A DNA stretch of 34,380 nucleotides, from the IMG/VR virus record IMGVR_UViG_3300037502_001885, positions 1-34,380 of that record; one strand, 5' to 3'. This document shows, one piece after another, positions 1-34,380 of the stretch (within the stretch, counting starts at the first letter, position 1; each line of letters begins with the position of its first letter). Position numbers and translations under genes: made by a program. The DNA is from a virus. The notes under the pieces are model-generated. The model was not told where the DNA came from and did no database searches. It saw nothing but the letters and a program-made list of their open reading frames with translations.

Positions 1-1
1 C

Positions 2-481
2 TCTACCGCTGCGTTTGGCACTTCTGGCGCGGCTATCACCAACGGCATTCACACTCTGGCTACCGTGGCTCAGACTGGCGGTGGCGTGACGTACAACAAC
101 GTGGTTGATGTGGTCAATGCCTTCCCGAGCCAATACTGGGCCATGCCGGGTAATGCTTGGCACATCCGTCCGTCCATGATTGACAGCCTGCGTAGCCTGA
201 AAGACTCTCAGGGTCTGCCGCTGTTCCTCGAAATCGGTGACGAAGACGGTGCTGCTGTGGGTCGTATGTTCGGCTTCCCGGTCATTCCCAACCCCTACCT
301 GTCTACCGCTTTTCCAATTTATCTGGCAAACTGGCCGCGTTTCCTGACCATTGGCGACAATGAGGAAATGTCGATTCAGATGTTCGAACAAACCACTCCC
401 GGTTTCATGACCATCTACGCAGAAAAGCGTGTTGTCTCGACTGTCCGTGATCCGTTTGCTGGCGTTCGCATGAGCGCCTAA
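2..481 (+). CDS. Major capsid protein, HK97 fold (C-terminal part, 5' end outside window)
   Basis: The reading frame is open from base 2 and ends with TAA at 479-481, so only the last ~159 codons are present and no start can be assigned. HK97-type capsid proteins form the icosahedral shell. The visible part matches their C-terminal region: a segment with 'GRMFGFPVIPNP', a strand with 'ANWPRFLTIGD', and a final beta segment ending 'TVRDPFAGVRMSA', typical of the P- and A-domain end of the fold. It is followed after 10 bases by a head-tail connector, the usual order in siphophages. The internal GTG at 65 is not a true start. Family assignment is from pattern recognition; the missing N-terminus holds the E-loop and any scaffold domain. 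Confidence 0.88.
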   Translation, partial: STAAFGTSGAAITNGIHTLATVAQTGGGVTYNNVVDVVNAFPSQYWAMPGNAWHIRPSMIDSLRSLKDSQGLPLFLEIGDEDGAAVGRMFGFPVIPNPYLSTAFPIYLANWPRFLTIGDNEEMSIQMFEQTTPGFMTIYAEKRVVSTVRDPFAGVRMSA

Positions 482-491
482 GAGGTAGAGT

Positions 492-1163
492 ATGGCTGCT
501 GATAACGCAATGGCAGGACTGCCGTTTGGTGCTCAAACGCGCAATCCGTTCAACTACTCCAAGGTTGAGCAAATCAACCGTGATGTAGTTACGCCTTGGC
601 TCACGCTTGAGGAAATCACGCAGCACATCAACCTGTTTGAAGACGAAAGCCAAGATACATACCTCCAAAGCCTTGAACTGGCTACCCGTCAGGCGATTGA
701 GGATTATCTTGGCATGTCGATTTTCCCTGTAACGTATCGAGTTTGGTACGGTCCAGAAAGCCTTGTGTCATCGCCCACAAGCCTTGACCTTCCTGAAGTC
801 AGCCAAAACGAATTCCCGGCTGAATCTGGTGTGACCATTAACAGGGTTGCATTTTGGAGCGATGCGACTCCTCCAGTGCTGACAGTTGTTCCGTCGAGCC
901 AGTATTACTACGATGCCAGCGGGAACAAAGTCATTGTGTCTAGCCTGCCTTCTGGCATTAACAGCACAATGACAGCCCCAATCATTGTTGAGTACACGAC
1001 TGCTGCCAATCCGCTGCAAACCTATCCTGTCATCAAGCAGGCTGCTTTGTTGCTGTTCACGCACCTGTACAACAACCGTGCGAACGCAACTGAAACAAAG
1101 CTCAAAGACATTCCGTTTGGCGTGACAACGCTGCTTCGTCCGTACAAACCACTTATCATGTGA
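492..1163 (+). CDS. Head-tail connector (gp6 / phiE125 gp8-like)
   Basis: A 223-aa protein that probably forms the ring beneath the portal, closing the packaged head and giving the tail a docking surface. The N-terminal half carries the helical pattern of this family, with 'TPWLTLEEITQHINLF' followed by 'LELATRQAIEDYLGM'. The C-terminal part is beta-rich and ends with a helix ('YPVIKQAALLLFTHLYNNR') and a PFGVTTLLRPYKPL tail, both common in the connector family. ATG at 492 follows a GA-rich AGAGGTAG. The stop codon overlaps the GTG start of the downstream homing endonuclease. Position directly after the capsid gene supports the call. Confidence 0.8.
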   Translation: MAADNAMAGLPFGAQTRNPFNYSKVEQINRDVVTPWLTLEEITQHINLFEDESQDTYLQSLELATRQAIEDYLGMSIFPVTYRVWYGPESLVSSPTSLDLPEVSQNEFPAESGVTINRVAFWSDATPPVLTVVPSSQYYYDASGNKVIVSSLPSGINSTMTAPIIVEYTTAANPLQTYPVIKQAALLLFTHLYNNRANATETKLKDIPFGVTTLLRPYKPLIM

Positions 1164-1696
1164 ATATGTTTTACACATACGCTCATGTCAGGAATGACAA
1201 TTCCAAAATCTTTTACATTGGCAAAGGGTCTGGAAGGCGCATGTATAGAAGAGATGCAAGAAACAGCCATTGGCACAATGTTGCAAAAAAAGCTGGCTAT
1301 ACGCCAATCTTGCTGGCAACATGGAAAACCGAAAAAGAAGCATATGAGCATGAGAAATTTTTGATTGAATGCTTTGCCGGTTCTTTGGTGAACCAATCAT
1401 CTGGAGGCGATGGCAACAATGCTAGTGGCGGCTTTTCGTTTGCGGGAAGAAAACACAATGAAGAGGCAAAAAATAAATGCAGGATTGCTCACACAGGCAA
1501 GCCAAAAAGCGAACGCAGCAAAGCACTAAATGCTGAGGCTCATAAGAAAAAAATTGCAATTGACGGCGTAACATACGACAGTTGGAAAGAAGCAAGTGCA
1601 AAGACAGGTATACCAATGGGCAGCATGAGCTATCTTCTCAAAAAAACTCCCGTTCGTGGCAAGTGGGCTGGACGCATTCTTTCTTTGGTGATGTAA
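1160..1696 (+). CDS. GIY-YIG homing endonuclease with NUMOD-type DNA-binding tail
   Basis: A 178-aa free-standing homing endonuclease, which cuts alleles lacking it and spreads by repair. The GIY half-motif is 'FYTYAHV' (residues 4-10), the YIG half is Y19-I-G-K-G23, and E65 in 'YEHEKFLIE' is the probable metal-binding glutamate. Residues ~89-121 ('FAGRKHNEEAKNK' and 'HTGKPKSERSKA') look like NUMOD3 repeats. Residues ~132-160 ('DGVTYDSWKEASAKTGI') look like a NUMOD1 helix-turn-helix. The start is GTG at 1160, sharing bases with the upstream stop, or ATG at 1166. Its TAA shares a base with the next ATG. It splits two head-completion genes and is visibly more A-rich than they are, which fits a mobile insertion. 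Confidence 0.9.
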   Translation: MNMFYTYAHVRNDNSKIFYIGKGSGRRMYRRDARNSHWHNVAKKAGYTPILLATWKTEKEAYEHEKFLIECFAGSLVNQSSGGDGNNASGGFSFAGRKHNEEAKNKCRIAHTGKPKSERSKALNAEAHKKKIAIDGVTYDSWKEASAKTGIPMGSMSYLLKKTPVRGKWAGRILSLVM

Positions 1697-2040
1697 TGAC
1701 AATCGCACGTTTTGAGAACATCACAATCAACAATCTGACTTTTGGCAAGTCGGATTTTGGTGAGCAATCCACTGCGGAAACAAAGTGGTTTGGCACTCGT
1801 GCGCGAGTGGCTGATGTTGCAAACAGCGTGAAGATTGCAGACAAGTATCGTCTGTATCAGGATTTGGTCAATTTCACGTTGAGCTACACGCCCAACATGA
1901 AGACGATTGTTGATAACCAGCAGTCGTATTCAATCACATGGCGCGGGAATAGTTGGCGCATCACGGACGTTCGCGAGTCGAATGACCGTATGCGTGTGAC
2001 GTTCATGTGCTACCGTTCTGACCCTGTTACGGCGGTTTAA
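1696..2040 (+). CDS. Head-tail joining / head closure protein
   Basis: A 114-aa protein starting at ATG 1696, which shares its A with the TAA of the GIY-YIG gene. The frame is open further upstream, but that extension would lie inside the endonuclease gene. The content is mostly beta strands with 'YSITWRGNSWRITDVRES' near the C-terminus, the pattern of head-closure / head-tail adaptor proteins (SPP1 gp16-like, HK97 gp7-like). The role would be to cap the connector after DNA packaging. The next gene starts on the base after its stop. The family call rests on size, fold pattern and position between connector and tail genes. Confidence 0.65.
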   Translation: MTIARFENITINNLTFGKSDFGEQSTAETKWFGTRARVADVANSVKIADKYRLYQDLVNFTLSYTPNMKTIVDNQQSYSITWRGNSWRITDVRESNDRMRVTFMCYRSDPVTAV

Positions 2041-2460
2041 ATGGCACAGCAGCTTGATGTCGTTAAATATGGCAAGGCGATTCAGTACCAACTGAGTCAA
2101 ATCGTCAATCCTGTGCCTGTGTATGCGTCTTTCAACCGCAACTTTGCTAACCAGCCCAAGTTTGTAACTTGGATGCTGCGTGATGTCCACCAGCCTGTAT
2201 ATACAGGTCAAAGCAAAGGCAACAAAGGCATTGACACGCCAACTTTCCAGATTTCGATTTTTACCCAACAAATCGAAGATGGATTTACAATTTCCAATCA
2301 GGTTCTCCAGCAATTGCATGGATACAGCGGCCAGTTCGGTTCTCCGGCTGACGGTTTCTTCATTGCAAAAGCTGATGTTTTGTGGCTGTACAACAGCTAC
2401 AATAACGAAGAGAAAATGGCGCAAATCTATTTGGACTGCACCATCTATATCCCAGCATAA
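2041..2460 (+). CDS. Tail terminator / tail completion-like protein
   Basis: A 139-aa protein starting immediately after the preceding stop codon. It has a long N-terminal helix ('DVVKYGKAIQYQLSQIV') and then strands around 'PTFQISIFTQQIEDGF', the alpha-plus-beta pattern seen in tail terminator proteins (lambda gpU / DUF3168-type), which cap the tail tube and bind the head connector. It lies directly before the tail tube gene, the normal place for a terminator. No residue motif fixes the family, so this is a position- and pattern-based call. Confidence 0.55.
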   Translation: MAQQLDVVKYGKAIQYQLSQIVNPVPVYASFNRNFANQPKFVTWMLRDVHQPVYTGQSKGNKGIDTPTFQISIFTQQIEDGFTISNQVLQQLHGYSGQFGSPADGFFIAKADVLWLYNSYNNEEKMAQIYLDCTIYIPA

Positions 2461-2497
2461 GACAATTTGTTCAACTCACTTTTGAAGGAAACTCAAA

Positions 2498-3019
2498 ATG
2501 GCTCTCATTAACAAAGTCTTGCCGGGTTACACCGCAACTCTCTGGTGTCAAGATGACGCCAGCCCCACTCCTCTGACTGACTCGCAACTGTCTACTTGGG
2601 CAAGCGTGTCGGCCATCATCGGCACATCTGCTGGTGGTACTGGCAGTGCTGGCATTCAAGTGCCGGTGGAAGCCATCCCCGCTTTCGGTGCTGATGACGC
2701 TTTTGCCGCTTACTCTGTGGCTGGCGCTCGTACTGGCGCAAAGATCACTACTCAGAACCAAGTGACCAGCCTGACCATTACGGCAGCTTGGAACCCGGCT
2801 GATACCGCCCAGTTGCTCATCCGTGATGACGGCTACAACGGCACTATCGTTCGCACCTACGTTGTGGCTGTGTATGATGGCACTGACACCGTTGCCTATG
2901 CTTTCAACGGCATGGTTGGTGGCATGTCTTGGGATATGTCTCCTTCTGCTGAAGGCAAGTTCAACTTCACCATCCACCCGATTGGTGGTAACAGCTACGG
3001 TTGGTCAAACAACGCCTAA
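2498..3019 (+). CDS. Major tail tube protein
   Basis: A 173-aa protein rich in Gly, Ala, Thr and Ser with alternating strands, as in proteins that stack to form the siphophage tail tube. It has a strong ribosome site (AAGGAAACT) before ATG 2498. Codon choice is more G/C-ending than in neighbouring small genes, which fits high expression. The C-terminus 'FNFTIHPIGGNSYGWSNNA' and the central 'NPADTAQLLIRDDGYNG' are compatible with the phage tail tube family. The two frameshift-linked chaperone genes that normally follow a tail tube gene are just downstream. Confidence 0.75.
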   Translation: MALINKVLPGYTATLWCQDDASPTPLTDSQLSTWASVSAIIGTSAGGTGSAGIQVPVEAIPAFGADDAFAAYSVAGARTGAKITTQNQVTSLTITAAWNPADTAQLLIRDDGYNGTIVRTYVVAVYDGTDTVAYAFNGMVGGMSWDMSPSAEGKFNFTIHPIGGNSYGWSNNA

Positions 3020-3025
3020 TAAAAC

Positions 3026-3253
3026 ATGACAACGACAATAAAAGACAGCAATGACCTTCTGAGTTTCCTCGTAAGCCAAGCCGGTTCCCGAAAGGACTGG
3101 TTTGGCTTTACGCAGCAACGCATTACGTCAATTGCTCTGGCACACGAGATTGCTGCTCAACACGCAGACAAACTGTCTCCATCGGAGGCGGTTGATTATG
3201 CTATTGAGTTGAACCAACAGATTTACGACAAGATCATCCAAAACAGGAAATGA
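3026..3253 (+). CDS. Small hypothetical protein in tail operon
   Basis: A 75-aa, helix-rich protein ('QRITSIALAHEIAAQHADK', 'EAVDYAIELNQQIYDKIIQ') that I do not recognise. It starts 6 bases after the tail tube gene and ends one base before the tail assembly chaperone, so it is surely part of the same transcript. There is no signal peptide or membrane segment. A small chaperone or adaptor role in tail assembly is possible from position only. Confidence 0.7.
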   Translation: MTTTIKDSNDLLSFLVSQAGSRKDWFGFTQQRITSIALAHEIAAQHADKLSPSEAVDYAIELNQQIYDKIIQNRK

Positions 3254-3254
3254 C

Positions 3255-3707
3255 ATGACACGACTTGGCAGCGCATTCAAGAATTCAGACGCCCTTCGAC
3301 TCAAAACCTTTGAACTCGGTGGGCAAATCTTTCGCGTCCGTATTCCTTTGACAAAGGAAATGGAGGCGATTGAAGACCGCATCAAAAAGATTGATGAGGC
3401 AGAAGAGCAGCGCCGTTACGAGAAAATGGTCGCTGGCTTCAAGGATATTGAGGTGGAAGGCATTGTCAAAAGCGACGAGGATGTCGTTGTTGAAGGCCGG
3501 TCTACCCGTGAGATGGTTCGCATGGTTCTCCAGATGGAGAATCGTGTGGTGGAGTTCATCAAGCTGCTGGTGCCCACAGAGGGTACTCTTGATGACATCA
3601 CCTACGAAGAGATTGATGCCGAGTGGCCGATGACGGTCCAACTTGAGATTTTGGCGAAAATCAACGAAGCGATTGCGCCCGGATACAAGGAAGAGCGAAA
3701 AAACTAA
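3255..3707 (+). CDS. Tail assembly chaperone (lambda gpG-like)
   Basis: A 150-aa acidic, mostly helical protein. In lambda-like phages gpG coats the tape measure protein before the tube polymerises. Here the last codons are CGA-AAA-AAC followed at once by TAA. The A AAA AAC run at 3698-3704 is a classical -1 slippery heptamer, and a long open frame continues in the -1 frame to 4046. This layout, between tail tube and tape measure, is the hallmark of the G/GT gene pair, and it supports the assignment even though the proteins themselves are poorly conserved. Confidence 0.8.
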   Translation: MTRLGSAFKNSDALRLKTFELGGQIFRVRIPLTKEMEAIEDRIKKIDEAEEQRRYEKMVAGFKDIEVEGIVKSDEDVVVEGRSTREMVRMVLQMENRVVEFIKLLVPTEGTLDDITYEEIDAEWPMTVQLEILAKINEAIAPGYKEERKN

Positions 3708-4048
3708 TCAAGGACATCCATCGGCAAGCAAGGGCATATGTCTTTGCTCACGGCGGATGTCCTGACGAAATTCCGGTGGACGACATGCGGGCCATCGAAA
3801 TCATGTTGTCCGATGGGATGATAGGAAATAAGGCGGTGCTTCTGGCCTTGTCAGCCTTGACCACGGGCAACTTGAACGCGAAAATACAAAAGACAGCAAA
3901 GCCATTCCGCATGGAAGACATTTTGCCGTCAACACACGATTACATTGTTCCACCTCTCACCGAGGAACAGAAGCGAGAACAGGTCAATAATCAGTTGTTG
4001 GCCTTCATTGCCATGAAACCGGGGTCGGAGGGCTACATAAAGGCTTGA
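3255..4048 (+). CDS. Tail assembly chaperone GT fusion made by -1 frameshift
   Basis: After slippage on A AAA AAC the ribosome would continue at CTA (3704) in the -1 frame, reading LIKDIHRQARAYVF and on to the TGA at 4046-4048. The fusion would have 150 upstream codons plus 114 downstream, about 264 aa. There is no in-frame stop between 3704 and 4046. The downstream part has no good start of its own; the first candidate is a GTG at 3776 without a clear ribosome site, and starting there would lose 24 well-formed codons. In lambda the T part binds the tail tube protein while the G part binds the tape measure. The efficiency of the shift cannot be read from sequence. Confidence 0.8.
3698..3704 (+). 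promoter_or_regulatory. Programmed -1 ribosomal frameshift site, A AAA AAC
   Basis: The heptamer is in the correct phase (0-frame codons AAA AAC, then the TAA stop at 3705). Both tRNAs can re-pair as AAA-AAA one base back. A stop codon immediately after the heptamer is known to promote slippage in some systems. I see no strong stem-loop directly downstream by eye. Confidence 0.85.
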
Positions 4049-4049
4049 C

Positions 4050-4532
4050 ATGGCAACTGAGATTTTTCGGATTGAGGGCTTGGCTGAACTGGAGTCCAAG
4101 CTGTCCGAAATCATGGCTCTAGGCCGTGCAGACAACATTGCCCGTCAAACCCTTGTCAAGGCCGCGAAAGAGGCCATGCAGCCTGTTTTGATGGAGGTGC
4201 AATCCACAGCACCCTACGATGGCGAACGCCCTCGTGACGAGAAAAACCCCATTCACTTGCGCGATACCGTCAAACTGGCGGCTCGTATCCCCAACGAGAC
4301 AGATCGTCGCTCGACCATGATTAACCAGACCGATGTGGCTGTTGCTGTCGTGTCTGTCAAAAAGTCGGCTGTTTCTCTTGCTCAAGAACTGGGCACAAAG
4401 AAACTCCAGCCGCAGCCATTCTTGCGTCCTGCATTGGCAAAGCACAAAGACAGTGTTGTTGCGCTTTTCAAGGATGAGCTATCCACATACATCAATCAGG
4501 TTGCGGCTAAACAGGCCCGGAGGAAGAAGTAA
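4050..4532 (+). CDS. HK97 gp10-like head-tail / tail completion protein
   Basis: A 160-aa protein resembling the HK97-gp10 family: an N-terminal 'IEGLAELESKLSEI' helix, a central 'APYDGERPRDEKNPIHLRDTVKL' segment, and a C-terminal 'QPQPFLRPALAKHKDSVVALF' helix (the family's 'PFLRPA' signature). Members take part in joining or completing the tail. In HK97 the gene lies before the tail tube gene, whereas here it lies between the chaperones and the tape measure. ATG 4050 is one base after the GT stop, and its own stop overlaps the tape measure start by one base. Confidence 0.78.
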   Translation: MATEIFRIEGLAELESKLSEIMALGRADNIARQTLVKAAKEAMQPVLMEVQSTAPYDGERPRDEKNPIHLRDTVKLAARIPNETDRRSTMINQTDVAVAVVSVKKSAVSLAQELGTKKLQPQPFLRPALAKHKDSVVALFKDELSTYINQVAAKQARRKK

Positions 4533-6982
4533 TGGCTTCTCAATATCTTGCACGGCTTGGTATCGTCCTTGGCATTGACAGCGGTGAGCTGGTCCAAGGC
4601 ATTACCGATGCCAAGAAACAATTCCACAGTTTTGCCAATCAGGTCGAGAAAGACACCAAGGCTGCTGCTCGTGAGTTTGAGGCGCTGAAGGTCGCCACTG
4701 AGGACTACGGCAGGACGCTCACAAAGGTTGAGCAGATTCAGCGTGAGATTGAGCGTGGCCGCTTCATGTTCGCATCGCAGAACGTGAAGGACAAGCTGCT
4801 GGAGCAGGCCAAGGCATATGACGCTCAGGCTGCTGCTGTGAAGCGAACAACCGGCTTCCTGACTGAGCAGCAAAAGATGCAGGTCGGATTCCAGTTGACC
4901 GACTTCTTCACGCAGATTGCTTCCGGTCAGAACGCCGTGATTGCTTTCATCCAGCAGGGCGGTCAGTTGAAGGACACGATGGGTGGCGTTGGCAACGCCT
5001 TCCGTGCTGTTGCTTCTATCTTTACCCCGTTCAGGCTTGCTGTTGGCGGTGTTGCTGGTGCTTTTGGTATTTTGGCGCTTGCCATCTACAAGAGTGACGA
5101 AGAGCTTGATAAGCTCAAGGACAGCCTGACGTTGACTGGCAACTTTGCTGGCATCACGACAGACAAATTCTTCATGATGTCTCGCGCACTTCAGCAGGAT
5201 GTCAGCACCAGTATTGGCTCTGCCAAAGACATCATGCAGGCATTGGTGTCGTCTGGCAGGTTCACTGAATCTACGATGGTGTCTGTTGGCAAGGCAATTG
5301 GCAACTTTGCCAAGGTGTCTGGCCTAAGCGCGGAAGAGGCAGCGCAAAAACTCATTCCTGCCTTTGATGGTTCTGCTGCGTCTGCCAAACGCCTGAACGA
5401 GCAATACCATTTCCTGACAATTGAGCAGTACAAGCAAATAGAGGCGCTTGAACGCCAAGGTCGGACTCAAGAATCTGCCAAGTTGACGGCTGAAGCTCTG
5501 AATAAGAGCCTTGAAAGCAACCGCAGGGAACTTGGCTATCTTGAGAAGTCTTGGAGCAGCTTGAAGAAGATGGCAAGCGAAGCATGGGAAGCCATGCTCG
5601 GTCTTGGTCGTCCAGAGCAAACGATTGATGCGCTTACTCGTGTGAACGAGCAAGTCGTCAAAACGATGGACAGTATTGCAAAGCGCCGTGCGCTGGGCAT
5701 GAATACTCAGTTGCTTGAAGCTGATCTGAAAAAGCAGCAAGCAGAGTTCCAGACTCTTATTGAAAAACTCGTCAGAGAATCCGAAGAAGCTGCGGCGAAA
5801 AGCAAATCTGCGCTAGAGGGCGAAGCCAGCATTAGCAAATGGACAAAAGCTGGCGGCATACAAGGCCAGATTTCTGCTCGTCGAGAAGCCGAAAAAATCG
5901 AGATGGAAGCACGATTCAAAAGTGCTATGGCAATTGCTACTGAGCAAGAGCGCATCGAGATTGAGCTTCAGAAAAAGATTCAAGAGGCCAAGCTGGAAGA
6001 GCTTCAGCGCAATGAAGATACTTTCGGCCAATATGCCGCTGAATTTGCCCGCAAGCGCATAGCCAAAATTGCAGACGCAGAAGCTGAAGCCGAACGAAAA
6101 CGCTTTGACCTTCGCAAGCGTATGGCTTGGGAAGCTGCATCGCGTGAATTTGACCAAGAGACAGAAGTTGTTTTCCGCCTCATGCGTGAGCGCGACAAAA
6201 TCATGCGTGACGCTGAAGACAAGCGCAGGGAACAGTCTTTTGCCCGTCAGGAGCTTGATGCTCGTTTCTCGCTGATTGGCGCAACCCAGAAAGAACTGGA
6301 ACTTGCCAAGGCTCGTATTGATGCTCAGAAAGAACTGCAAAAGCTGATGCAGACTCAAGAGTTCATGAACATGAGCAAAGATGACCAGCAAAAAGCCATC
6401 AATGTCTATGAGGCCACGCTCAAGGCTCGTGAGGCAAACATTGAGCTTGCTGACTCTTTGCGTTACGTTCAGGGCATGTATGACGCTGTTTGGTCGAATA
6501 TGTCTGCTGCGATTGAGCAGTTTGTTCGCACTGGCAAATTGAGCATCAAGGATTTCACTCGCAGCGTGATTCAAGACATGCTCATCATGCAGATGAAGCT
6601 GCAAGCAATGACTTTGGTTCGTGGATTGCTTGGCAGCATTTCATCCGCCATGAGTTACGGCACAAATGTTTTTTCTCAGCAAACATCAATGCTTGCTGCT
6701 CAAGACTCTTGGTTTAGGGCTGATGGCGGATCGGTGTCTGCAAATTCACCGTATATTGTTGGCGAACGTGGTCCAGAGCTTTTTGTTCCTTCTGGCTCTG
6801 GGACAATCATCCCGAACAACATGCTTGCCAACAATGCTGGGACAACCAACGTGACCAACAACTACATCAACGCGATTGATGCCAAGTCGTTTGAGCAAAG
6901 GCTTCTGGAGAGTTCCAGCACAATCTGGGCTGCAAACACTTATGCAAACAAGTCGCTGGCGACTAACGGCAGGAGAGCGTAA
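4532..6982 (+). CDS. Tail tape measure protein
   Basis: An 816-aa protein that sets tail length and probably helps DNA exit across the inner membrane. The N-terminal ~110 residues are coiled-coil-like. Residues ~115-155 carry 'QLTDFFTQIASGQNAVIAFIQQGGQL', typical of lambda-like tape measure proteins. A hydrophobic stretch follows near 168-190 ('AVGGVAGAFGILALAIY'), then long helical segments rich in Glu, Lys, Arg and Ala to ~650. The C-terminus has a Gly-rich region with 'ADGGSVSANSPYIVGERGPELFVPS', another common tape measure signature. Starts at 4532 on the last base of the previous stop and ends overlapping the next ATG. Confidence 0.93.
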   Translation: MASQYLARLGIVLGIDSGELVQGITDAKKQFHSFANQVEKDTKAAAREFEALKVATEDYGRTLTKVEQIQREIERGRFMFASQNVKDKLLEQAKAYDAQAAAVKRTTGFLTEQQKMQVGFQLTDFFTQIASGQNAVIAFIQQGGQLKDTMGGVGNAFRAVASIFTPFRLAVGGVAGAFGILALAIYKSDEELDKLKDSLTLTGNFAGITTDKFFMMSRALQQDVSTSIGSAKDIMQALVSSGRFTESTMVSVGKAIGNFAKVSGLSAEEAAQKLIPAFDGSAASAKRLNEQYHFLTIEQYKQIEALERQGRTQESAKLTAEALNKSLESNRRELGYLEKSWSSLKKMASEAWEAMLGLGRPEQTIDALTRVNEQVVKTMDSIAKRRALGMNTQLLEADLKKQQAEFQTLIEKLVRESEEAAAKSKSALEGEASISKWTKAGGIQGQISARREAEKIEMEARFKSAMAIATEQERIEIELQKKIQEAKLEELQRNEDTFGQYAAEFARKRIAKIADAEAEAERKRFDLRKRMAWEAASREFDQETEVVFRLMRERDKIMRDAEDKRREQSFARQELDARFSLIGATQKELELAKARIDAQKELQKLMQTQEFMNMSKDDQQKAINVYEATLKAREANIELADSLRYVQGMYDAVWSNMSAAIEQFVRTGKLSIKDFTRSVIQDMLIMQMKLQAMTLVRGLLGSISSAMSYGTNVFSQQTSMLAAQDSWFRADGGSVSANSPYIVGERGPELFVPSGSGTIIPNNMLANNAGTTNVTNNYINAIDAKSFEQRLLESSSTIWAANTYANKSLATNGRRA

Positions 6983-7578
6983 TGTCTTTTCAGACGATCT
7001 TTGAGATTCAACAGTCCATGACTGTGAACAACCGCCGCATGGTCGGTCAGCAGGTCACTCGATCTGGCTACATAACGGTTGCTCAGTATTTGACTGCTGT
7101 GCCTTGGGTGTTTACAGTGGTTCCTCACAACTACCTGTACTACCCGCAAGTCCGAGCAATCATTCAGTCGATTGACAACAAGGACAGGCAGTTGCCTGAA
7201 ACGATTACGTTCAGCAGCGCAAATCTGTCTTGGTTTGTGAAAATGCAAGGCACTGCGACTGCGGCGACCTTGAGTGGAACGCCATCTGCAAATACTCAGA
7301 CATTGAACCTGACATCCAACGGCACTTTCAAGGCTGGGGACTTCATCATGGTTGGCGGGTATACCTACAAGGTTACAGCCGATTCCGCAGGTTCTGTGGT
7401 CAATATTCATCGTCCTCTGATTGGTACGCCCAGTTCTGGCACAACGGTCTATATGGGTGATGATGTGACGTTTACTGTTGTGGCTGAGAAATGCCCAGCG
7501 TATACTCTTACACCAATGACGGATGGCGCATTCGTCAACTGGAATGATGCCTTTGTTTTCCGGGAGTACATCACATGA
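6982..7578 (+). CDS. Minor tail protein (distal tail region)
   Basis: A 198-aa protein, beta-strand rich, encoded right after the tape measure where lambda-like phages keep the gpM/gpL distal-tail genes. The N-terminus 'FQTIFEIQQSMTVNNRRMVGQQVTRSGY' and the middle 'TFKAGDFIMVGGYTYKVTADSAG' suggest a tail tube-like barrel plus a small beta domain. It overlaps the next gene by 4 bases (ATGA), so translation is coupled. The role as a distal tail or baseplate ring component is inferred from position and fold pattern. Confidence 0.65.
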   Translation: MSFQTIFEIQQSMTVNNRRMVGQQVTRSGYITVAQYLTAVPWVFTVVPHNYLYYPQVRAIIQSIDNKDRQLPETITFSSANLSWFVKMQGTATAATLSGTPSANTQTLNLTSNGTFKAGDFIMVGGYTYKVTADSAGSVVNIHRPLIGTPSSGTTVYMGDDVTFTVVAEKCPAYTLTPMTDGAFVNWNDAFVFREYIT

Positions 7579-8219
7579 CAGCAATCGCGGCTCTCAATGG
7601 GCCACAAATCAGACAAGCAGAATTTGTCCGGCTAACAGTTGGCAAAGACGAAAATGTTTATACGTTCTGCAATGCCGCAGCGCCAATCACTGTCAATGGC
7701 ATCACCTTTGCCAATCTAGGCGCTCTGCTCAATGTCGGCGATGTTCAGCGTGACATGCGCTCGACAAGCGATGACATGACGATTGCTTTGACAGGCATCG
7801 ACCCAACCAATATCTCTCTCATCCTGAGCAACGACATCAAAGGTTCGTTGGTTGAGGTTTGGCGTGGATTCTTTGACTCCAACAATCAAATCATCACAAC
7901 GCCAACAACGCAGTTCTTCAAGCGTTATCAAGGCATCATTAACAACGTATCCATCACGGAAGATTTCAATTCCGAGGCTCGTACACGGATTGCGACTTGC
8001 TCGATTTCTTGCTCGTCCATGCGCCGCATCTTGGAAAACAGGCTTGGTGGCGTGAAGACCAACCAAAGCAGTTGGCAGTTCTTGTACCCCGGCGACACAA
8101 GTATGGACCGTGTGGCTACGATTGCCAACACATACTTTGACTTTGGCAAGTCTCCGCAAACGCAAACCCAATCAACAGACACAGGCACAGGCGGATATGA
8201 ACCTTGGGCTGGAGATTAA
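7575..8219 (+). CDS. Minor tail protein, baseplate hub-like (lambda gpL / DUF2163-like position)
   Basis: A 214-aa protein with 'MTIALTGIDPTNISLILSNDIKGSLVEVWRGFFD' and a run of Cys/Ser ('RIATCSISCSSMRRILENRLG'). This is like the N-terminal hub domain of phage proteins that connect the distal tail to the central tip. Several cysteines (C148, C152 in that run) could coordinate an iron-sulphur cluster, as reported for lambda gpL, but this is not shown here. The C-terminal tail is Thr/Gln/Ser rich. Translation is coupled to the previous gene, and the next gene starts on the base after its stop. Confidence 0.62.
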   Translation: MTAIAALNGPQIRQAEFVRLTVGKDENVYTFCNAAAPITVNGITFANLGALLNVGDVQRDMRSTSDDMTIALTGIDPTNISLILSNDIKGSLVEVWRGFFDSNNQIITTPTTQFFKRYQGIINNVSITEDFNSEARTRIATCSISCSSMRRILENRLGGVKTNQSSWQFLYPGDTSMDRVATIANTYFDFGKSPQTQTQSTDTGTGGYEPWAGD

Positions 8220-8666
8220 ATGATAAGACTTGCAACACGATACGACATTCCAAGACTTTTGGAGATTGTTGAAGCATATGCCTACGAAAACCCTATTAGG
8301 GTTCTTGGACAGCCGCACAATCATTTCCCAAAATATGTAGAAGAGCTTTTGTTCAGCATCATTTCAGGACGAGGGTTCATTTACATTGACGAACACATGC
8401 GCGGCGCAATCATTGCAATCAAGCAAAGCAATATTTGGTCGCCTAAAGTAAAAGAACTCAATGAATTGCTGTGGTGGGTTGAGCCTGAGCACCGGAACGG
8501 AACAATTGGTGGTAGGCTATGGAAAGCATTTGATGACAGGGCTAAAGAGATGCTCAAGTCTGGCGACATTGATTTTGTTGTCACAAGTATTTCTGCACAT
8601 GGCCCGTTGATTGACTACACGAAACGTGGATACAAGCCTCTGGGCGCATCTTTTGTGAGGGAGTAA
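8220..8666 (+). CDS. GNAT-family N-acetyltransferase
   Basis: A 148-aa GNAT acyltransferase, which moves an acetyl group from acetyl-CoA to an amine. The N-terminus 'MIRLATRYDIPRLLEIVEAY' is the standard beta1-alpha1 of the fold. Residues ~87-105 ('LWWVEPEHRNGTIGGRLWKAF') contain the pyrophosphate-binding loop in the form R-N-G-T-I-G-G-R. The C-terminal 'YTKRGYKPLG' is the usual end. It lies in the tail operon between hub and tail tip genes, with no gap upstream and 3 bases downstream. The substrate is unknown; a tail protein or a host component are both possible. Confidence 0.85.
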   Translation: MIRLATRYDIPRLLEIVEAYAYENPIRVLGQPHNHFPKYVEELLFSIISGRGFIYIDEHMRGAIIAIKQSNIWSPKVKELNELLWWVEPEHRNGTIGGRLWKAFDDRAKEMLKSGDIDFVVTSISAHGPLIDYTKRGYKPLGASFVRE

Positions 8667-8669
8667 AAG

Positions 8670-11600
8670 ATGGTTGGAACAATGGTTGCAGCAGCGTATT
8701 TCACTGCTGGCACTTTTGCTTATGCGGCAACTGCATTTGCTGTCAACTTTGCCGTGTCAATGATTGTGACCCGTGTGTTTGGTCAAGATCAACAAGAGCC
8801 ACAAGACAGCGGAACACGAGAGCAGGTTCCGCCATCAAACGTCAATGCAATTCCGGTTGTGTATGGCGATGCCTACCTTGGCGGCACATTTGTTGACGCA
8901 ATTCTTAGCACTGACCAGCAGTGCATGTATTACGTCATGGCTATTTCTTGTATTAGCCCTAATGGTCAATTCACATTCGACACCACTGACATGTATTATG
9001 GTGATCGAAAAATTACATTTGACACTACAGATCAAGCAAAAGTTGTTTCATTGACTGATGAGGCAGGTAATGTAGATGATAAAATTTCTGGTTGTTTGTA
9101 CATTGGTCTTTATACAAGCAATCAAAACGGTGTTATTACCAATGTAAATTGGTATTCGCCAAGCTATGTGTTGGCTGAAAATTTTGCTGGTAAATCTATT
9201 CCTGCCGATCTTGTATGGCCTTCTTCTGGCCGTCAAATGAATGGTTTAGCTTTTGCAATTATTCGACTTGAGTATAACCAAGAGGCTGGAATAACAAGTC
9301 TTCAACCAATAACATTCAAAGTAAAACATTCTTTGTTTGGAACTGGAGTTGCAAAGCCCGGCGATGTTTGGGCTGACTACATAAGCAATTTTGAATATGG
9401 CGCTGCTGTTGCCGCCGTGAATGTAGACACTGACAGTGCTATTGCGCTTAACGCCTATTCCGATGAGCTAATTACATTTGACACTTATACAGGTTCTCCT
9501 AGCACGCAACCAAGATACAGAATTAACGGCGTGCTGGATGCAGGTCAAACTGTCTTGAGCAATCTTGACAAGATCATGACTTGCTGCGATAGCTGGATGG
9601 CTTACAACGCAGCGTCTGGGAAATGGTCTGTTGTCATCAACAAAGCTGAGTCTGCCTCTTACTCATTTGATGACGACAATATCATCGGCGAGATTCGCGT
9701 TAGCGCAACGGACATCACGCAATCCATCAATCAAGTTGAGGCCAAGTTCCCAAACAAAGAAGCAAGGGATCAGCCAGATTTTGTTAATTTGGCAACTCCT
9801 TCTAGCCTTCTTTATCCAAATGAGCCTGTAAACAAATATAGCGTCAACTATGACTTGGTAAACGACAGCGTTCAAGCTCAATATCTTGCAAACCGCATTC
9901 TTGAGCAAGCTCGTGAAGATTTGATTGTTAGCTTTAGCACAACCTACTACGGCATTCAAGTTGATGCTGGTGCAGTTGTCAGCGTGACTAATTCTGACTA
10001 CGGATGGACAAACAAGCTGTTCCGTGTCGTCAAAGTAAATGAAACATCTTTGCCAGATGGTTCGCTTGGCGCAAGATTGGAAATGACGGAATACAGCGCC
10101 GCTGTTTACGATAACTTCAACATCACACAATACACGCCTGTTCCTAATAGTGGGTTAGCAAGTCCTGTGTACTTCAGCGCATTGTCCGCACCAACAGTCA
10201 CAGCTTCTCGACCAACTGCTCAAATTCCCAGCTTTGATGTTGCTGTAACAATTCCTTTAACTGGCCGTGTCACATACGCTCAGTTGTTCTACACAACAAC
10301 CCCTGCTAATGAAACATCGTGGAAGGTTCTTTCCACTGGCTCAACCACAAACGGACAGCCTGTAACTCCGGGGATTGCTTACACTTTCCTCAACCAAGTT
10401 TTGCCGACTGGGGTTTACTATTTCAGTTACCTTGTTGGCAACGATTCTGCTAGTTCTACAAGAAGCCCGACTAGCGCATCTTTTAATTGGGTTCCTGTAG
10501 GTATGGTTGGCCCTACTGGCCCGACAGGGGATTTTGGCCCGACAGGTCCAACCGGAGATTTTGGACCGACTGGACCTTCTGGGCCTTCTGGAAATCAAGT
10601 TGCGACAGCATATTTGTATCAATGGTCGCCAACCATTCCGGGCAATCCATCTGGACAATCTACTTATACATGGAATCCCCCCGGAAATTCGGCATACACA
10701 GGTGGCAATGGTTGGCAAACGTCCATACCATCAAATCCCGGAACGCCTTTACTAAAACTCTGGGTTGCATCAAAAGCAATCACTGATGTTGCATCTGCAA
10801 TTACAACGACAGTTAGTTGGGCATCTGGATTTTCTATTTCTGATGCGGGTCAGAACGGAGCTAATGGAACTCAAGCAGCGAACCCACAAGTTTATCAATG
10901 GGCTGCAACAATCCCTACCATTAGTGGAACATCTACTTATACATGGTCTACTGGCGCATTTACGCCAGTGCCTTCTGGCTGGTCTGCTTCTCCGGGAACG
11001 GCAATACCCGGATATACACTTTGGACGGCTCGCGTTTCATTGATTGATTCTGCCACCGCTACAACATCTACAATCAATTGGACAACCGCAAGCATTCTTG
11101 CGTCTGGTTATGCTGGAGGTGATGGTCTTTCTGCTCGGGTATGTTTTGCCCGTGTGCCAAACAATCCTTCTCCAGTGAGCGGAACAATTACAACTACTGG
11201 AAATTCTTCTTTCCCAAGCAGTGCCCAGTCTTTGGCTACATGGGGGTTTTCTGCAACTTGGAGTGCTTCTGATCCAAGCCCATCTAGTACCAATTCTTTG
11301 TATCAATCTGATGGCATTTACAACCCATCAACCAACCAAACAAGTTGGGGCACACCTTATATCAGCAGTTTGAAAGTTGGAACACTTTCGGCCATTACAG
11401 TAAACACCGGGGCATTGACTGTTCAAGACACATTAACTGTTGGGACAACTGGAAATATCCTTGGTGGACAAACAGGCTACAACACTGGAACAGGTTTTTT
11501 CCTTGGATACAGTGGAAGTGCTTATAAGTTCAGTATTGGTTCAAGCGCAACAAATATGTTGTGGGATGGATCAAGTTTTTCAATCAATGGCGGCTCTATT

Positions 11601-12440
11601 AATGGCGGGACTATAAAAATAGGTTCTGGAACAACGCCTAGTGGTAATGTTTTTGAAGTTAATAGTTCTGGAACTGTTTGGGCAAACAACCTAATTGGTG
11701 GCATTGGATATTTTTCAAATTATTACAACAATTCTGAAGCCATCCAAGGGTGGTCTGAAAATAACAGGAATTATCCAGCAACTTCAGGTTATGCAATATC
11801 AACAAATACTTCCGCTGGCGCTCATGGACTAAGAGGTCAAAACTTTTATACGGGCGCAGCAGGTCTTGTTGGAGGGGCAAATAACTATGACTTCTATGCT
11901 GATGGTTCTGGTACAAACTATGGGCCTTTTACTGGCAACCATGACATCTTGATACCTGTTGGTCAAACTTTGACTGAAGGTGATCTGGTGATTGATGTTC
12001 AATGTATTGCTAGAAAAGGATGGAGCAACGCTGTGTTTGAAGTTGCCAAATCTACTTTGGCAAATCAAGCTGGTTGTCGCGGAGTATTTATTGGAAGTCT
12101 GACACCTCTTTCTGAAGTTCAGCCATCTGTTTTTATTGAGTCACAAGAAGTTGTTGACGGCAAAGTTGTCACAACCATGACTGCTCAATATGAGGCAATC
12201 AAAGACCAATACTTGTTTGGTTCAATGTCTGCTCTTGGAGAAGGTCAAATTCAAGTGTGCGGACAGAATGGAAACATTGATATTGACACTTTAATTGTCA
12301 CAAGTGATGTTCCGGGTGTTGGAATGGCTCAATCTGACGACATCATCCGAAATATTACAGTGGCTAAAGCCCGTGAATCTGTGACTTTTTCATCCCCCGA
12401 TGAAATCAAAGTTGTTGCCTGTATTTATTTGGGCGGCTAA
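8670..12440 (+). CDS. Central tail tip / host specificity protein (lambda gpJ-like), with collagen-like insert
   Basis: A 1256-aa protein that should form the tail tip and contact the receptor. Residues ~10-40 are hydrophobic. Residues ~50-500 resemble the gpJ hub: 'VNAIPVVYGDAYLGGTFVDAILS', 'YRINGVLDAGQTVLSNLDKIMTCC' and 'FRVVKVNETSLPDGSLGARLEMTEY'. Fibronectin-like strands follow (~520-605), then a short Gly-X-Y stretch (611-641). Two repeats of a module then appear ('YQWSPTIPG...STYTWNP' and 'YQWAATIPT...STYTWST'). The C-terminal ~200 residues ('TLTEGDLVIDVQCIARKGW' and on) could be a folding or trimerisation module. The DNA is A/T-rich at 9.0-9.3 and 11.4-12.1 kb, which suggests domain exchange in the receptor-binding part. 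Confidence 0.85.
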   Translation: MVGTMVAAAYFTAGTFAYAATAFAVNFAVSMIVTRVFGQDQQEPQDSGTREQVPPSNVNAIPVVYGDAYLGGTFVDAILSTDQQCMYYVMAISCISPNGQFTFDTTDMYYGDRKITFDTTDQAKVVSLTDEAGNVDDKISGCLYIGLYTSNQNGVITNVNWYSPSYVLAENFAGKSIPADLVWPSSGRQMNGLAFAIIRLEYNQEAGITSLQPITFKVKHSLFGTGVAKPGDVWADYISNFEYGAAVAAVNVDTDSAIALNAYSDELITFDTYTGSPSTQPRYRINGVLDAGQTVLSNLDKIMTCCDSWMAYNAASGKWSVVINKAESASYSFDDDNIIGEIRVSATDITQSINQVEAKFPNKEARDQPDFVNLATPSSLLYPNEPVNKYSVNYDLVNDSVQAQYLANRILEQAREDLIVSFSTTYYGIQVDAGAVVSVTNSDYGWTNKLFRVVKVNETSLPDGSLGARLEMTEYSAAVYDNFNITQYTPVPNSGLASPVYFSALSAPTVTASRPTAQIPSFDVAVTIPLTGRVTYAQLFYTTTPANETSWKVLSTGSTTNGQPVTPGIAYTFLNQVLPTGVYYFSYLVGNDSASSTRSPTSASFNWVPVGMVGPTGPTGDFGPTGPTGDFGPTGPSGPSGNQVATAYLYQWSPTIPGNPSGQSTYTWNPPGNSAYTGGNGWQTSIPSNPGTPLLKLWVASKAITDVASAITTTVSWASGFSISDAGQNGANGTQAANPQVYQWAATIPTISGTSTYTWSTGAFTPVPSGWSASPGTAIPGYTLWTARVSLIDSATATTSTINWTTASILASGYAGGDGLSARVCFARVPNNPSPVSGTITTTGNSSFPSSAQSLATWGFSATWSASDPSPSSTNSLYQSDGIYNPSTNQTSWGTPYISSLKVGTLSAITVNTGALTVQDTLTVGTTGNILGGQTGYNTGTGFFLGYSGSAYKFSIGSSATNMLWDGSSFSINGGSINGGTIKIGSGTTPSGNVFEVNSSGTVWANNLIGGIGYFSNYYNNSEAIQGWSENNRNYPATSGYAISTNTSAGAHGLRGQNFYTGAAGLVGGANNYDFYADGSGTNYGPFTGNHDILIPVGQTLTEGDLVIDVQCIARKGWSNAVFEVAKSTLANQAGCRGVFIGSLTPLSEVQPSVFIESQEVVDGKVVTTMTAQYEAIKDQYLFGSMSALGEGQIQVCGQNGNIDIDTLIVTSDVPGVGMAQSDDIIRNITVAKARESVTFSSPDEIKVVACIYLGG
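10500..10592 (+). repeat. Short collagen-like Gly-X-Y segment in tail tip gene
   Basis: Codons 611-641 read as Gly-X-Y triplets, mainly GPT with 'GDF' triplets between. The short GPT-rich run shares its triplet type with the much longer one in the fibre gene at 13094-14515. In phage fibres such segments make rigid trimeric rods. Confidence 0.85.
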
Positions 12441-12511
12441 AATAAAAATATCACAAGACAGCATTGGCCCGTGGGAATCACGGATGTTCTAACTGTGTAC
12501 AGGGAACTGAC

Positions 12512-12994
12512 ATGGCGGTCTTCAACAAAAATACGCTGGCGCAGGTCAGCGGCTTTGACAATCCAATCCTTGCTGGCGAACTTGTTTGGGATCAGCAGAC
12601 ATACTGGAATTTGTCGTTCACATCCAATGGCGAAGCGGTTGACTTGACCGGCGCTACCATTGATGCCCAAATTGTTCGCAGGGAAATCTCAAACATCACG
12701 GACACCCGTAACGGTTTGACGTTTGACATTGCGGACTACAACCCAACTCCAGCAGCCATTCCTTTGACCGTGACCAACATTGCGGCCACGGCAGGAACTT
12801 GCACGCTTGTGATTGATGCTGGTGCTTGGGGTTTGATGGCAAGCGATCCTGAACTGGAAATCAACGCTCAGAATCCTGTTGGCTACTCTGGTCGCGTCAA
12901 AGTTTCTTTCCCTGCTTCTGGCGGGACTCCGGCTGACGACATGATTATTTTCTTGTTGTTCATTGTTCGCTCTGACGGTGTTGTTGTTCTGTAA
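12512..12994 (+). CDS. Tail-tip accessory protein (beta-sandwich, BppU-like pattern)
   Basis: A 160-aa protein starting at ATG 12512 after AGGGA. The frame is open upstream to a TTG at 12464, but without a ribosome site. The pattern 'YWNLSFTSNGEAVDLTGATIDAQIVRR' is like beta-sandwich domains found in upper baseplate or fibre-attachment proteins. The rest is strands with 'AATAGTCTLVIDAGAWGLMASDPE'. It lies between the tail tip and the collagen-like fibre, so a fibre-anchoring role is plausible, but no known motif proves it. Confidence 0.6.
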   Translation: MAVFNKNTLAQVSGFDNPILAGELVWDQQTYWNLSFTSNGEAVDLTGATIDAQIVRREISNITDTRNGLTFDIADYNPTPAAIPLTVTNIAATAGTCTLVIDAGAWGLMASDPELEINAQNPVGYSGRVKVSFPASGGTPADDMIIFLLFIVRSDGVVVL

Positions 12995-13003
12995 GGATTT
13001 GTC

Positions 13004-15856
13004 ATGAGCAATTTGAAGGTTACTGTTCTTGACGGCAATAACGTCAATCTGGAAGTCGTCCCACAGCCTCGCGTAGAGGCTAGGATTGATCGTGGCGTGG
13101 CTGGGCCTACTGGTCCTATGGGGCCAACAGGGACTGGTCCTACTGGCCCTCAAGGAAATCCCGGGCCAACAGGTCCAACTGGCTTTCAAGGTGCTACTGG
13201 ACCAACGGGCGCTCAGGGAAATATTGGTCCGACTGGCCCACAAGGCATTCAGGGCATTCAAGGTGTCCAAGGTATTCAAGGCCCAACTGGTCCGCAAGGC
13301 GAACAAGGCATTCAAGGTATTGCTGGCCCCACTGGCCCGACTGGTGCTGATGGTGCTGCTGGTTTGCAAGGCCCAACTGGACCTACCGGATCGCAAGGTG
13401 TTCAAGGCGAAGTTGGTCCAACCGGACCTACTGGAGCACAAGGCGATACTGGCCCCACTGGCCCGACTGGCGCTGATTCAACCGTTCCCGGTCCCGTAGG
13501 TCCGACTGGGCCTACTGGAGCGCAAGGCGAACAAGGTATTGCTGGTCCGACAGGTCCGCAAGGCATTCAAGGTATTCAAGGCGAACAAGGTATCGCTGGC
13601 CCAACTGGCCCTCAAGGCATTCAAGGTGTAGCAGGACCAACTGGTCCACAAGGCATCCAAGGTGAAGTTGGTCCCACTGGTCCGCAGGGCGTTCAAGGTG
13701 AAATCGGTCCGACTGGCACTCAAGGCATTCAAGGTGAAGTTGGCCCTACTGGCCCGACTGGCGCTGAAGGTCCGCAAGGCACATCTATTAATCTGAAAGG
13801 CGAAGTTCCTACGGTTAATGATTTGCCGACCGTTGGCAATCTTCCTAATGACGCATACATTGTCACATCTGAAGGCAACTTGTATGTATGGAACGGCACA
13901 GCATGGTTTGATGCCGGTCAAATTGTTGGCCCTCAAGGCCCGACTGGCGCTCAAGGCCCAACTGGGCCTACTGGCGCACAAGGCGAAGTCGGACCGACTG
14001 GTCCGCAGGGCATCCAAGGCATTCAGGGTGAAGTGGGTCCGACTGGCCCAACAGGCGCTCAGGGTATTCAGGGTGATATGGGGCCAACCGGTCCTACCGG
14101 CGCTCAAGGTGATGTTGGTCCGACAGGCCCACAAGGCATCCAAGGTATTCAGGGGGTTCAGGGTGAGACTGGCTCTACTGGCCCAACGGGCGCTCAAGGC
14201 ATCCAAGGTGAGGTTGGCCCTACCGGCCCCAAAGGCGAACAAGGTTTGGTGGGTCCAACGGGGCCAACGGGCGCTCAAGGCATCCAAGGCATTCAAGGTC
14301 TAACGGGTCCGACTGGAGCGCAAGGTGACGTAGGCCCAACTGGTCCGACTGGTCCTCAAGGTATTCAAGGGGATGTTGGCCCAACAGGTCCACAAGGTCT
14401 GCAAGGTGTTCAGGGTGATGTTGGCCCAACTGGACCACAGGGTATTCAAGGCATTCAGGGTATCCAAGGCGAGACTGGGCCGACTGGTGCAACTGGCCCC
14501 ATGCCAACTGGCGCAATTACCGATGTCACCAGTATCAGCACGCCTGACTGGATTCTGTTTGACACAACGCCAGAAACAACCTCAACTTCTGAAGGTTCGT
14601 TAGCATTTGATAATGGTGATGGCACTTTGAGCCTTGTGCTTAAAGGTGGCAACGTCACCCTGCCAATCGGTCAAGAAAACGTGGTGCTTTGCTACAACGG
14701 AACAGGCTCAACATTAAGCATTGGGCAAGTTGTTGCGGTTGTTGGCGCACAAGGCCAGCGTCCAAGCATTGCTTTGGCTGATGCCGATTCTGAGCCTTTA
14801 AGCGCAGCAACATTGGGTGTTGTTTCTGAAAGCATTGCCAATGGCGCTGAAGGTTTTGTAACAACATTTGGCATAATCAAAAACATCAACACAAGCGCAT
14901 TCGCGGCTGGTGATGCTGTTTACTTGTCGCAGACCGCTGGCGGCATTACAGCTACTCGCCCTGCTGCGCCTGCTCACACTGTGTTCTTGGGGTGGATTCT
15001 TAAAGTCAACGCATCCAGTGGTGAATTGTTTTTGAACATCAATAACGGCTGGGAGCTTGATGAGCTTCACAACGTCTTGATTAACAGTCCCACAACGGGT
15101 CAATCTCTCGTTTACAACGCCACAACTGGCGTGTGGCAAAACAGCAATGCACCTGTTCTGTCTAGCGCAACTGGATTGCCGCTTTCTTCTGGAGTGACGG
15201 GTACGCTTGCTGTTGCAAACGGCGGCACAGGCGCGACCACAGCTTCTGGTGCGCTGTCAAATCTTGGTGGTTTGTCGCTGTCTGGCGGCACGATGAATGC
15301 ATATGCAAATTTGACATTCAACTTAGGAAAAATCACTGCCCCCGGCTTCTTAAGCGGGCTTGTTTATTACCCATCCCTGAATATTGGAACTGTTCCAACT
15401 GGAGTCCCATATTCCTCTACAACGCTTGTTGATGGTGATATTTTCATCAATACAGCAGGTGGATTTTTCTATCGCAGTAACAGCACAACGTATCAGGCTG
15501 CTACGCTTGCGGGAGCAGAAACGCTGACCAACAAGACCATTACTGGCCTTAAAGAGACAAAGACAGCTATTTCTGCCTCTAACATTGACTTGTCTGCTGG
15601 CAACTACTTCACCAAAACTATTTCTGGTGCAACAACATTCACTGTCAGCAACGTGGCCTCTAGCGGCTCTGTTGGGGCATTTGTGCTTGATTTGACCAAT
15701 GGTGGTGCTGCAACTGTAACGTGGTGGAGTGGCATCACATGGAACGCTGCTACGGCTCCGACATTAACTGCAAGCGGCGTGGATACGCTGGCTTTTTTCA
15801 CCTATGACGGCGGGACAACTTGGCGTGGTTTTGTACTTGGACAGGGGATGGCGTAA
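13004..15856 (+). CDS. Collagen-like tail fibre protein
   Basis: A 950-aa fibre. Residues 1-30 are a short N-terminal anchor. Residues 31-261 and 309-504 are almost unbroken Gly-X-Y triplets (GPT, GIQ, GAQ, GPQ, GEV), expected to form a collagen-type triple-helical rod. A non-collagen insert (~262-308: '[41 protein letters not shown]') interrupts it; this is a small domain often seen in phage fibres. The C-terminal ~440 residues contain '[21 protein letters not shown]' and '[25 protein letters not shown]'-type fibre signatures and a beta-rich tip ending '[14 protein letters not shown]'. The start follows AAGGATTTGTC, and the stop shares a base with the next ATG. The host contact is likely in the C-terminal part. 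Confidence 0.9.
13094..14515 (+). repeat. Long Gly-X-Y (collagen-like) coding repeat
   Basis: Two blocks (13094 to about 13786, and 13928-14515) of 9-base units coding Gly-X-Y, dominated by GPT, GPQ, GIQ and GAQ. Synonymous codons vary between units, so the DNA repeat is imperfect. This suggests long-term maintenance rather than very recent expansion. In-frame recombination between units could change rod length. Confidence 0.92.
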
Positions 15857-17052
15857 TGGCTGTAAGAGATATTGTTCAAGCAGCCGCTGGTGCACTCGGC
15901 GGCAATAGCATTGGTCATATTGTGCCTGTGTTTACAATAGTAAACAACAATGTTTATTGCGCCCTCCTGAACCCCGTAGACCAAGTTGCTTATGCAGAAG
16001 TGCTTCTCGGCACTGTTTCTGCGTTTAGCATGACTGCAAACTCTGTATTTTATCAGTTTATCGTTCACAGGTATGGCAACCTACTTTACTTTTTTGTTAC
16101 CGGCTCTTCAGCCCTCAACAAATATGTCACTGTTGACTTAGATGATTACACAGTGTCGTCTGTTCAAACAATGAGTGGCGCAAAGTACACGGCGAATTCC
16201 TATGGCGGTCTTTCGCGGTTATCAAACACCGAAATCATTCAAGTGTCCGGTGTAAACGGCGGATATACAGTATTTGATCTTTCAACAAATTCAACGTCAA
16301 TCAGCGCGACCATTTCGGCAGGGACAGCTACAAGTATTGGCGGTCATCACGGGACGATTGCCTTGTATGGAAGAAGTTCTTCCGGTATTACAGAGGCATC
16401 GAATGTTTATTGGTCGGCAGCAAAAGATGCTGGAAGTCCATATACGGGAGAAATTAGGCGCGGCTCTTGGAATGGTAGTGCTCTCAGCTACCAAGCGATT
16501 TTGCAGGACGGCATAAATTATTCTCGAAATACAGGCATTCCAATAAATGGTAACTATGGGGCAATGGTCAGGTTTGATTCGCGATACACCAAACTGTTCC
16601 AAGCATCATCAATAACTCCTCCAGCAGATTTGCCAAATCAATCTGCAACATATCCAGACAGAGACGTACCTTACAACTCCCCTGTGATACATTACAACAA
16701 TCTTTACCAGTATTACTTTGGGAATAGTGGTGCCGGTCTTGGAATCGTTGCATACAACTACAATACCCTGACAACTGTTTCTGACCTTGTAACCGGAATT
16801 TCTGGGACTTTGACGTCCTATTACCCTCCCTCGCATTCGTTTCTTCCTTTGTCGGATGATAATGCAGTCGCACTTGCATATAACGACACCTCGCTTGGAA
16901 ATGGTAGAAAAGGGTTTAGCGTTAAAGTGTATAAAGGTGCCACGCTCCACTCGCAATTCACCTATGTTTTCGCCGCACCTGGAACAGACGGCACGTCAGT
17001 CGTTAACCTCCATCCTAATTCTGAATTGCAATACTATTCAGCAACTTTTTAA
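15856..17052 (+). CDS. Putative tail-associated beta-propeller-like protein
   Basis: A 398-aa protein translated from ATG 15856, which overlaps the fibre stop by one base. It is almost entirely beta: repeated units such as 'NKYVTVDLDDYTVSSVQTM', 'GLSRLSNTEIIQVSGVNGGYTVFDL' and 'ALAYNDTSLGNGRKGFSVKVY' look like propeller blades with 'display a value, then describe it' strand pairs. Tyr, Ser, Asn and Thr are frequent, as in surface-binding tail proteins. I do not recognise a named family. Position between the fibre and the fibre chaperone suggests a second receptor-binding or decoration protein. Confidence 0.65.
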   Translation: MAVRDIVQAAAGALGGNSIGHIVPVFTIVNNNVYCALLNPVDQVAYAEVLLGTVSAFSMTANSVFYQFIVHRYGNLLYFFVTGSSALNKYVTVDLDDYTVSSVQTMSGAKYTANSYGGLSRLSNTEIIQVSGVNGGYTVFDLSTNSTSISATISAGTATSIGGHHGTIALYGRSSSGITEASNVYWSAAKDAGSPYTGEIRRGSWNGSALSYQAILQDGINYSRNTGIPINGNYGAMVRFDSRYTKLFQASSITPPADLPNQSATYPDRDVPYNSPVIHYNNLYQYYFGNSGAGLGIVAYNYNTLTTVSDLVTGISGTLTSYYPPSHSFLPLSDDNAVALAYNDTSLGNGRKGFSVKVYKGATLHSQFTYVFAAPGTDGTSVVNLHPNSELQYYSATF

Positions 17053-17065
17053 AAGGAAGTAAACA

Positions 17066-17548
17066 ATGTATTACCGAATTCGCTCAAGCGGAGACATCAA
17101 AACTCAAGGTGAAGTCCGCAAAATGCACACCAATGTTTCATTACCTCGCACATGGGATGAGACTGTTTTTGAGTTATTGGGCATTGACCCTGTACTACCT
17201 ACAGCACAACCAGCGCCATCTAGTTTGTATAAGGTTGTCTCTTATGGTGGCGCGGTTCAGGATGCCAATGGTAACTGGGTGCAGGCGTGGCTTGAGCAAG
17301 ATATGTTCAGCGATACGCCAGAGGCTACTAAGGCAGAGCAGGAAGCTGCCTACAAAGCCATGAAGGATGCTGAGCAGGCTAAGGCTATTCGTCAGCAACG
17401 TGGTGAGAAGCTCAAAGAGACAGACTGGACTCAGGTAGCAGACGCACCAGTGGACAAGGCTGCATGGGCTGCATATCGCCAAGCTCTGCGTGACATTACT
17501 GGTCAAGAGGGCTTCCCTTGGACGATTGATTGGCCTGTTGCGCCATAA
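17066..17548 (+). CDS. Tail fibre assembly chaperone (Phage_tail_APC-like)
   Basis: A 160-aa protein with a strong ribosome site (AAAAGGAAGT) before ATG 17066. The C-terminal ~65 residues carry the family signature: a charged helix ('RQQRGEKLKETDWTQVADAP'), then 'VDKAAWAAYRQALRDITGQEGFPWTIDWPVAP'. This TDWTQ...AWxxYRQALRD...WP pattern is found in proteins encoded just after fibre genes that help fibre folding or attachment. The N-terminal half is probably specific to this phage's fibre. Confidence 0.8.
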   Translation: MYYRIRSSGDIKTQGEVRKMHTNVSLPRTWDETVFELLGIDPVLPTAQPAPSSLYKVVSYGGAVQDANGNWVQAWLEQDMFSDTPEATKAEQEAAYKAMKDAEQAKAIRQQRGEKLKETDWTQVADAPVDKAAWAAYRQALRDITGQEGFPWTIDWPVAP

Positions 17549-17572
17549 TCATTGAATAGCATAGGATAGAAC

Positions 17573-18670
17573 ATGAAAATTGCCGTGTACGCCATCAGCA
17601 AGAATGAAGAACAATTTGTCCAGCGGTTTTGCGAATCAGCAAAAGATGCTGACCTCATTCTTATTGCTGACACAGGATCGACAGACAACACGCAAGCCGT
17701 TGCCATCAATTGCGGCGCTGTTGTCCATGAAATCTGCGTCAAGCCTTGGCGCTTTGATAAGGCCAGAGACACGGCTTTGGCGTTGATTCCGGGAGACTAC
17801 GATGTCTGCATTTCCCTCGACTTGGATGAAGTCTTGGAGCCGGGATGGCGTGAGGAAATCGAGCGTGTATGGAAGGCCGACACAACACGGCTACGCTACA
17901 AGTTTGATTGGGGTTGTGGGATCAGCTTCTTCTACGAGAAGATTCATCACCGCCACGGTTACCACTGGCATCACCCGGTCCATGAATATCCCCGTCCTGA
18001 CGGCAGGATTACAGAGGTCTACGCCCACACGGACAAGCTGCTCGTAAGCCATCATCCTGACCCGACAAAAAGCCGTGGGCAATACATGCCGTTGCTTGAA
18101 TTGGCCGTCAAAGAAGACCCGTATTGCCCCCGTAATGCCTTCTACCATGCCCGTGAGTTGACGTTCTATTCACGCTGGGACGAGGCCATTGTGGCGCTCA
18201 AGAAATACCTTGAGATGCCAGAAGCCAATTGGCCCAACGAACGCTGCTATGCCATGAGGCTTTTGGGCAAGGCGTATGGCGAGAAAGGCCATACAGCCGA
18301 GGCTCTCAAATGGTTGCGTCTAGCCGTTGCTGAAGCTCCGGGAACCCGTGAGCCTTGGGTTGAACTGAGCATCCAATGCTACCGCCTTAGCCTGTGGGCC
18401 GAGTCTTATGCTGCTGCCAAATCTGCTTTGGGAATCAAGGACAAGGCGCTGGTCTACACAATGGACCCGTCTGTTTGGACTGAGAAGCCTTGGGACTATG
18501 CCAGCATTGCCGCATGGAATCTTGGCCTAAAAGAAGAGGCTATTCAACTGTGCCAAAAGGCACTAGAATTGGCCCCCAATGACGCTCGGATTCATAACAA
18601 TCTGCGCCACATGACAGGACAAGACCCTATTGTTTCTTTTGATGTGGTGAAAAATGGCGAGCATTCCTGA
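17573..18670 (+). CDS. Family 2 glycosyltransferase with TPR-like C-terminus
   Basis: A 365-aa protein. The GT-A domain begins at the N-terminus ('MKIAVYAISKNEEQFVQRFCES'), with the nucleotide-binding D33-T-G-S-T-D and the metal-binding D83-L-D85-E. His/Trp-rich 'HHRHGYHWHHPVHEYPRPDG' follows. Residues ~160-350 are TPR-like helix pairs ('EAIVALKKYLEMPEANWPNERCYAMRLLGKAYGEKG', 'EEAIQLCQKALELAPNDARIHNN'), which may bind a protein substrate. It transfers a sugar from a nucleotide-sugar to an unknown acceptor. Neighbouring collagen-like GPT fibres are attractive substrates, since GPT threonines in bacterial collagen-like proteins such as Bacillus BclA are O-glycosylated. Host surface modification is the alternative. 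Confidence 0.85.
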   Translation: MKIAVYAISKNEEQFVQRFCESAKDADLILIADTGSTDNTQAVAINCGAVVHEICVKPWRFDKARDTALALIPGDYDVCISLDLDEVLEPGWREEIERVWKADTTRLRYKFDWGCGISFFYEKIHHRHGYHWHHPVHEYPRPDGRITEVYAHTDKLLVSHHPDPTKSRGQYMPLLELAVKEDPYCPRNAFYHARELTFYSRWDEAIVALKKYLEMPEANWPNERCYAMRLLGKAYGEKGHTAEALKWLRLAVAEAPGTREPWVELSIQCYRLSLWAESYAAAKSALGIKDKALVYTMDPSVWTEKPWDYASIAAWNLGLKEEAIQLCQKALELAPNDARIHNNLRHMTGQDPIVSFDVVKNGEHS

Positions 18671-18830
18671 AACAGAAGCTAGATTAAACAGTCACGAGGC
18701 TGTTTGCGCTTTGCGCTACGAGCAAATCAACGCTCGACTCAAAAGGCTAGAAAGCATCCTCATCAAGACGGCTGGCATCATGATTGTCAGCATGGCCGGA
18801 ATTCTTTGGGCGTCAATCGCCAAGTGGTGA
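18654..18830 (+). CDS. XhlA-like small membrane protein of lysis cassette (58 aa)
   Basis: ATG 18654 overlaps the end of the glycosyltransferase gene by 17 bases. The 58-aa product has an N-terminal 'NSHEAVCALRYEQINARLKRLESIL' helix and one C-terminal membrane segment ('IMIVSMAGILWASIA'). This layout is common in small phage proteins encoded just before holins (haemolysin XhlA-like). It would sit in the inner membrane with the helix in the cytoplasm and may assist the holin. It ends with TGA overlapping the next ATG (ATGA). Confidence 0.7.
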   Translation: MASIPETEARLNSHEAVCALRYEQINARLKRLESILIKTAGIMIVSMAGILWASIAKW

Positions 18831-18922
18831 TGAAAGACTGGCTAATCTCATTGATGGCCGCTGCGGCTTTGGTGTGGTTAGTCATCTGGTGTGTTTACAT
18901 TTTTCTATGGGCATTCGTTTAA
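18830..18922 (+). CDS. Tiny single-pass membrane peptide (30 aa)
   Basis: ATG 18830 shares bases with the preceding stop (ATGA), which suggests coupled translation. The 30-aa peptide is nearly all hydrophobic ('LMAAAALVWLVIWCVYIFLW') with a charged MKDW start. It lies in the lysis cassette. It could be an accessory holin, a holin regulator or simply a spacer ORF. No family is recognised. Confidence 0.45.
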   Translation: MKDWLISLMAAAALVWLVIWCVYIFLWAFV

Positions 18923-18987
18923 AGATTGCAATTGGAATTGTGATTCTCTGGTGGCTGCTCATGGTCGCCAGAATGGTAGTGGGGTAA
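18907..18987 (+). CDS. Tiny single-pass membrane peptide (26 aa)
   Basis: ATG 18907 lies inside the end of the previous micro-ORF. The 26-aa peptide has a short basic N-terminus (MGIRLK) and one membrane segment ('IAIGIVILWWLLMVARMVV'). It ends three bases before the next gene. Translation could be coupled through the short overlap. Function unknown; a lysis accessory role is inferred from position. Confidence 0.4.
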   Translation: MGIRLKIAIGIVILWWLLMVARMVVG

Positions 18988-18990
18988 AGT

Positions 18991-19443
18991 ATGTTGGCCG
19001 AACTTGCAGCAGCTAACGCAGCATTTGCAGTAATCAAAGAAGCTGTTGCAAACAGTGGCGAACTACTAGCCGCTGGACAAAAGCTATACGAGTATTTTGA
19101 TGCCAAAAGCGCGATACAGCGCAAGTATGAAGAGAAGGCCAAAGGGTCCAAGGCATCTGATCTTGAAGAGTTTATGGCTCTTGAACAACTCAAGAACCAA
19201 GAAGCCGAACTCAAGCGGATGATGATTTACTATGGTCGTGCTGGTCTATGGACAGACTGGTTGCGATTCCAATCTCAGGCCAAAAGAAAGCGCGAAGAAG
19301 CCAAGAAACAGGAATTGGCTGCTGCGGCTCGTCGCAAGGATGCTATTGTGCAAGGTGCGCTATGGACCTTTGCTGCGGCTTTGCTTGGTGTCTTGATTGG
19401 AATTGGCTTTTGGCTTTTGTTTATTGTAAAAGGAAGGGGCTGA
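18991..19443 (+). CDS. Coiled-coil protein with C-terminal membrane anchor
   Basis: A 150-aa protein. Residues ~1-110 are helical and rich in Ala, Lys and Glu ('QLKNQEAELKRMMIYYGRAGLWTDWLRFQSQAKRKREEAKK'), with one C-terminal membrane segment ('ALWTFAAALLGVLIGIGFWLLFIV') and a basic tail KGRG. There is no signal peptide, so the coiled coil probably faces the cytoplasm. It lies between the small membrane peptides and the holin, with one base between it and the holin gene. It may be a holin partner; the orientation does not fit a classical i-spanin. I do not recognise a named family. Confidence 0.65.
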   Translation: MLAELAAANAAFAVIKEAVANSGELLAAGQKLYEYFDAKSAIQRKYEEKAKGSKASDLEEFMALEQLKNQEAELKRMMIYYGRAGLWTDWLRFQSQAKRKREEAKKQELAAAARRKDAIVQGALWTFAAALLGVLIGIGFWLLFIVKGRG

Positions 19444-19444
19444 A

Positions 19445-19948
19445 ATGCTTTCTCTGTTGTCTACCCTTGGAGGTCTTTTAATCTCCGGTCTGCCGAAGCT
19501 GCTGGAATACTTCCAAAACAAGTCTGACCAGAAGCACGAGCTTGAGCTTGCTCGGATTCAAACCGAGCGTGAGCTTCAATTGGCAGCGGCTGGCTTTGCT
19601 GCTCAAGCCAAAATCGAGGAAATCCGCACCGACCAGATTGCCATGCAGACAGACGCCCAGATGACTGAGGCGGCTCTCAAGCATGACGAGAAAGTGCTTG
19701 AAAAGGCAAGTCGTTGGGTGGCAAACTATGTTGGCACTGTGCGTCCTACCGTAACGTACATCTTTGTGTTTGAGCTTGTTGCCATCAACGCATTCATGTG
19801 TTACTACCTGTACGCACATCCTGAATTGATCCAGTCGATTGATGACGTTCTGCGTTACTCTGACATTGTGTTCAGCAGCGATGAAATGGCGATGCTTGGC
19901 GGCATCATCGGATTCTGGTTCGGTTCTCGTAACTGGGGCAAGAAGTGA
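19445..19948 (+). CDS. Holin of the 3-TM (GTA holin-like) superfamily
   Basis: A 167-aa protein with an N-terminal hydrophobic stretch ('LLSTLGGLLISGLPKLLEYF'), a long charged helix (residues ~27-90, 'HELELARIQTERELQLAAAG'), then 'RWVANYVGTVRPTVTYIFVFELVAINAFMCYYLYA' and a last hydrophobic segment 'MAMLGGIIGFWFGSRNWGKK'. The R(P)TVTY helix and the final FWFGSR are recognisable features of the 3-TM holin family, which releases or activates the endolysin at the inner membrane. The TGA overlaps the GTG start of the endolysin by 4 bases, so holin and lysin are co-translated. Confidence 0.8.
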   Translation: MLSLLSTLGGLLISGLPKLLEYFQNKSDQKHELELARIQTERELQLAAAGFAAQAKIEEIRTDQIAMQTDAQMTEAALKHDEKVLEKASRWVANYVGTVRPTVTYIFVFELVAINAFMCYYLYAHPELIQSIDDVLRYSDIVFSSDEMAMLGGIIGFWFGSRNWGKK

Positions 19949-20469
19949 AATTGTCCAAAGCTGGCGAAGATCTGATGCACCGTTACGAGGGTTTTCGTAA
20001 CAAGCCATACCTTTGCCCAGCCCACATCTGGACAATCGGCTACGGGCATGTTCTGTATCAAGAGCAGATCAGACTGCCTGTGGTCAGGCCGGAAGGTCGC
20101 GCAGACATTCCGATGACAAGAAAAGAAATGCCATTAAAGGCGGAGGACAATCGTGTCTGGAGCAAAGAGGAAATCAAAGAACTATTCCGTGCTGACGTTG
20201 CAAGTTTTGAACGTGGTGTTTTACGACTTGTTCCCGGCGTGGTTGGCCGTCAAGGCAGCTTTGACGCTTTGGTCAGCTTTGCCTTCAATGCTGGACTAGG
20301 AAACCTTCAGCGTTCGACCATACGCATGAAAGCCAACAGAGGCGACTGGGAAGGCGCTGCTGAGGCTTTCATGGCATGGACGAAAGGTGGCGGCAAAGTA
20401 TTGCCGGGTCTGGTGAAGAGGCGACAAGCAGAAATCGCACTCTTCCTGTCAGACGTTACGACTGCTTAA
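19945..20469 (+). CDS. Endolysin, GH24 lysozyme-like muramidase
   Basis: A 174-aa lysozyme cutting the MurNAc-GlcNAc bond. The catalytic loop is near the N-terminus: E15 in 'HRYEGF', and T30 in 'IWTIGYGH'. The Asp expected between them in T4 lysozyme is a Cys (C24 in 'YLCPAHIW'), a variation known in other phage GH24 proteins. The C-terminal half carries the usual 'FDALVSFAFNAGLGNLQRSTIRMKANRGDWEGAAEAFMAWTKGGGKVLPGLVKRRQAE'. No signal or anchor sequence is seen, so export would depend on the holin. Start is GTG 19945 overlapping the holin stop. The 3' end overlaps the convergent MazG gene by 14 bases. Confidence 0.9.
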   Translation: MKLSKAGEDLMHRYEGFRNKPYLCPAHIWTIGYGHVLYQEQIRLPVVRPEGRADIPMTRKEMPLKAEDNRVWSKEEIKELFRADVASFERGVLRLVPGVVGRQGSFDALVSFAFNAGLGNLQRSTIRMKANRGDWEGAAEAFMAWTKGGGKVLPGLVKRRQAEIALFLSDVTTA

Positions 20470-20878
20470 CAAAGATTCCGTCTTTGTTCATGTGGCCTTT
20501 GCGGTCCTTGATTTCATCATAGGCTTGGTACATGCAGTTGACCAAATTTACATCTGCAAGAGCGCAGCCATTGATGAGCGTGACCATCACATCGCCAACG
20601 GCATCCTTGTACTTGTCCAGCCACATTTTGTAGACCGGCGCATCTTTCGACACGCCAGTTTGTTGTAGGACGTACAAGGCTGTCGCAGCCTCCAGCAACT
20701 CGCCGCATTCCTCAAGCGTTTTTTGCGCTTGGGCTTTGGCGGTGCTGTTGGGGATGATCTTTCGAGCTTCGGCCCAGCGGATCACCAGCAGCTCCAGCTC
20801 GCGGTAGCTTGTCGGTTTGCTCATGATGTTGCGTCTTTCTAGCAGCTCCAGCTCGCGGTAGCTTGTCGGTTTGCTCAT
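20456..20878 (-). CDS. MazG-like nucleotide pyrophosphohydrolase, duplicated N-terminus
   Basis: The core protein (122 aa from ATG 20824) is an all-helical MazG-like enzyme, which hydrolyses NTPs or dNTPs to monophosphates. Metal-binding residues are visible in 'KTLEECGELLEAA' (E38, E39, E42) and 'KYKDAVGDVMVTLINGC' (D74, D78). A perfect 54-bp tandem duplication gives a second ATG at 20878. That outer start overlaps the stop of the upstream gene (ATGA) and would add 18 residues repeating 'MSKPTSYRELELL'. Both copies carry the same upstream bases, so either start may be used. I give the outer one because of the coupling. The 3' end overlaps the convergent endolysin. Confidence 0.82.
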   Translation of the reverse strand: MSKPTSYRELELLERRNIMSKPTSYRELELLVIRWAEARKIIPNSTAKAQAQKTLEECGELLEAATALYVLQQTGVSKDAPVYKMWLDKYKDAVGDVMVTLINGCALADVNLVNCMYQAYDEIKDRKGHMNKDGIFVKQS

Positions 20879-20894
20879 GATGTTGCGTCTTTCT
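20787..20894. repeat. Perfect 54-bp tandem duplication at MazG start
   Basis: Copy 1 is 20787-20840 and copy 2 is 20841-20894. All 54 positions agree, and the match breaks on both outer sides. The unit is a multiple of three and contains the ATG and upstream bases of the MazG gene. It marks the place where G+C content rises. Its perfection suggests either a very recent event or an assembly artefact. Confidence 0.97.
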
Positions 20895-21330
20895 GTTTGT
20901 GGTCGTTGATGAGGTTCAACAGGCGCACGGCATCGCGCTGTTCGCGCCTGGTGGCCTGCAGCTGCATGTCGTTGGTGGCGTTGAGGGCATCGCCCATCGC
21001 GTGGAATTCCTCGCCGGTGGCCCCGTACTTGCCCGTGCGGGCGTGACGCTCCTTCACGGCACGGATCGCGGCCAGGCCTGCCTCGGTGATGGCACGGTAC
21101 TCGGGCGTGTCGAACACTTCGCCGGCCATGACGTAGCCCCAATTCAGGCGGAAGGCCAGGGTGTTGACCGTGTACTCGTCAGCTGTTCCGTCGCGCAGCT
21201 TGTCCAGCTCGGAATGAGGGATCAGCTGCAGGCCGGTGTCGTCGCTGGTGTTGTGCCGAATGGTGATCGGCAGCGTGCCCTCGGCGTAGCGCGGGCGGTA
21301 CTTCTTGCGCGGCTTTTTACTGTTGGGCAC
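20875..21330 (-). CDS. Conserved phage hypothetical protein
   Basis: A 151-aa protein from GTG 21330, with a basic N-terminus ('NSKKPRKKYRPRYAEG'), then 'PITIRHNTSDDTGLQLIPHSELDKL', and a helical C-terminal half ('AITEAGLAAIRAVKERHARTG', 'LNATNDMQLQATRREQRDAVRLLNLIND'). I do not recognise the function. It starts 7 bases after the Gp157 gene stop and overlaps the MazG start, so it belongs to the leftward early operon. The basic start could bind nucleic acid. Confidence 0.7.
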   Translation of the reverse strand: MPNSKKPRKKYRPRYAEGTLPITIRHNTSDDTGLQLIPHSELDKLRDGTADEYTVNTLAFRLNWGYVMAGEVFDTPEYRAITEAGLAAIRAVKERHARTGKYGATGEEFHAMGDALNATNDMQLQATRREQRDAVRLLNLINDHKQKDATS

Positions 21331-21337
21331 GGCAACC

Positions 21338-21937
21338 TCACCGGATCGTAAGGCGGTAGCTGGTGGGGTTCAGCTTGGCGAAGGGCTTGCAGGCTTCTGG
21401 GTCAGCCTTCACGGCTTCCAGCACGGCCCGCTTGTCCACGTCCAGGTCAACAGTCGCGGCCACGTTGCGGGTGTCCATCTGGTCGAGCACGTCGCGCACA
21501 TCGTCCTCGGACCACTCGGGCGGCACCTCAATGCGGATCGTGCGGCGCAGGTATTGCGTGGGCACCTGGGTGATCGTGTCGGTGACCTCGCAGCTGGGCG
21601 GGTTCTTGGCCAGGTTCAGCGTGAACTCGGGCAGCGCCAGCGGCAGCTTGAGGCCGCTGTTCATGACGCCCACCTGGGCGTACATCATCAGGCTGTCGTA
21701 GCGGTGCTCCATGGCCTTGGCGGACTCGGCCATGCGCTTGGCGTGGGCCTTGCGGGTCTCAGCGTCTGCCTTGACCTGCAGGGCGTAGGCGACCACGGCG
21801 CGAATCTTGGTCTCCACGTCGCCCTGGATGGACTCGATGGTGTCCATAACCACCTCGGGCGGCAGGTCGGTGTCCTGCAGCGCGGACAGCTGCTGCTGGT
21901 ACTGGTCAATGATTTCAAACAGGTTGGGCATGTTCAT
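21338..21937 (-). CDS. Siphovirus Gp157 family protein
   Basis: A 199-aa protein with the Gp157 pattern: 'NLFEIIDQYQQQLSALQD', then 'DTIESIQGDVETKIRAVVAYALQVKADAETRKAHAKRMAESAKAMEHR' (a long coiled coil with a conserved GD-x-E-x-K core), and a short beta C-terminus ('LPEFTLNLAKNPPSCEV'). The family is named from a Streptococcus phage Sfi protein; its biochemical role is unsettled. It is often found beside Sak4-type ATPases and SSB genes, as here, so a role in recombination or replication is likely. Starts in an ATGA overlap with the preceding gene. Confidence 0.85.
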   Translation of the reverse strand: MNMPNLFEIIDQYQQQLSALQDTDLPPEVVMDTIESIQGDVETKIRAVVAYALQVKADAETRKAHAKRMAESAKAMEHRYDSLMMYAQVGVMNSGLKLPLALPEFTLNLAKNPPSCEVTDTITQVPTQYLRRTIRIEVPPEWSEDDVRDVLDQMDTRNVAATVDLDVDKRAVLEAVKADPEACKPFAKLNPTSYRLTIR

Positions 21938-22176
21938 TTCCCCTCATGGAATTGCCGGATCGTTGTCTCCGCTTCGCGCAGGCTGCGCAGTGCGGCTTTT
22001 GGTTTGTTGGTCAGTGACCTGGCCTTGTCCATCGCGTCCTTGTAGGCGCGGACGCGCTGGTGGCTCCAGGTGGCGTAGTTGGCTGGCGTCTTGTTCAACA
22101 GGGCGGACAGCCGCCCCGTGACCTCATCGCGCTCTGCGGCTTCCTTGGCCGCCATGCGTTGAGCGTGTGTCTGCAT
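21934..22176 (-). CDS. Small helical hypothetical protein
   Basis: An 80-aa, highly charged and helical protein ('HAQRMAAKEAAERDEVTGRLSALLNK', 'RVRAYKDAMDKARSLTNKPKAALRSLREAETTIRQ'). I do not recognise a family. Its stop overlaps the Gp157 start (ATGA), and it begins 6 bases after the SSB-like gene, so it is co-translated with the recombination genes. Confidence 0.65.
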   Translation of the reverse strand: MQTHAQRMAAKEAAERDEVTGRLSALLNKTPANYATWSHQRVRAYKDAMDKARSLTNKPKAALRSLREAETTIRQFHEGK

Positions 22177-22182
22177 GGCGGC

Positions 22183-22842
22183 TCAGTTAAAAGGGATGTC
22201 GTCGTCCATGTGGTCATTGCCACCCTGGCCATAGCTGAAGTCGGCATGGCCACCAGCCTGGTGGTGCTGCTGCGGCGCGGGCTTGTTCTTGAGCGGGCGG
22301 TCCTGCAGCACGGCGATCATCTTGGCCAACTGGCCAGGGCCGGACTGTTCCAGGATTTCCTTGGGCGTGATGAGCTTGTTCGGCTCGTAGCAGCCCACGA
22401 TGGTCATCTTCCAGTCGGTGGTGCCGTTGTTCTTCTGGTATTCCTCGCGCACCAGCAGCAGGCCGATGGGCTTGTTCATCAGCTCGGGGAACACGGTGGC
22501 CTGGACCATGACTTCCTGGCGAGCCTGGGGGTCGTACTTCTTGATCTGCGCGGTCTTGGCGGCAATGGTGCGCAGGGAGAGGCAGGTCATCAGCGCGTCG
22601 ATCACCTTGCGGCCATACAGCTCTTTGCCATCGGCGCTGACGGTCCACACGGTCAGGTAGTCGGCGGTCTGGCCGGACTCGGCCTTGAATGCGAACTCGA
22701 TGCCCTGCGTGCCCTTGTCGGACTGCACAAACTCGGCGCGGGTGAACACGCCTTTGTAGCTGCCCTTCTCGTTGATGCGAGCGGCCACACCGACTTGCTT
22801 GGCGTTGTTGGTGTTGAGGTTGTATTGATAGACGGGTTGCAT
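22183..22842 (-). CDS. Single-stranded DNA-binding protein (phage type) with acidic SSB-like tip
   Basis: A 219-aa protein. The first ~160 residues form a beta-rich core ('GVAARINEKGSYKGVFTRAEFVQSDKGTQGIEFAFKAE', 'LYGRKVIDALMTCLSLR', 'DWKMTIVGCY'). A low-complexity Gln/His/Gly linker follows, and the protein ends in 'MDDDIPFN', almost identical to the DDDIPF tip by which bacterial SSB proteins recruit partners. It should coat single-stranded DNA during replication and recombination. The ribosome site AAAGGAA lies before ATG 22842. It is encoded beside the Sak4-like ATPase, a common functional pair. The core does not look like standard bacterial SSB, so the tip may be a convergent feature. Confidence 0.75.
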   Translation of the reverse strand: MQPVYQYNLNTNNAKQVGVAARINEKGSYKGVFTRAEFVQSDKGTQGIEFAFKAESGQTADYLTVWTVSADGKELYGRKVIDALMTCLSLRTIAAKTAQIKKYDPQARQEVMVQATVFPELMNKPIGLLLVREEYQKNNGTTDWKMTIVGCYEPNKLITPKEILEQSGPGQLAKMIAVLQDRPLKNKPAPQQHHQAGGHADFSYGQGGNDHMDDDIPFN

Positions 22843-22907
22843 GGTGGATTCCTTTCATTCATGCAGATTTGGATGGCTTTCGCGGTGCCATCCGACCGTG
22901 GGGAAAA

Positions 22908-23582
22908 TCAGGCGGCTTCCTGCTCGGCTTGCTCGTCCATGCCGATGCCGTAGTAGCTGCAGATGGTGTCGTCCACCATGGCCAAGTCGTTTTCGACCTG
23001 GGTGTCGGCGAACATGCCCAGCGGCGACTTGCAGGTGTCGTTGCCGCTGTTCTGGGTGGCAAACAGGTATTGACCATCGCGCACCACGGTTCGCAGCACG
23101 ATGGTGACCATGCCCTCGGGCGTGATCTTTTCGTCCAGCAGCTTGCCAATGGTCTTCATCTTGACCTTGCCGAAGTCATCGCTCTGCGTGTGGCAGAGGA
23201 TGTAGACCCGGCGGTCGTCGGCCAGCTCAGTGGCGGCCTTGAGGATGTCCCAGGCGTGACGGCCAATCTCGGTGAACTTGTCGAAGCCCTTTTCATCGGA
23301 CCGGCGCATGAACTCGTTGGCCAGGATGTACTGGAAGTCGTCGATGACCACGACCTCATGCGGCGAGCGGCGCATCAGGCCCTCGATCTTGGCGGCGTTG
23401 TCGGTGATGAACACGTTGCCGGAACTGCCCTGGCCTCCGTTGTGCACCTTCCAGCCTTGCGCCTTGAAAGGTAGCGGCTTGCGGATCGACTGGATCAGCA
23501 GCGTCTTGGCCGGGTCGAGGTTGCGCAGGCTGGTGGATTTGCCTGTGCCAGAGTCGCCCAGGATCATGGTTGCAATGCTCAT
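22908..23582 (-). CDS. Sak4-like RecA-fold ATPase (AAA_24), single-strand annealing recombinase
   Basis: A 224-aa P-loop ATPase. Walker A is G9-D-S-G-T-G-K-S-T at the very N-terminus, and Walker B is 'EVVVIDDFQ' near residue 80. 'RRVYILCHTQ' looks like a sensor strand. This compact RecA-like core is typical of phage Sak4 proteins, which promote annealing of single strands with their SSB partner; the SSB gene is the next one downstream. ATG 23582 has AGGAGAA upstream. Its promoter region carries the repeated GCAAC/GTTGC operator cluster (23650-23678). Confidence 0.82.
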   Translation of the reverse strand: MSIATMILGDSGTGKSTSLRNLDPAKTLLIQSIRKPLPFKAQGWKVHNGGQGSSGNVFITDNAAKIEGLMRRSPHEVVVIDDFQYILANEFMRRSDEKGFDKFTEIGRHAWDILKAATELADDRRVYILCHTQSDDFGKVKMKTIGKLLDEKITPEGMVTIVLRTVVRDGQYLFATQNSGNDTCKSPLGMFADTQVENDLAMVDDTICSYYGIGMDEQAEQEAA

Positions 23583-23626
23583 AGATGGTTCTCCTGTTGA
23601 ATGTTGAATTGGCTTGCTATGGGGTC

Positions 23627-23690
23627 ATTGTGTGACCCGGCGGGTAGGCTGGCAACTGTTGAGGCAACAGTCGTTGCCAGCTTGCAACGC
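23627..23690 (-). promoter_or_regulatory. Early promoter with GCAAC/GTTGC operator cluster
   Basis: On the minus strand TTGCCA (23655-23650) and CACAAT (23632-23627) are separated by 17 bases, a good sigma70-type promoter firing into the Sak4-SSB genes. The -35 lies inside CAACAGTTGCCAG. A perfect GGCAAC-AGTC-GTTGCC inverted repeat follows at 23663-23678, and a further GTTGC-type element at 23682-23688. A repressor binding here would block RNA polymerase. Confidence 0.6.
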
Positions 23691-23693
23691 CGG

Positions 23694-24026
23694 TCAGAAC
23701 TGTTCGATTTCCCAGCCGCCCCCGTCCTTCTTCGCTCGCTTCTTCACGGCGTAAAACCGGATCGGGTAGGCGTCGGCGGCCACCTTGATCTTAACCCTGG
23801 CGTCATCCTGCCAGTGGCCCTTGACCTCATGGCACTCCAGCACGCCAGACTGGTCGAGCACGGCGAAGTCGGGGGTGTAGAAAGTGTTGTCGGCCAGGCG
23901 CAGCTTGAGGCCTTCAAAGCGGTACCAGAGGATCGCGCCCTCGCGCAGCAGCTGGCGCAGGTGTGCGTCGTATTCGGCCTCGGTCTTGTTCATCTGGCCG
24001 ACCTTGAGGCGGCCTAGCGCGAACAT
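23694..24026 (-). CDS. DUF1064-like PD-(D/E)XK nuclease
   Basis: A 110-aa protein if ATG 24026 is used, overlapping the upstream HNH gene by 13 bases. Longer (24089) and shorter (23993) starts are possible. The nuclease core is visible: 'KTEAEYDAHLRQLL' (first helix Glu), 'TFYTPDFAVL' (catalytic Asp), and 'LECHEVKGHW' (ExK). This matches small phage DUF1064-type endonucleases, proposed to resolve branched DNA. It lies between a Ref-like HNH nuclease and the Sak4 operator region, so recombination intermediates are the likely substrate. Confidence 0.75.
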   Translation of the reverse strand: MFALGRLKVGQMNKTEAEYDAHLRQLLREGAILWYRFEGLKLRLADNTFYTPDFAVLDQSGVLECHEVKGHWQDDARVKIKVAADAYPIRFYAVKKRAKKDGGGWEIEQF

Positions 24027-24292
24027 TCCGCCAGCTCTGCGAGCGTTTGCTCCAGCAGCTCGCGCTGATCCCAGAAACGTCGTTCCCATCGTTTAACTCC
24101 AAGGTGGTGGATACCGTCAGCACCCCGGTGATGGGTGAAGCAGAGCGGCATGGTTTCAAAATCCGAAGCGCGGCCCCATCCGTCCTTTCGCAGGTGGTGC
24201 ACTTCGGCTGGTGTTGTGCCCAGGCGCAGTCGTCGGCAGACGATGCAGCCCAGGCTGGCCACGCGGCCCATGTGGGCCTGCGCGGGTGTCAC
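24014..24292 (-). CDS. Ref/YbcO-like HNH nuclease
   Basis: A 92-aa protein with C16-x-x-C19 ('GCIVCRR'), 'AEVHHLRKDGWGRASDFETMPLCFTHHRGADGIHH' and 'WERRFWDQRELLEQTL'. This spacing of Cys and His residues matches small phage HNH nucleases related to P1 Ref and E. coli YbcO, some of which act with RecA. The start is GTG 24292, which overlaps the preceding stop (GTGA), or ATG 24271. It overlaps the DUF1064-like gene at its end. Substrate specificity is not visible. Confidence 0.78.
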   Translation of the reverse strand: MTPAQAHMGRVASLGCIVCRRLRLGTTPAEVHHLRKDGWGRASDFETMPLCFTHHRGADGIHHLGVKRWERRFWDQRELLEQTLAELAECSR

Positions 24293-24744
24293 GCAGTCGC
24301 TCCGGTGGCCACGCGCCAGTCGCGGTACTCGGCCATCAGCCTGGCGAACAGCTGGGCAGCTGTTGGCGACTGGTCCAGCTCGGCCCGGCTCTCGATGCGG
24401 CAGTAGTCGCGGACGTACTCGGCGGCCACTTCCTCGCGCTCGGCCTGGCTGGCTGGCAGGTAGCCCACGGCACCAGCCACGAACTCATGGAAGGTGCTGT
24501 CCTTGCAGACCTGGACAGCAGACAGCGCCAGGGCGTTGTTGCGCTTGACCGGCTTGGTGTCGCTGCCAGGATCAATCGGTTGTTCGTCGTCGCCGATCTG
24601 GATCAGCACGGCCATGAATCGCTGGCCTGCAGTGCGCCCCTTGCGGACGGTCAGGTGGCGGAAGGCTTCAAGAGCATCCTGGTCGGGCAACCAGAATGTG
24701 ACCTTGGCCCCGGTGGTGTGGCTGTCAGTCCAGCCAGCGAGCAT
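24289..24744 (-). CDS. Conserved phage hypothetical protein
   Basis: A 151-aa protein starting at ATG 24744 after a strong AAGGAGAG. A GTG at 24780 overlapping the upstream stop is an alternative that would add 12 residues. The N-terminal half ('TFWLPDQDALEAFRHLTVRKGRTAGQRFMAVLIQIGDDEQP') is a small alpha-beta unit that I associate with phage early operons but cannot name. The C-terminal half is helical ('EREEVAAEYVRDYCRIESRAELD'). Coupled by GTGA to the Ref-like nuclease. No catalytic motif seen. Confidence 0.68.
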   Translation of the reverse strand: MLAGWTDSHTTGAKVTFWLPDQDALEAFRHLTVRKGRTAGQRFMAVLIQIGDDEQPIDPGSDTKPVKRNNALALSAVQVCKDSTFHEFVAGAVGYLPASQAEREEVAAEYVRDYCRIESRAELDQSPTAAQLFARLMAEYRDWRVATGATA

Positions 24745-24776
24745 CAGCTCTCCTTGGTATGCGGGACGAACATCGC

Positions 24777-24896
24777 TCACAGCAACCTCCAGCCCAGCAG
24801 GAACACGGTCCAGTAGAACTTGGCCACGAATCCCAGGACCATCAGGATCGCGCAGGTTGCGGCAATGAATGCCAGTGCGTTGCTGAGGAACTTCAT
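24777..24896 (-). CDS. Small single-pass membrane protein (39 aa)
   Basis: ATG 24896 shares bases with the stop of the upstream gene (ATGA), and the TGA at 24777 overlaps the GTG alternative start of the next gene. The 39-aa product has one membrane segment ('LAFIAATCAILMVLGFVAKFYWTVFLLGW'). Such tiny membrane proteins are frequent in phage early operons. Function unknown. Confidence 0.55.
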   Translation of the reverse strand: MKFLSNALAFIAATCAILMVLGFVAKFYWTVFLLGWRLL

Positions 24897-25225
24897 GCCA
24901 CCCTCCACACGCGAAGCATTCGGGCGTGCGACTCGGGTCGGCCTGCACGGATGAAACTGTCGGTGGCCTTGCACAGCCCTGCGCTTTGCGCGGATTTCGT
25001 CAGTGCGCCCCAGGCATTGATGCTGGCGGGTTCTTCCAGCCCGGCCTGCTCGGCATAAATGCGGAACTGCTCAAAGGTGAACAGCTCGCAACCGTCGTCC
25101 ATGCGGTCACACAAAAACTGGCGCAGGTAGTCCAGCGCCTTCGCTACCCATGGGCTGCCGGCCTTCATCAGTGCCAGGTCTTGCCCGTAATCTTTGCGCC
25201 TGACGGCGGCTCCTGTTGTGCTCAT
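24893..25225 (-). CDS. Winged-helix-like phage protein
   Basis: A 110-aa protein: 'KALDYLRQFLCDRMDDGCELFTFEQFRIYAEQAGLEEP' then 'SINAWGALTKSAQSAGLCKATDSFIRAGRPESHARMLRVWR'. The helix content and the C-terminal basic strand-loop look like a small winged-helix fold found in early operons of proteobacterial phages. It lies directly downstream of the helicase-loader-like gene (3-base gap), so a replication role is plausible. No function is established here. Confidence 0.65.
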   Translation of the reverse strand: MSTTGAAVRRKDYGQDLALMKAGSPWVAKALDYLRQFLCDRMDDGCELFTFEQFRIYAEQAGLEEPASINAWGALTKSAQSAGLCKATDSFIRAGRPESHARMLRVWRVA

Positions 25226-25228
25226 GAT

Positions 25229-25819
25229 TCAGTCCTTCTTCATCTTCATGTGGTCGATCAAATCTTTCAGCTTGGCTCGTATCTCCGGCGGCGGCCCACT
25301 GGTGGCCATCGGCGGCAGCGCCTTCATGGCGGGCGGAATGGGCTTGTGGTCCCGTTCGCGCATGTAATGATCCAGCGCACGTTCCCACCTGGCGCGAATC
25401 GTCGGGTAACTGTTGTTGCGCATGTCGAAGCTGCCCAGCTCCACGGCGGCCCAAAAGATCGCCGGGTGCGACCACGGCGCATCCCTGCCTTGATCGCGCA
25501 AGGCCAGGTTGCGCACGGCCTCGACGTAGGCGCTGTGAGCATCAACGGGCGGTCGGCACATGGCCATGAACTCAGGCAGGGTCGGCGGGAACTTGAGTGC
25601 TCTGCAGCCATCCAGGCCGCGCTGCAGCTCCGGGCCGGTGAAGCCGGCCAGCTCGTTGGCCCATTCGTCCATCACCATGTCCATCGGTATCCCGGCAAAA
25701 CGGTCCTTGAACAGCTGGCCGTAGCGGGCCATGAACTTGGCAAACAGCTTGTCGATCCACTCGCGTGGCAGCGGCTTGGTTTCACTCGTTGACTTGGGTT
25801 GCCATAACGTCAATGACAT
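25229..25819 (-). CDS. Helicase-loader-like replication protein (lambda P-like position)
   Basis: A 196-aa protein from ATG 25819. The frame is open further upstream, but that part overlaps the initiator gene. Sequence includes 'REWIDKLFAKFMARYGQLFKDRF' and 'VMDEWANELAGFTGPELQRGLDGCRALKFPPTLPEFMAMCRP'. This arrangement (helical N-terminus, 'PTLPEF' turn) is typical of phage replication P-like proteins, which bring the host DnaB helicase to the origin. It follows the initiator gene with a 38-base overlap, as lambda O and P are adjacent. The C-terminus is Pro/Lys rich. Confidence 0.7.
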   Translation of the reverse strand: MSLTLWQPKSTSETKPLPREWIDKLFAKFMARYGQLFKDRFAGIPMDMVMDEWANELAGFTGPELQRGLDGCRALKFPPTLPEFMAMCRPPVDAHSAYVEAVRNLALRDQGRDAPWSHPAIFWAAVELGSFDMRNNSYPTIRARWERALDHYMRERDHKPIPPAMKALPPMATSGPPPEIRAKLKDLIDHMKMKKD

Positions 25820-26567
25820 CGCCGCCTCCTGTTGCTTGATTGCCTTGGTCCTGCAGCCAGTTGTCCCAGCTCGGGTGGTGCTTCTTTCGTGCGCTCTGCG
25901 GGGTAGCCGTTGCGGACGTGCCTTGCAGCCAGTCGGCGTTGAACCCTTGCCACCCACGGGCGCAGCAGGTCTCCAGTGCAGCCTGCAGCGTGATGCCAGC
26001 CTTGCCAGCCTCGGACTTGATGCGATCAAGGGCGGTGCTGGTCAGCGGTGACCGCTTGGCCTTCCGGATGGCCAGGAAGTCGGTCCACACCCTTTCGTCA
26101 ACATCCTCCGGCCTGACAACACTGCCGCGTTTGCGCGGCGGTTCTACTGTTTCGTCAGAAACAGTATTTGGTGTTGGTGTTGGTGTTGGTGTTGGTGTTG
26201 GTAGCTCAACGTCGGTTGAGCGGACGTTAAGCGTTCGTTCAGCGTTCGCTCGACGGGCGTTCACGGATGCGGCGGCAGATGCGCGAGCTTTCGCTTGTTT
26301 GTCCTGCATTCGGCTGATTTCCTCGTCGCAGCGGTCGTGTCGCCAGCCATCGGCGTCAAGCTGAAAAAACTCGTTCAGCACGGCCTCCACTTCGGGCAGG
26401 TTGCTGCGCAACCGGATCAGCCTGGCGACTTCTGCGGGGTCAGGCGGCAGCGGACTCTCTCGCAGGTAATAGGCATCGAGCATTCGCCGGTAGGCCAGGT
26501 CTTCCAGCGGCTCCAGGTGTGCGGTGTGGGCGGCATAGTCGCCCAAATGAAATGGGTAGTAGTTCAT
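25782..26567 (-). CDS. DUF1376-containing replication initiator (lambda O-like)
   Basis: A 261-aa protein from ATG 26567. The N-terminal ~80 residues are the DUF1376/YdaU type ('YYPFHLGDYAAHTAHLEPLEDLAYRRMLDAYYLRESPLP'), thought to bind DNA in a winged-helix way. Residues ~85-140 form a linker with a Pro-Thr repeat (123-133). The C-terminal part ('RVWTDFLAIRKAKRSPLTSTALDRIKSEAGKAG') is like domains that meet the helicase loader. The linker-coding DNA holds hairpins and iterons that could be the origin. Its ribosome site AAAGGGG lies inside a long inverted repeat, so its translation may be controlled by RNA structure. Confidence 0.8.
   Translation of the reverse strand: MNYYPFHLGDYAAHTAHLEPLEDLAYRRMLDAYYLRESPLPPDPAEVARLIRLRSNLPEVEAVLNEFFQLDADGWRHDRCDEEISRMQDKQAKARASAAASVNARRANAERTLNVRSTDVELPTPTPTPTPTPNTVSDETVEPPRKRGSVVRPEDVDERVWTDFLAIRKAKRSPLTSTALDRIKSEAGKAGITLQAALETCCARGWQGFNADWLQGTSATATPQSARKKHHPSWDNWLQDQGNQATGGGDVIDVMATQVNE
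26124..26264. other. Candidate replication origin inside initiator gene
   Basis: Dense structure over 140 bases: GCCGCG-TTTG-CGCGGC (26124-26139), ACTGTTTC-GTCA-GAAACAGT (26146-26165), five tandem GGTGTT units (26170-26199), GCTCAAC-GTCG-GTTGAGC (26204-26221), and three GCGTTC elements (26231, 26242, 26257). It lies in the part coding the poorly conserved linker of the initiator, exactly where lambda has its origin in gene O. Confidence 0.45.
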
Positions 26568-26752
26568 GATTCCCCTTTGGTTGGGCGCACTCGGGTGAGA
26601 ATTCCGAGCAGGGCCAACCGTTGCGGTTGTGAACGGGCCGAATGCGCCCACCAAAGGGGAATGCTGTTCGACCTGCTTATGCGCTTCTCACGGCGCTGGG
26701 TTGATTTTATGGGCGACCCATCGGGTGCCCATTGAAAAGCCCTGTAAATCAC
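26564..26752 (-). CDS. Possible 62-aa ORF between Cro-like gene and initiator
   Basis: GTG 26752 overlaps the stop of the Cro-like gene (GTGA), and the TGA at 26564 overlaps the initiator start (ATGA), the same coupling used across this operon. The product is Arg/Ser/Trp rich ('RAFQWAPDGSP', 'STQRREKRISRSNS') and matches nothing I know. Most of its second half is the long inverted repeat, so the region may be a structured leader instead. It occupies the place of lambda cII. Confidence 0.3.
   Translation of the reverse strand: MIYRAFQWAPDGSPIKSTQRREKRISRSNSIPLWWAHSARSQPQRLALLGILTRVRPTKGES
26569..26662 (-). other. Long inverted repeat / three-way-junction RNA over initiator ribosome site
   Basis: Arms 26569-26589 and 26643-26662 are complementary over 20 positions with one bulged base. 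Inside lie CTCGG/CCGAG (26590-26594, 26604-26608) and CAACCG-TTG-CGGTTG (26615-26629). In the minus-strand transcript the 3' arm contains the AAAGGGG ribosome site and ends one base before the initiator's ATG (26567), so folding would hide it. A recombination site is the alternative. Confidence 0.7.
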
Positions 26753-27081
26753 TCGACTTCTTCCGGCTGTTCGGCTGTCTTGGCCAGCAGGCGCTTGCGG
26801 GCACGCAGAAACTCGGTAGCCGGGGGTAGCTGACGGGCAGGATTCGATCCGGCACGCGGCACGCCAGCGATCAGTAGCTCCAGGTCCGGCTCGTAAGGCG
26901 CCGTGTGCTTGCGGGCTAGCTCCAGAATGCGCAGGGCCTGTGCACCGCCGGGCTTCTTGATGCCGTAGCGCATCATGCGAAAGTAGGACAGTGAGCTACC
27001 CAGCTCGTCCACGATCTTCTGGATGTTCTCGGTGCCCACGGCATCCCAATACTCTCGGAAATTCATCGGTTTGCGTTTCAT
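26749..27081 (-). CDS. Cro-like helix-turn-helix regulator
   Basis: A 110-aa protein from ATG 27081 with AAAGG upstream; ATG 27066 is the alternative. The N-terminal ~60 residues form a helix-turn-helix ('YWDAVGTENIQKIVDELGSSLSYFRMMRYGIKKPGGAQALRILELAR'), and the C-terminal part is basic and flexible. It is divergent from the HTH gene at 27326, with a 244-base operator-containing region between them, as for lambda cro and cI. It begins the leftward early operon and may repress its own promoter and the divergent one. Confidence 0.7.
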   Translation of the reverse strand: MKRKPMNFREYWDAVGTENIQKIVDELGSSLSYFRMMRYGIKKPGGAQALRILELARKHTAPYEPDLELLIAGVPRAGSNPARQLPPATEFLRARKRLLAKTAEQPEEVE

Positions 27082-27325
27082 GTGTTGCCTTTCGGTGTTG
27101 CTATCGGACAGGAATTGAAGCGACGCAGATGGTAGCCGTTGAGGTTGCGAGTGGCAACAGTTCAAACAGCCGTTGCAGCATGTGCGCAACATGTCCGCTT
27201 GTCAGTACATCTTTTGTCACCTGTTCGATCTTGGTGCGATGTGCTTTCATCCGGGCCGCTAGATTCCAGGTGGGTTGCTGTGCTACCTTTTCGGCTATCG
27301 GTGGATAGCCATCGGGGAGCCAAAC
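27082..27325. promoter_or_regulatory. Divergent control region between Cro-like and repressor genes
   Basis: Leftward promoter on the minus strand: TTGCCA (27157-27152), 17 bases, TACCAT (27134-27129). Operator-like elements are GTTGC-N5-GCAAC (27144-27158), CATGT-N5-ACATG (27179-27193), and GGCTATC-GGTG-GATAGCC (27293-27310), the last just before the repressor's GGGGAG ribosome site. I could not pick a convincing rightward promoter by eye. Confidence 0.55.
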
Positions 27326-27760
27326 ATGGACATCAACGAAATCCGGATGCGGAACTACAAGACCCTGATGCAGCAGTACCGCAACAGAGAGCTTGATCGT
27401 GGCGAGCCAGAGCGAGGCCTGTTGAATCGCTTTGGCGAGCACACGGGGATCAGCCCCCGGTACCTGTCGCACGTCAACAACGGGCGCAAGCACTTGGGTG
27501 CAGATTCGTGTCGGAAGATGGAGCAGGCGTTTCGCTTGCCCCACGGTTGGATGGACCAGGACCACTTGGGCGGCCCAGCGCCGGGAACTCGGGCAGAACG
27601 CGAGTACCTGGAGCTGGCACTAAAACTGTTCCGCGAATCACCGGTTGAAGCGCAAGGGGTGTTGCTGCGCTACATGTCGGACCGGATGATGGGTGCGGCC
27701 ATTAAGCCCGAGGGAGAAAGTGACGCAAGACCCAGACGCAGTAGAGCGACAGCGCGATGA
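27326..27760 (+). CDS. Small HTH repressor (cI-like position)
   Basis: A 144-aa protein from ATG 27326, preceded by GGGGAGCC. Residues ~33-78 form a lambda-repressor-type helix-turn-helix ('LLNRFGEHTGISPRYLSHVNNGRKHLGADSCRKMEQAFRLPHGWMD'). The remaining part is a helical domain ('REYLELALKLFRESPVEAQGVLLRYMSDRMM'), with no LexA-type peptidase (no Ser/Lys cleavage domain), so RecA-mediated self-cleavage is not expected. It is divergent from the Cro-like gene and likely controls it through the shared operator region. The 3' end overlaps the next ORF. Confidence 0.75.
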   Translation: MDINEIRMRNYKTLMQQYRNRELDRGEPERGLLNRFGEHTGISPRYLSHVNNGRKHLGADSCRKMEQAFRLPHGWMDQDHLGGPAPGTRAEREYLELALKLFRESPVEAQGVLLRYMSDRMMGAAIKPEGESDARPRRSRATAR

Positions 27761-27947
27761 AGTCGCCGAAGCGCCTTGTGAGCTGTATCAATTCGCGGCC
27801 ATGCTGCAGTCGGTCCCAGCAGGGGAGCGGGCCAGGGTTTTGGACACCCTGCAGGCCCTTGCAAGGCCCTGCAGCAGGCCCCAGCAGCAGGGGCCAGGGG
27901 TGACCCCCAGCAGGGGCCAGGAAACCCCAGCAGGGCCAAGCCCCTGA
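27720..27947 (+). CDS. Small ORF downstream of repressor
   Basis: A 75-aa ORF from GTG 27720 with GAGGGAG upstream, overlapping the repressor's end by 41 bases. The first ~45 residues ('DPDAVERQRDEVAEAPCELYQFAAMLQSVPAGERARVLDTLQALA') are a credible helical protein. The rest is low-complexity Pro/Gln/Gly read from the G/C-rich repeat region, so the gene may have run into the repeats after losing its original end. Function unknown; a repressor companion is possible. Confidence 0.45.
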   Translation: MTQDPDAVERQRDEVAEAPCELYQFAAMLQSVPAGERARVLDTLQALARPCSRPQQQGPGVTPSRGQETPAGPSP

Positions 27948-28227
27948 TTTGTTGCCAAAAAACAACAGCCACAGGGGCCAGTTTTGGGGCCTCTGGGGGG
28001 CTTTTTTGCCTGGGGTGGTGCCAGGGTGGCCAGGGGCCAAAAAAAAGCCCCTGGGGGCCTGGTTTTGGCCTTGCCTGGGGGCTTGCCTGGGGTGGCCCTG
28101 GGGCCTGGGGGAATGCCTGGGGGTGACCTAGGGTAAACCCTAGGTGGTGGCCTGGGGTGGCCTGGGGGGTGACCCTGCAGGGCCAGCGATCAATCGGAGA
28201 GAAGTCACCGGCCCTGCATTGCACGGG
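27948..28227. repeat. G-rich non-coding repeat region between convergent operons
   Basis: No convincing gene. GCCTGGGG occurs seven times between 28008 and 28167 (28008, 28073, 28085, 28103, 28115, 28150, 28160). Hairpins: CAGGGGC-CAAAAAAAA-GCCCCTG (about 28031-28053) and CCTAGGGT-AA-ACCCTAGG (28127-28144). T- and A-runs beside G/C stems could stop transcription from both sides. Runs of three to six G on the plus strand allow G-quadruplexes. Confidence 0.75.
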
Positions 28228-28557
28228 TCAGGTCGGCATGGTCTCGCGTCGTCGCGGGGCTGGCAACTGTCGGCGGCTGATCTTGTCGATCAGCGACTCA
28301 CCCTGCGCGATGGCCGCTCTGGTCATGTCGCTCGGGTAGGCGTCCGGGTCGCTTGCGATACCTGTCAGGGCCAGCAGCAGGTAGCGGGCTTCGCGCAGCA
28401 GTTCGGCCTCGCGCTTGTACCCGCCAATCTCCAGGTGCTCGATGGCGTCCTTGGGTTCGGGTTCGGTGGTCTGCGCGTGCTGCAGTCCGCCATCGTCTGG
28501 CGGCGCGAACGGGGCCAGGCATTCTTGAAAGATCGGGTGAACGTGGTCGTTGCTCAT
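28228..28557 (-). CDS. Small hypothetical protein
   Basis: A 109-aa protein: an N-terminal segment with 'HVHPIFQECLAPFAPPDD', then helices 'DAIEHLEIGGYKREAELLREARYLLLALTGIASDP' and 'DMTRAAIAQGESLIDKISRR'. No family recognised. It is the last gene of the leftward operon and ends beside the G-rich repeats. The start overlaps the preceding gene's stop (ATGA). Confidence 0.65.
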   Translation of the reverse strand: MSNDHVHPIFQECLAPFAPPDDGGLQHAQTTEPEPKDAIEHLEIGGYKREAELLREARYLLLALTGIASDPDAYPSDMTRAAIAQGESLIDKISRRQLPAPRRRETMPT

Positions 28558-28814
28558 GCGGGTTGCTCCATGTGTTCGCAGATTGTTTGGTCAATGTCGT
28601 CACGGTCACGGTCGGTCAGCTTGCGTTCAAGCCAGGGGGCGGGTCGGCCCCGCTGGTCGAGCACGTCCCAGGTGCAGTCCGTGTAGCCGTAGTAGTCGAG
28701 GTCGCTGGGTGCGTTGCGCGAGTAGCTGCCCTGCACTGATTCAAAGTCGATGACTCCAATCAGGCAGGGGATGCCCTGCAGCCGGTAGGGCACTTCGGCG
28801 ATGTACTTGCTCAC
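28554..28814 (-). CDS. Conserved phage hypothetical protein
   Basis: An 86-aa protein that looks like a small beta-rich unit: 'KYIAEVPYRLQGIPCLIGVIDFESVQGSYSRNAPSDLDYYGYTDCTWDVLDQRGRPAPWLERKL'. The YRLQGIPC...GSY...DYYGY pattern recalls small proteins from other proteobacterial phages, of unknown function. ATGA overlaps join it to both neighbours, so it is translated as part of a coupled series. Confidence 0.68.
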   Translation of the reverse strand: MSKYIAEVPYRLQGIPCLIGVIDFESVQGSYSRNAPSDLDYYGYTDCTWDVLDQRGRPAPWLERKLTDRDRDDIDQTICEHMEQPA

Positions 28815-29032
28815 TGCAGTGGCCTGCCAATTGCATTGGCCACCAGCTGCAGCGCCTCGGCTCGGGCTGCGTCGAGCTGGCCACAGATCGCCAGGTGCTC
28901 CACATGGTCAAGGTCGCCCAGCGTGTCGGTGCCTGCGCCCTTGGTGACGTGGTGGCCACGGCTTTCCAGTTCCTCGATCAGGTCGTCGGTGTCGAAGTCG
29001 TCAAGGTCGATGTGAACAGAAACGTAGGGCAT
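28811..29032 (-). CDS. Small acidic hypothetical protein
   Basis: A 73-aa protein from ATG 29032, which shares its A with the stop of the upstream membrane peptide. It is strongly acidic at the start ('HIDLDDFDTDDLIEELESRGHHV'), with a helical end ('EHLAICGQLDAARAEALQLVANAIG'). The frame is open upstream, but that part runs through other genes. Function unknown. Confidence 0.6.
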   Translation of the reverse strand: MPYVSVHIDLDDFDTDDLIEELESRGHHVTKGAGTDTLGDLDHVEHLAICGQLDAARAEALQLVANAIGRPLQ

Positions 29033-29157
29033 CACGGTCTCCAAACAAAAAGGTCGTAAGCGCAGGCCGCAATCACGGCCAGCAGCAGGATCACGCGCCA
29101 GGCGCGGTCGCCGTGGGTCATGCCCTCGGCGTGGAAGTCGAACAGGTCGTGCTTCAT
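29032..29157 (-). CDS. Small membrane peptide (41 aa)
   Basis: ATG 29157 overlaps the stop of the upstream gene (ATGA), and the TGA shares a base with the next ATG. The product has a polar start ('MKHDLFDFHAEGMTHGDRAW') and one membrane segment ('RVILLLAVIAACAYDLFVW'). The coupling at both ends is the best evidence that it is real. Function unknown. Confidence 0.5.
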   Translation of the reverse strand: MKHDLFDFHAEGMTHGDRAWRVILLLAVIAACAYDLFVWRP

Positions 29158-29336
29158 GAGGACCACCAGGCAACCAGCAGTGCGGCCAGGCCGACACCGA
29201 TGACCAGGGCCAGGACATAGCCACCAATCCGCTGCCAGTGCGGTTCGCGGTACGCCATCGGGCGCACGCTGGTGTAGCCATAGGTGAAGGTGCAGTCGGC
29301 CAGGGTGCGGGGGGTTTGTGTGTGAGAGGGTTTCAT
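29154..29336 (-). CDS. Small membrane protein (60 aa)
   Basis: A 60-aa protein from ATG 29336, preceded by the AACCGGAG ribosome-site context seen four times in this operon. One C-terminal membrane segment ('GGYVLALVIGVGLAALLVAWW') follows a polar start. ATG 29258 is an internal alternative. Coupled to the next tiny membrane peptide. Function unknown. Confidence 0.52.
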   Translation of the reverse strand: MKPSHTQTPRTLADCTFTYGYTSVRPMAYREPHWQRIGGYVLALVIGVGLAALLVAWWSS

Positions 29337-29581
29337 TTGCGTTGCTCCGGTTGTTTGGGTTGGGGTTTGTTGCAGTCAGGGCAGCTGCATTTCATGCCGC
29401 CCTGTTTCTGGTTGACGCCTGTCTGCCAGGCAGCATCGGCAGCTGCCCGGCTGACGCGGTTTTCGATCAGCAGTCGGGTAAACCTGGCGCGGTCGCCGTG
29501 GTAACCGGCGAGCCGCATGTAGGCCAGTGCGTTGGCCCTGGTCACAGCTGCGCCCGGTTGGGTTGGCAGTCGTAGGTCCAT
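29333..29581 (-). CDS. Small protein with Cys-rich C-terminus
   Basis: An 82-aa protein: the N-terminal part has 'AVTRANALAYMRLAGYHGDRARFTRLLIENRVSRAAADAAWQTG', helix-turn-helix-like in content. The C-terminal 'MKCSCPDCNKPQPKQP' has C-x-C-x2-C, which might bind zinc but lacks a clear fourth ligand. It overlaps both neighbours (40 bases with the upstream gene, ATGA with the downstream one). Function unknown. Confidence 0.58.
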   Translation of the reverse strand: MDLRLPTQPGAAVTRANALAYMRLAGYHGDRARFTRLLIENRVSRAAADAAWQTGVNQKQGGMKCSCPDCNKPQPKQPEQRK

Positions 29582-30033
29582 TCCTCGACGCCATCGAGCA
29601 GGGTCTTTTCTTCCTTGCCCTGGTCGTCAAAGGTCTGCATGAATGGCGCAGGCACCCGGACCTCCTTGGGGTGCAGCCATTGCACTGATTCGCGCAGCAG
29701 CTGCAGGGGCAGAGTGCAGTCGGCGGTGTCGCCGTCCGGTGTGTCGCGCACCAGGATGGCCACGCCAGCGAACGGGTCGGTCACGCTGTCGCCATGGCGC
29801 AGGCAGAAAAAGCCCTGCGTGTCCCAATCGCAGAGCACGCCCTCGTCGTGGATGTAGATGCCGTGGCCAGCGCCCAGGCTGACGTGCTCCAGGTAGCCGG
29901 GCTGTTCGCGGTGTTTGAAGATCAGGTCAACCAGGCCAGCGTATGTGCTGCCCTCGCTGTCGCGCTCCACGTCGCAGTAATCGACGGTGCGGGTGATCGG
30001 GTCGATGATGATTGCCTTGAGATTCGTGTTCAT
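29542..30033 (-). CDS. DUF3846-like conserved phage protein
   Basis: A 163-aa protein from ATG 30033, preceded by AACCGGAGC. The N-terminus 'LKAIIIDPITRTVDYCDVE' and the middle 'GHGIYIHDEGVLCDWDTQGFFCLRH' and 'PFAGVAILVRDTPDGDTADCTLPL' follow a pattern seen in small proteins of many phages (DUF3846-like), with no known enzyme activity. Likely a cytoplasmic early protein. Its place after the AAA+/VWA-like pair suggests joint expression, not proven joint function. Confidence 0.6.
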   Translation of the reverse strand: MNTNLKAIIIDPITRTVDYCDVERDSEGSTYAGLVDLIFKHREQPGYLEHVSLGAGHGIYIHDEGVLCDWDTQGFFCLRHGDSVTDPFAGVAILVRDTPDGDTADCTLPLQLLRESVQWLHPKEVRVPAPFMQTFDDQGKEEKTLLDGVEEWTYDCQPNRAQL

Positions 30034-30098
30034 GGTTTGCTCCGGTTGGTGATTGGTTGGGTAGGAAAGCGCCCCAGCGGGTAGCCGAGGCGGGCAAG

Positions 30099-30944
30099 TC
30101 AATGGGCAGCGGCAACGTCGCCGCGAAAGCGTTGGAACATTTCGGTGACGAAGCCCTTGGGGTCGTTCATGGCGTGGTCGGTCAGGATGGCCGCCGGGAT
30201 GTAGAGCACGTCGCCGTCGATGCCAGCCAGCTCAAGCGTGCGGCGCATGGTCTCAGGGTCGCGTGGGTTTTGCGCGTTGACGCCTTCCATGCTGGGCCAG
30301 GTCAGGGGCGACTCCCAAACCCTGCGCAGGATGCCGTACTGGATGCGGCGCGGGCAGGACACGTCAGCCAGGCAGAAGGCGGCGGTCGCCAGGTCGAGCG
30401 GCGCGGTGTTGATCGAGCAGCGCAGGAAGCACACGTCGTCGCCGCCGCGTCGGTGTTGTCGGCCAGCGTCCAGGGCGCTGAACAACTCCAGGCGTACCGG
30501 GCGGGTAGCCGTCAAGGCCATGACAAGGGCCAGGATGGCGGTACCGCGCTGGCGCATCTGGTCGGGCTTGAAGCCCCCGCTGCAGGTGGTGTCGATCAGG
30601 ATCGTCAGCGGCGTGGCCTGGGACTGCTGCTGGTCGATGGCCAGGAAGCATTCTGGGTCGCCACCCAGGTAGGAGGGCACCATGGGGAAAGCGCCGCACA
30701 CGTCCGGCTGCAGTGCCATGGTGGACAGCTCGATGCTGTCGGCGAACTGGTCAAGCAGCTTGCGGGCCTCGGGCACTACCGCGTCGTCACCCTGGATGCA
30801 GGCGTTGATGGATTGCTCGGTGGTCTTGTAGCCGTACCACTTGCCTTCGCTCAGGTCATAGGTGCACCGGTTGTCGCGGGCATAGCGGGCCATTTCGGCG
30901 GGGCTGTCGAAGTGGACCGTCTTGGTCACGTTGTCGATTTGCAT
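30099..30944 (-). CDS. VWA-like partner of the AAA+ ATPase (DUF7192-like)
   Basis: A 281-aa protein. The core strand 'TPLTILIDTTCSGGF' (D118-T-T-C-S122) looks like a von Willebrand A metal-ion site in the form D-x-T-x-S. It is followed by 'RQRGTAILALVMALTATRPVRLELFSAL', the helix and second strand of a VWA fold. The N-terminal part ('DSPAEMARYARDN...YDLSEGKWYGYKTTEQSINACIQG') is a separate helical module. The gene follows the MoxR-type ATPase by 12 bases, and its ribosome site overlaps that gene's stop. MoxR/VWA pairs remodel or activate target proteins, as CobS/CobT do in cobalt chelation; the phage target is unknown. Confidence 0.65.
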   Translation of the reverse strand: MQIDNVTKTVHFDSPAEMARYARDNRCTYDLSEGKWYGYKTTEQSINACIQGDDAVVPEARKLLDQFADSIELSTMALQPDVCGAFPMVPSYLGGDPECFLAIDQQQSQATPLTILIDTTCSGGFKPDQMRQRGTAILALVMALTATRPVRLELFSALDAGRQHRRGGDDVCFLRCSINTAPLDLATAAFCLADVSCPRRIQYGILRRVWESPLTWPSMEGVNAQNPRDPETMRRTLELAGIDGDVLYIPAAILTDHAMNDPKGFVTEMFQRFRGDVAAAH

Positions 30945-30956
30945 GTGGGTCTCCGG

Positions 30957-32246
30957 TTAGATGGCGAGTGCCGCCCATTGGTCGTCGGTCATGCCCTTGC
31001 GCAGGACCATTTGCTTAACGTCGTCCAGGTCCAGGCCCTGGTCGAGCAGTGAAGCGCCGTGCATCGTGGCGCGTGGCGTGATGTGAATGCCCTTGAGGCC
31101 CTGGTCGGCCACCGCCTTGCGGCAGCGTTGGACCAGCTTGGCCCATTCCTTGTGGGCGCACAGCGCCGCCTCGATGTGCTCGTCGATGGGCCAGGACATG
31201 AAAACGTAGCGGTCCAGGCTGGCAGCGTCGAGCTTCATGCGGCCAACAAAGTCGGCGGTCGCGCCCAGGCCGTTGGTGTTGGCTGCAGCGATCACCACGC
31301 AGTCGGGGTGGCGCTTGACCATGCCATCAGGGAAGGCCATGACGCCGTTGGCCAGCGCAGCGTTGAAGGCCACGATGGCCTGCGGCGCGGAGCCGTCGAT
31401 TTCGTCGAACAGGAAGACGCCGCCGTGCTCCCAAGCCTCGCGGAAGGTCGAGCGCACCAGCTTGCCGTTGGCGTCAATGAATCCCACGATGTCGTACTTG
31501 GACAGCAGGGCGCCGGTGCAGTAGAACGGCAGGCCCAGGGCCTTGGCAGCGTTGGATGCTGCAGTCGTCTTGCCGGTACCGGGCGGGCCGTACAGCCAGA
31601 TGTTGAGCCGGTTGCCGTCAGGGTTGCGGGCGCTGCAGGACTTGAGCAGGGCCTCAAACTTGAAGTGCTGCAGGCCGTCGATCTTGATGGCCGTGTGCTC
31701 GGTCTTGATGACAATCTCACGGGCGGGGATGGCCTTGACTGCCTCGGTCAGCATGTTGTTGACCGCAGACATCATCACTTTCTCGCTGCGGTCGAGCATC
31801 GGGGCCACGATCTGTTCGACCTCGCCAGCATCCAGGCCAGCCTTGCCGGTGGCCAGCAGCTGCGCCAGCAGGGCGGCAACCTGGGAAACGTCGGGGGCCT
31901 TGCCCTGGATGGCTTGCTTGGGTTGCGGCGGCTGGGGCGGCTTGTTCCAGGCAGTGTCGAGCTTGACCTCGGGTTGCTTAACCTCAACGTCGGTCACGTC
32001 GTCGTCGGTGCCGTCGTCAAACTCGGCATCGGGGTCGGTCAGGGCCTCGATGTCTTCCTGGTCGAAGTACTCGGGCAGGCTGATCGCTGCATCACGCAGC
32101 TTGAAGGCCGGGAAGGCCTTGAGGGCGGATTGAATCTCAGCAAGCCGGACACGCGACCAATCGCGGCGCAGTCCCAGGTGCTTGGCCAGCGCCACAGCGC
32201 CGTCCTTGTTGAGGCCTTGAACATTGAATGTCAGTTGAGAGTCCAT
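30957..32246 (-). CDS. MoxR/CobS-type AAA+ ATPase
   Basis: A 429-aa protein from ATG 32246, preceded by AACCGGAG. The N-terminal ~60 residues ('GLNKDGAVALAKHLGLRRDWSRVRLAEIQSALKAF') look like a small helical binding domain. An acidic linker and a Pro-rich stretch follow (residues ~70-115). The AAA+ core shows Walker A G220-P-P-G-T-G-K-T-T, Walker B 'GGVFLFDEIDGS' (~275-286), sensor 1 'VVIAAANTNG' (~317-326), and 'LDRYVF' with a likely arginine finger. This is the MoxR/CobS branch, working as a ring with a VWA partner; that partner is the next gene. Substrate unknown. Confidence 0.82.
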   Translation of the reverse strand: MDSQLTFNVQGLNKDGAVALAKHLGLRRDWSRVRLAEIQSALKAFPAFKLRDAAISLPEYFDQEDIEALTDPDAEFDDGTDDDVTDVEVKQPEVKLDTAWNKPPQPPQPKQAIQGKAPDVSQVAALLAQLLATGKAGLDAGEVEQIVAPMLDRSEKVMMSAVNNMLTEAVKAIPAREIVIKTEHTAIKIDGLQHFKFEALLKSCSARNPDGNRLNIWLYGPPGTGKTTAASNAAKALGLPFYCTGALLSKYDIVGFIDANGKLVRSTFREAWEHGGVFLFDEIDGSAPQAIVAFNAALANGVMAFPDGMVKRHPDCVVIAAANTNGLGATADFVGRMKLDAASLDRYVFMSWPIDEHIEAALCAHKEWAKLVQRCRKAVADQGLKGIHITPRATMHGASLLDQGLDLDDVKQMVLRKGMTDDQWAALAI

Positions 32247-32289
32247 CGTTTTCTCCGGTTGATGGGTTGAAGTGCAACAGCGCACCGCA

Positions 32290-32309
32290 ATGCCCAGCAC
32301 GCTGGGCAT
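32290..32309. repeat. Perfect hairpin in the AAA+ gene leader
   Basis: ATGCCCAGC-AC-GCTGGGCAT, 9-bp arms with a two-base spacer, 44 bases upstream of the AAA+ ATG. No T-run follows on the minus strand, so it is not a normal terminator. It may be an operator, or a hairpin in the leader RNA. Confidence 0.6.
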
Positions 32310-32364
32310 CACGTTGATCTGTCAGAAGTGGTCGTTACCTGGTGCCGTCGCACCAGGCCCGGTG

Positions 32365-32389
32365 CTGCAGCGGAAAACTCACGCTGCAG
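32365..32389. repeat. Inverted repeat in intergenic control region
   Basis: CTGCAGCG (32365-32372) and CGCTGCAG (32382-32389) are perfect 8-bp arms around a 9-base loop. It lies in the 650-base gap upstream of the AAA+ gene, which has no convincing gene. Confidence 0.55.
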
Positions 32390-32525
32390 TCCGTCACCTT
32401 GTCTACCCCGGTGGAATTGCTCCGTAGGGTGCAGGGCGTTATCCCCTGCCAGCATTGCATCGGTTTCCCGAGGGGCTTGAGGCCCGTGACCGCCGCTGAC
32501 CGACCGTATACAGGGCCGTTCTGTT

Positions 32526-32550
32526 TGATTTGCAAATCAGCCCATATGAT
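32526..32550. promoter_or_regulatory. Perfect palindrome beside a TATGAT -10 element
   Basis: TGATTTGCAAATCA (32526-32539) is a perfect 14-bp palindrome. TATGAT (32545-32550) on the plus strand is a good -10, but no good -35 stands at the right distance, so an activator or operator role for the palindrome is likely. The direction of transcription is uncertain. Confidence 0.45.
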
Positions 32551-32591
32551 ACACCACAGGTAGCACCCGTCAACCCCGGAGGTAGCGAAAA

Positions 32592-32648
32592 ATGGCAAAA
32601 AAACAACACTTTTCAGGGTTTTTTCTGGGTGTTTTGCTTAAAAAATAG
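32592..32648 (+). CDS. Possible 18-aa cationic peptide
   Basis: ATG 32592 follows a full GGAGG (32578-32582) with a 9-base spacing. The peptide MAKKQHFSGFFLGVLLKK has basic ends and a hydrophobic middle, so it could insert in membranes or act as a leader peptide. It lies downstream of the TATGAT element. Chance occurrence is possible. Confidence 0.28.
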   Translation: MAKKQHFSGFFLGVLLKK

Positions 32649-32786
32649 GCAATCAGGGAGCTGGAAAGCCCCCAGGGAGTCACCAGGGAGCTGGGGCCAG
32701 GGTGCCCAGGTGCACCAGGGTGCAGGGTGTCAGGATCGCCGCGTGAGCCTTGCGCGTTGCTGGCGCCCTGCCGGGTAGCGAATCGC

Positions 32787-32805
32787 GCAACAGTTGCCGC
32801 ATAAT
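32787..32805 (+). promoter_or_regulatory. GCAACAGTTGC operator joined to CATAAT -10
   Basis: GCAAC-A-GTTGC (32787-32797) lies immediately upstream of CATAAT (32800-32805). No standard -35 is seen 17 bases upstream. Transcription would run into the histone-like gene at 32898. This is one of four copies of the CAACAGTTGCC-type element in the early half. Confidence 0.45.
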
Positions 32806-32897
32806 TGAGCAGCACCGACGTGGGCCGTTTTGAGGGGTGCGGCCCTGTTTGGCTTTCGGCCCGGTACTGTCACCCTGAAAACCTTGTGAGGCTCATC

Positions 32898-33017
32898 ATG
32901 GCAAAAGGTACCGTGAAGAAAAAGGCTCCGGCGAAGAAGACGGCAGCCAAGAAAGCGACGACCAACAAGAAAGCTGGCGGTCGTAAGGCAAAGGTGGCGA
33001 AGCGTACTGACGGCTGA
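32898..33017 (+). CDS. Histone H1-like Lys/Ala-rich peptide (39 aa)
   Basis: ATG 32898 has GTGAGG upstream. The 39-aa peptide is 'MAKGTVKKKAPAKKTAAKK' followed by 'TNKKAGGRKAKVAKRTDG', dominated by KKA/AKK repeats like the tails of eukaryotic H1 and bacterial H1-like proteins (BpH1, AlgP type). It should bind DNA or RNA without sequence preference. A phage copy could compact DNA or interfere with the host nucleoid. A strong terminator follows 25 bases after the stop, so the gene forms its own short transcript. Confidence 0.62.
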   Translation: MAKGTVKKKAPAKKTAAKKATTNKKAGGRKAKVAKRTDG

Positions 33018-33021
33018 TCGC

Positions 33022-33055
33022 CAACAGTTGCCAGTCCCCCTGAATGGCCGACAAT
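33022..33055 (+). promoter_or_regulatory. Promoter with CAACAGTTGCCAG element before PAPS-reductase-like gene
   Basis: TTGCCA (33028-33033), 16 bases, GACAAT (33050-33055). The -35 is inside CAACAGTTGCCAG, identical over 13 bases to the minus-strand Sak4 promoter. The -10 overlaps the terminator hairpin, and the start site would fall near 33062, about 20 bases before the ATG at 33083. Confidence 0.5.
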
Positions 33056-33077
33056 TCGTTGTCGGCCATTTTCATTT
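33043..33077 (+). terminator. Rho-independent terminator after histone-like gene
   Basis: AATGGCCGACAA (33043-33054), TTCG loop, TTGTCGGCCATT (33059-33070): a perfect 12-bp stem with a very stable tetraloop, followed by TTCATTT. It ends transcription of the histone-like gene just before the PAPS-reductase-like gene. Its sequence is nearly symmetric and could also act leftward. Confidence 0.85.
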
Positions 33078-33082
33078 GCACC

Positions 33083-33517
33083 ATGTCCACCAACGTCACC
33101 AACACCATCGCCGAGATGAAGGAACTCGCCAAGACGCATCGCCGCGTCCTGGTCGGCTTTTCTGGCGGCAAGGACAGCCTGTGCATCCTGGACCTGGCCT
33201 GCCGGTTCTTTCCCGAGGTCGTGCCCTTCTACATGGAGCTGGTGCCCGGCTTGGAATTCGACAATCGCCGCCTGCAGATCGCCAAGGATCGCTACGGCCT
33301 GGACGTGCTGCGCTTCCCTCACTTCATCTTTTGGGAGTACCTGAAGGGCGGGGTGTACTGCGACTTCATCGAGGCCTTCGAGAACCTGCCGGACATCAAG
33401 GCCTGGGACTACTACCGCTGGGTGATCCACGAAACGGGCAGCACGCTCATGCTGGACGGCATGAAGAAGTCGGACGGCACCTTCCGCCGCCGCTACCGTA
33501 ACGAAGCTGAACGGTAG
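33083..33517 (+). CDS. PAPS reductase / DndC-family PP-loop protein, C-terminally shortened
   Basis: A 144-aa protein from ATG 33083; the ATG at 33044 lies inside the terminator stem. The PP-loop is 'VLVGFSGGKDSLCILDL', which binds ATP or a PAPS-type nucleotide. 'VVPFYMELVPGLEFDNRRLQIAKDRYGLDVLRFPHFIFWEYLKGG' and 'HETGSTLMLDGMKKSDGTFRRR' follow the phage PAPS-reductase pattern. Full-length relatives usually continue for another ~80-100 residues (the catalytic C-terminal part). Here the frame ends with 'YRNEAER', right where an opposite-strand small gene also breaks. The protein is probably truncated and may be inactive. Confidence 0.7.
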   Translation: MSTNVTNTIAEMKELAKTHRRVLVGFSGGKDSLCILDLACRFFPEVVPFYMELVPGLEFDNRRLQIAKDRYGLDVLRFPHFIFWEYLKGGVYCDFIEAFENLPDIKAWDYYRWVIHETGSTLMLDGMKKSDGTFRRRYRNEAER

Positions 33518-33587
33518 CCACGTGCTCGCCTTTTTTGTTCAGCACGATGTAGGCGGATTCGTTAGACATTTCTCTAATTTGTTTCAT
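33447..33587 (-). pseudogene. Truncated small phage gene running antisense into PAPS-like gene
   Basis: From ATG 33587, with GAGGGG at good distance, the frame reads 'MKQIREMSNESAYIVLNK' and 'GEHVATVQLRYG', which resembles the start of a small conserved phage protein. After about residue 27 it becomes Gly/Arg/Cys-rich, because it is then reading the reverse of the PAPS-like gene. The original 3' part appears lost at a junction near 33485-33515. Confidence 0.5.
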
Positions 33588-33702
33588 GGTGTACCCCTCA
33601 GAATGACAAAGCCACGGCGGCGACAAAGAAAAGCCCCGCGCCACAATTTTTTATCTTAGGACAAGCCCTAATGCGGCAGGGTGTTGCAACGAAGCGACAA
33701 TT

Positions 33703-34310
33703 GCACAATGCCTAGCTTGCCCCGCGCACAGTGCGCCGAATACGGATGCAAAGCCCCCAGCGTCCGGGGTTCGCGGTTTTGCGCGGACCATGCGCCAGCG
33801 CAGACAAAGCCGCAAACCATGCGCCGCGCTTTGGATGATGAATACCGCAGCGCACTTTGGCGGCAGATTAGAACGGCGCAGCTAACCCGTGCGCCCCTTT
33901 GCGCGTGTTGCACTTATGAGGGGCGATTGACGGCGGCGGAAGTGGTGGACCATGTATTCCCGTGGAAAGCATACGGGCCGCAGGCTTTCGCCGCTAACCT
34001 GTTCCAGTCACTGTGCGCCCCTTGCCATAGCCGCAAGACAAACCGGGAAGCGCGGGGGGTTTTCCGCCATTACACCGGCGCGACTTTCCGGGACTATGCC
34101 CCCAGCGAGTACCCCGCCGCCCTGCGCGGCTAGCCCTTCCCCGCCCCTGCGCCCCGCCCCGCCGCCTTGCCCCGCCCCCTGCGGCGGATTCGCTGCGCAC
34201 GTTCGCTTTTCGCATACCTTGGCGCATACCTCCCGGGGTATTATGTAACCCGCAGGTACGCAAAACGCTGCGCAGCCGTAAGGTAACTGCGCAAAAACTA
34301 GGCATTGTGC
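33703..34310. repeat. 13-bp inverted repeats flanking HNH gene
   Basis: GCACAATGCCTAG (33703-33715, containing the HNH start codon) and CTAGGCATTGTGC (34298-34310) are exact reverse complements. A related CTAGGCAATTGC is at 34318-34329. The coordinates cover both arms and the gene between. They could be operators, or marks of a mobile unit. Confidence 0.6.
33708..34133 (+). CDS. HNH endonuclease (terminase-associated type)
   Basis: A 141-aa protein from ATG 33708; a GTG at 33681 would extend it by 9 residues. HNH core: C65-x-x-C68 ('LCACC'), V80-D81-H82, N97 in 'AANLFQSLC', and C103-x-x-C106-H107 ('CAPCHSRK'). An N-terminal Cys/His group (C9, C14, C25, H28) may bind another zinc. HNH proteins of this size are commonly encoded just upstream of terminase genes in cos-type siphophages and are needed for terminase cutting in some. 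The capsid fragment at the other end of the window suggests that terminase lies beyond this edge. Confidence 0.85.
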   Translation: MPSLPRAQCAEYGCKAPSVRGSRFCADHAPAQTKPQTMRRALDDEYRSALWRQIRTAQLTRAPLCACCTYEGRLTAAEVVDHVFPWKAYGPQAFAANLFQSLCAPCHSRKTNREARGVFRHYTGATFRDYAPSEYPAALRG

Positions 34311-34380
34311 TCATTTTCTAGGCAATTGCCGCCGAATCCGCGCAATTTTGAAACTAAAAGTACCTACGCCCGGCGGAGAG
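34134..34380 (+). promoter_or_regulatory. Non-coding region, likely late promoter / packaging site area
   Basis: No gene seen. A C-rich run of CCCCGCCCC-type units (34137-34185) is followed by two CGCATACCT direct repeats (34211, 34223), then A/T-richer sequence with CTAGGCATTGTGC and CTAGGCAATTGC repeats. The window ends in GGCGGAGAG, a good ribosome site for a gene starting just outside, probably the small terminase subunit. A cos site or late promoter could lie here. Confidence 0.5.

Follow-up and report, generated by a model that had tools for sequence, protein, structure and literature searches.

Machines in which an AAA+ ATPase of the MoxR type is paired with a protein carrying a VWA domain are known in several forms. 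In NorQ–NorD, which serves iron insertion into nitric oxide reductase, the partner NorD carries a pore-inserted “finger” that is gripped by a helix-2 insert of the NorQ ring protein (PMC13036017). For tailed viruses, it has been proposed that a phage CobS/CobT pair is lent to host CobN, forming a hybrid cobaltochelatase that yields more cobalamin in infection (PMC8651126, in its available sections). The available sections of PMC7824862 describe virus-borne MoxR ATPases with vWA partners in Acidianus two-tailed virus and group 2.2 jumbo phages, with a proposed role as virion-assembly chaperones; in jumbo phages, the vWA domain is fused to a metallopeptidase. MoxR-vWA ternary conflict systems share the MoxR and vWA core and add a conserved third component; effectors can be fused to the vWA domain, and some vWA domains lack the aspartates (PMC7159879, available sections).

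Here, we describe a gene pair on a stretch of viral DNA of 34,380 nucleotides (IMG/VR record IMGVR_UViG_3300037502_001885; “the window”), which the original prediction, made without database searches, had read as a MoxR/VWA-type pair. This reading has held up, given that both subunits resemble NorQ/NorD and that their pairing is near-obligate. We favour a MoxR/VWA-type pair with a metal-site-degenerate adaptor; its contact and target are put forward as predictions.

Gene Organization and Distribution

The two genes are encoded apart from the plus-strand structural genes of the window (Table 1). The ATPase open reading frame extends over 32312..30957 (minus strand), with the ATG at 32246 giving a protein of 429 aa. 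Its TAA stop codon (30959-30957) and the partner ATG at 30944 leave the gap of 12 bases that had been noted before. Both start codons are supported, because the identical ribosome-site-like string AACCGGAG stands before each. Among the window proteins scanned, none was identified as a nitric oxide reductase. At the DNA level, bases 9381-34380 of the window, used as the query, gave a single 44-base match in the phage collection, a DNA-pattern query built from the partner alone found no relative among viral contigs, and a plasmid search with the partner returned no match.

Table 1. Coordinates of the gene pair and its sequence features in the window.
Feature	Position	Strand	Basis and remarks
VWA-like partner, Pfam PF23822 DUF7192 / PHROG 1909	30099..30944	-	281 aa; sequence, profiles, model
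D118-x-T120-x-S122 metal-site-like motif	30579..30593	-	partner sequence
Partner segment 66-112 preceding first VWA strand	30609..30749	-	conserved G84, G95, P97; CobT alignment
CCGGAG ribosome-site-like string, partner ATG	30951..30956	-	sequence
AAA+ ATPase, MoxR/CobS/NorQ type, PHROG 249	30957..32246	-	429 aa; sequence, profiles, model
Walker B acidic residues DEID, 281-284	31395..31406	-	sequence and conservation
Helix-2 region with hairpin insert, residues 251-274	31425..31496	-	DSSP of model; strong conservation
Walker A GPPGTGKT, residues 220-227	31566..31589	-	sequence; glycines and lysine invariant in 42 sequences
CCGGAG ribosome-site-like string, ATPase ATG	32253..32258	-	sequence
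Promoter-like TTGACG-16-TATCAT (10/12), upstream of operon	32546..32573	-	weak: 3 sites in region vs 0.5 expected

Both proteins fall in named families, DUF7192/PHROG 1909 and PHROG 249, which are widespread in phages; this is not an orphan system. Across hundreds of phage records with this pair, including those of S. aureus and Listeria phages, database labels read “porphyrin biosynthesis”, “AAA-ATPase” or “hypothetical”. The ATPase is matched by 236 Staphylococcus phage records and the partner likewise by 236, Listeria phage CKA15 carries the ATPase, and in a few Bacteroidota genomes the pair is also found among cellular genes.

The expectation that the two genes occur together was borne out. 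At loci with a strong ATPase match (E <= 1e-45), DUF7192 adjoins the ATPase in 36/36 viral and 10/12 genome loci; in the remaining genome loci, either a contig end cuts the locus (L055) or there is no separate partner gene (L061), the DUF7192 profile match falling inside the ATPase frame itself and hence being uncounted. Conversely, both new genomes retrieved by DUF7192 alone have the ATPase alongside, and the pairing is preserved where gene order is reversed (7/53 pairs). A locus with a partner match at E 0.001 (L044) was not counted as a pair, and L045-L049 are without a partner. Tree distances of ATPase and partner correlate (r 0.74; 0/2000 permutations), mirror trees being proof of co-inheritance, not of contact; three loci with truncated partners (L018, L038, L058) were omitted here and from the motif counts below, and L056 from the mirror tree only. 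Phage Lumos encodes one ATPase and two DUF7192 paralogues, a gene content that corresponds to the expectation of one motor with two adaptors.

No third gene is recurrent, the next family occurring in 5/54 loci at most, although a very fast-evolving gene could escape such a count. The earlier suggestion of a phage target within the same operon is therefore unsupported as regards a conserved protein. Most neighbours that can be named belong to DNA metabolism (primase, exonuclease, RuvC, ParB-like, methyltransferase), with terminase occurring too. Weak genome loci (L062-L121), considered as CobS/NorQ neighbourhoods, showed a clear CobT-like neighbour in 0/60 cases and were not used as CobS controls; DUF7192 is absent from them.

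The AAA+ ATPase

The ATPase consists of a variable N-terminal part (residues 1 to ~175) and an AAA+ module (~176-429), matching Pfam AAA (E 5e-14) and PHROG 249, described as “porphyrin biosynthesis” (E 7e-50), in profile searches. The complete set of AAA+ motifs, as originally read from the sequence, is confirmed: Walker A, Walker B, sensor 1, arginine finger and sensor 2 residues are all present, with N323, R346 and R392 in addition to the Walker motifs, and G220, G223, G225, K226, D281, E282, D284, N323, R346 and R392 are invariant in a 42-sequence alignment. By their position, we take R346 to be the arginine finger and R392 to be sensor 2.

Profile comparison relates the protein to midasin (1.7e-48), CobS (1.5e-22), CbbQ (2e-15) and NorQ (2e-13). 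When its model was compared with the PDB by Foldseek, the best 21 chains were all NorQ or CbbQ, and CbbQ/NorQ entries also lead in VIA-align (Z 20.6-17.8 over 212-232 aligned residues; next Z 16.2). A helix-2 hairpin insert is visible in the model as short strands flanked by helices 251-254 and 267-274, and the pre-sensor-1 hairpin lies at 302-305/308-311, with pLDDT >90 in the hairpin regions (block values). The model thus places the ATPase in the MoxR/CobS/NorQ-type AAA+ proteins (helix-2-insert clade), and we predict that it forms a hexameric ring with ATPase activity. By analogy, its helix-2 insert may be the counterpart of the finger-holding insert of NorQ.

The DUF7192 Partner

The partner belongs to DUF7192, a Pfam family of “unknown function” (E 1.2e-12; 48.2 bits vs a curated cut-off of 27), and to PHROG 1909 (E about 5e-21; 4.6e-21); members range from 254 to 643 aa, with a median of 284.5. 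Since a PDB sequence search with the partner gave no match and the family profile yielded chance matches only (4xa6, E 0.84; 8dk1, E 1.7), the VWA assignment rests on structure and on the profile comparison with CobT. The predicted structure (pLDDT 81.6) has NorD of NorQD as its top PDB match (9qhe_G; Foldseek E 5e-3; Z 7.7, in the middling range of the structure tool's own scale). Other NorD entries (9qhd, 9qh8) are matched as well, as is the MIDAS domain of Rea1 (midasin) with Z 7.1 and 7.0; overall, similarity to NorD VWA and midasin MIDAS domains is modest (Z 6.6-7.7). The remaining structural matches listed are presumably VWA/I-domain proteins. In a viral structure library, phage CobT/VWFA proteins came next after DUF7192 proteins. 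The suspected VWA fold was thus recovered, NorD and midasin domains being matched first, and we accept a VWA-type alpha/beta sheet with reserve, because even the best score is modest.

Comparison of the DUF7192 profile with the bacterial CobT VWA profile gave scores of 33.6-35.0 (P 1.6e-4 to 2e-4). The highest score among 120 other proteins of the loci was 22.1, and the reversed profile reached 13.6. The CobT match did not extend to cyanophage CobT or to two other phage VWA proteins, and a VWA profile pooled from these and bacterial CobT scored 20.7, within decoy range, so that only bacterial CobT exceeded the decoys.

The metal-site-like motif, reading D118-T-T120-C-S122, closes strand 1 of the VWA-like sheet in the model. 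While the D-x-T-x-S site of the original prediction is hence present in the window protein, it is not a family feature: the first MIDAS triad (D, S/T, S/T) is complete in 6/50 DUF7192 members, namely the window protein and five others, and metal-dependent binding cannot be assumed. At the later aspartate position of CobT, the window partner has an alanine (the alignment being uncertain in that stretch), and an intact MIDAS (DxSxS-T-D) was not found in the DUF7192 partner. Upstream of the first strand, residues 66-112 are a candidate equivalent of the NorD finger, by analogy.

Proposed Mechanism and Alternative Readings

Modelled separately, ATPase and partner have their best matches in a single solved complex, NorQD, each with one of its subunits. 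We consider it likely that the two proteins work together as an ATP-driven machine for protein remodelling, of the MoxR/VWA kind and on the NorQ–NorD plan; its client is probably a host factor or a complex bound to nucleic acid. As to ring, docking mode, force transfer and client, we infer the following course. The AAA+ protein would assemble as a hexameric ring, onto which a single VWA-like DUF7192 protein docks; the partner segment around 66-112 (G84/G95/P97) would enter the pore, where the conserved helix-2 inserts would hold it. Turnover of ATP would then twist or pull the docked DUF7192 protein and, with it, the bound client. Client choice may lie with the partner surface and with the N-terminal part of the ATPase, which changes fast; a MIDAS metal probably does not hold the client, because the metal-site residues are mostly lost across the family. 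The pair would be neither a cobalt nor a magnesium chelatase, and the client would most likely be met in host takeover or DNA metabolism and not be a conserved protein of the same operon.

Several observations weigh against this explanation. The structural match of the partner is middling, with a Foldseek E value of just 5e-3, the CobT profile match is absent for the phage VWA proteins and the pooled profile, and DUF7192 proteins are mostly without the MIDAS that NorD, CobT and midasin employ. Furthermore, RS_048 of phage fRuSau02, the ATPase, is annotated as an experimentally identified structural protein of the purified particles, and infection of Listeria by CKA15 raises host cobalamin-biosynthesis transcripts. 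The former would suit a role in virion assembly, as assigned to the MoxR-vWA pairs of other viruses; however, 78 fRuSau02 proteins met the criterion for particle proteins, a sigma factor and helicases among them, and the authors caution against carry-over. With the nameable neighbours mostly in DNA metabolism besides terminase, no recurring virion gene, the pair lying apart from the structural genes, and the killing of the host by a homologue alone left unexplained, we regard an assembly chaperone as improbable. The transcript response would suit the CobS/CobT reading, which is also favoured by the resemblance of the ATPase to CobS and of the partner profile to the CobT VWA, and by the “porphyrin biosynthesis” label. 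Yet CobN (PF02514) is found in 0/10 Bacteroidota genomes with the pair, several of them MAGs and possibly incomplete, and only in the two alphaproteobacterial ones (2/2); the partner is short against CobT (626-690 aa, 15 loci), its MIDAS is mostly lost, and the pair abounds in staphylococcal phages, S. aureus not being known to synthesise cobalamin de novo. The published cobalamin idea fits this pair poorly, and we hold it to be very improbable.

Over-expressed alone in M. smegmatis, the ATPase homologue gp128 of phage LeBron caused a >3-log viability loss, while its DUF7192 protein, gp127, is not among the toxic proteins listed in the available part of that screen, whose authors read gp128 as MCM6-like by HHpred (PMC13148394). 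A DNA helicase or helicase-like factor would agree with the DNA-metabolism neighbours at several loci and with MCM chains that appear further down among the structural matches (E about 1e-7; Z 15.6, 151 residues aligned). NorQ/CbbQ, however, give the stronger match and cover a larger part of the module (Z up to 20.6, 232 residues), and a near-obligate VWA-like partner marks MoxR ATPases, not MCM helicases (general knowledge; PMC7159879, available sections), which leaves this the least probable of the readings. Gp128 toxicity could also point to a conflict module (phage-phage exclusion, anti-defence or toxin delivery) following the logic of ternary systems with an effector-carrying vWA; at L056, DUF7192 is fused to a DarT-like domain (28.3 vs a Pfam cut-off of 22.5 bits), and there are the pairs among cellular Bacteroidota genes. 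We nevertheless judge it unlikely, as the DarT fusion occurs in 1/53 pairs (10/53 partners by Pfam scan, the others by length only), PADLOC shows nothing past generic ATPase similarity and, in the absence of a recurrent third gene, components of the VMAP, iSTAND, FtsH or beta-propeller kind are not recurrent either. Neither gene of the pair is named in the available sections of the staphylococcal phage K timing literature or of the Stab21 toxicity screen, and no mention was found in a phage K engineering paper.

In sum, we read the pair as a MoxR/VWA-type remodelling motor whose adaptor has a degenerate metal site and which probably serves host takeover or DNA metabolism. If so, both the “porphyrin” label and the cobalamin interpretation derived from it are misleading, DUF7192 can be tested as an adaptor family, and the pairs offer a natural experiment on VWA adaptors working without a MIDAS metal. 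Owing to the strong phenotype of LeBron gp128, a search for the target is feasible in a laboratory strain. More speculatively, and in our view doubtfully, DUF7192 might constitute an unrecognised class of metal-independent VWA-type adaptors, by which phages with hosts in several bacterial phyla direct a single MoxR-type motor against complexes of the host or its defence, dismantling them early in infection; phages with two paralogues would run one motor with two interchangeable adaptors, and the fast-changing N-terminal parts would set the target.

Comparison with Known Systems

The MoxR-vWA ternary conflict systems differ in their conserved third component, which the DUF7192 pair is without (<=5/54 loci). 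The pairs of jumbo phages and Acidianus two-tailed virus are likewise virus-borne, but no metallopeptidase domain like that of jumbo phages was reported in scans of 10 DUF7192 proteins. Cyanophage cobST ATPases are distant (E about 3e-28) and have, in place of DUF7192, nearby proteins of 708-712 aa in which a D-x-S-G-S-M motif is intact. CobS–CobT shares the ATPase/CobS profile match and the modest match of DUF7192 to the bacterial CobT VWA; it differs in its link to CobN, not found in the 10 Bacteroidota genomes with the pair, and in a CobT of ~630-690 aa with an intact MIDAS, which most DUF7192 proteins (median 284.5 aa) have lost. NorD, too, differs from the ~280-aa DUF7192 protein with its mostly degenerate MIDAS: it possesses an N-terminal domain and a linker, and its MIDAS is functional. 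Nevertheless, NorQ–NorD likewise combines a helix-2-insert AAA+ protein with a VWA partner, and among solved structures the NorQD counterpart ranks first or near the top for each modelled subunit of the phage pair.

The Gene Pair and Its Genomic Setting

The window, a virus record of 34,380 bases and perhaps a fragment, otherwise reads as a siphophage-like genome with a tape measure, tail fibres, O-like and P-like replication genes and a repressor-like gene; the latter diverges from a small gene next to the replication genes, in a lambda-like switch layout. The minus-strand pair stands away from the plus-strand structural block. As originally predicted, 12 bases separate the ATPase from its partner, and a AACCGGAG string precedes both starts. 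Profile hits place the ATPase in Pfam AAA/AAA_5 and in PHROG 249, whose label is "porphyrin biosynthesis"; the partner falls in Pfam DUF7192 (48.2 bits against a cut-off of 27) and in PHROG 1909, two families without an assigned function. NCBIfam holds no family for the partner and matches the ATPase far below its cut-offs; PADLOC returned generic ATPase similarity only.

Coordinates of the gene pair and of other features in the window and in related loci
Feature	Sequence	Position	Strand	Remark
AAA+ ATPase, 429 aa	window	32246-30957	-	ORF reading
Partner, 281 aa	window	30944-30099	-	ORF reading
Promoter-like site	window	32573-32546		upstream of pair; consensus match only
Beta-1,4-glycosyltransferase, 365 aa	window	17573-18670	+	PHROG 13126, E 6.5e-98; past tail genes
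Small gene	window	27192-26749	-	divergent region 26749-27760
Repressor-like gene	window	27275-27760	+	divergent region 26749-27760
PAPS-reductase-like, only 157 aa	window	33044-33517	+	part-length match to longer families; perhaps truncated
HNH endonuclease	window	33681-34133	+	Pfam HNH, 27.6 bits; right end of record
DUF7192-DarT-like DNA ADP-ribosyltransferase fusion	Bacteroides MAG contig (L056)	1105-3033	+	cysteine-rich N-terminal part; ATPase adjacent
DUF7192 paralogue	Lumos (L140)	4128-4988	-	
DUF7192 paralogue	Lumos (L140)	7823-8650	-	
ATPase split over two frames	phage K, AY176327 (L148)	2462-3617	+	only second part annotated
ATPase, 346 aa	Turneriella (L061)	5593-6630	+	no separate partner seen

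Co-occurrence of ATPase and DUF7192

The co-occurrence on which the original prediction depended is borne out. Loci were collected in ATPase-only scans and kept at E ≤ 1e-45 to a seven-sequence profile; of 42 viral loci examined, 36 passed and all 36 have a DUF7192 gene adjoining the ATPase, and of 72 genome loci examined, 12 passed and 10 have it; no viral or genome locus with a weaker match was counted as a pair. The unpaired genome loci are L055, which stops at a contig end, and the Turneriella locus, excluded because its DUF7192 match falls inside the ATPase frame; there, the C-terminal part of the ATPase weakly resembles DUF7192 positions 188-233 (20.8 bits, under cut-off). Including the window, 53 pairs were obtained, 46 in the order ATPase-partner and seven in the reverse. 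DUF7192 also lies beside the ATPase in all six phages picked from 423 ATPase-matching records, and is present in five of seven further phage regions (Listeria P70, LP-064, crAss-like cr10_1, a faecal phage and phage K), whereas two cyanophages have instead a nearby 708-712-aa protein with an intact D-x-S-G-S-M. With the DUF7192 family as the only query, three of 395 Bacteroidota genomes proved to carry it, the starting genome among them, and in both new ones the ATPase is adjacent; DUF7192 was found in none of 14 control genomes. The correlation of ATPase and partner tree distances (r 0.74, n 49; 0 of 2000 permutations) shows common inheritance, not contact.

The single ATPase of mycobacteriophage Lumos is accompanied by two DUF7192 proteins, paralogues that share 117 of 275 residues. 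Across the phage collection, 413 DUF7192 places in 338 records (query L057, a relative locus) and 423 ATPase places in 423 records (query window ATPase) were counted, the former suggesting that two paralogues per ATPase are common in these phages.

Clustering of the 849 open frames of 54 loci (the right part of the window and 53 relatives) yielded just two widespread families, the ATPase in 53 loci and the partner in 48; the next family reached 5 of 54 loci. Since the window's own partner was not picked up by this clustering, a third gene that evolves faster could likewise go unnoticed. No PHROG family matched more than four of the 148 neighbours scanned out of 207 (within 3.5 kb, at least 130 aa, viral loci L009-L043). 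Recurring named neighbours among the matches listed were terminase, ParB-like, methyltransferase, nuclease, Cas4-like exonuclease, RuvC, primase and integrase, for which, without a background sample, no enrichment is claimed. In Bacteroidota genomes the pair lies among unrelated cellular genes; at L057, an integrase is near.

Predicted Folds and Conserved Residues

The AlphaFold2 model of the partner (43 family sequences; pLDDT 81.6, pTM 0.81) agrees with the VWA-like fold originally proposed, with modest scores (top Z 7.7, Foldseek E 5e-3): among solved structures, the VWA domain of NorD (from NorQ-NorD complexes) and the MIDAS domain of Rea1/midasin match best, ahead of integrin, collagen and VWF domains. 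In a viral structure library, seven of the first 12 matches were named DUF7192 and five were nameless, with phage CobT and VWFA proteins after the DUF7192 group. In profile comparison, DUF7192 and the bacterial CobT VWA reach a score of 33.6-35.0 (P about 2e-4); the highest score among 120 other proteins from the same loci is 22.1, and the reversed profile gives 13.6. No comparable signal came from cyanophage CobT or from two further phage VWA proteins. For the ATPase (AlphaFold2, 42 sequences; pLDDT 79.1, above 90 in the AAA+ part), Foldseek lists NorQ and CbbQ chains in its first 21 places, and these proteins also lead a second structural comparison (Z 17.8-20.6; next entry 16.2), and both the helix-2 and the pre-sensor-1 hairpins are present. 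Because the separate models match NorQ/CbbQ and NorD, they point to two halves of one machine.

The predicted D-x-T-x-S motif is present in the window partner (D118-T120-S122), but it does not hold for the family: just 6 of 50 members (the window, phiM5, its near-twin L008, L021, L026 and L030) carry D-x-[ST]-x-[ST] in full, and the first position is occupied by N in 16 members and by D and S in 12 each. The later MIDAS aspartate of CobT aligns to alanine, in an uncertain part of the alignment. Conservation is highest outside the motif, at G84 (1.00), P97 (0.98), R199 (0.98), G52 (0.94) and G221 (0.90). The G84-P97 segment precedes the first VWA strand, as does the "finger" that NorD inserts into the pore of NorQ (PMC13036017), and we infer that it may be used similarly, reaching into the ATPase pore.

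The length before Walker A ranges from 22 to 365 residues across the ATPases. A zinc-ribbon-like cysteine pattern (pattern only) occurs in 5 of 54 ATPase N-terminal stretches and in two partners, L032 and L056, the latter ending C-terminally in a DarT-like domain (28.3 bits against a cut-off of 22.5). These variable parts may select the target.

Proposed Working and Relation to Known Systems

Most likely, the pair is a NorQD-like remodelling motor. The ATPase would build a ring, on which the VWA-like adaptor would dock with one segment in the pore, and ATP-driven twisting or pulling would act on the client, a model carried over from NorQD studies (PMC13036017, PMC9976466). Since the NorD MIDAS is required for the client and dispensable for NorQ binding (PMC9976466), loss of the MIDAS in a DUF7192 family that kept the ATPase is compatible with a role as docked adaptor, perhaps holding its client another way.

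Published phenotypes bear on other readings. In the over-expression screen of LeBron, gp128, the ATPase of our locus L004, scored 3 with a viability loss of more than 3 logs; the toxic-gene table lacks gp127 (DUF7192), and the screen did not quantify protein (PMC13148394). Its authors regard gp128 as MCM6-like (PMC13148394), whereas fold searches on the window homologue favour NorQ/CbbQ. For fRuSau02, the annotation places the ATPase in particles, in a study that lists 78 proteins and warns of carry-over (PMC5618024). That a phage CobS/CobT lends itself to host CobN, forming a hybrid cobaltochelatase and raising cobalamin, would fit the increase in cobalamin-pathway transcripts upon infection with Listeria phage CKA15 (PMC12282133); however, CobN is absent from all ten Bacteroidota genomes with the pair.

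Earlier publications describe MoxR/vWA and CobST pairs of phages (PMC8651126, PMC7824862). Among open-licence PMC papers, no mention of "DUF7192" was found, nor, in the search results listed, any paper on the ATPase-DUF7192 pair as such.
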